Of a DNA stretch of 49,607 nucleotides, positions 1-49,607 are shown in pieces. Under the pieces are notes generated by a model. That model was not told the DNA's origin and ran no database searches. It saw only the letters and a program-made list of their open reading frames with translations. How positions within the stretch are numbered: the stretch's first letter is position 1; every line of letters begins with the position of its first letter. Position numbers and translations under genes: made by a program. Source of the stretch: Nitrospira sp. (lineage in GTDB: Bacteria; Nitrospirota; Nitrospiria; Nitrospirales; Nitrospiraceae); contig SWDI01000001.1 of the NCBI GenBank assembly GCA_005116955.1, forward strand, positions 365,822-415,428, read 5' to 3'.

Positions 1-11
1 AATACTCAAAA

Positions 12-34
12 TGTAGAAAAACATATTTTCTACA
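12..34 (-). terminator. AT-rich hairpin, possible terminator of the leftmost gene
   Basis: A perfect 9-bp stem (TGTAGAAAA against TTTTCTACA) with a 5-nt loop lies just beyond the stop codon of the minus-strand gene at 69-707. Read on the minus strand it is followed by four T residues. The stem is AT-rich and therefore weak, so an operator or recombination site is also possible. Confidence 0.35.
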
Positions 35-68
35 CTGGTGTAATTACCTAATCTATAAGAAGCGGCTA

Positions 69-707
69 TTACGAGGAAATGGCGGAAAGGACATCACGTG
101 TAGCAGCTATACGCAGCTGGCATGCTTTTTCTAAACCGAGAAACACAGGTGGGAGAACAGCGCTGGGGCATTCGGTTCTCATGAGGCCAAACTTTTTCAG
201 TTGTTCCTCGTCGTCTGCCAATAACTTCTTAAGAATCTTGATCGCTTGAAATCGGTCATCTCTTGAGTACTTAGCCATCCACATCCAATCATTTCTGGTG
301 AAACGACCCATAGGTTTCTGCTGTAAGCGTATCCGCTTTACATAGTCTCTCACGACTTTTTCAGTCATGTGGAGACCAGCGCCTACTAAATACCCGTCTT
401 TCTTCAGCTCTTCCTTAAACAGCTGGATGGCTCTGCCTTGAGTTACAGGGGTTTTGAGCTTTCGTATCCGATTAGCTACTCTATCGGACACGTTGAAAAG
501 CATTTCCCTCCGTATGGCCGGCACGCCTCTCCCCCGGTAAGACATTGGGTAGCGGCTTCGGAGTTTCTCTACCAGATCGGCGACCGCGCGCTGCTCGTCC
601 CATGGACCATACTGGTTAAGATCAAGGTCCTGAGGCTCAAGTCTACGTGCCTTGCGCTTTGGAAGGGGCGAAGAGGAGCGGCTAGGGCTTGTACTACTTT
701 TAGGCAT
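69..707 (-). CDS. Hypothetical basic protein, 212 aa
   Basis: I do not recognise a family. The first 25 residues are rich in Ser, Pro, Arg and Lys. The rest is a mixed, mainly helical, positively charged sequence with no signal peptide or membrane segment, so a cytoplasmic, possibly nucleic-acid-associated protein is plausible but unproven. The ATG at 707 is preceded by a good ribosome binding site (GAGGAGGGAAT). It is the last of a run of minus-strand genes that starts near 3089, and its position in the island suggests an accessory gene of the element. Confidence 0.55.
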   Translation of the reverse strand: MPKSSTSPSRSSSPLPKRKARRLEPQDLDLNQYGPWDEQRAVADLVEKLRSRYPMSYRGRGVPAIRREMLFNVSDRVANRIRKLKTPVTQGRAIQLFKEELKKDGYLVGAGLHMTEKVVRDYVKRIRLQQKPMGRFTRNDWMWMAKYSRDDRFQAIKILKKLLADDEEQLKKFGLMRTECPSAVLPPVFLGLEKACQLRIAATRDVLSAISS

Positions 708-808
708 ATTCCCTCCTCGTGGGGCCTCGCGGGGGAAAGGAAGGGCCGGAGCCGCGAGGAGGCTCCATCACGCCGGGGATCAGCCGGCGCTTAGCCCTTC
801 CGGATGTT

Positions 809-1012
809 TCAGTGTTTCATCGCTTTTGCAATTTCACTCACCTCAGCCGACGAGATTCGACCCGCCACGATTTCCTTGATGACCATGGGCAATATAGCCG
901 CCCTTTGACGACGGGGCATTCCCCCAACAACATCTAAATAGTCAGCAGGAGCGGGCCTTTCTTGCACGTCTTCTTCATGGTCAGATTTCATGATTTTACT
1001 CTTTTGTTGCAT
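809..1012 (-). CDS. Small hypothetical protein, 67 aa
   Basis: Unrecognised small acidic-then-basic protein. Its C-terminal half (around residues 36-65) resembles a short helical pair and could be a small regulator, but no family is evident. It overlaps the end of the upstream minus-strand gene (988-1233) by 25 bp, which suggests translational coupling. An internal ATG eight codons in (991) is an alternative start. Confidence 0.45.
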   Translation of the reverse strand: MQQKSKIMKSDHEEDVQERPAPADYLDVVGGMPRRQRAAILPMVIKEIVAGRISSAEVSEIAKAMKH

Positions 1013-1233
1013 TCAAGCAACTGCCGGCAGAGCAGGATAACGGCTTTGGTATGCATCACATAAAGACTAAGATGGACGCCGTTGTGACTGTTCTCTCCTA
1101 GTGATTCGTACGCATTCCGTTCAATGACTTTCTGCACGATCGCAAGGTTCAATTCCAATGCGCTCAACGCTTGCTCGAAACTTTTCACGTCATTTTCATC
1201 GATGATGGTCCGAACTTTCGTTTGATCGGTCAT
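988..1233 (-). CDS. Small hypothetical protein, 81 aa
   Basis: Unrecognised, mostly helical soluble protein. The start at 1233 has an AAGGG ribosome binding site about 8 nt upstream, and the gene overlaps the next one (809-1012) by 25 bp. No signal peptide, metal motif or catalytic motif is visible. Its place among small same-strand genes suggests an accessory gene of the island. Confidence 0.5.
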   Translation of the reverse strand: MTDQTKVRTIIDENDVKSFEQALSALELNLAIVQKVIERNAYESLGENSHNGVHLSLYVMHTKAVILLCRQLLECNKRVKS

Positions 1234-1306
1234 GATGGGTTTCCCTTCTGTCTATGGCGCGAGTCTGGTTGCTGCGAACGATCAGTCAGACTCTCGACCT
1301 TCGCTC

Positions 1307-1660
1307 TCACCGTGAGCACAGCTCGTCTTCCACGATGGGATAATGACCCGCCCGGAATCCAAAGCAGCGTTTCGGAAATTGATACCGACCAAGATCGCCG
1401 CTCGCTGAGGAGAGGGCATCGGCCACTTCATCGAGCAGATGGTCGAGGAACAATAACCCTTTGTGCTTGGTGGGAAAGGGACCAAATCGCCGAGTCCGCA
1501 ACCCCGTGATCTGGACTCGGATGAACCACACCTCTCGTCCCCATTGGTCTCGACTCCGTTGAAACCACTCCTCACGCGGCGGCATTTCCACGATCTGGAT
1601 CCGTTCACGTTTCTTGCGTGGGGCCACTGGTTTCTCAGTATCGATCAGTGCGGCTTTCAT
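1307..1660 (-). CDS. Hypothetical protein, 117 aa
   Basis: Unrecognised. The protein begins with a basic stretch (APRKKRER), then has several Trp residues and an RFGPFPTKHKGLLFLDHLLDE segment around residues 58-78. That segment resembles small proteins of unknown function found in plasmids and islands, but I cannot name a family. A strong AGGAGG lies 6 nt before the ATG at 1660, which supports the start. It may share a transcript with 988-1233. Confidence 0.5.
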   Translation of the reverse strand: MKAALIDTEKPVAPRKKRERIQIVEMPPREEWFQRSRDQWGREVWFIRVQITGLRTRRFGPFPTKHKGLLFLDHLLDEVADALSSASGDLGRYQFPKRCFGFRAGHYPIVEDELCSR

Positions 1661-1820
1661 AGTGCTCCCTCCTGTTTGCGTGTAGTGTTTCGATCAGCGA
1701 GATTGGAAATGTCGAAGATATTCCGGATGAACCTCTCATCATCCTTCTCGTCCGACCGTTTTGGCTGAAATTCTGTTGGCACGTGGTCCATGCACTCTAT
1801 TCACACATCTCCACAGCCCA

Positions 1821-1883
1821 GATTCCCGATTCCTGATTAGTGATTCCCGATTTATGATTCCAGATTAAAGATAGAAGATTTAA
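1821..1883. repeat. Nine-unit imperfect heptamer tandem repeat (iteron-like)
   Basis: Nine consecutive 7-bp units all begin with GAT, and eight of them with GATT: GATTCCC, GATTCCT, GATTAGT, GATTCCC, GATTTAT, GATTCCA, GATTAAA, GATAGAA, GATTTAA. The array is followed at 1897 by a 15-bp inverted repeat and by the 3' end of a replication-like gene. Arrays of short direct repeats next to a replication gene can be initiator-binding iterons, but heptamer repeats also occur as dispersed intergenic repeats. Confidence 0.75.
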
Positions 1884-1896
1884 GAGTTCTTACGCT

Positions 1897-1929
1897 GGTC
1901 TGAACGCTCGTCGAACGAGTGTTCAGACC
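1897..1929. repeat. 15-bp inverted repeat (hairpin) at the end of the replication-like gene
   Basis: The arms (1897-1911 and 1915-1929) pair over 15 bp with a single G/A mismatch and a 3-nt loop. The right arm contains the last codons of the minus-strand gene 1923-2456. No T-run follows on the minus strand, so it is not a typical intrinsic terminator. A related half-arm (GGTCTGAA, then CTCGT) recurs at about 1968 inside the gene. It may be a protein-binding or origin-like site. Confidence 0.6.
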
Positions 1930-2456
1930 ACCATTCGAGCCACCTCCTGACGGTCGTTCGACACCGGTCTGAATTCTCGTTCCAACAAGGCTGGGAACCC
2001 TTGTGCGTACGGGGATAATCCAGTCCTCAAACAGTGGACCCTGGCGAGCGCTAAAAAATCAGTTAACAACTCCAGGTTTTCCGGAAGATTTCGGACCCGT
2101 GCGATCACCGCCTTTTGGACATTCTTGCTGTCTGGCTGCTGATACCGGAGCGCGTTTCGTATGAGGAGCAGATTCGTCTTCTCATCGAATCGAATGAACC
2201 CTTCCCCCTCCAGCTTCACAAGCATGTCCTTGACCCGCCTGAGCGGCCAGCCAATATCTGCCGCGATATACTGAGGCGGTAGCACAAAGTAGCCCTCCAG
2301 CGTTCGGTGTTTCGTCGTCAAGAGGTACAACGCAAGGAGCTTCTGCGAATCTGGCCAGGTGGCCACCTTCTCATCAGACCAAAAGTGACAGGCCACTCGG
2401 AAATACCTCGGCACATCGGGCCGCGTTGGCTTATTCGTCTCAGTATTGTCCAGCAT
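1923..2456 (-). CDS. Winged-helix protein resembling phage/plasmid replication initiators, 177 aa
   Basis: Residues 15-105 have the look of the N-terminal winged-helix domain of phage replisome organisers and similar replication proteins: an aromatic-rich start (YFRVACHFWSDEKV), a helix with KLLALYLLTTKH, then YIAADIGWPLRRVKDMLVKLEGEGFIRF, which reads as recognition helix plus wing. The C-terminal 70 residues are unassigned, and no ATPase or nuclease motif is present. It sits directly beside the heptamer array and the long inverted repeat, the arrangement expected of an initiator and its origin. Family assignment is by pattern only. A transcription regulator of similar fold is the alternative. 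Confidence 0.6.
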   Translation of the reverse strand: MLDNTETNKPTRPDVPRYFRVACHFWSDEKVATWPDSQKLLALYLLTTKHRTLEGYFVLPPQYIAADIGWPLRRVKDMLVKLEGEGFIRFDEKTNLLLIRNALRYQQPDSKNVQKAVIARVRNLPENLELLTDFLALARVHCLRTGLSPYAQGFPALLEREFRPVSNDRQEVARMVV

Positions 2457-2476
2457 CGAGACCTCTCTTCGTGCCC

Positions 2477-2887
2477 TTAGTTTGCTACCCTGCGGCTCAA
2501 GGCACGACCCGTAGTTCGGGCACGGGGCGTCAGTCGCGGAGCTAGCGCGTCAGAGTTGTTAAATAATTCACGCGTGAGGCCAACATAGCCTGCCAAGTGG
2601 CTCCCATCCTCCAACTCGCTCCTAAGATCGTCAACAGCGAGTCGCACCAGGCCCGCATCGATGTGTGGCTGGGTTTCCGCAGCCATAGAAAGCAGGTCCA
2701 ACCGCTTCAGGCAGTTGTTGAGAATATGAATGGCAAGGGCGCCATCCTCTGCAAACTTTTTCAGGCCGAATAGGTTCTGGTCCGTCACGTCACTGATCCG
2801 TCCATCTCGATTGCGATAGAGAACCTTGGCCTGCATCGACAGCAGTGGCTCCGTTTTCTTAGTTGCGATAGTCGTCTTGGGTTTCAC
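2477..2887 (-). CDS. Hypothetical protein, 136 aa
   Basis: Unrecognised. I place the start at the GTG at 2887 because a perfect AGGAGG lies 4 nt upstream; the longer open frame to 3034 overlaps the small ribbon-helix-helix gene and has no such site. The protein starts with a basic TTIATKKTEP segment, and its middle (FAEDGALAIHILNNCLKRLDLLS) looks helical. It ends with an Arg-rich tail. It lies between the replication-like gene and the ribbon-helix-helix gene on the same strand, so the three are probably co-transcribed. Confidence 0.5.
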   Translation of the reverse strand: MKPKTTIATKKTEPLLSMQAKVLYRNRDGRISDVTDQNLFGLKKFAEDGALAIHILNNCLKRLDLLSMAAETQPHIDAGLVRLAVDDLRSELEDGSHLAGYVGLTRELFNNSDALAPRLTPRARTTGRALSRRVAN

Positions 2888-2942
2888 ACGTCCTCCTAGG
2901 CAAAGGTTCACGGCAAGGCGTTGTGCGAGAGACACACCACGC

Positions 2943-3089
2943 TCACGATCGCAGTTCCTTCCGATGTTTGAATTCCCTCTCAAGTAGATTGCGGATAAAC
3001 CCACTGGCTGATGTTCCCTCCTTTCGTAAGGCATCCAATTGGACTTTGATTCGCACCGGCACGCTGATCAGTATCTTCACCATCGCCAT
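2943..3089 (-). CDS. Tiny ribbon-helix-helix protein, 48 aa
   Basis: The 48-residue product begins MAMVKILISVPVRIKVQLD and ends with SGFIRNLLEREFKHRKELRS. This fits a ribbon-helix-helix fold: a short beta strand with alternating residues (ISVPVRI), helix A (KVQLDALRKEG), a turn, and helix B starting SASGFIRNLL. Such proteins are dimeric DNA binders, typically repressors of mobile elements or antitoxins. A GGAGGTGAG site sits just upstream of the ATG at 3089, and the stop TGA is at 2943. It is divergent from a second ribbon-helix-helix gene at 3191, so the 100 bp between them is a likely shared operator. Confidence 0.65.
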   Translation of the reverse strand: MAMVKILISVPVRIKVQLDALRKEGTSASGFIRNLLEREFKHRKELRS

Positions 3090-3190
3090 AGCCTCACCTC
3101 CAATGGCTATAAATATAGATTTCTATATACTCATATGTCAAGACATATGATTGACTATATCGATCGTGGCCAGTACAGTACCGAAACAGC

Positions 3191-3370
3191 ATGGCGACGA
3201 AGGGCAGTAACTCAACGGGAAAGCGAAGGAAAGTGTTCGGCCTGAGCCTCGATCGGCAGCTCATGCTCGACGTCCAGCACCTAGCCCTCGATCAAGACCG
3301 CTACGTCAACGAGGTGATTGAAGAAGCGGCAAGGGATCTGCTGAAGAAGTACCGGGATAAACGTACCTAG
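3191..3370 (+). CDS. Small ribbon-helix-helix protein, 59 aa
   Basis: The product has a basic N-terminal tail of about 14 residues, a strand VFGLSLDRQ, helix A (LMLDVQHLALDQD) and helix B starting RYVNEVIEEAARDLL. This is the ParG/Arc-like layout of a flexible basic tail plus ribbon-helix-helix. It is probably a DNA-binding repressor or partition-type factor of the element, though no ParA is seen in the window. The ribosome binding site upstream of ATG 3191 is weak. The first hairpin of a repeat family starts seven bases after its stop codon. Confidence 0.65.
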   Translation: MATKGSNSTGKRRKVFGLSLDRQLMLDVQHLALDQDRYVNEVIEEAARDLLKKYRDKRT

Positions 3371-3376
3371 CGGACC

Positions 3377-3482
3377 ATCAGCTTAAAGACTGATAGCGAT
3401 CAGGTGTACCGTACGAAGCGTACCTAAATGACCTTCAGCTACTAGGCTGAAGACAAAATCAACCATCAGCTTTCAATCTGAT
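3377..3482 (+). repeat. Three related hairpins with 5-bp stems and 8-nt loops
   Basis: Three short hairpins occur at 3377-3394, 3434-3451 and 3465-3482. Each has the form ACC-nTCAG-CT(6 nt)-CTGAn: the stem is ATCAG/CTGAT, TTCAG/CTGAA and ATCAG/CTGAT, and the loop always has eight bases starting CT. The outer stem pair changes from A-T to T-A with pairing kept, as expected of a selected structure. A further direct repeat (CGTACCTA) precedes the first two. They lie between the 59-aa ribbon-helix-helix gene and the basic protein gene. Confidence 0.7.
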
Positions 3483-3503
3483 AGCAATCCCAAAGGAGAT
3501 CAC

Positions 3504-3785
3504 ATGAAAAAGACAGCTGCAAAAAAGGGCAGCGCGGTTGGAAAGAAACTGTCTCAAAAAGGTAAGGCGCTAAAGGGCAAGGCCAGCGCCACTGCTCGCA
3601 AATTGACCAAATCGGCTACAAGCGCTGCCTCCAAAGCCAGCCAAGGCCTTAAGGCAAAAGTGAAGAAGACGAAACAGAGTGCTTCCGTTCGTAAGGCAGG
3701 GAAGCTCGGACGCGCCGTCGGTACATTGGTGGGGCGGGCAATCAATACCGCCGAAAACCTGATCACAGGCGTCATTAAAAAGTAG
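3504..3785 (+). CDS. Histone H1-like Lys/Ala-rich basic protein, 93 aa
   Basis: The protein is dominated by Lys, Ala, Ser and Gly, with repeated KKG, KGKA and AASKAS motifs over residues 1-60, like the C-terminal domain of histone H1 or bacterial H1-like nucleoid proteins. Residues 65-92 (LGRAVGTLVGRAINTAENLITGV) are less charged and could form an amphipathic helix for oligomerisation or membrane contact. It probably binds nucleic acid non-specifically. An AAAGGAG site lies 6 nt before the ATG. Matching hairpin repeats flank the gene on both sides. Confidence 0.65.
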   Translation: MKKTAAKKGSAVGKKLSQKGKALKGKASATARKLTKSATSAASKASQGLKAKVKKTKQSASVRKAGKLGRAVGTLVGRAINTAENLITGVIKK

Positions 3786-3847
3786 GGGAGAAAGACCTTT
3801 CCCCCTGTGACGACAACAAGTACCGCGAGAAGAGGAAGTAGGGACCC

Positions 3848-3863
3848 TCAGCTTTTAGGCTGA
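3848..3863 (+). repeat. Fourth member of the TCAG/CTGA hairpin family
   Basis: A TCAG/CTGA stem with an 8-nt loop starting CT, preceded by ACCC, matches the three copies at 3377-3482. Together they bracket the basic protein gene at 3504-3785. Confidence 0.6.
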
Positions 3864-3944
3864 CAAGCATCAGGTCGGCACATGCCGAGTGCCTTGAGTG
3901 CGATCTATCATCAAGTCCCAATACGAAGGATTACGAGGTACACG

Positions 3945-4400
3945 ATGAAAATCCCGATCACCTGGGCCCGGCTCAGCACCCACAGCATGGTTGCCTTCCT
4001 CGTCATCGCCTTTACTCTTAGCTGTACACGCCTGACGCCACAAGAACGAGACCACTATGCATCCCGTGTCTATGATATCCCCCATGAACGTATATTCGAG
4101 GCTGTGAAGGCGAGGGTGACTCAATACCCGATGGGTCTGCAAGAAGCCGATCCACAGAAAGGCCTTGTGATAAGTCGGATTGGTGGGACCACGCCGGGGA
4201 TCGGAGCGACCGTCGGCTATCAAATCACGGTCATGGTCACAGCGGAAGGCCAGCGGACGAGAGTGGTCCCAAGCTGGCAGATGAATATTTCTTCTGAACC
4301 AACAAAGACGCACCTACTCCCTGTCACGATTGATGATCGGCCACTGCTCTATTGGGAGTTCTTTGATCCGCTCGATGAGCAGCTGCAAAAAGTGCAGTAG
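3945..4400 (+). CDS. Putative lipoprotein, 151 aa
   Basis: I choose the ATG at 3945, which has AGGA and GAGG elements upstream and gives a normal lipoprotein signal: a short basic N-terminus, a hydrophobic stretch (VAFLVIAFTL) and a lipobox ending LSC at about residue 27. The mature part has no recognised domain. It contains a Gly-rich GGTTPGIGATVGY segment near the middle and a conserved-looking TVMVTAEGQRTRVVP strand. It is presumably anchored to the inner or outer membrane on the periplasmic side. It lies between the basic protein and the SOS genes and shows no obvious link to either. Confidence 0.6.
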   Translation: MKIPITWARLSTHSMVAFLVIAFTLSCTRLTPQERDHYASRVYDIPHERIFEAVKARVTQYPMGLQEADPQKGLVISRIGGTTPGIGATVGYQITVMVTAEGQRTRVVPSWQMNISSEPTKTHLLPVTIDDRPLLYWEFFDPLDEQLQKVQ

Positions 4401-4418
4401 TGACGGGAGCCTCACCAG

Positions 4419-4443
4419 GTTCAGCAAGAACTCTGCTTTGTTC
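4419..4443 (+). promoter_or_regulatory. Candidate SOS operator-like GTTC/GAAC cluster
   Basis: The 25 bp contain GTTC, five bases, GAAC, eight bases, GTTC, starting 57 bp before yedK. Several LexA types recognise paired GAAC/GTTC half sites, and the genes downstream (yedK, umuD, umuC) are classic SOS functions. The half-site spacing does not match a well-known LexA box exactly, so this is only a candidate. Confidence 0.3.
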
Positions 4444-4475
4444 ACACTATTGAGAAACTTCGAGCGACGATCCTT

Positions 4476-5150
4476 ATGTGCGGCCGCTATTCCCAAACTG
4501 CTACTCCTGCGGTGATCGCTGAACAGTTCGCCGTGAGTGATCCGCCACTTTTTACACCGCGCTACAACATCGCTCCATCGCAATCCGTCACCACGATCTG
4601 GGCTGACCCAGAAACCTCCGTTCGTCAGCTGGTTTTCCTACGGTGGGGCCTGATTCCTTCTTGGGCTAGGGATGCCAAGATTGGCGCCCAATGCATCAAC
4701 GCCAAAGCGGAAACCGTAGCCGAGAAGCCCGCCTTTCGTTCAGCATTCAAGAAACGCCGTTGCCTTGTCGTTGCCACAGGGTTTTACGAATGGCAGGTCC
4801 AGGGGAAACGAAAACAACCTATGTGGATCGGCTTGAAGTCGAAGGCCCCTTTTGCATTGGCTGGCCTGTGGGAGCACTGGCAGCCCGCCGAAGGAGAACC
4901 AGCAGACACGTGCACGATCATCACCACCGAACCGAATGAGTTGATGAAGCCGATCCATACCAGGATGCCCGTGATTCTGCCTCCCTCCGCATATGACGTC
5001 TGGCTCGATCCCTCGTACCAGCAAGTTGATCCACTCAAGGCGCTACTCCGGTCCTATCCGAGCGAAGAACTGATGGCCTACCCGATCAGCACTCTTGTCA
5101 ACAATCCCCGCAACGATGCCCCGCAGGTCCTTGAGGCTGTCTCCGTGTAA
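4476..5150 (+). CDS. yedK: SRAP-domain protein YedK (abasic-site DNA-protein crosslink sensor)
   Basis: The protein begins MCGRYS. In the SRAP family (YedK, HMCES) the Met is removed and Cys2 forms a covalent thiazolidine with abasic sites in single-stranded DNA, shielding them at replication forks. Other family signatures are the INAKAETV segment with its Asn and Glu, GFYEWQ with the active-site Glu, and IHTRMPVIL with the active-site His. At 224 aa it has the normal length. It is followed without a gap by umuD and umuC, so the three form a translesion and abasic-damage tolerance operon, probably SOS-controlled. Such modules are common on mobile elements. Confidence 0.93.
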   Translation: MCGRYSQTATPAVIAEQFAVSDPPLFTPRYNIAPSQSVTTIWADPETSVRQLVFLRWGLIPSWARDAKIGAQCINAKAETVAEKPAFRSAFKKRRCLVVATGFYEWQVQGKRKQPMWIGLKSKAPFALAGLWEHWQPAEGEPADTCTIITTEPNELMKPIHTRMPVILPPSAYDVWLDPSYQQVDPLKALLRSYPSEELMAYPISTLVNNPRNDAPQVLEAVSV

Positions 5151-5168
5151 GTGCTAGGCTACCGGCTC

Positions 5169-5594
5169 ATGCACGTCGACGCGATTTACGCCCCTGATCT
5201 TTCGACTCCCTATAAGCTACCGGTCTTCATTGGGCGGCTTCCCGCTGGTTTCCCTTCACCAGCCGACGACTACATCGAGGGAAAACTCGATCTGAACCGG
5301 CACCTCATCAAACACCCTGCCGCAACGTTCTTTGTCCGTGTGACAGGGGACTCCATGTTAGAAGCTGGCATTCATTCAGGGGATATCCTGATCGTGGATC
5401 GGTCCCTTGAGGCGACAGACGGCAGTGTGATCGTTGCGGCCCTGGACGGAGAACTCACCGTCAAACGGCTGTACCAACGAGCTCAGACGATCCGTCTTCT
5501 TCCCGAAAATAAGAACTATCAGCCGATCGACATTCACCCCCACCAGTCCTTTGAGATCTGGGGCGTCGTCACCAACGTCATTCACGCTCTGTGA
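5169..5594 (+). CDS. umuD: DNA polymerase V subunit UmuD (self-cleaving)
   Basis: This is a LexA/UmuD-family S24 peptidase. With the ATG at 5169 the protein has 141 aa, the catalytic Ser is Ser62 (in TGDSM) and the Lys is Lys99 (in LTVKRL), each two residues off E. coli UmuD. The self-cleavage site would be Ala26-Gly27 in LPAGFPSP. The earlier GTG at 5151 touches the yedK stop codon and is less likely. RecA-stimulated cleavage would give UmuD', the partner of UmuC in polymerase V. The gene ends 9 bp before umuC. Confidence 0.93.
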   Translation: MHVDAIYAPDLSTPYKLPVFIGRLPAGFPSPADDYIEGKLDLNRHLIKHPAATFFVRVTGDSMLEAGIHSGDILIVDRSLEATDGSVIVAALDGELTVKRLYQRAQTIRLLPENKNYQPIDIHPHQSFEIWGVVTNVIHAL

Positions 5595-5603
5595 GGCAAT
5601 TCT

Positions 5604-6872
5604 ATGCCTCCCGTCTTTGCCCTCGTCGATTGCAATAACTTCTACGCTTCCTGTGAGCGAGTCTTTACTCCGAAGTTGAACGGGAAGCCTGTCGTGGTCC
5701 TCTCCAACAATGACGGCTGTGTTGTGGCTCGTTCCAATGAAGCCAAGGCCATTGGAATCAGGATGGGCGTACCAGCATTTCAGATCCGCCGACTGCTGCG
5801 TGCCCATCAGGTGCAGGTCTTTTCCTCGAACTACACCCTCTATGGGGATATGAGCCAGCGGGTGATGGAGACGCTGCACCAGTTTTGCCCTGATCTGGAA
5901 ATCTACTCGATCGATGAAGCCTTTTTGAGCCTGTCCGGATTCGGCTCTCGGAACCTCGCGGAGTATGGGCAGACGATACGCACAATCGTGAAGCAATGGA
6001 CCGGCATTCCGGTCTCAGTCGGCATTGCCGAAACCAAGACTCTCGCGAAGCTTGCTAACCGGATCGCCAAGCAGACACCAGATACTGGTGGAGTGTTTGA
6101 TTTCTCAACCTGCGCCGATCGCCCTGCAATCCTCGGTCGAATTCCCGTCGAAGACGTGTGGGGCATCGGTCCTCAACATGCCAGCCTCCTGACCAGTCAC
6201 GGCATCATGACTGCCCTTCATCTCAGCCAGGCTGACAACCAATGGATCCGGAAACACCTGGGCATCGTGGGACAACGAATCGTCATGGAACTGCGCGGGG
6301 TTTCTTGTTTGGACTTGGAACAGTGTCCCTCCCCAAAGCAAGGCCTGACGTGCTCACGGTCCTTCGGAAAGCCGATTGTGACGCTGGCCGAGATGGAAGA
6401 GGCGGTCTCGACCTATGCGTCTCGAGTCGCCGAAAAGCTGCGGCACGAACACCTTGCCGCAACAGTGCTGACGGTCTTCCTTACCACCAACCAGTTCAAG
6501 GACATCCCGCAGTACAGCAATACCATCACAATTCAGCTTTCAGTAGGCACAGATTCAACCCAGGAGCTGATTCGACATGGATTGGGCGGAATACGAAAGA
6601 TCTACCGGGAGGGGTACCACTACAAGAAGGCAGGTGTCATGCTCGGCGGATTGGTTTCGGCCAGCGAGATACAGGACGATCTGTTTGACCACCAGGACCG
6701 CGCACGGGCAAAGCAGCTTATGACCGCGCTCGACTTAATCAACGAGCGGTGGGGCGCTGGGACTCTCCAGTATGCCTCAAACGGAATCGCCAAGGAGTGG
6801 AAGGCACAGTTTCAACGACGCTCGCCGGCCTATACGACGAATTGGAATGAACTCCCGCAAGTGCACGCCTGA
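5604..6872 (+). CDS. umuC: DNA polymerase V catalytic subunit UmuC (Y-family)
   Basis: The 422 residues equal the length of E. coli UmuC. The N-terminus has FALVDCNNFYASCERVF, with metal-binding Asp9 and the steric Tyr/Phe region. YSIDEAFLSL holds the second catalytic pair, Asp104 and Glu105. The helix-hairpin-helix thumb (VWGIGPQHASLL) and the little-finger domain follow. It performs error-prone translesion synthesis with UmuD'. It is the last gene of the yedK-umuD-umuC operon and the last gene before the tRNA fragment that bounds the island. Confidence 0.95.
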   Translation: MPPVFALVDCNNFYASCERVFTPKLNGKPVVVLSNNDGCVVARSNEAKAIGIRMGVPAFQIRRLLRAHQVQVFSSNYTLYGDMSQRVMETLHQFCPDLEIYSIDEAFLSLSGFGSRNLAEYGQTIRTIVKQWTGIPVSVGIAETKTLAKLANRIAKQTPDTGGVFDFSTCADRPAILGRIPVEDVWGIGPQHASLLTSHGIMTALHLSQADNQWIRKHLGIVGQRIVMELRGVSCLDLEQCPSPKQGLTCSRSFGKPIVTLAEMEEAVSTYASRVAEKLRHEHLAATVLTVFLTTNQFKDIPQYSNTITIQLSVGTDSTQELIRHGLGGIRKIYREGYHYKKAGVMLGGLVSASEIQDDLFDHQDRARAKQLMTALDLINERWGAGTLQYASNGIAKEWKAQFQRRSPAYTTNWNELPQVHA

Positions 6873-6916
6873 GAAGACCAATCGACGAGTGGCGGGGGGG
6901 CGATGAAGCCGAGGCT

Positions 6917-6932
6917 TGTCCTATATAGGACA
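6917..6932. repeat. Perfect 16-bp palindrome downstream of umuC
   Basis: TGTCCTATATAGGACA reads the same on both strands. With no loop and no T-run it is a poor terminator; it looks more like a dimer-binding operator or an integrase/excisionase accessory site near the attachment site 100 bp away. Its role is unknown. Confidence 0.55.
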
Positions 6933-7035
6933 GAGGTCTTGTAAACCATTGTAAAATTGTGCTACTCATCGGAAGTCTTGGGAGTATCATCTTGTTGATT
7001 TTCTTGATTTTCGTCTGTCCTCTCAAGGCTTAAAC

Positions 7036-7063
7036 ACGGGTTCAAATCCCGTTGGGACCACCA
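7036..7063 (+). other. tRNA 3' fragment (T-arm, acceptor 3' strand, CCA): attachment-site scar
   Basis: A 5-bp T-stem (ACGGG/CCCGT) encloses the canonical loop TTCAAAT at 7041-7047. It is followed by a 7-nt acceptor strand (TGGGACC), discriminator A and an encoded CCA. No matching 5' acceptor strand, D-arm or anticodon arm lies upstream in the expected 50 bp, so this is not a functional tRNA. Integrases commonly use the tRNA 3' half as the att core, which leaves such a copy at one end of the element. The tRNA identity cannot be read from what remains. Confidence 0.75.
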
Positions 7064-7441
7064 CACCGCACTTCGTGAGAGCCGGTCCATTTTGAAAGAA
7101 GCATCGCAACTGCGACGACTGGCTAAGCACCTCGAGTAGTTGTGCCCTTCTCCGAATCTCGCTCGTGTGTGCGGAAACCTCTTTATCGTGGTATCGAACT
7201 TGACGGCGGCTGGATAAGGGCCTCCAGCGGCTCGGTTAGGATGCCGTCCTTCGCGCCCGTTGCCCATTCACTAATTGCTGATGCAGCGGGACAATTCATT
7301 TCACGTTCTGAATTCAGAGAGACTGAACATGCATGTCCTGCAAGCTTGTGAGAACAGACTGAGCCAGCGAACCTTTCATTGACGCTCCTATTCATGGTTG
7401 TGTATAACGAAAGCGTTTGTGAATTTCTTTAGAGGATTGCT

Positions 7442-8548
7442 ATGTATGCACGTGAATTTCGTGACGGTGCAAAAGACGGCTTAGAAGCGCTCGAGCCGCT
7501 GGACCCAGACAAGATTACCTCGTTCAGCGGTCTGCTCGAAGCCATGGGCAAGACCGCGTTCGGAGGACGGCATCTCGGCCACGCGTTCGATGTGCTGTGG
7601 GAGATGATCGAGGACCCTGACTGCCATGTTGTGATGACCTTGTCCGGTGCGATGACAATTGCCAAGATGGGGAAGATCATCACGAAGATGATCGATGAAG
7701 GCATGGTGCAATGCATCATTTCGACCGGGGCCTTAATGGCGCATGGCCTCACTGAGTCGGTCGGCAAGACGCATTATCGCCACGATCCTGCGATGAGTGA
7801 CGAAGAGCTCTTTCGGAAAGGGTACAATCGCGTCTACGACACGCTTGAGATGGAATCGAATTTGAATTATGTCGAGCACGTTGTCGCGCAAACATTGAAG
7901 CGCCTCGATCAAGACCAGCCACTGTCGTCGGCCATCCTCACGAGGGAGATTGGGAAGACGCTGGCGGAGGAGTTGGACAGCGACGGAATTTTGAAAAGCG
8001 CCTATTTGAAAAAGGTGCCGGTCTATATCCCAGCGTTCACTGACTCGGAAGTGGGGCTGGACATGGGAACTTGGGCGATGGCTCGGGAGGTCGATCGAGC
8101 CCGAGCTCAGGTCGAGCCCGGGAGAGATCTGGACATTTTGAGAGCGATCCATCAATCGTGTCCTTTGTTCAATCCCTACCTTGATCTCAACAGCTATGCC
8201 GACCATGTCCTTTCCGCTAAACGACTTGGAATTTTCACGATCGGCGGAGGGGTTCCTCGGAACTGGGCGCAACAGGTTGGGCCATACATTGAAATCAGTA
8301 ATCTCCGGTTGGGTCTGAACGTGAAGCCGCCTCGATTTCATTACGGGGTGCGAATTTGTCCTGAACCGGATTACTGGGGAGGGCTCAGCGGCTGTACGTA
8401 TCAAGAGGGGCTGTCCTGGGGAAAGTTTGTGACTCCCAAAGACGGTGGGCGATTTGCTGAAGTCTTAAGCGATGCCACGGTTGTCTGGCCTTTGTTGATG
8501 ATGGGGATTCTTGAGCGAAAGAAGGCTGGCGCGGTGCGCCGCCCATGA
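7442..8548 (+). CDS. Deoxyhypusine synthase family enzyme, probable polyamine (homospermidine-type) synthase
   Basis: The protein has the DHS fold signatures: FGGRHLGHAFDVLWEMI near residue 40, TLSGAMT, CIISTGALMAHGLTESVG (NAD-binding), and LSWGKF, whose Lys328 aligns with the lysine that carries the aminobutyl intermediate in eukaryotic deoxyhypusine synthase. Bacteria lack the eIF5A substrate, and bacterial members are thought to transfer the aminobutyl group to other amines, as in homospermidine synthesis. Arginine decarboxylase and agmatinase genes downstream would supply putrescine. The ATG at 7442 has AGAGGA upstream. Its stop overlaps the next start by 4 bp, implying coupled translation. 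Confidence 0.85.
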   Translation: MYAREFRDGAKDGLEALEPLDPDKITSFSGLLEAMGKTAFGGRHLGHAFDVLWEMIEDPDCHVVMTLSGAMTIAKMGKIITKMIDEGMVQCIISTGALMAHGLTESVGKTHYRHDPAMSDEELFRKGYNRVYDTLEMESNLNYVEHVVAQTLKRLDQDQPLSSAILTREIGKTLAEELDSDGILKSAYLKKVPVYIPAFTDSEVGLDMGTWAMAREVDRARAQVEPGRDLDILRAIHQSCPLFNPYLDLNSYADHVLSAKRLGIFTIGGGVPRNWAQQVGPYIEISNLRLGLNVKPPRFHYGVRICPEPDYWGGLSGCTYQEGLSWGKFVTPKDGGRFAEVLSDATVVWPLLMMGILERKKAGAVRRP

Positions 8549-9186
8549 ATCGAGTGGTAGATCGACGATCGGTTCAGCTGTTCGTGTGCGGTGTGCTTCT
8601 GTGGTCCTCCTCGGTCCTGGCCGGGCCTTCACCTGAAACCGACGTGCGGATCAGGGGGCAGGCCAACGCACCTGTGACCTTGATCGAATATAGTGATTTC
8701 ACATGCGGGTATTGTGTGAAATTTTTCAAACAGACGTGGCCACGGATTCAAGCTCGTTATGTCGACACGGGGAAAGTTCGATTTATCTACCGCGATTTTC
8801 CACGCGGGGATCAAGGTTCCGGGGTAGATGCCGCGATGGCCGCCCGATGTGCTGGGGTACAAGGGCAGTATTGGGCGATGCATGATCGATTGTTTGCCGA
8901 AGGGGGCCAATTGGGCAAGCACGTCTATCTCCGCCATGCTGTGGCGCTTAGTTTGGATCAGCCTGCGTTTGAACGGTGCGTGAACGAGGGGCGGTATACC
9001 AAGGCGATTTTTGAAGACCGTCAGGAAGCCAACCAATGGGGGTTTCACGGAACTCCTGGGTTCATCCTTGTGCGAACGGCCAGTGAGCCGACGGACAAAG
9101 AGCCGGCGATCGCGATCCCTGGAGCCTTTCCATTCGAGAAGTTCGCAGAGGAAATCGATCGTCTTCTGGCGGGTGAGAAAAAATAG
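8545..9186 (+). CDS. Exported DsbA-like thioredoxin-fold protein
   Basis: A signal peptide (hydrophobic FVCGVLLWSSSVLAG, cleavage near residue 27) precedes a DsbA/DsbG-type thioredoxin domain: APVTLIEYSDFTCGYCVKFF carries the CxxC redox motif CGYC, and GTPGFI holds the cis-Pro loop. At 213 aa the length is typical of periplasmic DsbA-like oxidoreductases. It would form or reshuffle disulfide bonds in the periplasm. It overlaps the DHS-like gene by 4 bp, yet has no clear functional link to polyamines. Confidence 0.87.
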   Translation: MNRVVDRRSVQLFVCGVLLWSSSVLAGPSPETDVRIRGQANAPVTLIEYSDFTCGYCVKFFKQTWPRIQARYVDTGKVRFIYRDFPRGDQGSGVDAAMAARCAGVQGQYWAMHDRLFAEGGQLGKHVYLRHAVALSLDQPAFERCVNEGRYTKAIFEDRQEANQWGFHGTPGFILVRTASEPTDKEPAIAIPGAFPFEKFAEEIDRLLAGEKK

Positions 9187-9226
9187 CTGAACTGCGCCGG
9201 AGCAGCGTGAATCTTTGCGCGTGCTG

Positions 9227-9255
9227 TTGACATCCGCCCGCAGGTACGATAGTCC
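9227..9255 (+). promoter_or_regulatory. Candidate sigma-70 promoter for the zinc-ribbon gene
   Basis: A perfect -35 element TTGACA is followed after 17 bp by TAGTCC, a weak -10. It lies about 30 bp upstream of the start at 9284. Confidence 0.3.
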
Positions 9256-9283
9256 TTTTCGACAATAAAGGTAGGGTGTCTCT

Positions 9284-9556
9284 ATGGATTCAATGCAATC
9301 GTTCTGGCCTGTTTCCCATCGCGATGACGACTTCTGGGTCTGTATGTCGTGCCTGACCGAAGTCTTCTACAGAAAAGTTCCGATGCCGGACTGTCCGTCG
9401 TGTCACGGGGTATCGACCTACGAGGGCTTTACCTTGGAGTCGATCCGCGATTGGGGCACGGAAGAACTGATCGGCAAGGCCGTTGCTGCACAAGAAGCAG
9501 CCATGGTTGCTCAACCTGCTGCTGAAGCCGCTGCGCCGGTTGAAGCAACGGACTAA
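9284..9556 (+). CDS. Small zinc-ribbon protein, 90 aa
   Basis: Residues 19-45 contain two Cys pairs, CMSC and CPSC, spaced like a zinc ribbon. The last 25 residues are an Ala/Glu/Pro-rich, probably disordered tail. No signal peptide is present, so it should act in the cytoplasm, perhaps in protein or nucleic-acid binding. I do not recognise a named family. It sits between the thioredoxin-fold gene and the aldehyde dehydrogenase on the same strand. Confidence 0.7.
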   Translation: MDSMQSFWPVSHRDDDFWVCMSCLTEVFYRKVPMPDCPSCHGVSTYEGFTLESIRDWGTEELIGKAVAAQEAAMVAQPAAEAAAPVEATD

Positions 9557-9591
9557 CACCAACCTCCTCACAGACTCCAGCGAGTCCTCCA

Positions 9592-11046
9592 GTGCAAACA
9601 TCCCGTCCGTTCCTCGTGCATGGCCAATGGAAGTCAGGCGAGCGTTTGGCCTCGGTTGTTGATCCGTTCACCGGAAAACTTGTCGCCCAGGTCACCCAAG
9701 CGGCGGAATCGGATGTTGATGAGGCTATCGCGTCTACGTTTAGTGCGGCGACGACCATGGGCCAGCTGCCGGCGCATGCCAGATACAATATGCTCCAGCA
9801 GATCGCGGCACTACTCTATCGACGGCGAGATGAGGTCGCGCAGACCATCACGGCGGAGGCCGGTAAGCCGATCACCGACGCGAAGCGGGAAGTCAGCCGG
9901 GCAATCCAAACCTTCACGGTCGCCGCCGAAGAGGCACGTCGCATTCCCGGTGAGGTGGTCCCACTGGATTGGACACCTGGTTTCGATACGCACCTTGGCA
10001 TGCTCCGCCGATTTCCGATCGGCCCGATTCTCGGCATTACCCCCTTCAATTTTCCGCTGAACCTCGTGGCGCACAAAGTGGCGCCAGCGCTCGCCGCTGG
10101 GAATCCGATTCTGATCAAGCCGGCGCCTCAAACTCCGTTGACGGCGTTGCTCCTCGGAGAGATCGCGCTCGAAGCGGGACTTCCTCCGGGCGGGCTCAAT
10201 GTGGTGCCCTGCGACAATACCCTTGCCGAGCGGATGGTGGTCGATCCGCGATTCAAGTTGCTGAGTTTCACCGGAAGTGCCTCGGTGGGATGGATGCTGA
10301 AGGCAAAATGTGGGAAGAAAAAAGTCACGCTCGAACTTGGCGGGAATGCCGGTGTGATTATCGAGCCCGATGCCGACCTTGAACTTGCGGCCCAGCGTTG
10401 CGCGGCGGGCGGATTTGGGTATGCCGGTCAGACGTGCATTTCGGTACAGCGGGTGTATGTGCATCATTCGGTCGCCGACGTGTTTACGACCAAGTTGCTG
10501 ATGTATGTCGCTCGATTGAAGGTGGGAGATCCTGCCGACGAAACGACCACCGTCGGTCCTCTCATCGATCATGCGGCTGCTCAGCGCGTGGAAGGCTGGA
10601 TTGGGGAAGCGGTTGCGGAGGGGGCGCGCGTGTTGTTGGGAGGAAAGCGGAGGGGCTCGCTCATCGAAGCGACGGTCTTGTCCAACGTGAAGCCCAATAT
10701 GAAAGTCTCGTGTCAGGAGGTGTTCGGGCCGGTCGTGACCGTGACGCCGTATCGTCAGCTCAGCGAAGCCGTGGCGCTGCTCAATCAATCGGACTATGGA
10801 TTGCAGGCCGGTCTGTTCACGCAGGACATCAACAAGATTTTTTACGCCTTTCGGCATCTGGAAGTCGGTGCGGTCTTGGCGAATGAGATTCCCACGTTTC
10901 GGGCAGATCATATGCCCTACGGCGGGGTGAAAGACTCCGGCTTGGGCCGCGAAGGCGTGCGTGCCGCGATCGAAGATATGACCGAGCCGCGCATGCTCAT
11001 CTTGAACTTAAAAGACTCCCCTAACTTACCCGAAAAAAGTGTCTAG
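9592..11046 (+). CDS. NAD(P)-dependent aldehyde dehydrogenase
   Basis: The 484-aa protein is a standard ALDH. GPILGITPFNFPLNLVAHK and FTGSASVGW belong to the cofactor-binding domain; LELGGNAGVII has general base Glu248, and GYAGQTCISVQR has catalytic Cys282. The substrate is not set by sequence. Relatives include succinate-semialdehyde, lactaldehyde and non-phosphorylating glyceraldehyde-3-phosphate dehydrogenases, and the polyamine context would suit an aminoaldehyde, which is only inference. The start is a GTG at 9592 without a clear ribosome binding site, 35 bp after the zinc-ribbon stop codon. Confidence 0.9.
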   Translation: MQTSRPFLVHGQWKSGERLASVVDPFTGKLVAQVTQAAESDVDEAIASTFSAATTMGQLPAHARYNMLQQIAALLYRRRDEVAQTITAEAGKPITDAKREVSRAIQTFTVAAEEARRIPGEVVPLDWTPGFDTHLGMLRRFPIGPILGITPFNFPLNLVAHKVAPALAAGNPILIKPAPQTPLTALLLGEIALEAGLPPGGLNVVPCDNTLAERMVVDPRFKLLSFTGSASVGWMLKAKCGKKKVTLELGGNAGVIIEPDADLELAAQRCAAGGFGYAGQTCISVQRVYVHHSVADVFTTKLLMYVARLKVGDPADETTTVGPLIDHAAAQRVEGWIGEAVAEGARVLLGGKRRGSLIEATVLSNVKPNMKVSCQEVFGPVVTVTPYRQLSEAVALLNQSDYGLQAGLFTQDINKIFYAFRHLEVGAVLANEIPTFRADHMPYGGVKDSGLGREGVRAAIEDMTEPRMLILNLKDSPNLPEKSV

Positions 11047-11202
11047 AAGATATTGCGAAGCCAGTCCAATCTTGCTACAACAAACGGCTGATACAGCAGT
11101 TGATCTGGTCCGGTTTGTTTGTCTGGCTAGCCGATTCGAAATACGTCACCAAACAACCTCCGAACAACCAGACAGGCCGATTACCAGACGAAAGGGGAGA
11201 TG

Positions 11203-11772
11203 ATGGTACCGAAGCATATGTTTTTAACGAGAGGAGTGGGGGTCCACAAGGAAAAGCTGACCTCCTTCGAGGAAGCGTTGCGCAGTGCCGGTGTGGCCTA
11301 CTGCAACCTCGTCAGCGTGTCGTCCATTCTCCCGCCCCATTGCAAGGTTGTTCCTAGAAAGCGTGGGGAGCAACTGTTGAAGCCTGGAGAGATTACGTTT
11401 TGTGTCATGGCCCGATCCGAAACCAACGAACGCAATCAGCTAGTATCAGCCTCCGTCGGTCTTGCGAAGCCCACCGACCTCGGCACGTATGGCTATCTCT
11501 CCGAGCACCATGCCCATGGTGAGACGGACGAGGAGACCGGAGAATATACGGAAGATCTCGCGGCGCAGATGCTGGCGACAACCTTAGGCGTCGAGTTCGA
11601 CCCGAATGTGGCTTGGAAAGAGCGTGAACAAGTGTTCAAGATGGGTGGGAAAATCGTAAAGACTCAGAATATCACCCAGTCGGCTGTCGGGAAGAAGGGG
11701 AAGTGGACGACAGTCATTGCATTGGCGGTCTTCATCCCACCGGAAAATGTGCCCACCCGGTCTCGCAGGTAG
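11203..11772 (+). CDS. pdaD: Pyruvoyl-dependent arginine decarboxylase
   Basis: The protein starts [19 protein letters not shown] and contains [11 protein letters not shown]. In this family the proenzyme cleaves itself between the two serines (Ser40-Ser41 here) to make the pyruvoyl cofactor on the new alpha chain. It converts arginine to agmatine and CO2. The length (189 aa) and the [15 protein letters not shown] and EHHAHGE segments fit archaeal-type PvlArgDC. Two adjacent ATGs follow an AAGGGGAG site; I use the second (11203) for spacing and because the family begins MVP. Agmatinase lies directly downstream, giving a two-step route to putrescine. Confidence 0.93.
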
Positions 11773-11839
11773 GGGGCGTATCGGTCTTGGCTGCATTCAT
11801 ACCGCTTCAGCCGTTGGTTTCGCCAAGAGAAGTATACCC

Positions 11840-12772
11840 ATGACGCTTCCAGTCGGTTGGGAGGGGCCCGACCACAACTTCCTTGGCATTGATGAACCCT
11901 GGTGTCATCCGGACCACGCGGGTGTTTACGTGTTGCCCGCTCCCTACGAGCACACCTCCAGCTATATCCGCGGATCGGACCACGGCCCCTCCGCCATTTT
12001 GGAAGCCTCGTCCCAGGTTGAATTCTACGACGAACAACTCGGGACTGAACCGTTCCGAGAATGGGGCGGGATCGCGACCGCTTCACCGCTCGATCTCAAG
12101 GGGAGCGTTGACCGCGCGGCCGTCGACGCCATTGAAGCGTTTGTTTCCCCGCATGTTGGAACCGGACGGTTTCTCATCACGCTGACAGGTGAGCACACCG
12201 GCGCCTTGGGAGCGATCCGGGCCCATGCGAAGCGGTATCCGCGGATGACCGTGGTGCAGATCGATGCCCATGGAGACCTACGGGATGCCTATCAAGGCAA
12301 TCCGTTTAGTCATGCCAGCGTCATGGCGCGGGTCGTGGACGATGGATTACCACTGGTGCAGGTAGGCATCCGATCGATCAGCCGAGAAGAGGTCGCTCGC
12401 GTTGAGGCTACGGACCGAATCAAGACGTTTTATGCGGCGACGATCCTTGACCCATCCGGTCCGTACGAAGGCAAAGCATCGAACTGGATACCGGACGTGG
12501 TCGCGGCCTGCCGGACGCCCGTGTACCTGACATTCGACTGTGACGGGCTGGATGCGTCCATCATGCCCGCTTTAGGTACTCCCGAGCCGGGTGGTCTCGG
12601 GTGGTACGAGACCCTCAATCTCATCACCGCGCTGGCCAACGGGCCTGGCATCGTCGGGATGGATGTCAGCGAGATCGCTCCCATTCAAGGATTCGTGGCG
12701 CCGCAATTTTCCATTGCACGGTTGATCTATCGTATGCTCGGACGGATCAAGGCCGGCCGTCGCGTCCATTAA
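11840..12772 (+). CDS. speB: Agmatinase (ureohydrolase family)
   Basis: It hydrolyses agmatine to putrescine and urea. All six binuclear Mn ligands of the ureohydrolase fold can be read: His119 in GEHT, Asp142, His144 and Asp146 in DAHGD, and Asp233 and Asp235 in DCDGLD. The GTPEPGGLGWYE segment favours agmatinase over arginase. The start ATG at 11840 follows the decarboxylase by 67 bp and leaves 310 aa, the usual length; the longer frame from 11717 would overlap pdaD. With pdaD and the DHS-like gene it forms a complete polyamine branch. Confidence 0.92.
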   Translation: MTLPVGWEGPDHNFLGIDEPWCHPDHAGVYVLPAPYEHTSSYIRGSDHGPSAILEASSQVEFYDEQLGTEPFREWGGIATASPLDLKGSVDRAAVDAIEAFVSPHVGTGRFLITLTGEHTGALGAIRAHAKRYPRMTVVQIDAHGDLRDAYQGNPFSHASVMARVVDDGLPLVQVGIRSISREEVARVEATDRIKTFYAATILDPSGPYEGKASNWIPDVVAACRTPVYLTFDCDGLDASIMPALGTPEPGGLGWYETLNLITALANGPGIVGMDVSEIAPIQGFVAPQFSIARLIYRMLGRIKAGRRVH

Positions 12773-12807
12773 CGGTCAATATCACACGTCATTCGCCCCA
12801 TCATTGC

Positions 12808-13521
12808 GTGGCTCACACCATCCGCATCAATAAGTTCTTCACGGAACATGGGATCTGTTCCCGGCGCGAAGCGGACCGCTTGGTCGAGTCAGGAGTCGTC
12901 ACGATCAACGGCCGGGTGGCTAAGCTCGGCGACCAGGTCGAGACAAGCGACGTCATTGCCCGAGCGGGCCGCGTCATTCCCTGGGGGAAGCCGAACCTCT
13001 ATATCAAGTATCACAAGCCGGTCGGCGTGACGACCACGAGCGAATCGCATATCGCCCGCAACATCATTGCGGAGATCGGACACCCGGAACGAATTTTCCC
13101 CATCGGACGGCTGGATAAGGATTCATCCGGCCTCATCTTGCTGACGAACGATGGGAACATCGTGAACGAGATTCTCCGCGCCGAATTCGGACATGAACGG
13201 GAGTACCTCGTGCAGGTCGATCGTCCGTTCGACCAAGCATTCCTGGATCGCATGGCCTGCGGAGTCGTCATTCTCGGAAGCATCACGAGGCCCTGCCGGA
13301 TGACACGTGTCGGGCGTGATCAGTTTCGCATCATCCTGACCGAGGGACGGAACCGGCAGATTAGGCGCATGTGTCACGCGCTTGGCTATCGTGTGATCAC
13401 ACTGCACCGGACGAGGATCATGCATATCACGGTGAAAGGGTTGAGGGCCGGGGAGTGGAAAGAGCTCACGAGTGAAGAGCGGGAGCCGTTATTCGCGGCG
13501 GTTGGGCGGGGTTCTGGCTGA
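12808..13521 (+). CDS. rluF: 23S rRNA pseudouridine synthase, RluF-like
   Basis: An S4 RNA-binding domain (IRINKFFTEHGICSRREADRLVESG) is followed by a RsuA/RluB/E/F catalytic domain with GRLDKDSSGLILLTNDG (catalytic Asp). ILTEGRNRQIRRMCHALGY and LHRTRIMHI match RluF best. RluF modifies U2604 of 23S rRNA in E. coli. I place the start at GTG 12808, 35 bp after the agmatinase stop, since the S4 domain begins right there; no strong ribosome binding site supports it. Translation from the agmatinase mRNA is plausible. Confidence 0.87.
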   Translation: MAHTIRINKFFTEHGICSRREADRLVESGVVTINGRVAKLGDQVETSDVIARAGRVIPWGKPNLYIKYHKPVGVTTTSESHIARNIIAEIGHPERIFPIGRLDKDSSGLILLTNDGNIVNEILRAEFGHEREYLVQVDRPFDQAFLDRMACGVVILGSITRPCRMTRVGRDQFRIILTEGRNRQIRRMCHALGYRVITLHRTRIMHITVKGLRAGEWKELTSEEREPLFAAVGRGSG

Positions 13522-13610
13522 GGCTGCACTGGGTTGTGGCGAGCGTGCGAGTGAATGATGTCTGCACACTGCGCTGGGGATGAGGGCCGTTCCGGTCAGG
13601 GGAAGAGCCG

Positions 13611-14510
13611 CTAACTCAGCAACTCCTGCCGGGCGGTTCGAACGAGAGCAAGAACGGCCGGGTGCTTCAACCGTCGCTCCACCGTGATGGCATAGAAATG
13701 TTGCTTGATCGCCTCAAGCCGTCCGAGCACCTGCACTCGGTATTGGCGGCAGATCTCCTTCTCGATCACCGACGCACCGGGGAAGATGCCATATCCGTCC
13801 TGGCCGAACGCCTTCAAGGTTGCGCTGTCGTCGAACTCTCCCACAATGTTGGGCCGCAGCCCATGGTTGACCAGCCATTGGTCGAGCAGTCGCCGAAGCA
13901 CGGCATTGGGCGTTGGGAGGAGCAAGGGAGCACTGTTTAACGACTGCGGAAATTCTCGACGATATTGTGCCGCTAGTTTCGGCGTTGCAAACAGCGTGAT
14001 TCCTGACTCACCCAAGGGATGGCTGTAGGCCTGCTCCTTGATGTTGGATGGGGGTGGTGTGTCGGCGATCACGAGATCCAACCGATGGGCCGTCAGATCG
14101 GTCAAGAGTTGGAGCAGTTTGTCTTCTTGGCAGATCAACCGGGTCGGTCGGTACAGTTTCAGAGCCGACTTGAGGAGTTGGGTCGCCAGCGGTTTTGGGA
14201 CGGCGTCTGCAATGCCGACGACCAGTCTGGCAGGATGTCCATTCACCTGCCCTTTGACCGTGTTCATCAGCTCCTGCCCGGTCGAAAAGATGTCTTCGGC
14301 GTACTTGAACACCAGATGTCCCATCTCCGTCAACGCCAGCCGTCGCCCTGTTCGGATGAACAACTTTTCGCCCAAGGTATTTTCCAACTGCCCGATCTGT
14401 CCGCTGATCGTGGGTTGAGCCAAGCGGAGCTCTTCGCACGCTTTCGTCATGGTGCCGTGCTTCGCGACAGACCAGAAATACAAGAGATGATGGTAGTTCA
14501 ACCAATCCAT
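13611..14510 (-). CDS. nhaR: LysR-family transcriptional regulator, NhaR-like
   Basis: The N-terminus WLNYHHLLYFWSVAKHGTMTKAC and the helix-turn-helix ACEELRLAQPTISGQIGQLE are characteristic of NhaR, the Na+-responsive activator of nhaA in enterobacteria. The C-terminal 200 residues form the LysR effector domain. At 299 aa it has the normal length. An AAGAAGG site precedes ATG 14510. It is divergent from the triple TolC/ABC/HlyD cluster with a 143-bp AT-rich gap, so it may control that cluster. NhaR-type proteins in other bacteria also respond to stress and regulate surface functions. An nhaD antiporter lies 21 kb away. Confidence 0.88.
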   Translation of the reverse strand: MDWLNYHHLLYFWSVAKHGTMTKACEELRLAQPTISGQIGQLENTLGEKLFIRTGRRLALTEMGHLVFKYAEDIFSTGQELMNTVKGQVNGHPARLVVGIADAVPKPLATQLLKSALKLYRPTRLICQEDKLLQLLTDLTAHRLDLVIADTPPPSNIKEQAYSHPLGESGITLFATPKLAAQYRREFPQSLNSAPLLLPTPNAVLRRLLDQWLVNHGLRPNIVGEFDDSATLKAFGQDGYGIFPGASVIEKEICRQYRVQVLGRLEAIKQHFYAITVERRLKHPAVLALVRTARQELLS

Positions 14511-14653
14511 GCGGCCTTCTTTGGTACGTTGGAGGCTCCACTATACATAGAAATTACCGATATCTCCAATCCGCTTTATCTATTTTTAAAAAAGAAGGGG
14601 AGGTTGTTAGTGTTGGCGCCGTCCGCCGAATGTATACGAGAGGAGCATCCTTC

Positions 14654-16207
14654 ATGATCGCTCTGGTATTGGCCCTTATGACCCTCCTGCCAATGGCCGC
14701 ACTGGCGGAACCGACTCATGATTCCAGCGCATTGAAAGCGCAGTCGACACGCACCGCTCCACTGAGCATTGGCGAAGTTCTGGCTCGCATCGAGTTGACG
14801 CATCCTTTGCTGCAGGCAGCAGGGGCCGAGCGAGCGAGGGCCCGGGCGAAAATCCTCAAGGCGCTCGCGGCATGGGAACCGACGTTCAAGAACACTACAA
14901 GGACCCAACGTTATCAGACGTGGAATCTCACGACGTCTCCCACGATATTTGACACACACAATGGGGGATTTGCCGACACCAAGCTTGAGGTTGGGCATCC
15001 CTGGGGCTTCCGCGTCCAGGGAGGCGTGCGCAGCGGTTACGGAGATCACGGCAATCAAGGCGCTATTGCTATTATCCCTGATCTACAGGCCTTCTATGCT
15101 CAGCAGCAATTCATCGTCGGTGGGTCGTTCCAGCTGCTGCGCGGCCTCATGATCAACGAAGAGTATGCCGAATTTCAACAGGCCGAACTCGCGGCTCCGC
15201 AAGCGGAGATCAAGGTAGCGCAGAAGCGACAAGATCTCTATCTAGCCGGAGCCGTGCAGTACTGGGATTGGCAGGTTGCCGTTAAACAAGCCGAGATTGT
15301 GAAGCGCGCCTTGGCCGTGGCCGAAGACCGCCTGGTCCAAGTCGAAGGGTTGGCTAAGGGCGGGAAGGTCTCACCGCTCGATGTGATTGAGGTGAACCAA
15401 GAGGTGCAGAAGCGGCGAGAGGCAGCCATCTACGCTCAACGGAATGTGGAGTATGAGCAGTACAAACTGTCTCTCTATCTCTGGGAGAACGGCGAGCCGG
15501 TGACGCCACGACCTGAATGGGCGCCGGAATTCCAGGGCGAAACGCCACTCCCGACCAGCGCCGAGGTTGCCGCCTATAAAGTGGAGGCGAAAGAAGATCG
15601 GCCGGAAGTGCGGGACCTCTACATCGAAGCCAAGATGAACAATATCGACGTGAAGCTCGGCAAGAACAAACTGCTCCCGAAGTTGAGTCTTGAAGGGGGG
15701 CCGACCGACGGCGCCACGGACTGGATTGTGGGGATCGGGTATCGGATCGGCCTGCACACTGAGATGCCGTTGTTCCAGCGGGAAGGGCGTGGGAAGGTTA
15801 TGGCCGCGGAAGTGGGACAGCAACAATTGATGTTGAAACAGCGATATACAGAACAACAAGTTAACCTCGACGTGGATAACTGGCTGTCGGCCCAAGTGCG
15901 TGCCCGAGACCGGGTGGTGGCGTCGACGGAAGCGTTGCGGTTGGCCAAGACTCTGGAAGAAGGCGAGCGGACCCGGTTCAATATGGGGTCGACCACCGTG
16001 CTGTTCGTCAACCTCCGTGAGCGCAACGTGGTGGAATCAGCGTATCAGCTCTATCGGGCGCAGGCCGACTACGCCGTAGCGCGTGGAGGCATGCTGTGGG
16101 CTAGGGGCCTGTTGTCGAAGCCCTGGCCAACGGAGTCCTTGACGAAGTATGGGAATCCGCTGACGGCGGCGGGCATGAACGGCTACAAACAACCGGGCCG
16201 CGATTAA
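14654..16207 (+). CDS. TolC-like outer membrane efflux protein, first of three tandem copies
   Basis: The start ATG at 14654 is chosen because AGGAGCATCCTTC precedes it and the same leader occurs before the next two copies. A signal peptide ends at LPMAALA. Two outer-membrane efflux (OEP) repeats follow, with long helical segments such as EYAEFQQAELAAPQAEIKVA and the ARDRVVASTEALRLAKTLEE region. TolC-type trimers form the outer-membrane and periplasmic channel of type I secretion and RND pumps. The sequence around residues 160-280 is nearly identical to the copies downstream. Downstream ABC and HlyD genes supply the other parts of a tripartite exporter. Confidence 0.88.
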   Translation: MIALVLALMTLLPMAALAEPTHDSSALKAQSTRTAPLSIGEVLARIELTHPLLQAAGAERARARAKILKALAAWEPTFKNTTRTQRYQTWNLTTSPTIFDTHNGGFADTKLEVGHPWGFRVQGGVRSGYGDHGNQGAIAIIPDLQAFYAQQQFIVGGSFQLLRGLMINEEYAEFQQAELAAPQAEIKVAQKRQDLYLAGAVQYWDWQVAVKQAEIVKRALAVAEDRLVQVEGLAKGGKVSPLDVIEVNQEVQKRREAAIYAQRNVEYEQYKLSLYLWENGEPVTPRPEWAPEFQGETPLPTSAEVAAYKVEAKEDRPEVRDLYIEAKMNNIDVKLGKNKLLPKLSLEGGPTDGATDWIVGIGYRIGLHTEMPLFQREGRGKVMAAEVGQQQLMLKQRYTEQQVNLDVDNWLSAQVRARDRVVASTEALRLAKTLEEGERTRFNMGSTTVLFVNLRERNVVESAYQLYRAQADYAVARGGMLWARGLLSKPWPTESLTKYGNPLTAAGMNGYKQPGRD

Positions 16208-16230
16208 TCCGGCACAAGGAGCATCCTGCG

Positions 16231-17775
16231 ATGGCCGCTCTCTTACTCGTGATTCTGATCTTGCTTCCCGTGGCGGTACTGGCGGAACCGGTGCACGATT
16301 CCAGCGCATTGAAAGCCCAGTCTGCCCGCACCGAGCCCTTAACCATCAGCGAAGTACTGGCCCGTATTGAGTTGACGCATCCGCTGCTTCGGGCGGCTGG
16401 CGTTGAACGGATGCAGGCCCGAGCAAAGATCCTGAAGGCCCTCGGAGCCTGGGAACCGACGCTTAAAAACATTACAGAGGCCGCTCGTTTCCAGACCTTT
16501 AATTTCCTGAGTACTGTTGATGAGAATACCGGTGGATTTAACGATACCAAGCTCGAGGTCGGGCATCCCTGGGGCTTTCGGGTCGGTGGTGGCATCCGCA
16601 ACGGTATTGGGGATCAGTATACGCAACACGTCCATGCAAAGATCCCTGATGTCCTGCTCTTCTATCCGCAACAGCAAATGATCTTCGCTGGGTCGGGCAA
16701 GCTGCTGCGTGGCCTCATGGTCAACGACGAGTACGCGGAGTTTCAAAAGGCCGAACTCGCAGGGCCGCAGGCGGAGATCGCGGTGGCGCAGAAACGACAG
16801 GATCTCTATCTCGCCGGGGCTGTGCAGTACTGGGATTGGCAAGTGGCTGTGAAGCAGGGTGAAATGGTGAAGCGCGTGTTGGCGGTGGCCGAAGAACGCT
16901 TGGTCCAGATCCAAGGGATGGCCAAGGGTGGAAAGGTGGCGCCGCTCGATGTCATTGAGGCCAGTCAAGAAGTGCAGGGCAGGCGAGAGGCCGCCATCTA
17001 CGCGCAACGGAAGATAGAGTATGAGCAGTACAAACTGTCTCTCTATCTCTGGGAGAACGGCGAGCCAGTGACGCCGCGCCCGGAATGGGCACCGGAATTC
17101 CAGGGTGAAACGCCGCTCCCGACCGGAGAGCAGATTGCTGCGAACAAAGTAGCGGCGAAAGAAGATCGGCCGGAAGTGCGGGACCTCTACATCGAAGCCA
17201 AAAAGAACAATATCGATCTCAAGCTCGCCAAGAACTACCTCCTCCCACAGTTTGATTTTAAGGGGGGGCGAATGGATGCTGCTGCGGACTGGCTGATGGG
17301 AGTCGGCTATGGGTTCGAAACCAAGTTCGCGATGCCGCTCTTCCAGCGAGAAGGGCGTGGGAAGGTCATGTATGCGGAGGCGGACCAGCAACAATTGGCC
17401 TTCAAACAGCTGTACACCGAGCAACAAGTCAGTATTGACGTGGATAATTGGCTTTCGGCCCAAGTGCGGGCCAGAGACCGGGTAAAGGCAGCGACGGAAG
17501 CCTTGCGGTTGGCGAAGACGCTGGAGGAAGGCGAGCGGACCCGGTTCAATATGGGCGCGAGCACAGTCCTCTTTGTGAACCTCCGTGAGCGCAACGTGGT
17601 GGAATCAGCGTACAAGCTGTATCGGGCGCAAGCCGACTACGCCGTCTCGCGTGGAGGCATGTTGTACGCCACGGGCGCCTTGGCGAAGCCATGGCCTGAA
17701 AGCGAATTGGCCAAGTACGGGAACCCCCTGACGGCGGCAGGCGCGTACGGGTTTAAACAGCAGGGCCGTGATTAA
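16231..17775 (+). CDS. TolC-like outer membrane efflux protein, second tandem copy
   Basis: This 514-aa paralogue starts at ATG 16231, with the shared AAGGAGCATCCT leader 23 bp after the first copy ends. The signal peptide ends VAVLAEP and the mature N-terminus VHDSSALKAQS matches the other copies. The block RQDLYLAGAVQYWDWQVAVK and the C-terminal LRERNVVESAYKLYRAQADY are almost unchanged between copies. The region around residues 80-150 and the beta-barrel segment near 330-380 differ most, which suggests different channels or pairing surfaces. Confidence 0.88.
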   Translation: MAALLLVILILLPVAVLAEPVHDSSALKAQSARTEPLTISEVLARIELTHPLLRAAGVERMQARAKILKALGAWEPTLKNITEAARFQTFNFLSTVDENTGGFNDTKLEVGHPWGFRVGGGIRNGIGDQYTQHVHAKIPDVLLFYPQQQMIFAGSGKLLRGLMVNDEYAEFQKAELAGPQAEIAVAQKRQDLYLAGAVQYWDWQVAVKQGEMVKRVLAVAEERLVQIQGMAKGGKVAPLDVIEASQEVQGRREAAIYAQRKIEYEQYKLSLYLWENGEPVTPRPEWAPEFQGETPLPTGEQIAANKVAAKEDRPEVRDLYIEAKKNNIDLKLAKNYLLPQFDFKGGRMDAAADWLMGVGYGFETKFAMPLFQREGRGKVMYAEADQQQLAFKQLYTEQQVSIDVDNWLSAQVRARDRVKAATEALRLAKTLEEGERTRFNMGASTVLFVNLRERNVVESAYKLYRAQADYAVSRGGMLYATGALAKPWPESELAKYGNPLTAAGAYGFKQQGRD

Positions 17776-17800
17776 TTCAGCAACAAAGGAGCATCCTTCC

Positions 17801-19390
17801 TTGATCCTTCTATTGCTGTTCTCGTTGATGATGGTGCCGACGACCGCACTGGCGGAACCCGTGCACGATTCAAGCGCGTTGAAAGCGCAGTCTTCCCGCA
17901 CGGCTCCTCTGACCATTGAGGAAGTGCTGGCCAGGATTGAGTTGACCCATCCGCTGCTCAGGGCCACAGGGCTCGAGCGGGCACAGGCTCGGGCGAAAGT
18001 CCTGAAGGCGTTGGCTGCGTGGGAGCCGAAGTTTCGGAACGAGCTCGAGGTTGACCGGTATCAAACGTATAATCTGACGAACGTTGTTGGCCCGAATATC
18101 TTGATCGCTGGCTATAACGATACCATGCTCAAGGTTGGGCACCCATGGGGCTGGGAAATCTACGGCGGGATCCGTAGCGGCCTTGGGGATAGAAGTACTC
18201 TCGGTGGCTTCGATGGTGTCAGGCTCCAACGTGTTGTGAGTCCTGGGGTGGCGATCCCGCAAGATCTGCAAGGTTTCTATCCACAGCAAATGTTGATCAT
18301 CGGCGGAGCCTTTAATCTCCTGCAAGGATTCATGGTCAACGAAGAGTATGCGGAGTTTCAACAGGCGGAGCTCGCCGGGCCGCAAGCCGAGATAAAGGTG
18401 GCCCAGAAACGGCAAGATCTCTATCTCGCCGGGGCTGTGCAATACTGGGATTGGCAGGTCGCCGTCAAGCAGGCCGATGTCGTGAGGCGTGCGCTGGGGG
18501 TCGCGGAGGAGCGCTATCGCATGGTGGAAGGCAGATCCAAAGCCGGCGCGGTGGCACCGATCGACGTGGTCGAAGCCAAAGAAGAAGTTCAGCGGCGTCG
18601 AGAGGCGGCTATTGCCGCGCAACGGAAGGTTGAGTACGAACAGTATAAGCTGGCACTCTTTCTCTGGGAGGACGGAGATCCGGTGACACCGAGACCTGAA
18701 TGGGCCCCAGAGTTTCAGGGGGAAACGCCGTTGCCGAGCGAAGAGGATGTGGCGGCCTTCAAGGTGGAAGCCACGGAGGATCGTCCAGAAGTGCGCAATC
18801 TCTACATTGAAGCCAAATTGAATAATGTTGAACTGAAATTGGCGAAGAATAAGCTACTTCCAAAGCTCACGATTTCGGGGGGGCCGGTGACGGGCGGTAT
18901 CTACTTTTTCGGAGGGTTCGCCTACCATATGAATGCTCTCTTCAGTATGCCCTTGTACAATCGGGCAGCCCGAGGGAAGGTCCTTCATGCGGAGGCTGAG
19001 CAGACACGGTTGTCCTATAAGCAGGCCTACACAGAGCGTGAGGTTCAGATTGACGTGGACAACTGGCTGTCTGCCCAAGTGCGGGCCAGAGACCGAGTGA
19101 GGGCTGCAACGGAAGCGTTACGCTTGGCAAAGACATTGGAAGAGGGTGAACGATCTCGATTCAATATGGGGGCGACCAGCATTCTCTTTGTCAACCTGCG
19201 TGAGCGCAACGTCGTTGAGGCATCTTATGAACTCTACCGCGCCCAAGCCGACTATGTAGTGTCCCGTGGGGGGATGTTGTATGCAAGAGGGGCGCTGGCG
19301 AAACCAGTGGATGAAAAGGTACTTGCCAAATATGGTGATCCGTTACAGGCAGCAGGGTCCTCAGGCCGTAAGCTGCCTGGACGTGACTAG
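17801..19390 (+). CDS. TolC-like outer membrane efflux protein, third tandem copy
   Basis: I take the TTG at 17801 as the start: the AAGGAGCATCCT leader found before the other two copies precedes it by about the same distance, and the signal peptide (LILLLLFSLMMVPTTALA) begins right there. A GTG at 17768 overlapping the previous stop codon is the alternative. This copy (529 aa) carries an extra stretch of about 15-20 residues near residue 140 and is the most diverged of the three. It is followed after 130 bp by the ABC gene. Confidence 0.87.
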   Translation: MILLLLFSLMMVPTTALAEPVHDSSALKAQSSRTAPLTIEEVLARIELTHPLLRATGLERAQARAKVLKALAAWEPKFRNELEVDRYQTYNLTNVVGPNILIAGYNDTMLKVGHPWGWEIYGGIRSGLGDRSTLGGFDGVRLQRVVSPGVAIPQDLQGFYPQQMLIIGGAFNLLQGFMVNEEYAEFQQAELAGPQAEIKVAQKRQDLYLAGAVQYWDWQVAVKQADVVRRALGVAEERYRMVEGRSKAGAVAPIDVVEAKEEVQRRREAAIAAQRKVEYEQYKLALFLWEDGDPVTPRPEWAPEFQGETPLPSEEDVAAFKVEATEDRPEVRNLYIEAKLNNVELKLAKNKLLPKLTISGGPVTGGIYFFGGFAYHMNALFSMPLYNRAARGKVLHAEAEQTRLSYKQAYTEREVQIDVDNWLSAQVRARDRVRAATEALRLAKTLEEGERSRFNMGATSILFVNLRERNVVEASYELYRAQADYVVSRGGMLYARGALAKPVDEKVLAKYGDPLQAAGSSGRKLPGRD

Positions 19391-19520
19391 GCTGTGCATA
19401 GGGTTGGTGGTAGTAGATAGTTCGTTCGGTGGATTGGAAATAAAGTCTCGAACATGATCTAGTTTCGTAGGGGGATAAGGGGCCGATGATTCACATTTTG
19501 ACTTATTACTGGGGGTGGTC

Positions 19521-21197
19521 ATGAAAGAACCTCAGGGCGAAGGTTCCAAGGGGCTGTTCGAAGCGCTGATGAAGCAGCTGTCCGTGGCCATGAAGGCTGA
19601 GAAAAAAATCATGAGTTTGATTTTTTCTTATGCGCTGGCCGTCGGGTTCTTTTCTCTTATCATCCCGTTGACCGTGCAGGAATTGGTCAGCACCTTTTCC
19701 TATGCGGTTCAGCCGGTCATGATCTGGACGTTGACCGGCATTATGCTGTCGGTGCTGTTGTTTGTCGGCCTGTTCAAGACCTTCCACTTCTACGCGGTGG
19801 ATGTCGTGCAACGCCGCATCTTTGCACGAGTCACGGTTGCGATGGTGGACCAGCTTCCTCGGAATCGTTTTAAAGGTGCACGGCCTGAAATCGCGAACTA
19901 CTTTATGGAAACGGTCTTCATGCAACGTGCCCTGTCCACGCTGCTGATCGACCTGATCAATGTCGTGGTGGGTGGTACGGTCGGCATGATTGTGTTGGTC
20001 GTCTACCATCCCTATTTCCTCATGTACAACCTTCTGCTTATGGCTGGGTTTGCCATCACGTTCTTCGTGCTGTCCCGTGGTGCCCTCAAGACGACCCTCG
20101 CGATGTCTCACGCGAAATACGACGTCTTCAATTTCGTTCAAGAGGTTTCAAAGAATGCACTGCAGCTGAAGGCCACTGACAGCCGCCCGTTTCTCATGAA
20201 CAAAACAAACGAGCTCGTCAATCGGTATGTTGAAGCTCGGAAGGCGCGGTTTTCGGTTCTCGTGCGGCAATACGTCGGTTCGGTCGGTGGACAAGCCATC
20301 GCACAAGCCGGAGCGCTTGGCATCGCAGCCACGCTCATGGCAGCCGGGCAGCTGACTCTGGGGCAGTTAGTCGCTGTTCAAGCGGTTGTGAGTGCACTCG
20401 TCATCAATTTCGACTCCCTGATCAAGAACATGGGGTTTGTGTACTATTTCTTCGCCTCCCTGACCCACCTTGATGAGGCCTTTAGTCAGGAGCAGGATCA
20501 GGTCTCAACCGAATCAACGGTGGCGTTGCCCAAGCACTTGGCTCAAGGAGTTCGGGTTACCTGCAAAGGCGTGAGTTTGGTTCACAGTGGGGTATCCGTA
20601 TTCGATGGCTTCAACCTGGATGTTGCACCGGGTGAGAAACTTGGTATCTACGCTCGGACCACGGGGGCCAAAACAGCTCTGGCCAGAGTATTGGGTGGCC
20701 TGGAAGTTCCAACGAATGGCGTTGTTCAGTACAATGGGGTTGACCTCCGCTATATTGACGGGAATGCCATCAACCAATGCCGCAGTGTCATGATCGACTC
20801 TCAATTGTCGCTGGTGAAGGGAACCATCGAAGAAAATATTGTGATGGGACGTTCCTATGTCACGTATGACGACCTCAACTGGGCCCTCCGCTTCGTCGAA
20901 CTTGAAGAAGATGTCGAAGGGTTGCCACGTGGAGTCAAGTCCGATGTCTCTTCGCTAGGAGAATCCCTTTCGCCGACGCACATTGTGCAGATCCTCCTGG
21001 CCAGAGCCATTTTGGGACGTCCGCAAGTTCTGATATTTGATGGCCTTATTCACTCGTTCGAGCCGTCGTTGCGTGAGCGTATCTTGCGTCGGCTGTGCTC
21101 AAAAGATGAAGCCTGGTCCGTGATTTTCGTCTCGACGGATCCCAATCTTACGGATCATGCGGATCGTCGCATCATGCTGCATCATGCTCATGCGTAA
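19521..21197 (+). CDS. ABC exporter (membrane domain fused to a degenerate ATPase domain)
   Basis: About 330 residues form a six-helix ABC exporter membrane domain, followed by a nucleotide-binding domain. ATP motifs are strongly altered. Walker A reads ARTTGAKTA, keeping Lys384 but not the glycine pattern. The Q-loop is IDSQ with Gln out of register. The signature LSGGQ reads LSPTH (483-487). Walker B keeps Asp507, but the catalytic Glu is Gly508, and the switch His is Thr539. Hydrolysis is thus unlikely, although nucleotide binding may remain. Start ATG 19521 follows GGGGGTGG; the GTG six bases earlier is less likely. TolC copies lie upstream and an HlyD adaptor downstream, as in type I secretion. 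The substrate is unknown. Confidence 0.85.
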   Translation: MKEPQGEGSKGLFEALMKQLSVAMKAEKKIMSLIFSYALAVGFFSLIIPLTVQELVSTFSYAVQPVMIWTLTGIMLSVLLFVGLFKTFHFYAVDVVQRRIFARVTVAMVDQLPRNRFKGARPEIANYFMETVFMQRALSTLLIDLINVVVGGTVGMIVLVVYHPYFLMYNLLLMAGFAITFFVLSRGALKTTLAMSHAKYDVFNFVQEVSKNALQLKATDSRPFLMNKTNELVNRYVEARKARFSVLVRQYVGSVGGQAIAQAGALGIAATLMAAGQLTLGQLVAVQAVVSALVINFDSLIKNMGFVYYFFASLTHLDEAFSQEQDQVSTESTVALPKHLAQGVRVTCKGVSLVHSGVSVFDGFNLDVAPGEKLGIYARTTGAKTALARVLGGLEVPTNGVVQYNGVDLRYIDGNAINQCRSVMIDSQLSLVKGTIEENIVMGRSYVTYDDLNWALRFVELEEDVEGLPRGVKSDVSSLGESLSPTHIVQILLARAILGRPQVLIFDGLIHSFEPSLRERILRRLCSKDEAWSVIFVSTDPNLTDHADRRIMLHHAHA

Positions 21198-21242
21198 GCG
21201 ATTGGAACGGCAAATCAACACCGGTAAATTAATGGAGGCTCC

Positions 21243-22688
21243 ATGGCTAGCCTAGGTCGAGGTCTGGAAAACAGTGGAGAACGTGCGCTGGTCCGGCGAG
21301 GGGTCGGCTTAGAAGCGATCACCATCGAACAGGGGCCGGCATTGGCCAAGATGCCTTGCTGGGAGGCGGTACAGATTCCTAGGGGAATGTTCACGGCTTC
21401 TCGTGCCATTCTGACGATTCTATTGCTCTTTCTGATCATTCTCGAATTCGTACCCTGGACACAAACGATCCAGGCGTCTGGAAAAGTTTCCGCCTACACG
21501 CCATATGACCGGCCGCAGCAGATTGAGTCTCGGATTACAGGCCGTGTCAAAACCTGGCATATTTACGAAGGAGTCAAAGTCAAGAAGGGCGAACTTGTCG
21601 GCGAGTTGGAAGATTACGATCCAACCTTTATGGCGCCCGAGATCCTCCCCCTCTTCGAACAACGCAAGGTAGCGTTGGAGCAAACTCGCCAGGCAGCGAT
21701 GTCCAGGGCTGATCAGCTGACGAAAAGAATCGGGGAGATGAAAAAGTTGGTGCAGGCTGCCGTGCCCTCGGCGGAGGCCCGCGTGGTCGAGGCAGATAAT
21801 AAAGTGCGTGAGGCTCAGCAGAAGGTTGAGCAGTACAAGATCGACGTGCACACGGCACAACTCAATGTCGACCGTCATCGGCAGCTTGTCCGGGACGGAC
21901 TGGTTTCCCAACGTGAACTTGAGCTCACGATTCAGACCGAGATCGGCACCAAGGCTGGTTTGCAGGCAGCACAGGCCGCTTTGTCGGGTGCCGAGCAGGG
22001 GCGGTCTGCCTTGAGCTTCGGTCGTGATCAAATCACCGCCGATGTGCAACAACGGCTCATGGATGCAATCGCATCACGTGACTCCGCCGTGGCGGAAGCC
22101 GCCAAGGCAACAGAGCAGTTGGCGGATATCTCCTACCGACAACAGGGGGTTCAGCAGCGTATCGAAGCCGCAAAGCTGTATGCGCCGATGGATGGCACGG
22201 TCGTCAAGATGGCTAAAGTCGGTCTCAATGAGACGGTCAAGCAGGGAGAAAACTTGGTCACTATTTCTCCATTAGCGTCTGATCCAGCCATTGAAATGAG
22301 GGCCGAAGGATTGGATTCCCCACTTTTGAAGCCTGGGCGAAAGGTTCGAATCCTCTTCTTTGGAGTCCCGGCCATTCCATTACCAGCTTGGCCTGGATTG
22401 ATGGCAGGAACTCGTGGCGGGGTGATCAAGGTCGTTGACCAGATTGACGATGGAAAAGGGAACTACCGATTCTGGGTTGTTCCTGATCCAGAAGATTCTC
22501 AACCATGGCCTGACCAGACTCAGGTGCGGCAGGGTACAAAGGTACTGGGCTGGGTGATCATGAATCGCGTCCCTCTGTGGTATGAACTGTGGCGGCGGTT
22601 TAACTTCTTCCCGCCGGACTATATAGAGCGGGATCCCAGCATATTTGAGATGTTCGCGCCTAAGGTGGCGGCACCGGGCGGTAAGTAG
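21243..22688 (+). CDS. HlyD-family periplasmic adaptor (membrane fusion protein)
   Basis: A cytoplasmic N-terminus of about 55 residues precedes one membrane helix (ILTILLLFLIILEF). A biotinyl-lipoyl-like half (ESRITGRVKTWHIYEGVKVKKG) follows, then a long coiled-coil hairpin (residues about 130-300, heptad-rich AEARVVEADNKVREAQQKVE), the second lipoyl half (APMDGTVVKMAKVGLNETVKQG) and a beta-barrel domain. This is the HlyD layout of type I secretion adaptors, linking the ABC exporter just upstream to a TolC channel. A GGAGG site precedes ATG 21243. A strong hairpin and a terminator follow, so it ends the operon. Confidence 0.9.
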   Translation: MASLGRGLENSGERALVRRGVGLEAITIEQGPALAKMPCWEAVQIPRGMFTASRAILTILLLFLIILEFVPWTQTIQASGKVSAYTPYDRPQQIESRITGRVKTWHIYEGVKVKKGELVGELEDYDPTFMAPEILPLFEQRKVALEQTRQAAMSRADQLTKRIGEMKKLVQAAVPSAEARVVEADNKVREAQQKVEQYKIDVHTAQLNVDRHRQLVRDGLVSQRELELTIQTEIGTKAGLQAAQAALSGAEQGRSALSFGRDQITADVQQRLMDAIASRDSAVAEAAKATEQLADISYRQQGVQQRIEAAKLYAPMDGTVVKMAKVGLNETVKQGENLVTISPLASDPAIEMRAEGLDSPLLKPGRKVRILFFGVPAIPLPAWPGLMAGTRGGVIKVVDQIDDGKGNYRFWVVPDPEDSQPWPDQTQVRQGTKVLGWVIMNRVPLWYELWRRFNFFPPDYIERDPSIFEMFAPKVAAPGGK

Positions 22689-22693
22689 TCGAT

Positions 22694-22718
22694 CGTGCCG
22701 CACCGATGGTGCGGCACG
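22694..22718 (+). terminator. Strong hairpin after the HlyD gene
   Basis: A perfect 11-bp GC-rich stem (CGTGCCGCACC with its complement) and a 3-nt loop begin 6 bp after the stop codon. The following sequence is only moderately T-rich, so it may act as a terminator or as an mRNA 3'-end stabiliser. Confidence 0.6.
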
Positions 22719-22736
22719 ACAGTTCTCCTTCTTGAA

Positions 22737-22769
22737 GATGGCTCAGGGTATCCCCCTGGGCCATCTTTG
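22737..22769 (+). terminator. Rho-independent terminator of the export operon
   Basis: A 12-bp stem (GATGGCTCAGGG pairing with CCCTGGGCCATC, one G-U pair) with a 5-nt loop is followed by TTTGTCT. Together with the hairpin 20 bp upstream it forms a double terminator. Confidence 0.7.
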
Positions 22770-23014
22770 TCTCCGTCGATTTTCCGGTGCAGGTTTATTT
22801 CTCCGACGCAGCATGATCGGCAGCCACAGCCCAGGCAGTTGTCTCGTTGTGTGTGCCGACCAGCGAATTGCTGTTAGCCCCGTATCCCGCTGAATTGTTC
22901 GAAGAGGTAATTGTCACACATCCAATCTCCTTGACCCCAATAGTTGGACTCGCTAAGGTGCCACTACTTTTTCTCTGGAAAGAGACTGCATGATGGACAT
23001 AGAAGGAGAGGTAG
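22770..23014. other. Intergenic region before purE
   Basis: After the terminator about 245 bp remain without a convincing gene. A minus-strand frame runs through it but starts inside purE and has no ribosome binding site. The promoter for purE-purK should lie in this stretch, but no clear -35/-10 pair stands out. Confidence 0.5.
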
Positions 23015-23608
23015 ATGATGGCCAGAATACTGCAGACAGCGAACCACTCTCGGGAACGAGCGAGCCGAGAGGTTAAGAACCGCAAGCCGCTTGTCGGGGT
23101 CTTGGGGGGGAGTAAATCGGATTTTCCTATTTTGGAAAAGGCCGGAGTGATTTTGGACGAGCTGAATATTCCCTATGAGCTACTCGTCGTTTCTGCACAT
23201 CGAACGCCGGATCGGCTCTTCGAGTACGCCACAACCGCTCCTGGCCGCGGGATCAAAGTGATCATTGCGGGGGCCGGAGGAGCCGCTCACCTTCCTGGCA
23301 TGTTGGCAGCAAAGACTCATCTTCCGGTGATTGGTGTCCCGATTCCTACAGAAAACCTTCGTGGCCTCGATTCCTTGTTGTCAATCGTTCAGATGCCCAA
23401 AGGTATTCCCGTGGCCACCGTGGCGATCGGAGGTGCCGAAAATGCTGGCCTCCTCGCAGGACAGATTTTAGCGGGAAGCCACTCTGAAATTGCCAAAAAC
23501 ATTAAGCGCTATCGGGCGGCTCAAACGAAGAGTGTTCTCAATTCTCCCGAGGCCAAGGGCACAGGTCTTGGTAACCTCGGAGCGGACGAGATGAGCCGAC
23601 GGCCGTGA
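23015..23608 (+). CDS. purE: N5-carboxyaminoimidazole ribonucleotide mutase
   Basis: PurE catalyses the conversion of N5-CAIR to CAIR in purine synthesis. [32 protein letters not shown] with the catalytic His, and the [16 protein letters not shown] loop are the family signatures. The protein has a longer than usual N-terminal tail of about 25 residues, supported by the GAAGGAGAGG site ahead of ATG 23015. Its stop codon overlaps the purK start, so the two are translationally coupled. Confidence 0.94.
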
Positions 23609-24768
23609 CGGAACGAGTCCTTGAGCCTGGTTCCACGCTCGGAGTATTGGGTGGGGGACAATTGGGGGCGATGTTCACTGGGGCTGCCCACCGCATGGGC
23701 TATCAGGTGGCTGTCTGGGATCCAGATGCCGACGCGCCAGCTCATCGGCTTGCCACCCACTCATGTACTGCGCCATTCTCAGATCGTGGCGCCCGTGACC
23801 GATTTGCCAGTCTCGTTGATGCCGTGACTTTGGAATGGGAAAATGTGCCGGCTGAGCTCTGTGAATGGCTGGAGATGCGTTGCCCGATGCGACCTACGGG
23901 AGCTGTGCTTAAGATCCTTCAAGACCGGATTGAACAGAAGCAATACCTATTGTCACGACACCTCTCCGTCCCCGCGTTCGCCATCGTCGAATCGGCACCT
24001 CAACTCGTCTCAGCAGTCGACCGTCTCGGCCTTCCCGCTGTCTGTAAGACCGCAAAGAGTGGGTACGACGGGAAAGGTCAGTGGCTACTTCGAACGCCCT
24101 CGGATGTCCAGGAGCTTGAACACATCTTGGGAACAGTCAAGGCCGGTCAACGATGGATTCTCGAACAGTTCATTGAATATGTCCGAGAGCTCTCGGTGCT
24201 CGTTGTGCGAAGCGAATGTGGGGCGTCCTGTGTGTATCCAGTGGTCGAGAATCGGCATGAGCAGGGCATCTTACGAGAAACGCGGGTGCCTGCTGCTATT
24301 CCACTTGACGTTGCTGAGCAGGTAACAGAACTTTCGAAGCGAGCCGTCACGGCGTTACAGGGTGTTGGTGTATTTTGTGTGGAACTCTTTCAGGCCAAGG
24401 ATGGGTCCCTGCTTATTAACGAGATTGCACCTCGTCCTCACAACTCGGGTCACTATACGTTGGACGTTTGTACGGTATCCCAATTCGAGCAACAGGTACG
24501 AGTGACCTGCGGGCTTCCATTGGGAGAAACAAGGCTCTTGAGCCCCGCGGTAATGGTCAATCTCATTGGTGAGGATGTAAATTCCGTGACATCCAGCGAA
24601 GGATCCTATGCACTCCATTCAACCGCAGGGGCTGTGCTTCATCTGTACGGAAAGCGGATGATTCGTCCTGGTAGAAAGATGGGGCATGTGACCTTTACCG
24701 CTCCTCAAGTGGCGACAGCAGCAGAAGCGGCTCGTCAGTTTATTGCACGCGTCCGACAACCTGCCTAA
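23605..24768 (+). CDS. purK: N5-carboxyaminoimidazole ribonucleotide synthase
   Basis: PurK uses ATP and bicarbonate to make N5-CAIR from AIR, the step before PurE. The N-terminal [22 protein letters not shown], the ATP-grasp lid [14 protein letters not shown] and [18 protein letters not shown] are diagnostic. The 387-aa length is standard. The GTG start at 23605 overlaps the purE stop codon, and the purE-purK order is the common operon form. Confidence 0.95.
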
Positions 24769-24972
24769 GCTCGTTTCAATCCTTCACGTCTATGTGCTCA
24801 AAAAGATTCCTGGTAGCCAACAGGATCCTGCCGTTCGATTTTGTCAATGGCTGGTCCGAAAAGGATCGGGAGGTAGATAACAACCCTCGTAAATAACATG
24901 GTTGGCTGGGAATCCTAGGGTATGACACTTGCTGGCTCCCACGTCCTGTTGCAAGCGGGAGGCTAGAAAAAC

Positions 24973-26820
24973 ATGGGACACAATTTGGTCCAAGCAGGTT
25001 CCGGTCAGGGGTCGGCTAGACTCTGTCGGTTGCTTTCGAACCCAAGCTCCCGATTCCTGGTTCTCCAGGGCCTCGTTACCATCATCCTTTCGTATGAATT
25101 GCTCTTCGGTGCCGATTCAGTCGTTAGTCGAGTGATGAGCAATAGTCTGGTGGTAGGGTTATGGCTGGGAATCCTCGTCATCGCGATGTTGCCTCAAGCT
25201 TTACTGGCATCGGCCTGGTTTAGTGCAGGACTTGTTGCAGCAGATACGCTCCTCGTGACAACGGTCATCTATCTTTCCGGAAACGCCCGATCAGATCTGT
25301 ACATTGCCTATTTTGTTCTTATGTTAGTGGCGGCGTCAGTCAGGCGGCTCAGTCATCTACTTGGCCTCTCACTGCTTTTGAGTGCTGGCTATGCGGTTGT
25401 GCTCTATGAGGGGGTACTGCAAACCGGAGTCATGGCTACCGGGCAGCTGCTGGGCATCCCGGTTCTTCTCGTCATGGCGGTGTTCTACGGGGTCGCGCTA
25501 GAAAGCACGACCGTTGCTCAGGAAGAAAAGGTCTCGCTCCAGAAAGATGTAGAGCAACTGAAGAAGACCGAGGGGGAATTGGAGACCGCCAAAACTCAGC
25601 TTGAAGCCAGAATTAAATCCCTGAAAGAGGACCTTAAAAAGGCGAATGTCGGTCTCCGCGAGGGGCATGTTGTCAGGCAGGGACTTGAGCGACAACTTCA
25701 TGAGGCACAGAAAATGGAAGCCGTCGGTCGAGTCACGGCCAGAATTGCCGGTGAATTCGGGGCGTTGTTTGCTGTCATTGGAAAACAGACCGGTGTCATG
25801 TTATCGGGTCTGCAGCCGAATGACCCTGTCAGGTCTTCTGCCGACGAGCTCTTTAGAGTCGGCGAAAGGGCTGCCACGCTCACCGCTCAGCTCATTGCAC
25901 TGGAGTGTGAGAGCCGGCACGTTGGACACATCTGGTCCGTCCAAGCGGTGTTTGCTGATCTGCACAGTATGATCGTGAGTCTATTGCCCGACCATATTGA
26001 GTTGATCGTTCAAGTGGATGAGCAGGTGGCCTACGCCGAGGTGGATCGAGAAGGCTTGGAAACCGTTCTTCTTCAATTGGTCGTCAATGCACGAGATGCG
26101 ATGCCCAACGGAGGCCGACTGACGATTGAGATCAAGACCATTGAAGAGATTCACAAATTGGCCCGACCGATGTCGGTCCATACAGCTCATTCCCAGATTC
26201 TCATTCAAATCAGTGATACCGGAACCGGCATGAGTCTGGATACTCAGGCCCATATGTTCGAACCGCTGTTCTCGACGAAAGAAACCAACATCGGCCTTGG
26301 TCTCACTGCGGTCTTCGGGATTGTTAAACAAAACCACGGTCTTCTAGACGTCGAGAGCCGGCCAGGGCAAGGGACGGTTGTCCGAGTCATATTCCCTGCG
26401 GCCTCGGCGCAGGAGGTACGGGACGAGATGACGCCCAAAGCTCTGTTGGCCAAAGGAGATGAAACGATCCTGCTTGTGGAGGAAAGCGAAATTGAGCGGA
26501 AGCTGGCACGGTCCATCTTACAGCGCCATCGCTATCGAGTCTTGGAGGCGGCCTCATCGGTCGAGGCGCTTATGCTCACTCAACACTATAAGGGGATTGT
26601 TCATCTCGCAGTGAGTCCCTTAGTGATGCATGAGATCGGAGGGCGTGAACTTGCCCGCCGACTTCTGAGCCAGCAACCAACGATGAAGACGTTGTTTGTC
26701 TCGGGCTACGATAATGAAACGATTCAGCACCATCGGATCAATCAGCGGTTTGTCCTACAGCATCCCTACCGTCAGTCCGGCTTAGTGGAGAAGGTCAGAG
26801 AGATGTTGGATGCCGCATGA
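24973..26820 (+). CDS. Membrane hybrid histidine kinase-like protein lacking phospho-acceptor residues
   Basis: Residues about 25-175 hold six hydrophobic segments; 180-240 form a coiled coil, followed by a kinase core and a C-terminal receiver domain. In the dimerisation helix the usual A-H-D-F pattern reads IAGEFGALF, with Gly260 where the phospho-accepting His should be. The ATPase lobe looks intact: VVNARDAMPNGG, DTGTGM, GLGLTAVFG. In the receiver domain the acidic pair is Glu503-Glu504, the phosphorylated Asp is Pro549 (VSPLVM), and the conserved Lys is His (QHPY). Phosphotransfer by the normal route therefore seems impossible, and a signalling pseudokinase is likely. The upstream gap of about 200 bp holds nothing recognised. 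Confidence 0.85.
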   Translation: MGHNLVQAGSGQGSARLCRLLSNPSSRFLVLQGLVTIILSYELLFGADSVVSRVMSNSLVVGLWLGILVIAMLPQALLASAWFSAGLVAADTLLVTTVIYLSGNARSDLYIAYFVLMLVAASVRRLSHLLGLSLLLSAGYAVVLYEGVLQTGVMATGQLLGIPVLLVMAVFYGVALESTTVAQEEKVSLQKDVEQLKKTEGELETAKTQLEARIKSLKEDLKKANVGLREGHVVRQGLERQLHEAQKMEAVGRVTARIAGEFGALFAVIGKQTGVMLSGLQPNDPVRSSADELFRVGERAATLTAQLIALECESRHVGHIWSVQAVFADLHSMIVSLLPDHIELIVQVDEQVAYAEVDREGLETVLLQLVVNARDAMPNGGRLTIEIKTIEEIHKLARPMSVHTAHSQILIQISDTGTGMSLDTQAHMFEPLFSTKETNIGLGLTAVFGIVKQNHGLLDVESRPGQGTVVRVIFPAASAQEVRDEMTPKALLAKGDETILLVEESEIERKLARSILQRHRYRVLEAASSVEALMLTQHYKGIVHLAVSPLVMHEIGGRELARRLLSQQPTMKTLFVSGYDNETIQHHRINQRFVLQHPYRQSGLVEKVREMLDAA

Positions 26821-26853
26821 GCAGTCTTCTCGGTTCAGGGAGGGACGTCCTCA

Positions 26854-27552
26854 TTAAGACCACGTCGACCGGCCAGGCGAAAAAAAACGCACATCCTTCC
26901 GTTTGAAAAGACCAATCAGTGCCATGCCTACGATGAATCCACCGATATGAGCGAAAAAGGCAACGCCCCCTCCTGTCGCGCCCACGCTCATGCCTCCACT
27001 GATCAGCTGCGTGATAAACCACATGCCGAGAACGATGCCCGCTGGTACTCGGGTCATCCCGATCGCGGGCAGCAAGACCAGCACGTGAGCGCGTGGAAAT
27101 AACAGCAGATAAGCACCAAGCACAGCCGAGATGGCCCCGCTGGCGCCCACCATCGGGATTTGGGAGGAAGGGTCAGTTAAGGCATGGCTCAGCGCAGCCA
27201 GGATACCAGATAGGAGATAGAAGACGACGAATTTCGCGTGACCCATCGCATCTTCGATGTTATTGCCGAAAATCCAGAGGTAGAGCATGTTCCCGAGTAG
27301 GTGCATCCAGCCTCCGTGAAGAAACATGCTAGTCACCAGGCTGAGGGATGCCGGAAAGGCAACGGCTTCCTCGGGAAGCGAAGCCTGGCCGAAGACAATG
27401 GCAGGGATGGCGCCGTATTGAAATGCGAAGAGGTCGGCAGCCTCCTGGGGAAGATTCACTTGATAGAGAAATACCGCGACACAGATACCGATAAAGATCA
27501 TCGTGACGATGGGAGTCCGTTGAGTGGGATTATCGTCGTGGAGAGGAATCAT
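26854..27552 (-). CDS. Rhomboid-family intramembrane serine protease
   Basis: Six membrane helices are visible. The catalytic Ser is in GASGAISAVLGAY and the catalytic His in FAHIGGFIVG. The L1 loop region (MFLHGGWMHLLGNMLYLWIFG) is the best-conserved rhomboid signature. The enzyme cleaves membrane proteins within the bilayer; targets are unknown. The gene starts 12 bp after the DHH phosphoesterase ends on the same strand, so both are probably co-transcribed. Confidence 0.92.
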   Translation of the reverse strand: MIPLHDDNPTQRTPIVTMIFIGICVAVFLYQVNLPQEAADLFAFQYGAIPAIVFGQASLPEEAVAFPASLSLVTSMFLHGGWMHLLGNMLYLWIFGNNIEDAMGHAKFVVFYLLSGILAALSHALTDPSSQIPMVGASGAISAVLGAYLLLFPRAHVLVLLPAIGMTRVPAGIVLGMWFITQLISGGMSVGATGGGVAFFAHIGGFIVGMALIGLFKRKDVRFFSPGRSTWS

Positions 27553-27564
27553 GAGGGTCTGCGG

Positions 27565-28437
27565 CTATGCTGTTTGGCGACGTTCTCGGAACACACGAGG
27601 TAATCTAGGATCACTCGGAGGAGTTCCATCCGTCTCCAGCGGAACGGAAAAGCCGGCTGCATGGGTATGGCCCCCGCCCCCAAATGAGGCGGCAATGGTC
27701 CCAACATCAGTCCCGTCGGCTCGGGACCGCATACTGAAATAGCGACGACCATCGCGGTCATGCCAGATCAGGCAAAAAGGATGATGCGGCGAGAGCCGTT
27801 CACCGATTTGGCTCGTGAGAATGGCGCTTTGCACGGAGGGAATGACCACCCCCTGGAATTCAACCAGAGCGGCCTGTGCCGCGAGTTTGCCGACCAGTTC
27901 CTGTTCATACCGCAAGATGGCTCGGCCTTCCTGCTCGAGCGTTGACTGAGTAAAGCGATCCCATATATTGAAATCAAATGGGTAGGAAGCCAAGGCCGCG
28001 TTGATTTCGCGACTGTTCGGCAAAGCCCAGGTCCATAAATCCTTGTCTTGAATGTATTGAAGTAGCCAGGGAGCCGGCGTGCCGTGGGCCCATTCCCAGC
28101 TTAGGACGGCGCCGGACTTTGTTTGATCGAAGTACGCATGTGAAAATCCGTCCAAGGTCCGCTCAGCGGTGATATGGTGATCGAGAACTAGAAGTTCTTT
28201 GGTCTCGGAGGCCATGGCTTCCAGGATTGGCCGAGCGTAGCTGAAATCAACGATCACGACACGGTGATCCTTGAGATCGGGAGGGGGCGGGTGGCCATGT
28301 TTGACTGGTGAAAAACTCGCGCTCGGAAACTTTTTCCAGAGGGCCCAGGCTGCCCCGAACCCATCGGAACATTCGGCATGGTACAGGACAATGTCCGGAG
28401 AACCATGGAATGGAGGTGCTGAAGATACATTACCCAT
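27565..28437 (-). CDS. DHH-family phosphoesterase
   Basis: The protein has the DHH domain motifs: the Asp in YHAECSDGFGAAWA, VDFSY, and VLDHHITAE, which gives the family name. The C-terminal DHHA1-like motif FGGGGHTHAAGF follows. Members cleave phosphodiester bonds in nanoRNA or cyclic dinucleotides, or are exopolyphosphatase-like; the exact substrate cannot be decided here. At 290 aa it is a compact member. It precedes the rhomboid gene on the same strand. Confidence 0.85.
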   Translation of the reverse strand: MGNVSSAPPFHGSPDIVLYHAECSDGFGAAWALWKKFPSASFSPVKHGHPPPPDLKDHRVVIVDFSYARPILEAMASETKELLVLDHHITAERTLDGFSHAYFDQTKSGAVLSWEWAHGTPAPWLLQYIQDKDLWTWALPNSREINAALASYPFDFNIWDRFTQSTLEQEGRAILRYEQELVGKLAAQAALVEFQGVVIPSVQSAILTSQIGERLSPHHPFCLIWHDRDGRRYFSMRSRADGTDVGTIAASFGGGGHTHAAGFSVPLETDGTPPSDPRLPRVFRERRQTA

Positions 28438-28516
28438 AAGAGTTGGGAGAGAATAGCATGCCCAAGTCAGGACTAAAAGGCATCTGTCGCGTTCATGCCG
28501 ACCGGTACGGCATGGC

Positions 28517-29572
28517 TCACAACTCGTTCAGGTGACTGATCAGTTGGCGAAGTCGGCCAGCGTTGCGTCGATTAAAAGTGAACACGAGTCGAGGGAGTTC
28601 ACGCAGTGCCGGTTCGTCCAATTCTTCCGCGAGTGGGCCGCGAAGTTCGAACGTGCCTTCCGATAGGAGATCGGAGAATCGGTCCCGGAGCTGTTCGAGT
28701 TGCTCAGGCGTAATGGTCTGCTTGAGTCGCATGACGAGCTCTCGTCCCACAAAGCGCATGGAATGATAGCGGCGATAGAATCTGAGGATCTGGCTCACGG
28801 CTGCATCTGCGGAATTGACGATGGTGAAGAGGCTCATGTCCTCTTCATTGATGAGCTTGCGCTTCAGCAGTTGCCTCGTCACAAAGGCCGACCAATCGTC
28901 CCAATAGTCGCAGCCGGGGGCCTGAATACAGATGATTGGTTGTGGATCACTTTTGCCCGTTTGGGCGAGCGTGAGGATTTCAAAACCTTCGTCGTGCGTT
29001 CCGAACCCGCCAGGGAAGAGCGCGATGGCGTTGGCTTCCTTTTGAAACATCAACTTGCGGGTGAAAAAGTATTTGAAGGTAATGAGCTTTGGGTCATCGG
29101 CGATCGTGGAGTTCGGACCTTGTTCGAAGGGAAGCATGATGTTGACGCCAAAGCTGTTCTCGCGTCCGGCACCCTCTTGAGCCGCACGCATGATCCCATC
29201 TGCCCCACCGGTGATGACCATGAACCCTTCCCGGACGATGGCTTGGGAGAATTGGTGGGCGAGTTGATAATTGGGATCGGTGGAGGGGGTGCGAGCCGAG
29301 CCAAAAATGCTGACTTTCTGCCGGTTCCGATAGCCGTTGAAGACGCCGAATGCATGACGCAGTTCTTTAACGGCGCGGTTCACAATCTTCACATCCAAGA
29401 GATCTAGGCGTGCGTCATGGAGTTTCAACATGCCCGTCAGGAGCTCTCGCATGAGCGCGGCATGCAGGTCATCCTCTGGGCTATCAAGAAGGGTGCTGAC
29501 CTGATGGAGAATCTCATCCCGCGATAAAACGGGGCGGGATCGACCCTGCGAAGACTTACCGGTTGTATTCAT
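28517..29572 (-). CDS. LOG-family (TIGR00730-like) Rossmann-fold protein
   Basis: The central Rossmann domain carries SIFGSARTPSTDPNY, GGADGIMRAAQEGA and the family signature PGGFGTHDEGFE. These motifs belong to LOG-type phosphoribohydrolases, which release the base from nucleoside 5'-monophosphates and were once misnamed lysine decarboxylases. The protein has about 90 extra N-terminal and 70 extra C-terminal residues, typical of the large LOG subgroup. I use ATG 29572 because AAAGGGTAGCT precedes it; a frame start 27 bp earlier lacks such a site. Confidence 0.85.
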   Translation of the reverse strand: MNTTGKSSQGRSRPVLSRDEILHQVSTLLDSPEDDLHAALMRELLTGMLKLHDARLDLLDVKIVNRAVKELRHAFGVFNGYRNRQKVSIFGSARTPSTDPNYQLAHQFSQAIVREGFMVITGGADGIMRAAQEGAGRENSFGVNIMLPFEQGPNSTIADDPKLITFKYFFTRKLMFQKEANAIALFPGGFGTHDEGFEILTLAQTGKSDPQPIICIQAPGCDYWDDWSAFVTRQLLKRKLINEEDMSLFTIVNSADAAVSQILRFYRRYHSMRFVGRELVMRLKQTITPEQLEQLRDRFSDLLSEGTFELRGPLAEELDEPALRELPRLVFTFNRRNAGRLRQLISHLNEL

Positions 29573-29654
29573 AGCTACCCTTTCCATTGAGTGAGACATG
29601 AAATTGTACCAATGGATTGGAGGTTGGTCAAAGATTGACGGGATCTGATGCAGT

Positions 29655-30431
29655 CTAGGAAGGGTCGAACGATTTGGGAAGCTGGGCCAGCACCCAGGCT
29701 TTGATTCTGGACTGATCTGCGGGGGAGAGGTCGATGAATTGTATTTCTATACCTCGAGGTGCGGCGGTGAGGGAACAGGTGGCGCCGGATATCGGCTCAA
29801 TGCCTGTGTTATTCAAGATACTCCCTCGGATGGTCAAGGGACTCATCATCTCAGAGAGACAAAAGCTCAACAGCACTTTAGTTCCCGGCAGCACCAGCGC
29901 GGGAGATTCCACCGAGGCGCCTGCATGGCTGAGCTGTGAGATGGCGACCTGATGTTCCCTTCCCATACTCTCTCCATCCAATATACTGATGGTGGCTGAG
30001 ATGCTCGTCGAGCATCGCTTTGGAGAAAGGACCAGGTCTCTCGCGGTGAGGACGCCGACCGGTTGATTTTGTTTCGTAACGATGAGGATCGGTGTCCCAG
30101 AGGACATCATGAGCGCTGACGCCTCGTCCATCGCGCGATCATACTCGATAAATTGGACCGGTCGTGTCATGATGGCGCGGACCTCGATGTCATCCGGTTT
30201 GAGGCCCTGTGCGACGACCTTTTTGACGATGTCGGTCGGTGTCATGAGTCCAAAACGAGACTCGGTATCCTTGACCAAGAGGCAGGGCATGCGTTCGCGT
30301 TCCAAAAGCGACGCGGCTTCAGTGACCGAGACGTCTCCCGGCACTTGGACTACGCCGGGTGTCATCATGTGTGCAACCAGTATGGTCTGGTGATCCGTGG
30401 CTTTTGGCTCTTGACCGTCTGTGTCTGCCAT
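29655..30431 (-). CDS. CBS-pair protein with C-terminal PilZ-like domain
   Basis: Two CBS motifs occupy residues about 20-140 (VAHMMTPGVVQVPGDVSV, RAIMTRPVQFIEYDRAMDEA, GVLTARDLVL), a module that usually binds adenine nucleotides. Residues 160-255 look like a PilZ domain: ISQLSHAGASVESPALVLPG in the place of the second PilZ motif, and GIEIQFIDLSPADQSRIKAWV at the end. PilZ domains bind cyclic-di-GMP, so it may integrate energy state with c-di-GMP signals. The arginine-rich first PilZ motif is not obvious, so ligand binding is uncertain. Confidence 0.75.
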   Translation of the reverse strand: MADTDGQEPKATDHQTILVAHMMTPGVVQVPGDVSVTEAASLLERERMPCLLVKDTESRFGLMTPTDIVKKVVAQGLKPDDIEVRAIMTRPVQFIEYDRAMDEASALMMSSGTPILIVTKQNQPVGVLTARDLVLSPKRCSTSISATISILDGESMGREHQVAISQLSHAGASVESPALVLPGTKVLLSFCLSEMMSPLTIRGSILNNTGIEPISGATCSLTAAPRGIEIQFIDLSPADQSRIKAWVLAQLPKSFDPS

Positions 30432-30596
30432 TCCTTAGCGAGGTCCTTTTTTCTCACGAATCTGCCCCCCTCCTGGCTGCAATGTATGCCAAGTATAGCA
30501 GAAGGTCCACGGGGGCCATGAGAGGTTGAAAGCCTTGTCATTCAAGGGTTTGCCGGCATACACTAGGAATGAATTTTGGCTGTCGGCAAGAGAGAA

Positions 30597-32087
30597 ATGA
30601 TGGCGTCGAGTGGGCCTTATCATAGGGAGTTCATTCGTCGGCTCGGGACCATTCCGGTGCATGGGTTGGGTCTTTCCGTCGACGTTCATGCTCCGGACCT
30701 TGCTAGCTTGCGGCGAAGTCTACAAGAACGTCAAGTGCCGCCTGCCTACCTTGAAGTGTTTCGTACGACATCGACGGCCTTGGCATCCACCAGGAAAGAG
30801 GCCGGCGACGGTCTACTGACATATCATGGCGAAGGGTTGTGGGTCACGCAACCCGAGATGGCCGATTCGACGGCGTTTGGACAAGAAATCTCCGAGGCTG
30901 CAGAACAACTGGTAATCTTGCAAAGTGCCTGGCTGAATCATGAGTGTGCGACAAAATATCTCGCCGGCTATCACTACGGGACCTACCTTCCCCCGCTCTA
31001 TACGCCGTTAAGCGCGAACGTGGTGGCTGATAATACACGATTGATCCAACGTCTGCTTGATCAACAGTGTCGTTTGGCCAATGGGAGCACACCGTTGGTG
31101 CTGCTTGAAATGCCGCCCCTCACGTACTTTGTTGCAGGGACGATGTCCATCCCAAGGTTTTTTCAGGTCGTCAGCGAACAGGCTCCCTGTGGGCTGGTCT
31201 TGGACGTGGGCCATGTCTGGACGGTGTTTCGCTATTCCGGTGCGCATCGGACCATGTCGCTCACACGATTTATCGAAGCATTTCTCAACGAGTTTCCCAT
31301 GAACCGTGTGGTTGAGATTCACGTGGCGGGTCTGGCCATTCATGAATCAGACCGAGCCCTCGCGTCACGACTGGGGGGTGTTCTAGGCGATGACGCGCTT
31401 CCTGCCTGGGTCGATGCCCATTCCGCTCCTATTCCGACCGTTTTATTCGAGATGCTCGATCAGATTCTCTGCCACCCACAGCTCACCAGCCTGAAAGGTC
31501 TTGCCCTGGAGGTGGATACGAAACCGGTCAACTTGATCGTGGATGAATTCGTGGCGTTCACCCGTCGTTATGGGGTACTGTTCAGCCGGCTGAGCAACCG
31601 CGAACAGGTTGTGCCGGATTGCGAGGCATGCGCACTGTCGGAAGGGCCGAGGTCAACGCTGGGTACACAAGCACTTGAAGAGGCGTACGATCGATATGCC
31701 CGAGTTGTGGCGGGAGCAATGGAGCCAGCGGGAGCAGAATGGAGCCAAGACAGCGCCAACATCCAAGAGTTGGACCTCTATCGTTCCGTCTATCTCCCGT
31801 ATGAGATTCTTCACTGGGGAGGAAAGATAGAGGATATGTTTGTAGAATCCTGTCGTCGGCTTAAAGCGCGCGATGTGTCGCTTGATGGGTTTGTGGCATT
31901 CTGGTTCCGTGAGCCACGGACTCTCGTTGGTACGTACGATTTCTTCTTGCTGAAGGTCGACCGGTTTGTAGAGTTTGTCCAGGAGGTGGTTCCAGAATTG
32001 CACAGCATTGCCGAAAGAGAAGCCGAGGACCTTCGCCGAGCGTACCGCTTTGCCAACGAACCCGGTGTGCCAGTGTGCGAGAGCTGA
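30597..32087 (+). CDS. DUF692/MNIO-like TIM-barrel protein with C-terminal extension
   Basis: Residues 1-330 match the DUF692 (UPF0276, multinuclear non-heme iron oxygenase) layout: a GLGLSVDVHAPDL start, YHGEGLW, LLEMPPL, LVLDVGHVW, VVEIHVAGL, WVDAHSAPIP and LALEVDTK. These supply His, Glu, Asp, His, Asp/His and Glu at the places where the family binds two or three irons. Studied members modify cysteines in RiPP precursors. About 160 further residues follow with no known domain. No precursor-like gene is seen next to it. Its stop is one base before the dus start. An earlier in-frame TTG at 30576 is an alternative start. Confidence 0.72.
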   Translation: MMASSGPYHREFIRRLGTIPVHGLGLSVDVHAPDLASLRRSLQERQVPPAYLEVFRTTSTALASTRKEAGDGLLTYHGEGLWVTQPEMADSTAFGQEISEAAEQLVILQSAWLNHECATKYLAGYHYGTYLPPLYTPLSANVVADNTRLIQRLLDQQCRLANGSTPLVLLEMPPLTYFVAGTMSIPRFFQVVSEQAPCGLVLDVGHVWTVFRYSGAHRTMSLTRFIEAFLNEFPMNRVVEIHVAGLAIHESDRALASRLGGVLGDDALPAWVDAHSAPIPTVLFEMLDQILCHPQLTSLKGLALEVDTKPVNLIVDEFVAFTRRYGVLFSRLSNREQVVPDCEACALSEGPRSTLGTQALEEAYDRYARVVAGAMEPAGAEWSQDSANIQELDLYRSVYLPYEILHWGGKIEDMFVESCRRLKARDVSLDGFVAFWFREPRTLVGTYDFFLLKVDRFVEFVQEVVPELHSIAEREAEDLRRAYRFANEPGVPVCES

Positions 32088-32088
32088 T

Positions 32089-33264
32089 ATGAGCTTTTGG
32101 TTGAATCTCCCACGTCCGATCATTGGATTGTCTCCAATGGATGGTGTCACCGATGCGTGCTTCCGATCGGTCATCGCCCAGCAGGGGAAGCCGGATGTCA
32201 GCTTTACGGAATTTACGCATGTCCATGACATCTGTCATGGACCGGAGAAGTGCTTGGAGACGCTTCGGTACAGCGAGGGGGAGCGTCCCGTCGTGGCGCA
32301 GCTCTATGGGAAAGACCCGGAGCGTTTCTATGTGGCGGCACAGGTGGTGTGCGAGCTGGGCTTTGATGGGTTGGACATCAACATGGGGTGTCCGTCGAAG
32401 AGCGTGGCGTCGTCGGGATCAGGCGCCGGGCTGATCCGCACGCCGGAATTGGCGCGCGCAATCATGCAGGCAGCCAAACGAGGCATCGAGGATTGGGCCG
32501 ACGGACAGACGCTTGAACAAGCAGGGTTGAAGCCGGCGCGCATTGCCATGTTTGAACGTCTCAATCAACAGCGTGGCGACACGAGCCCCCCCCCACGGCG
32601 GCGACTGCCGCTGTCCGTGAAGACGCGGATTGGGTACGATTCGGTCACGGTTGAAGACTGGGTCGAACAACTGTTACTGGAAGCGCCAGCCGTGCTCTCG
32701 CTCCATGGACGAACGCTCCAGCAGATGTATCGCGGCACGGCGGATTGGTCGGCCATTGCCCGCGCTGCCGCACTCGCGCGGGGAACCACGACATTGGTAT
32801 TGGGAAATGGGGACATTCAGCGTCTTGACGACATCGCCGGACGAGTGTGTGACACCGGAGTCGATGGCGTGTTAGTCGGGCGAGGGGTGCTTGGCGCGCC
32901 GTGGTTCTTTCACGCAAAGGAGCGGGCTCGCATAGGACTCGGTGGTGTGCGCGATCCTGAGGTTGGGTCGGATGTCTGTGCGCGTCCGCTGCACGAACGG
33001 TTCACGGTCTTAGTCGAACATGCCCGTCAGTTCACGCAGTTCTTTGGCGCACAGCAGTTTCACCGCATGCGCAAGCATCTGGGCTGGTATTGCAAAGGCT
33101 TTCCGCATGCCGCCTCCCTGCGCGCGCAGATGGTGCGAGTCTCGTCCGTCGAAGAGCTCCAGGCCCTCCTCGCAGAGTTTCACGATCGCCCCGCATCCGT
33201 CATGGACCTGCCCCAGGCTGAACCAGCCGAAGAACCAAGCCTGTTGGTCTCACGATGCAGCTAG
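32089..33264 (+). CDS. dus: tRNA-dihydrouridine synthase
   Basis: This FMN-dependent enzyme reduces uridines in the tRNA D-loop. It shows LSPMDGVTDACFR at the N-terminus, the DINMGCPSKSVASSGSGAGL loop with the catalytic Cys, SVKTRIGYD, SLHGRTLQQMYRG with His/Arg contacts, and GNGDIQ and VLVGRGVLGAPWFF near the phosphate site. Its 391 aa include a somewhat long insert around residue 155 and a C-terminal helical domain. Start ATG 32089 is 1 bp after the MNIO-like stop codon. Its 3' end overlaps maf by 10 bp, so the three genes form one unit. Confidence 0.92.
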   Translation: MSFWLNLPRPIIGLSPMDGVTDACFRSVIAQQGKPDVSFTEFTHVHDICHGPEKCLETLRYSEGERPVVAQLYGKDPERFYVAAQVVCELGFDGLDINMGCPSKSVASSGSGAGLIRTPELARAIMQAAKRGIEDWADGQTLEQAGLKPARIAMFERLNQQRGDTSPPPRRRLPLSVKTRIGYDSVTVEDWVEQLLLEAPAVLSLHGRTLQQMYRGTADWSAIARAAALARGTTTLVLGNGDIQRLDDIAGRVCDTGVDGVLVGRGVLGAPWFFHAKERARIGLGGVRDPEVGSDVCARPLHERFTVLVEHARQFTQFFGAQQFHRMRKHLGWYCKGFPHAASLRAQMVRVSSVEELQALLAEFHDRPASVMDLPQAEPAEEPSLLVSRCS

Positions 33265-33887
33265 TGCTGGCGTCGAGTTCGCCACGCCGCCAGGAACTCC
33301 TGGCACTGCTGGGCCTTTCCTTCGAGGTGTGCCCGTCGGAGTTCGACGAACACCCCACGGTCGGGTTGTCGCCCATTGAACAGGTCAGGCGTTTCGCGCG
33401 TGAAAAGGCGAGCTCCGTGGCATGTGTGAGGCCACGAGCTCTGGTGCTCGGCAGCGATACCGTGATCGACCTCGATGGCCAACTGCTCGGGAAGCCGGTC
33501 GATCTTGCAGAAGCACGCACCATGCTGGCTCATCTGGCTGGCCGTTCCCATCAGGTCCATACGGCCGTCGCCTTATGCGATCGAGAGCGGCATATTGAAT
33601 CAGTGGAGGTGGCCACAGCGGAAGTCTGGATGAAAGCGGACCTCGAACACGCGTATGAACAGTATCTTGCCTCGGAGGAGTCGCTAGGCAAAGCCGGAGC
33701 CTATGCGATCCAAGGACTCGGTGGAGACCTAGTGGAACGGATCATCGGTGACTATACGACCGTGGTCGGATTCCCGCTGAAGCTTGTGGCGCATCTGCTT
33801 CAGTCAACGGGGTATCCGCTTCTTGTGAACGTCGAGGACCTGTATCGACGTCAACCCTATGCGAACTGGAATCGGTTCGTCTCCTAA
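33255..33887 (+). CDS. maf: Maf-like nucleoside triphosphate pyrophosphatase
   Basis: Maf proteins hydrolyse non-canonical or dTTP/UTP nucleotides to monophosphates. Signatures are LASSSPRRQELL at the start, VLGSDTVIDLDG, and GKAGAYAIQGLGGDLVERIIGDYTTVVGFPL near the end. The 210-aa length is usual. The ATG at 33255 lies within the last codons of dus. Confidence 0.93.
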   Translation: MQLVLASSSPRRQELLALLGLSFEVCPSEFDEHPTVGLSPIEQVRRFAREKASSVACVRPRALVLGSDTVIDLDGQLLGKPVDLAEARTMLAHLAGRSHQVHTAVALCDRERHIESVEVATAEVWMKADLEHAYEQYLASEESLGKAGAYAIQGLGGDLVERIIGDYTTVVGFPLKLVAHLLQSTGYPLLVNVEDLYRRQPYANWNRFVS

Positions 33888-33993
33888 TTGCAAAGGCATG
33901 AGGGTTCACCTACAATGCATGTCATTCATCCGCATTCATCTGATTGCGCCTAATACGTTGGGTCTTGCCATATTGGCGGGATAAAAGGAAGGC

Positions 33994-34641
33994 ATGGTTG
34001 TTCGCAAACGGATTGCGTCGCTGGTGGGCTTGATCGGAGTCCTTGCGGCAGGGAACAGTGGCGTGTGGGCGATTGAGGTCAATCTATCGCCCGACGAGGC
34101 GCACAAAGCGCTGGAGATCGGGCGCATTCCGATGGAAAAGGCTCATTCGCCGGAAGACGTCAAGAAAGTCCTTCAGCAAGCGTCCTTAGCGACTCGCGTG
34201 GGGGCCGACCCGGAGAAAGACCCCTGCGGCGCGAGTGCTGTCCTTCGTACCAAGCGGTATCGTCTGGAAGCCTTCGGTCGCCAAGAGGCGGCAGAATCGA
34301 AGAAGCGGAAGACAGACGTGCGCATGCCCGAGGAGTTCATCCAGAAAGTGATGGACATGCCTAACATGGAAATGGAAGTACAGCTGTGCGGCGATGATGA
34401 GTATTTCGCCGAGGGCGCATTGATTGAGTTGCAGCAAGGATCGAAGCGGATCAAGCCGATCGACATCGGTAAGGCCGAACGGGGGAGAAAAAACGAAACG
34501 AACGGCCCAGTCTTCCGATCCCGATTCACCGCAGTGTTTGCCTATGAACAGTTCGACCCCAACGCCACGTCGGTGTTCGTCGTCAATCTGCAAGACGGAC
34601 AAGAGATCAGAATTCCCGCCGAATTGTCCAAAGTGAAGTAA
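33994..34641 (+). CDS. Hypothetical exported protein, 215 aa
   Basis: A signal peptide (KRIASLVGLIGVLAAGNSGVWA, cleavage near residue 26) indicates export to the periplasm. The mature protein is charged, with repeated Lys/Glu segments and two cysteines (DPCGAS and VQLCGDDEY) that could form a disulfide. I do not recognise a domain. It ends 110 bp before the transposase remnant and has no operon partner. Confidence 0.65.
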   Translation: MVVRKRIASLVGLIGVLAAGNSGVWAIEVNLSPDEAHKALEIGRIPMEKAHSPEDVKKVLQQASLATRVGADPEKDPCGASAVLRTKRYRLEAFGRQEAAESKKRKTDVRMPEEFIQKVMDMPNMEMEVQLCGDDEYFAEGALIELQQGSKRIKPIDIGKAERGRKNETNGPVFRSRFTAVFAYEQFDPNATSVFVVNLQDGQEIRIPAELSKVK

Positions 34642-34754
34642 GCTCCATCCTTCTCTGGCCTCTGTACCATTAAGCTGAACGCCTTTCCCCGTACCCCTGC
34701 CCCCTCCGGCATGTCGCTGCCGAAAGCGTGAATCATTGCCCTGCCGTCGAGAGG

Positions 34755-35191
34755 GCGTACAATTTGACGCCACAAGACAGCGGATTGCGAGACTAACGAG
34801 TGATGGCAACGTGCGTGACTTATTCCGACACCGGCAAGCCGGTACGCCTGTTGCTGACGGAATGACAGTCAAGCGATTACACAGGTGTGAGATGTTTGCT
34901 GCTCGGCCTTCGCCAAGCCAAACATATGATTGCCGATCGTGGCTATGACGGGGATTGGCTCATCACCGTTTTGAAGGGACAGGGCGTCACACCGTGCATC
35001 CCGCCGCGCAAGAACCCAAAGAAGCAGCGCTCCTACAGCAAACACTCTACAAACAACGCCACAAGATCGAGATCATGTTTGGCCGGACCAAGGATTGGCG
35101 CCGGATTGCCATGCGGTACGATCGCTGTGCCCACACTTTTATTTCAGCCATTTGTACCGCCGCAACCGTCATCTTTTATCTCAAAGAATGA
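34755..35191 (+). pseudogene. Broken IS5-family transposase (C-terminal part)
   Basis: Fragments match the C-terminal half of IS5/IS1031-type transposases: TGKPVRLLLTE, then HMIADRGYDGDW in one frame, CIPPRKNPKKQRSY, and after a frameshift TLYKQRHKIEIMFGRTKDWRR and RYDRCAHTFISAI in another. An in-frame TGA at 34863-34865 and the frameshift near 35030 break the frame, and the N-terminal part is missing. It is therefore a dead insertion-sequence remnant between the exported protein gene and nhaD. No terminal inverted repeats were found. Confidence 0.85.
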
Positions 35192-35390
35192 GTCCTGAGC
35201 CTCAGACAATCCTCATTGCCTAGACAATGGACCTTTTATGCATCGAAAGATGCGCATGCGGCATCGAATTCCGTCAGGCGGTTGAATCTATCTGAGTAAC
35301 GTTGAAACTCTACCAGTGAATTATGATAGTTAATCCATAGGAGAGCGGAAAGACCAAAAGCAATGGGCCTGTAGTTGTGAAAGGGATGGG

Positions 35391-36746
35391 ATGTTGAGCT
35401 TTACGGATCACTGGACAGGCTATCTGGCACTAGCGGTGTTTCTGGCCGCTTATGCGTTGGTGATTGCAGAAGAACACTTTGATCTGCGGAAATCAAAGCC
35501 CGTCATGGTGGCGGCAGGGGCGATCTGGATACTGACGGCCATCGCCTATGCCTCTCAACACCAATCCCATCTCGTCGCAGAGATCCTGCGCCATACCCTG
35601 CTGGAGTACGCCGAGTTGATGCTGTTTCTTCTCTCCGCGATGACGTTCATCAACACGATGAGTGAACGCAACATTTTTGAAGCATTACGGACAGGTCTAG
35701 TTTCGATCGGGCTATCCCTGCGTTCGGTGTTCTGGCTGACCGGTCTGCTAGCTTTTTGCATATCTCCTGTCGCGGATAATCTGACAACGGCGCTGGTGAT
35801 GGGAGCCGTAGTGATGGCCATGGGAGCAGGCAACAGACGATTCATCAGTGGGGCCTGCATCAATGTGGTGGTTGCGGCCAACGCGGGCGGTGCGTTTAGT
35901 CCCTTTGGGGACATTACGACCCTCATGGTCTGGCAGAAAGGGGTGGTGCATTTTGGCGATTTCTTTGCCTTGTTCATCCCCTCCCTTATCAGCTGGTTTG
36001 TTCCGGCGGCTCTGATTTCGATTGTGATTCCACAGGATAACCCCTCAGCCAGAACAGAACCAGTGCAAGTCAAGCATGGCGGCTATGTCGTGGTGCTCAT
36101 GTTTTTCGTCACCATAGCCACAACGGTGCTCATGCATCATTTCCTTGAGCTGCCTCCGTTTATAGGCATGATGACGGGGCTTGGAATTCTTAAGTCCTAC
36201 GGCTATTTTCTCCGGCGCAGGGAGCTGGACCTGTGGAAGGAGAATCCTGCTTTTGATGGCGATGTAAGCCTCAACGCAGAGCTCAAGTCTGCGGTTAAGC
36301 CGTTCGATGTGTTCATCAGTATGAAACGTGTGGAATGGGACACGCTGATGTTCTTTTATGGCATCATGCTCTGTGTCGGCGGGCTCGGCGCATTGGGGTA
36401 TCTGGCCACGCTTTCTGGATTTCTCTATAAGGATTTGGGCGCCACAACCGCGAATATTCTGATCGGGATTCTTTCAGCGGTGATCGACAACATCCCCGTG
36501 ATGTTTGCAGTGTTGACTATGAACCCCGAGATGAGCCTCGGCCAATGGTTGTTAGTGACAATGACAGCCGGTGTCGGCGGATCGCTGTTGTCTATCGGCT
36601 CGGCAGCGGGCGTTGCCCTCATGGGGCAGGCACGGGGAATCTACACATTTTCTGCGCATCTGAAATGGACATGGGCCATTGCCTTGGGCTATGCGGCAAG
36701 TATCGCTGTTCATTTCGCATTGAACGGCACCCTTTTTCATCCCTAA
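35391..36746 (+). CDS. nhaD: NhaD-type Na+/H+ antiporter
   Basis: The 451-aa protein has 11-13 hydrophobic segments. SPVADNLTTALVMGAVVMAMG, AANAGGAFSPFGDITTLMVWQKG and IDNIPVMFAVLTMNP are typical of NhaD and the wider ion-transporter (IT) superfamily. It exports Na+ or Li+ in exchange for protons and would support pH and salt homeostasis. GAAAGGG precedes ATG 35391. No operon partner is seen; the NhaR-like regulator is 21 kb away, so a link is speculative. Confidence 0.92.
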   Translation: MLSFTDHWTGYLALAVFLAAYALVIAEEHFDLRKSKPVMVAAGAIWILTAIAYASQHQSHLVAEILRHTLLEYAELMLFLLSAMTFINTMSERNIFEALRTGLVSIGLSLRSVFWLTGLLAFCISPVADNLTTALVMGAVVMAMGAGNRRFISGACINVVVAANAGGAFSPFGDITTLMVWQKGVVHFGDFFALFIPSLISWFVPAALISIVIPQDNPSARTEPVQVKHGGYVVVLMFFVTIATTVLMHHFLELPPFIGMMTGLGILKSYGYFLRRRELDLWKENPAFDGDVSLNAELKSAVKPFDVFISMKRVEWDTLMFFYGIMLCVGGLGALGYLATLSGFLYKDLGATTANILIGILSAVIDNIPVMFAVLTMNPEMSLGQWLLVTMTAGVGGSLLSIGSAAGVALMGQARGIYTFSAHLKWTWAIALGYAASIAVHFALNGTLFHP

Positions 36747-36980
36747 CCCGCATGCTTCGTGCAGATACTGTACTTGCGCTCTCCTGCTGTGACAGGTCAG
36801 CAGTTATGTCATGCACTCCTCTTAACGGGCTGCCATTCCGTGATGACCTCTTGGAATGGTGTGAATCCCTCACCCCGCAAGCGAAACTGCTACAAGCGAG
36901 AAGTGTTTGCACGCAGTGGTGCCTCATTCCTATCGCGCATAGTGAGAGAAAGAAATACTACGTTAGGTTCTAACTCCAAG

Positions 36981-37151
36981 TGCAACACAGCAGACCCGGA
37001 TGGGCCATGGTATTGCCATGCAAGCGAGGTGGAAAGCATTCTCGAGCATTTAGCCGAGGGAGGTTCCGTGGGGCAGGTGTTAGCTGAGTGTCCTGATCTG
37101 AAACGAGACGATTTGGGGCTTGCCTCGATTGTCCTGAAAGATGTTGGCTGA
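36981..37151 (+). pseudogene. DUF433 antitoxin-like remnant
   Basis: The last 45 residues of the frame (VESILEHLAEGGSVGQVLAE, then CPDLKRDDLGLASIVL) match the helical end of DUF433 proteins, which are VapB-like antitoxins. The residues upstream (NTADPDGPWYCHASE) resemble a damaged version of the normal N-terminus, and no credible start exists, so the gene appears decayed. A toxin-like remnant follows at 37176. Confidence 0.6.
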
Positions 37152-37175
37152 CAAAAGTATTTATCTCGCCTTGAA

Positions 37176-37301
37176 GTGAAGTTTCTTCTTGATGTGAATC
37201 TTCCACCGTCAGTCCGTCACTCCCGTAATCTAGCCAAGATCCTTGCTTTTCTAGCCAATGTAGATGGAGGCAGCGCGGCCTGTCCTATGCCGAGGAAGTG
37301 A
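37176..37301 (+). pseudogene. DUF5615 (PIN-like) toxin remnant
   Basis: A GTG-started 41-codon frame begins VKFLLDVNLPPSV, the conserved N-terminus of DUF5615 PIN-like toxins that pair with DUF433 antitoxins. The family's remaining 80 or so residues, with the other acidic residues, are missing, so it is truncated by deletion. It lies 24 bp after the antitoxin remnant, the normal gene order for this pair. Confidence 0.6.
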
Positions 37302-37328
37302 CTGTTCTGCGGACAACTTTCTCCCTGT

Positions 37329-38813
37329 TCATTCCCAGGCCTGCTTACCTCGTTTCAGCAACGACTTGAACAGCAGTTTCATGTCCTTTCGGACGTTGCT
37401 GCAGCGTTGGCGCTGGCGTTCGGCCATGCGTCCTGCGACGAATCCCGCACGGACACTCGTCGAGTACTTGAGGAACTGTCGGATGTGACGTCCGGCTTGG
37501 ATCGCATCCTGATGGAGGCCCAGGAGATCCTGGACCGCACGCGCGGACTTGATAAACCGGCTGGCTGGTTTCCCCACTGAGCTGCGAGCAAGTTCTGCCG
37601 CATAACGAGCCCGTTTGGTCTTGATGCGAATTGTGTGTAGTGCGGTATCCGATGGGGAAGGGGCGAGTCGGCTGATCGCCTTGCGTAACTTTTTGAATTC
37701 CTGTCTGGCGAGGTCGCGCACGGTCAGGGGAGACTCCACGACCGAGGGGTCTTGCGCCGCTTGTTGAAGCCGCCGGATAAGTTCCAAGTAGCGAACGCCT
37801 GTGAGCTCGCTGACCACCATCTGCTGAACGGCCTCTCGTTGCGTGCGTAGATGGGAGATGAATGGTGCCAGTAGCGTGCGATCTCGTGCATCCAATGCGG
37901 CGGATTCTTCTGTGAAATGGGCGATCTGGACGTCGAGATCGCGGGCCGGTCCCAACAGCTCGCTCAACCACGTGAGCTCTTGTTCCAGTGTCGTGACCCA
38001 TGTGGGAAGGAGGATCAGCCGGGCCGTGCGGAGTACCGCGCGCAGGCGCCTGGTCCCGACGCGCAGTTGATGGAGGCTCTCAGGCTCGGTGCCGAGTCTC
38101 GTGCCGGGGTCATGGGCCAGGAGCCATCCGACGTGCTGCGCGAGCGCCCATTTGAGAGAGTCGACCATCGGCGCTTTTGGGTCAGGCTGCGCGTCTGGGG
38201 TAGGGGTCGGCAGAGAGAGGGCACGAAACAATTTGGGCCGCCCGTCATGATCGGATGCCCCGGCCTCGCGCATCTGCCGTTCAAGGGAACGACGCGAGGC
38301 CTCGTCGCCCTGCTGCTGTTCGATCTCGAGTTCGCGAGAGTGTTGGATGATACGGCCGTTCTTGAGTACCGACACCGTGTCGAGGGCAATCTCCGCGACA
38401 GGCACTCGGCCATGATGCACCAGGAAGCCTCTTCGCCAGACGCGCAGCGTCACGACCGGCACCAGTGTGCGATGGTCAAGATGGAGCCTCAGCAGCTGGC
38501 GCAAGGAATCTGGTGGATTGGCTTGGGTGCCAGCCACTTCTATATCCTGCCGATCATCGCCCAACGGAATCTTCAGCTGCCAGGCCTTCTTCCCCCGTTC
38601 GATTCGATGACGAAGAGTAATCCTCGCATGGGCCAGATCGTAGGCCGTCGTATCGTAATAGGTGGAGATCACCAGCTTCCGAGGCAGCGACACCCCGGGC
38701 AGCCGAGGCAGGCGGAAACCAGGTGCGACGGTCAGCTTGAGCTCCCGTTCAGGCTTTGCCGTGATCGGGGAGGAACGATGACGGTGTGCGGAGGCCCTGT
38801 TGGTTTGAGTCAT
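37329..38813 (-). CDS. CYTH-CHAD domain protein (polyphosphate-associated)
   Basis: The N-terminal CYTH domain (residues about 15-205) starts with the ExExK motif ERELK, which binds triphosphate and divalent metal. The C-terminal CHAD domain (about 215-490) has the two helical repeats with conserved His and basic residues: LHQLRVGTRRLRAVLR with LLGPARDLDV, and LHTIRIKTKRARYAAEL. CHAD binds inorganic polyphosphate, and CYTH members include triphosphatases. I use ATG 38813 because AAGGA lies 7 nt upstream; the longer frame has no such site. PPK1 and PhoX lie nearby. Confidence 0.88.
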   Translation of the reverse strand: MTQTNRASAHRHRSSPITAKPERELKLTVAPGFRLPRLPGVSLPRKLVISTYYDTTAYDLAHARITLRHRIERGKKAWQLKIPLGDDRQDIEVAGTQANPPDSLRQLLRLHLDHRTLVPVVTLRVWRRGFLVHHGRVPVAEIALDTVSVLKNGRIIQHSRELEIEQQQGDEASRRSLERQMREAGASDHDGRPKLFRALSLPTPTPDAQPDPKAPMVDSLKWALAQHVGWLLAHDPGTRLGTEPESLHQLRVGTRRLRAVLRTARLILLPTWVTTLEQELTWLSELLGPARDLDVQIAHFTEESAALDARDRTLLAPFISHLRTQREAVQQMVVSELTGVRYLELIRRLQQAAQDPSVVESPLTVRDLARQEFKKLRKAISRLAPSPSDTALHTIRIKTKRARYAAELARSSVGKPASRFIKSARAVQDLLGLHQDAIQAGRHIRQFLKYSTSVRAGFVAGRMAERQRQRCSNVRKDMKLLFKSLLKRGKQAWE

Positions 38814-38950
38814 TGCGGAATCCTTACGGTAGAACTGGTACCTCTGAGTGTCAGGGAAGAAGAGGGGTAAATACAACTCACGGTGAGTCTTCAACCATAT
38901 GGATGAGGCGATGCCTAGGCTAGCGGGGATGGGAGAAGATGGGAAGGCTA

Positions 38951-38976
38951 CTGCTGCCTAGTCTCGCAGGCAGCAG
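38951..38976 (-). terminator. Hairpin after the CBS gene
   Basis: CTGCTGCC and its complement form an 8-bp stem with a 10-nt loop 20 bp beyond the stop codon of the minus-strand CBS gene. There is no T-run, so termination is uncertain. Confidence 0.4.
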
Positions 38977-38995
38977 GTTCAAGCAGGTGCGATCG

Positions 38996-39379
38996 TTAAA
39001 ATTCGTCGAGTGAGACTGGACGGAGAAAGTCCCGAACCGACAGCAATCCGATGAGTGCACCGGCTTTCGTGACTCCCAGGTGGAGTGTGCGTTGCTTGTC
39101 CATGAGATCAGCGGCTTCCGTCAATGGCCGCCGCTCTTCGATCCCTGGCACCGGGCTGCTCATGATGTCCTCTACCGGCACGAAGTATGCGGCTTTCTCC
39201 GCGCCCACGAACTTCTTGACGACATCCGATTCCGTGAGGATGCCGATAATCTTCGCTTGGCGGGCCACGAGTACACTCTCGACGTTGCAGACCCTCATCA
39301 ACTTCGCCGCCTCGACGACCGACGTGCCTGCGTCCACCGTCACTGGTTCCTTCTGCATTAAGTTGCCGACTGTAACCAT
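38996..39379 (-). CDS. CBS-domain pair protein, 127 aa
   Basis: The whole protein is two CBS motifs: VGNLMQKEPVTVDAGTSVVEAA, GILTESDVVKKFV, VEDIMSSPVPGIEERRPLTEAA and LLSVRDFL. Such stand-alone CBS pairs bind AMP, ATP or similar nucleotides and usually act as sensors or partners of other proteins. ATG 39379 has a strong AAGGAGG 8 nt upstream; the in-frame extension to 39424 includes that site and is not used. Confidence 0.88.
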   Translation of the reverse strand: MVTVGNLMQKEPVTVDAGTSVVEAAKLMRVCNVESVLVARQAKIIGILTESDVVKKFVGAEKAAYFVPVEDIMSSPVPGIEERRPLTEAADLMDKQRTLHLGVTKAGALIGLLSVRDFLRPVSLDEF

Positions 39380-39424
39380 AATCTGATCCTCCTTTTTATT
39401 GTTGTAGTGGATCCAGGCTACCAA

Positions 39425-39768
39425 GGACGTGTTGCATCGGCGTTAGGCGGGGATTACAGAAAGGTAACATTTTCAGGCAATGCAGGAAGGAAGATTGTTC
39501 ACACCCTATTAACGATTCGGCAATGAAGCGGTGATGTGAAACAGATAGATTCCTGCTCAGTACAGCAAGACGTGTACTCAGGATTCATCACAGAGCCCGT
39601 TCATGATGAATCGAAGTATCGCGATACATCCTCCTTTCGTGGTGTGCAGATGAAGAATCGCTGAGGCTAGTTCTCTCAAGGAAGAATTCTCCGATCTTGT
39701 GCAGGGGCTCGTGACGTCGATGGAGGGGAAACATGTTCAGGTCTCTACCTGAGAAGGGAGGAGGTACC
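39425..39768. other. Gene-free stretch upstream of the CBS gene
   Basis: No convincing coding sequence is seen. It includes a 12-bp palindrome (GTATCGCGATAC) near 39616 and presumably the divergent promoters of the CBS gene and the small ORF at 39769. Confidence 0.4.
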
Positions 39769-39882
39769 ATGGCTGCTGAATTGCGGGCGTGGTTTTTGCT
39801 GATGAAGTCACTCATGATCTGTTTGGCAATCATTACAATGCGCGCCAGCAGCATGTTCATAAGGCTAAGGTCGGTTCGGTGA
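39769..39882 (+). CDS. Possible very small membrane protein, 37 aa
   Basis: A strong GGGAGGAGG site lies 5 nt before an ATG. It opens a 37-codon frame with a hydrophobic core (AWFLLMKSLMICLAIIT) and a basic tail, compatible with a single membrane helix. No homologue is recognised, and a frame this short could be chance; the ribosome binding site is the main support. Confidence 0.4.
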   Translation: MAAELRAWFLLMKSLMICLAIITMRASSMFIRLRSVR

Positions 39883-40083
39883 AGGGATCGAGCCTAGCCA
39901 CTCGGCAGGTAGCATCCAATCGGATACTGAGCGCTGGCGGTATTGGTGGGGTGCATCCCTGCAAGGCGACGAATGACAGAGCTCTATATCGACGTGACTT
40001 CAGGGCGCATCATCGAGTCGATAGGGAGGTCGCGGTAATGAAGTTGGGTCTTGTCTGATTGCCGAAAGCGAATTGTTCTTCCT

Positions 40084-40127
40084 GACGAGAGCCGGTGGGT
40101 TGAGTATCTCCCCCTCCGGCTTTCGTC
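40084..40127 (+). terminator. Terminator-like hairpin in a gene-poor region
   Basis: A 12-bp stem (GACGAGAGCCGG pairing with CCGGCTTTCGTC, one G-U pair) and a 20-nt loop are followed by TTCTCCTTT. It could end a plus-strand transcript from the small ORF at 39769, or serve the minus-strand small ORF at 40178. Confidence 0.5.
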
Positions 40128-40177
40128 TTCTCCTTTCCCCTCACAGCCGTATCTCCATTTCTTTCTAGTCGCATCAT

Positions 40178-40261
40178 CTACTTGCGCCCCAGGGATAACA
40201 CGGTGTATGTGAGTCCCAGAATAGCGCTCAATAGTAACGCTTCGATGATCCACTGTGTCAT
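40178..40261 (-). CDS. Very small single-helix membrane protein, 27 aa
   Basis: A near-perfect AAGGAGGTGA site lies 6 nt before ATG 40261. The 27-residue product starts MTQWIIEALLLSAILGLTY and ends LSLGRK: one membrane helix with a basic end, like the tiny subunits found in KdpF or CcoQ-type proteins. None of those partner genes is present. The strength of the ribosome binding site makes a real small protein likely, but its role is unknown. Confidence 0.5.
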   Translation of the reverse strand: MTQWIIEALLLSAILGLTYTVLSLGRK

Positions 40262-40542
40262 GGCTTGTCACCTCCTTCCAGCTTGGTGTTCGTTTGACCA
40301 TGATAATTGCCGACCCCACTGATCAACATGGTGGAAGTCTACAGTGACACTGTTTCGCGGCCATTACAGAGGTGCTAAATCTGCGTGAAAGGATGGCGTG
40401 ATGATCGTAACGGGAGGATCCTGAGGCGAGATATGGTCGCAGCAGGATGTGGTTGCTTGTCCCTATTCGTTCCCTCTGACCGCTGCGTGCATGGTCAGGG
40501 GGGTAGCTGTGAACACAATCTGGCAAGAGTAGGCGAGTACAG

Positions 40543-41193
40543 TTACTCGAATTCATCCCATCCGCTCACGCGGCTGCCGAAGACCAGCGTTCGCTTCGTG
40601 GTAGAAACAAGAATCAGTCCATTGTCGTTCTCCACCCCCACGATGCGCTCATGCACGTCCAAGAGTTTCGAGGCGAAGCCACCGAGCAGTGGCGTGAATC
40701 CGACCAATCGCTCATTGGTGATGAAGACCGCCCCATAGTCGTTGCTGTGAAAGCGAGTTACTTTTTCCCGTACACCTAATGTTTCTTCGAGCCACAGCCC
40801 GTTGACGCCCCGAAATCCGTACAGATGCCGATCTGTTCTGATGAGGCTGAAGCTTGGGAGTATCTTCCGTTCGAGGACTTTTTCGTTGACGTCCAGTTCT
40901 TTCTTGCTCCAGGTCAGGGCACGGCTTGAAAACCCTAAGAGCCGACGAGATGTCACCACGATGCCATTGATCCCATTCGTGCCCGAACTGATAACCACTT
41001 CCTGTGCACCCAACGGTATTTCTCTCCGGCCGCTCAATTGACTGGTCGCGACGGCTTGCCCAGACTCCAGCCACACCGTGACTTCAGGCTGGAGCTCTGC
41101 TCGGGTGACATCGTGTGACAGGAGACAGCTCAAAGAAAGGCAGGCGATGAAACATAGCCGATTTGCTGGGGACGCGGTTCCAAGAGCATTCAT
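40543..41193 (-). CDS. Hypothetical exported protein with repeated beta motifs, 216 aa
   Basis: A signal peptide (LCFIACLSLSCLLSHDVTRA) precedes a mature protein made of about five similar short units, each like an RLLGFSSRALTWSKKELDVNEKV strand pair: VVTSRRLLGF, LIRTDRHLYGF, FITNERLVGF and STTKRTLVFG. The pattern suggests a small beta-propeller or repeat sheet exported to the periplasm. No family name can be given. The ATG at 41193 fits the signal peptide better than the GTG at 41208. Confidence 0.65.
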   Translation of the reverse strand: MNALGTASPANRLCFIACLSLSCLLSHDVTRAELQPEVTVWLESGQAVATSQLSGRREIPLGAQEVVISSGTNGINGIVVTSRRLLGFSSRALTWSKKELDVNEKVLERKILPSFSLIRTDRHLYGFRGVNGLWLEETLGVREKVTRFHSNDYGAVFITNERLVGFTPLLGGFASKLLDVHERIVGVENDNGLILVSTTKRTLVFGSRVSGWDEFE

Positions 41194-41658
41194 GATTCGT
41201 CCAAACACATTAACATGCGAAGCGCCACGGCTAATTGCTCTATCCTCTCTGAGAAGGTTATTTCAGGCCAAGCGCTTTTCAAGGCACACACGGAATCGAA
41301 GATTGAATGCTAACAGCCTCTCGGCGTAATGGCTGTCACTCCAGAACCAGTAGGAGATAATCGGCGAACTGGCTCTTGCGCCACGAATGTTCCTTGAAAC
41401 CAATGCATTGGCTTCACGAACACCAGTAGTTGCCAGCCGTATGTACGGCACAAGATCAAAATGTTACAGATCTGTAACGCTCCTGCAACGGCGTTGTGAT
41501 GGGATAGAGGATAGACTCCCACGGTTTGTTGGTTGGTAAGTTGATCGGATTTTGGTGGTATCCGCTGATAGTGTAACGGTGTGCGTTTTGTAAGATCATG
41601 GCTACGTGTCCACTCTGGGCATGATCAGGCGGAGATAGTTCATCGTCAAGGAGGTTCC
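41194..41658. other. Gene-free region upstream of ppk1
   Basis: About 465 bp without a convincing gene. It contains the palindrome at 41463-41478 and should hold the ppk1 promoter and the divergent promoter of the exported protein gene. Confidence 0.5.
41463..41478. promoter_or_regulatory. 16-bp perfect palindrome, candidate operator for ppk1
   Basis: GTTACAGATCTGTAAC is a perfect palindrome 180 bp upstream of ppk1. CTGTAAC-like half sites resemble those of some response-regulator boxes, including PhoB boxes, but PhoB sites are direct repeats, so the match is loose. Confidence 0.35.
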
Positions 41659-43797
41659 ATGATCGATCAGTCTGCTGGGTCTGGAGAATCAGCAGCCGAG
41701 CCAGAGCAAGGTCTCGATGAGTCGCGCCATCTCCTGAATCGAGAACTCAGCTGGCTGCGATTCAATCTGCGGGTCCTCGAAGAAGCCGAGGACAAGCGGT
41801 ACCCCCTCTTGGAACGAGTGAAGTTTCTGGCGATCTTCGCCACGAATCTGGATGAGTTTTTCATGATTCGCGTGTCCGGTCTCCATCGTCAGGTGGCTGG
41901 TGGAGTCGTCGGAACGACGCCCGACGGCATGACACCATCAGAGCAAATACTGACGATCAACCGAGAGCTGATGGTCCACTATGAACGATACGATAGGTGC
42001 TGGAAACAGGATGTGTTGTCCAGGTTGGCAGAAGCAGGCATTCGTATTCTACATTATGTCGAGTTGGGGCAGAGGGAACGAGAGGCGATCCAAGGGTACT
42101 TTCAGCGAGACATATTTCCAGTACTGACTCCGCTCGCTTTTGATCCAACCCATCCCTTCCCACACATCTCGAGTCTGAGTTTTAATCTTGCCGTATTGGT
42201 GAAGGACCCCGAGCGTGGTGACTGTTTCGCGCGCGTCAAAGTGCCTGATGTCTTCCCGCGACTGGTGCCGATCCCCACCGACGAAGATGTTGCGCGCCAA
42301 CAGATGGGTTTGGGTGGAGCTGGAGGCGTGCAGCAATTTGTCTGGCTGGAAGAGGTGATTGCGCACAACCTGGACAATCTCTTTCCCGGTCTGGAGGTTG
42401 TCGCATCCTATCCATTCCGTGTGACACGAGATGCCGATGTTGCGATTGAGGTAGACGAAGCATCGGATCTCATTGAGGCAGTGGAGGCACAGCTCGATCA
42501 GCGACAGTACACGTCAGCCGTTCGATTGGAATTGGACGCGGCGACACCCAGTCCCATCCGCGAAATCCTGACAAGAAACCTTCAGCTACCGTTGTACCTT
42601 GTCTATGCAGGACACAGCCCAATCGGGATGGCTGGGATTCGTGAACTGCACGCACTTGAACGTCCTGACCTAAAAGATCAGCCGTTTGTTCCGGTCATCC
42701 CCCCCTGTGTGAGTAAATCGGGCAGTCTTTTGGCTGCCATTCGTCAGCAGGACGTGCTGTTGTATCATCCTTATGACAGCTTCATGCCGGTCGTGGAGTT
42801 TCTGCGAGAAGCCGCAAACGACCCAGAGGTCCTCGCCATTAAACAGACCCTCTATCGCATTAATCCAAAATCACCCATTGTCGATGCGCTGTTGGAAGCT
42901 CGCGTCAACGGCAAGCAAGTCGCGGTTCTAGTGGAGCTCAAGGCCCGATTCGACGAAGAAAATAACATTGAGTGGGCCCGGAAACTCGAAGACGAAGGGG
43001 TCCACGTTGTGTATGGTGTGCGCGGGCTCAAGACGCATGCGAAGGTCTGTCTCATTGTCCGTCGCGAACCAGAGGGGATCCGCCGCTATGTCCATCTTGG
43101 CACAGGAAACTATAACGTGGTCACCAGTCGTATCTATACCGATGTGAGCTACTTTACGTGTGACCCTGCCATTACCCACGATGTATCCGATCTGTTTAAC
43201 TCACTGACCGGGTATTCCCGCAAGAACATCTATTCCAAGTTGCTCGTTGCACCGACCACACTCAGGCAGCAAATACTCGATCGGATCGAGCGCGAGACCT
43301 GCCGCCACCGCCAGTATGGTGATGGGTATATCGCCTTCAAGATGAATGCGTTGGTCGATACCCAGTGCATCCAAGCGCTGTACCGAGCGGCGCAAGCCGG
43401 AGTCAGGATCGATCTTCAAGTGCGGGGTATTTGTTGTCTCTGTCCGGGCCTTCCGGGGATCAGTGAGACCATCACTGTCACCTCGGTGGTTGGGCGTTTT
43501 CTGGAACACGCACGGATCTACTATTTTCGTTACGGTGGGCAGAACGAGGTATTGATGGGGAGCGCTGATCTGATGCCTCGAAATCTGGATCACCGGGTGG
43601 AAGTGATTTTCCCTGTAGAAGACCCTCAGTGGCGCGAGGTCATCATCAATGACATTCTCGGCATGGGGCTGCGGGACAATGTGCAGGCAAGACGGTTGCT
43701 TCCTGACGGGACGTATGAACGGATACACCCCGCAACTGGTGAAGCCGCTATAAATTCTCAACAATGGCTTTTAGAGCACTGGAAATCCAGACTATAA
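41659..43797 (+). CDS. ppk1: Polyphosphate kinase 1
   Basis: PPK1 polymerises the gamma-phosphate of ATP into inorganic polyphosphate. The N-terminal LLNRELSWLRFNLRVLEEA and FLAIFATNLDEFFMIRVSGL are diagnostic. The autophosphorylated His is His460 in GLKTHAKVCLIVR, followed by HLGTGNYNVVTSRIYTDV. A second conserved His lies in LMPRNLDHRVEV. The 712-aa length is normal. ATG 41659 has AAGGAGG 5 nt upstream; the longer frame to 41581 lacks it. The CYTH-CHAD protein and PhoX make the region phosphate-rich. Confidence 0.95.
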   Translation: MIDQSAGSGESAAEPEQGLDESRHLLNRELSWLRFNLRVLEEAEDKRYPLLERVKFLAIFATNLDEFFMIRVSGLHRQVAGGVVGTTPDGMTPSEQILTINRELMVHYERYDRCWKQDVLSRLAEAGIRILHYVELGQREREAIQGYFQRDIFPVLTPLAFDPTHPFPHISSLSFNLAVLVKDPERGDCFARVKVPDVFPRLVPIPTDEDVARQQMGLGGAGGVQQFVWLEEVIAHNLDNLFPGLEVVASYPFRVTRDADVAIEVDEASDLIEAVEAQLDQRQYTSAVRLELDAATPSPIREILTRNLQLPLYLVYAGHSPIGMAGIRELHALERPDLKDQPFVPVIPPCVSKSGSLLAAIRQQDVLLYHPYDSFMPVVEFLREAANDPEVLAIKQTLYRINPKSPIVDALLEARVNGKQVAVLVELKARFDEENNIEWARKLEDEGVHVVYGVRGLKTHAKVCLIVRREPEGIRRYVHLGTGNYNVVTSRIYTDVSYFTCDPAITHDVSDLFNSLTGYSRKNIYSKLLVAPTTLRQQILDRIERETCRHRQYGDGYIAFKMNALVDTQCIQALYRAAQAGVRIDLQVRGICCLCPGLPGISETITVTSVVGRFLEHARIYYFRYGGQNEVLMGSADLMPRNLDHRVEVIFPVEDPQWREVIINDILGMGLRDNVQARRLLPDGTYERIHPATGEAAINSQQWLLEHWKSRL

Positions 43798-43966
43798 AGA
43801 GCCGAATGGAAGACAACGGTGACGTATGCCGGTGGAATCTCTCTACGTGATACTCCCGAACATCAAGAAACGGCGAAGATCCTCGTCATCCATGAGGAGT
43901 GGCGCATAGCATGACGCCCTTACGGGCAGCCGCCTCGTGCGGCATCGCCTAATATCCTGACCGCAC

Positions 43967-45661
43967 ATGGAACAAACGACATCAGCGGACACGAGTGATA
44001 TAGGCGAGGGGATTTCTCTCGACCGTGGCCTCGTTGTCCGGCATTTCAGGCAGATTGTGCTCTGGCCGCTGCAGCTGATGCCGATCCGTGACGATCTGCC
44101 GATCCAGAAGCACTGCGACTTTATTCAGACACAGGGGTTCAATAATCTCTGGCGAGAGGTGGAAGATGAGTTTACTGGCGATCCATCTCAATTTCAGGAA
44201 CGGCACTACAGCGAATTCATCACGTTCCTTCCCTCCGTTCAGCGGTTTCTCTATGGAGAGGGTGCAGGTCGAGGGTCTGGCACGAACCAGGAATCACCGA
44301 TTCGCGTGTCCCGCCGCACCGATATCGCGCGGGTGCGGATGACCTACCCTGATCCCAGATCTGTGCCGGTCATATTCGAGGTCGCGCATATTGATTTGTA
44401 CTTTTTCTACGACATTGACATCGTCATCCTGGCCATGGAGATTTTCGCCGATGACCTCCCTCTGGCCTGCGTAGAGGATACCATGCTTCGTTTTGCCAGA
44501 GGATATCCTACGTATTGGGAATCCGAGGGACAGGGTGGTCATTGCCTGAAAAAGGCCGAATGGCTGGCCAGGGATGGCACGGTGCTGGCGTCCTCCGACT
44601 ACGAACACAAGGAGAAATACTTGTCATTTGTGTGTCAGTGCCGGGCGCCGTGCATCGCCTCACACTGGGAGTATCTGCTCGAACCGTTGGTGCTCCATCA
44701 TTCTGGTAAGACGGGCCTCATCCGCTATCGGCAGATCGAATCTCACCTCTTGCCGTTGATGGCCTATTTGACGATTGATAATCCGGCTGCGCTGACCCGG
44801 GGGGACTTCATACGGCTGGGGTTAGCCGCCGCGCCTGATCCATCGGACTCTCTGCCCTATTCCGAACGACATTTATGCGACTTTGAAGATCGGTACTTCT
44901 ATGATCGCTACTGGAGCGAACAAGACCCCAAGCGCCCGGGAACCCGCTTCATCTGCAGCGGACGTGTGTTGACGCAAGTGAGTGACTGTAGCGACCGTTT
45001 TTTAGCCATCCGAAAAACTGGTCTTGAGCAGTTCCGGCACGAGTATTTTGTCCTCTTTTTGATCGCCCATTTTCATAAGGCCGCCATGCTCATGCTGTCT
45101 GACCGTCTCGTTGATGCCCTCAACCGGCTAGAACCAGGAAATCTAGAATCGGTCAGAAATTTCAGGCACATGATTCAGTAGATCCTTGGCATGTTCCTGC
45201 GTTTTACTCATCGGTATTGGTTCCAGGACGTCTCGGAACATACCCAGGTGAAGGAATTGTTCCGGATGACGAATAGGCATCTCGGAACAGCCCAGCTCTA
45301 CACCGAGGTTCGGGAAGCGATTGAAGATATGAGTCAGTATCTGGATAGTGATGTGCTGCGCCGACAGGGAGAAACGATGGTGCGTCTGACCGTCGTGACC
45401 ACGGTTGGGTTGATCGGCATGGCAACGACGGGCTTTTTGGGCATGAATTTAATCGCCGAGGCTGATAGCCCATTCATCAGAAAGCTCTTCATGTTTCTGT
45501 GCGTCCTGATCCCAACGACAGCCGTGACCGTGTACACGGTGTTGAAATCCAGGCGTCTGTCAGAATTCCTGGAGAAGGTCTCCGATGAGCGCGCCTTGGT
45601 GAGAGTCAAGTTTGCAGCATTCCTTAACGTATGGAGAACCAAGCATGACCGGTTACATTGA
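43967..45661 (+). pseudogene. CorA-like metal-ion transporter family protein interrupted by an in-frame amber codon
   Basis: Two open frames, 43967-45181 and 45191-45661, are in the same phase and are separated only by TAG at 45179-45181. The first 404 residues form a soluble domain that starts around DRGLVVRHFRQIVLWPLQL. The second part continues directly with FLRFTHRYWFQDVSEHTQ, a helical stalk and two membrane helices, the first ending in the CorA signature GFLGMNL. Read through, it is a roughly 560-residue member of a large CorA-like family. The amber codon may be a true nonsense mutation, a sequencing error, or a readthrough site. Either half alone would lack stalk or pore. Confidence 0.75.
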
Positions 45662-46079
45662 AACGGTGAAGTGCAAGGTAGATGAGATATCAAGAATGAG
45701 GGATGGATTTCATCTCTGTGCATCTAGTCGGCACAGCGGCTAACGCAGCGAGGCTTCCCTTCATATCTTTTGAGTGCTGGCCAGTCGGGAACTACGATAC
45801 CGCATATTGATTGCCCAACAGCAATCTGCCGTTCCGTGTCGATCAGGGTGATGGACTGTCCATCATCATTTTAACATTCCAGCTCTTAGTCACTGAGAGC
45901 TATCAGGTTAGCAGACACAAACGCCACATCTCTGGACCTCCGCAACAATCTTTAACGAGGCCGTTACCAGTTGTTGATCGCGTTGTAATGGTCCAATGCG
46001 ACAGTCATCACCGGTGGAGGACCGCTACAGGTGGGATGTCAACGCTACATTCATTCATGCTCAGGCAGGAGGGGATTCT
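45662..46079. other. Gene-free region upstream of phoX
   Basis: About 420 bp without a convincing gene or recognised site. A frame runs into phoX from 45996 but lacks a ribosome binding site. The phoX promoter should lie here. Confidence 0.5.
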
Positions 46080-48095
46080 ATGTCGATCATCGATGATGAG
46101 GGTGTGAGCAATACGTCTGGTAATGAACATTTCCAAGACATTGTGGATGCGCGCCTATCGCGACGTAACTTCTTGACAGGTGGTCTCGCGACGGCTGCGG
46201 CGGTCTCGCTGAGTGGTGTCGAAGCGCTGTTGAAAGCTGTCCCTGCCGCAGCCCAGGAGATTGAAGAGGCGGAAGACACGGATGTGAGGGGAGAAGGACG
46301 TTGGGGGCAGCGGCCGATGCTCGGATTCAATAGTGTGGCGGTCTCTTCTACCGATGAGGTCGTGGTACCGAAGGGGTACACAGCCGACGTCCTCATCGCC
46401 TGGGGCGACCCTGTCTCAAATGGGCCAGCGTTCAAACAGGATGCCAGCAACACGGCAGAGGAACAAGCCCGTCAGTGGGGTATGCATAATGATGGGATCG
46501 TGTATTTCCCAATTGTCAGGTCGCAGCGCGGATTGATTGTTCAAAACAATGAATATACAGACGATGGCCTCCTTTTCCCGGACGGTGTCAACAATTGGAC
46601 GGCGGAGAAGACCAAGAAATCGCTGAATGCTCACGGTGTATCGATTATTGAAGTAGCCAAGCGGACCGGTTTTCACTTTGACTTGGGACGTCGCCGAGGT
46701 AAGTGGGATGTCGTGCGACCGTCTCGCTTCGCACGCCGCATCACGGGTATGACTCCGATCGAGATCGGCGGACCGGCCGCTGGCGACCCTCGGCTGACCA
46801 CCAGTGACGATTCGACCGGCACGCGCGTGCTGGGCACCCTCAACAACTGTGCTATGGGCTATACCCCCTGGGGGACCTATTTAGCCTGCGAGGAGAATTT
46901 TAACGGCTATTTCCGAAAGAACGGCCCACAGACTACGATGGAAAAGCGCTACGGTATTACCGCAGCGGGGTTCGGCTATTTCTGGCACACAACCGACAAG
47001 CGATTCCGTGTCGATGAAGAACCCAACGAGCCCAACCGGTTCGGCTGGGTCGTGGAGATTGATCCGTTCCGACCTCATTCGACGCCGGTCAAGCGCACGG
47101 CGCTTGGCCGACTTAAACACGAGGGTGCCTGGGTACAGGAGGCTAGGAATGGGAGGGTCGTTGTCTACATGGGCGACGATGAGCGCAACGAGTACATCTA
47201 TCGCTATGTGTCGAACTTACCCTGGCGTCAGGCGCGCGCGCAGGGGATCAACCCTCTTGACGACGGGATTCTCTACGTCGCCAAGTTCCATGCGGATGGT
47301 ACGGGCGAATGGCTGCCGCTCACGCCGGGCAATCCACGTCTCGCGGGATGGTCCTTGAACGACATTCTGATCAATACCCGCGGAGCCGCCGATGCGGCCG
47401 GCGCCACGATGATGGATCGTCCAGAATGGATCGATACGTTCCCAAAGGGTCTGACGGTCATTGCGACGTTGACGAATAACAACCGGCGTGGCTCGACTCC
47501 TCCCTCGGTCAACAACCCCGACGGGTCTACCCCAGCCGGTTCCGCCCGTCCGCCGGTGGACGCGGCGAATCCTCGCGCCATCAACAACTATGGCCACATC
47601 ATCCGCTGGTACTATCGGCAGGACTGGACGGAACTCACGTTTGGCTGGGACATCTTCGCGCTCTGCGGCGATCCCGCAAACCCGGCTCACGGCTCTACGA
47701 TTTTCGGCGACAAGTACGGATCGCCGGACGGCATTTATGTCGATCCCAGCGGCTTGCTCTGGATTCAGACCGATGTGTCAACTTCCACCATCAACGCTGG
47801 TGCCTATGTCGGTTTCGGCAACAATCAGATGCTGGCGGCGCATCCTGAAACCAGAGAGACCCGACGATTCCTCGTCGGTCCGAGTCAGTGCGAAATAACC
47901 GGTGTGTTCATGACGCCGGATCGGAGAACTATGTTTGTCGGGATTCAGCATCCGGGCGAGCGGCCTGATGATTTGCCGGGTGATCCGCTCAATCCCAAGC
48001 AGTTCAGCTCCTGGCCTGACGGCCCGAACGGCGGGCGACCCCGGTCGTCCCTGGTCGTGGTGACCAAAGACGACGGTGGGAAGATCGGCAGCTGA
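46080..48095 (+). CDS. phoX: PhoX-family alkaline phosphatase, Tat-exported
   Basis: The N-terminus carries the twin-arginine motif SRRNFLTGGLATAAAVSLSG about 30 residues in, so the protein is exported folded. The rest matches PhoX (DUF839): VPKGYTADVLIAWGDPV, EQARQWGMHNDGI, LIVQNNEYTDDGLLFPDG, NNCAMGYTPWGTYLACEENFNGYF and GRLKHEGAW. PhoX is a calcium- and iron-dependent phosphatase that releases phosphate from organic phosphomonoesters outside the cytoplasm. CAGGAGGGG precedes ATG 46080, giving 671 aa. Confidence 0.92.
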   Translation: MSIIDDEGVSNTSGNEHFQDIVDARLSRRNFLTGGLATAAAVSLSGVEALLKAVPAAAQEIEEAEDTDVRGEGRWGQRPMLGFNSVAVSSTDEVVVPKGYTADVLIAWGDPVSNGPAFKQDASNTAEEQARQWGMHNDGIVYFPIVRSQRGLIVQNNEYTDDGLLFPDGVNNWTAEKTKKSLNAHGVSIIEVAKRTGFHFDLGRRRGKWDVVRPSRFARRITGMTPIEIGGPAAGDPRLTTSDDSTGTRVLGTLNNCAMGYTPWGTYLACEENFNGYFRKNGPQTTMEKRYGITAAGFGYFWHTTDKRFRVDEEPNEPNRFGWVVEIDPFRPHSTPVKRTALGRLKHEGAWVQEARNGRVVVYMGDDERNEYIYRYVSNLPWRQARAQGINPLDDGILYVAKFHADGTGEWLPLTPGNPRLAGWSLNDILINTRGAADAAGATMMDRPEWIDTFPKGLTVIATLTNNNRRGSTPPSVNNPDGSTPAGSARPPVDAANPRAINNYGHIIRWYYRQDWTELTFGWDIFALCGDPANPAHGSTIFGDKYGSPDGIYVDPSGLLWIQTDVSTSTINAGAYVGFGNNQMLAAHPETRETRRFLVGPSQCEITGVFMTPDRRTMFVGIQHPGERPDDLPGDPLNPKQFSSWPDGPNGGRPRSSLVVVTKDDGGKIGS

Positions 48096-48206
48096 GGTTT
48101 CTGCATGTGTGGTGGGCCCTTGGACCGAAGGTCTGAGGGCCCTGTCTGCAAGGAAGGAAGAGATGCAATCTCGACGATCTATTCCAACAGTACCGTGGGG
48201 GGAGAG

Positions 48207-48572
48207 GTGTTCGGATATCAGTCTCCATCTCGCGGACAGCAAGCGCCCGTGTCCCGGCCGCCCAACTCTCCAATGGCCTTGCGCCGACAGATGGTGGTCA
48301 GCAACTTAGTCAGGCACGTGAAGGAAATTCAGAAGCTCAATGATGGGTATGCGTTGCGGTTTCACCGGTCGGATGATTCGGAAGATCTGATTGGAATAAT
48401 TGCAGACTACATCGTGTTTGAAAGTCTGAACTCTCCGCAACTCACGTTTGCGATCGTTCAGGGACCAAGGGCCAACGCCTTTTGGTTACAGGTACGAGGG
48501 TTGAACCCCGATCATCACGATGCCACATCACCGTCGATCCCATCCGATTCGATTGTGTCTCCTTTGGCCTGA
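48207..48572 (+). CDS. Hypothetical protein, about 121 aa
   Basis: No family is recognised. The part from residue 30 on (LVRHVKEIQKLNDGYALRFHR, then DLIGIIADYIVFES) has the look of a small alpha/beta domain, and FAIVQGPRANAFWLQVRG near the end resembles a beta hairpin. The start is uncertain: GTG 48207 has GGGGGGAG just upstream, and ATG 48273 is the alternative. It follows phoX by 111 bp on the same strand. Confidence 0.5.
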   Translation: MFGYQSPSRGQQAPVSRPPNSPMALRRQMVVSNLVRHVKEIQKLNDGYALRFHRSDDSEDLIGIIADYIVFESLNSPQLTFAIVQGPRANAFWLQVRGLNPDHHDATSPSIPSDSIVSPLA

Positions 48573-48599
48573 GGCTCAGCACAGCGGGGCACTCTTCGG

Positions 48600-48827
48600 T
48601 CAGCTCTCCTCTATGATTACTGCGGATCTCTTCCAGGTAGACCGATGATCCTCATAGGTCAATGATCGAGATCGTCCGGGCCGTACAGATCGTCGGCGTC
48701 GGCGGTTCATGAGGATAACATGGTCGATGACGTCCCCACAGTGAACACAACGCATCACAAAAAGTTTCGCCCCTCCCTCAACAATGATCTCGGGTACATT
48801 CATGCCAGCACAGCGTGCGCATTGCAT
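48600..48827 (-). CDS. Small zinc-ribbon protein, 75 aa
   Basis: Two Cys pairs, CARC at residues 3-6 and CVHC at about 28-31, form a zinc ribbon. An Arg-rich tail (RRRRRSVRPGRSRS) follows and could bind nucleic acid. ATG 48827 has a strong GGAGGGAGGTGG upstream; the longer frame to 49025 starts inside a neighbouring gene and is not used. Function unknown. Confidence 0.65.
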   Translation of the reverse strand: MQCARCAGMNVPEIIVEGGAKLFVMRCVHCGDVIDHVILMNRRRRRSVRPGRSRSLTYEDHRSTWKRSAVIIEES

Positions 48828-48966
48828 AGCCACCTCCCTCCTCGAAAGTAGAACATCCATATAAGTCGCGCTTGCCCCTTCTCTTGAAAGAAAGGGCAAG
48901 CGTGGGGGAGCCATGCACTGGCTTGGGAGGGCAGGTCGGCTCCCCGGGGCGTCGTGCGATCCGTCG

Positions 48967-49314
48967 TCAATGTCCGTAGTGTTGGCGCTCCATGCGTGCA
49001 AGGCAAGATACGCAAAAGAGCGCATCTGGCTGAACCGTCAGCCGAGCATAAGGAATCGCCTTCCGGCACTGCCGACAGCATCCATAGCTCTTGGTCTGCG
49101 TCAATTGTAGAGCGCGCTCAATCCGCTTGAGCCTCGCGATCATTCTCGTCCTTACCTGTATGGTCAGATCCTGCTCGAAATCGTTCGATGCCTGATCGGC
49201 AGGGTCTGCATAACTTGCTCGTTCGGACGGTGGAACCAGCGAGAAGTTCCACTCGGTCAGAAGCGAGGTGCGTTGCCGGCTGAGTTCCTCTCTTAATCGT
49301 ACGCGCTTGGTCAT
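48967..49314 (-). CDS. DksA/TraR-family C4 zinc-finger protein, 115 aa
   Basis: The C-terminus has a TraR/DksA-type zinc finger: CRQCRKAIPYARL, then CVSCLARME. The upstream half (RLREELSRQRTSLL and DLTIQVRTRMIARLKRIERAL) resembles the coiled coil of DksA-like proteins, which enter the RNA polymerase secondary channel. The acidic tip seen in DksA is not obvious, so this could be a shorter regulator. GGGAG precedes ATG 49314. It lies beside the zinc-ribbon gene on the same strand. Confidence 0.8.
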   Translation of the reverse strand: MTKRVRLREELSRQRTSLLTEWNFSLVPPSERASYADPADQASNDFEQDLTIQVRTRMIARLKRIERALQLTQTKSYGCCRQCRKAIPYARLTVQPDALFCVSCLARMERQHYGH

Positions 49315-49515
49315 GTGACTCACTCCCGTGAGCGCGGGCAGGTTGCTGTTTGCATTCACTCGACTGCCAGTTGGTTGTGCAGTAGGGGCATGCCCATCAT
49401 CTTTTGAGGCCAGTGATACAGCATGGATGGCAACGTTTGGTTACAAAGAGTTTACGTCTATGTAAAAAGTTTCCTAGTGGACTGTAACACCCATTTATAG
49501 ACTATAATTGTGTTC

Positions 49516-49607
49516 ATGGAACACATGATAGTCCTGACGATACGTGAACGGATGGAACTGCGCCGACAAGCGAGAAGCCGGAGTGGGCGTGCCGACGCCG
49601 CGCGGCG
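49516..49607 (+). mobile_element. 5' end of an IS630-like transposase gene (cut by the window edge)
   Basis: The last 92 bp open a frame with LTIRERMELRRQARSRSGRAD, very like the N-termini of IS630-family transposases (LTxxERxxLxxxxRS..). A TATAAT box sits at 49503-49508, just upstream. Two possible ATG codons occur at 49516 and 49525. The rest is outside the window, so intactness is unknown. Confidence 0.55.

Follow-up and report, generated by a model that had tools for sequence, protein, structure and literature searches.

The open reading frame (ORF) at positions 24973 to 26820 (forward strand) of the window, as the whole 49,607-nucleotide stretch of Nitrospira sp. DNA analyzed here is called, was predicted to encode a pseudo-hybrid histidine kinase. 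The favored reading, to which a probability of about 0.6 is given, is that the protein derives from a CckA-like hybrid kinase, has been inherited vertically in the Nitrospiraceae, is under selection, is unable to run a His-Asp phosphorelay, and would serve as a nucleotide-dependent switch or adaptor. It would probably signal by shape change and binding partners, not by phosphorylation. As judged from the residues of the window's protein, a His-Asp phosphorelay is excluded and phosphatase action appears unlikely.

Predicted gene and protein architecture

The ORF has exactly these bounds, codes for 615 amino acids (aa), and starts at position 24973, preceded by a likely ribosome-binding site, GGGAGG (24957 to 24962; forward strand, as are all features given below except the rhomboid-family gene). 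The domains follow the order membrane domain, coiled coil, DHp domain, ATP lobe, and receiver. The membrane domain (residues 27 to 177; positions 25051 to 25503), which had no match in Pfam, comprises approximately six helices according to alignments and the helix layout of a full-length model that was built from a shallow alignment, is of low confidence (pLDDT of 58.7), and was used for helix layout only. Residues 178 to 237 (25504 to 25683), annotated as a coiled coil, form a single continuous helix in the model and had only weak matches of the coiled-coil type. The DHp domain without a phosphoacceptor (residues 238 to 310; 25684 to 25902) was recognized from alignment and fold, and the HisKA family had no Pfam match in the 615-aa protein. 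The HATPase_c (CA) domain (residues 311 to 477; 25903 to 26403) and the pseudo-receiver domain (residues 497 to 613; 26461 to 26811) matched the Pfam models HATPase_c (60.1 bits; cutoff, 26.4) and Response_reg (36.7 bits; cutoff, 30.2), respectively.

The nearest NCBIfam model was CckA (NF046020), with a score of 236.1 bits against a curated cutoff of 1000, so that the protein is not classified as a CckA equivalog. The closest PDB chain was CckA with ADP (5idj). In VIA-align comparisons, whose rows span mainly the DHp domain and ATP lobe, the core model aligned with the CckA DHp-CA region with ADP (Z, 23.6; rmsd, 10.2; 225 aligned), with the CckA CA domain alone (Z, 23.4; rmsd, 1.8; 161 aligned), and with DivL (Z, 20.6; rmsd, 6.5; 206 aligned), which was among the nearest folds.

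Other Nitrospiraceae proteins (L100 to L112) carry the same membrane domain fused to canonical PAS-kinase-receiver cores, to GGDEF-EAL domains, or to a short Cys-rich tail. Apparently, this region is a shared sensor domain of Nitrospiraceae signaling proteins that is without a name.

Loss of phosphorylation sites

The preliminary description had read the protein as a hybrid sensor kinase lacking both phospho-accepting residues, and the comparison with hybrid kinases that it had proposed bore this reading out. When the protein was aligned with 36 relatives belonging to other phyla and with 8 paralogues of the Nitrospiraceae that share the membrane domain, Gly260 (codon at 25750 to 25752) fell at the phosphoacceptor His site, Pro549 (26617 to 26619) at the receiver Asp site, and His597 (26761 to 26763) at the site of the conserved Lys; all 36 of the other-phylum relatives have His, Asp, and Lys, respectively, at these sites. 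The acid pair, also described as altered, is indeed Glu503-Glu504 (26479 to 26484), but only its second acid has changed, Glu-Asp being the norm of the subfamily; all 36 other-phylum relatives carry Asp as the second acid. The second acid is Asp in 0 of 99 orthologues.

Among 41 same-genus orthologues, site 260 was occupied by Gly (n = 23), Lys (n = 9), Val (n = 3), Ser (n = 2), Glu (n = 2), Arg (n = 1), or Thr (n = 1). Pro549 was present in 39 of 40 same-genus orthologues, and the Lys site held Gln, His, or Ser. Because His260 was never seen (0/41) and Pro549 was nearly constant, sequencing error or chance is excluded as an explanation for the substitutions.

The wider alignment contained 99 relatives (40 from the window's genus [g1], 25 from g14, 23 from g17, 7 from g15, and one each from g4, g6, g8, and g16), those in other genera having been found by an order-wide search that used the membrane and coil region as the query. 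Under Fitch parsimony, with a FastTree tree as the basis, site 260 changed 27 times (91st percentile of sites), and the flanking residues A259, E261, and F262 changed 2, 5, and 2 times, respectively; 21 changes were counted at position 264, 13 at position 549, and 9 at position 597. The phosphatase Asn at H+4 (position 264) was missing from 98 of the 99 relatives. His260 was present in 17/99 (16 of the 25 g14 orthologues, together with L125), Asp549 in 23/99, and the receiver Lys in only 4/99, all of them deep relatives. His and Asp occurred together in L125 alone, which has neither the second acid nor the Lys; thus, no orthologue was found with a normal His and Asp, the case that the preliminary description had named as contrary to its reading. 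The parsimony counts suggest that receiver chemistry was lost first and that several independent losses of the His followed. Autophosphorylation is possible in the 16 g14 orthologues that keep the His. Many g15 and g17 orthologues (L080 to L086, L098, and L113 to L134) have a His at position 264, four residues past the lost phosphoacceptor.

By sequence and fold, the protein falls within the definition of a pseudo-histidine kinase, i.e., a core without at least one residue needed for kinase function. Its receiver, which is recognized by PF00072 and is missing the Asp, second acid, and Lys, falls within that of a pseudo-receiver. The features of a functional CckA-like hybrid histidine kinase (phosphoacceptor His, receiver Asp, acid pair, and Lys) are absent, as is the conserved Tyr that characterizes DivL at the His site, which is Gly here and variable in the orthologues.

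Conservation and remodeling of the ATP lobe

An earlier claim that all ATP-binding boxes are intact held for the N, G1, F, and G2-core residues and had to be revised for the lid. N372, D415-x-G-x-G419, E430-P, F433, K436, and G441-L-G-L are kept in the window's protein. The N-box Asn372 (26086 to 26088) and the G1-box residues D415, G417, and G419 (box at 26215 to 26229) are invariant in 99/99 relatives, and K436, G441, and G443 are present in 98/99. The lid, which links the F and G2 boxes, has two residues fewer, and G2 lacks its canonical (K/R)GT; the lid and G2 core (26272 to 26304) read STKETNIGLGL here, versus STKEVGKGTGLGL. Compared to the 36 other-phylum relatives and 8 paralogues, the short lid without the G2 Gly-Thr was found in 95/95 relatives of g1, g14, g15, and g17.

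Judged from these residues, nucleotide binding is likely and catalysis is doubtful. In the deep relatives L092 and L095, the ATP lobe is partly lost as well, and some lineages may therefore do without ATP. Given this loss, the altered lid, and the dN/dS of the ATP lobe (see below), any nucleotide role may be confined to some of the orthologues.

Synteny and gene loss

The gene is flanked upstream by purE-purK (23015 to 24768) and downstream by a convergent rhomboid-family gene (26854 to 27552, reverse strand), both of which are conserved neighbors. In loci read with flanks (short loci excluded), the order purE-purK-gene-rhomboid was kept in g1, g4, g6, g14, g15, g16, and g17. A local rearrangement was found in L010 (and in L155, the same locus), and L093 (g8), which is nonsyntenic, may not be an orthologue.

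The gene had a match in 45 of 79 same-genus genomes, some of the matches being broken or partial, and was not found in 34/79, which marks it as accessory and dispensable. Incomplete assemblies may explain some of these absences. Twenty of the 34 genomes without the gene were read; purK adjoins the rhomboid gene with no trace left in 18 of them, and remnants are present in 2 (G031 and G056). In L241 and L247, pieces of the gene's receiver end are left between purK and the rhomboid gene. The orthologue in G055 (L046, 887 to 1868) is interrupted by approximately 1 kb of inserted sequence that contains a transposase-like frame, and a frame-breaking deletion in G016 (L044/L164) takes out the part of the ATP lobe from the N-box to G2.

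Promoter and upstream element

A sigma-54-type −24/−12 element, GGTATGACACTTGCT (24919 to 24933), lies 54 nucleotides upstream of the ATG and has the GG-N10-GC spacing of a sigma-54-dependent gene; rpoN is present in the genome. Of the 49 orthologues for which 140 nucleotides of upstream sequence were at hand, 48 have the strict motif, compared to 0.13% of shuffles; the exception is L093. Farther upstream, a conserved element, CCGTTCGATTTTGTCA (24831 to 24846), represents a candidate activator-binding site with a TTTTGT core. Relative to the −24 GG, this core falls between −80 and −94 in 47/48 orthologues; most members of the window's genus have it at −80 or −81, and elsewhere it lies at −90 to −94. 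A genome search with the upstream element returned one perfect match, its own locus, and no other place in the genome combines it with the sigma-54 element. A scan for sigma-70 promoters gave no match close to the gene. The conservation of both promoter and upstream element speaks for a gene that is separately regulated and in use. A second sigma-54-like match, at position 34841, was judged to be due to chance.

Selection on the protein

The dN/dS ratio across orthologues, a check that the preliminary description had suggested, was 0.08 to 0.15, revealing strong purifying selection (NG86 simple pairwise estimates; medians of 0.116 in g1, 0.077 in g14, and 0.150 in g17). The corresponding medians for the receiver were 0.064, 0.038, and 0.105 (NG86). 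The dN/dS of the DHp domain was 0.062, and that of the ATP lobe exceeded those of both the DHp domain and the receiver. By entropy, the dead receiver was the most constrained domain: its mean entropy (0.77) was lower, and its invariant fraction (0.38) higher, than those of the other domains. From the DHp domain to the receiver, 21 positions were fixed in 95 orthologues yet rare in 44 canonical relatives; 10 of these, including R588, N590, R600, and Q601, sit in the receiver. Selection for a role outside the phosphorelay, as originally proposed, is well supported by the recovery of 99 relatives, conserved synteny, the low dN/dS, the conserved promoter, and the contrast between drifting phosphosites and fixed ATP-pocket residues; the role itself may be ATP sensing or plain scaffolding.

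Relationship to known systems

The DHp-ATP lobe-receiver core is shared with CckA-type hybrid histidine kinases, the best match in both NCBIfam and PDB; unlike these, the protein lacks the His, receiver Asp, second acid, and Lys and has another membrane sensor. The Caulobacter pseudo-histidine kinase DivL likewise has a kinase-like core in which the His is replaced and the ATP boxes are present, and it works without kinase activity. It demonstrates that a core of this type is able to function through binding. In DivL, the His site is taken by a conserved Tyr, and there is no receiver; in the protein described here, the site varies freely and the receiver, too, is dead. The protein may also be likened to plant subfamily-II ethylene receptors, which combine a membrane sensor with a degenerate histidine-kinase core and act through protein binding; these receptors are eukaryotic and have a different sensor.

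The pseudo-receivers of ShkA and CikA resemble this one in being receiver folds that lack phosphorylation residues and form part of a hybrid kinase, but they regulate a kinase core that autophosphorylates (PMC12632262), and the core here has no His. Caulobacter CCNA_03265 is a hybrid kinase that also lacks the conserved His; its receiver keeps the Asp (PMC11481889) that is lost here. The phosphorylation site is missing from approximately 0.9% of HisKA domains and 2.0% of receiver domains, and the switching of bacterial pseudo-receivers has been described as unresolved (PMC12632262). A literature search limited to open-access papers and directed at histidine pseudokinases and at the combination of pseudokinase and pseudo-receiver found no paper.

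Proposed mode of action and alternative explanations

Under the favored reading, RpoN and an activator would make the protein on demand, the membrane domain would sense an input, and the DHp dimer with its nucleotide-loaded ATP lobe would form a conformational switch. As its output, the protein would bind a partner (either a kinase or a response regulator) independently of phosphorylation, via surfaces of the pseudo-receiver, the DHp domain, or both. Extending this to a family-wide class is more tentative: the receiver possibly died first and the His later and repeatedly, the proteins having been kept as sigma-54-induced, nucleotide-gated membrane adaptors with a remodeled ATP lid.

Four alternatives were weighed. 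It is rather unlikely that the protein is a DivL-like sensor or decoy, in which the dead core docks a response regulator and relays its phosphorylation state by binding, with ATP being secondary. Such a role would fit the strong constraint on the DHp domain, the place of DivL among the nearest folds, and the properties of DivL, which is active neither as a kinase nor as a phosphatase and binds DivK~P and, weakly, TNP-ATP (PMC4211667). However, the substitute in DivL is a Tyr that matters and the equivalent site here varies freely, the domain that DivL lacks is the most constrained one here, and the ATP-pocket residues are present in nearly all orthologues. A trans-acting subunit, which would form a heterodimer with a His-bearing hybrid kinase and phosphorylate the His of its partner from its own ATP lobe, is quite improbable. 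Although the catalytic N, G1, F, and G2-core residues are retained and the same genome has canonical paralogues with AHDFNN (L002 and L003), the shorter lid without the G2 (K/R)GT is common to all 95 relatives in four genera, the neighborhood has no partner gene, and the acid E261 is near-invariant, though it is expected to act beside a His of the same chain.

An active kinase working through a shifted or residual phosphoacceptor is very improbable. His264 in many g15 and g17 orthologues and His260 in 16/25 g14 members are in its favor, but members of the window's genus have Ala, Glu, Ser, Thr, Val, or Gly at position 264, no DHp His is conserved in that genus, and the attached receiver is without the second acid in every orthologue. 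The slightest probability of all attaches to a pseudogene in decay. The absence of the gene from 34/79 same-genus genomes, the remnants in G031 and G056, the interrupted copy in G055, and the frameshifted copy in G016 would agree with decay; against this, the gene is open and strongly constrained in approximately 95 genomes, family-specific fixed residues, promoter, and synteny are conserved, and decay is contradicted already by dN/dS and conservation in the intact lineages.

Occurrence in nitrifiers

The family constitutes a natural series at one locus: its members, which have related sensors and share one type of promoter, keep the His, keep the Asp, or have lost both. By means of this series, the residues needed by a phosphorylation-free hybrid kinase become testable. 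The series lies in nitrifiers, including comammox Nitrospira. A tie between the gene and ammonia oxidation was considered and rejected, as ammonia monooxygenase family matches occurred in genomes with and without the gene and showed no clear link by eye. The window's genome contains an ammonia monooxygenase family gene (G000:C1:838658-839365), which identifies it as a comammox-type Nitrospira.
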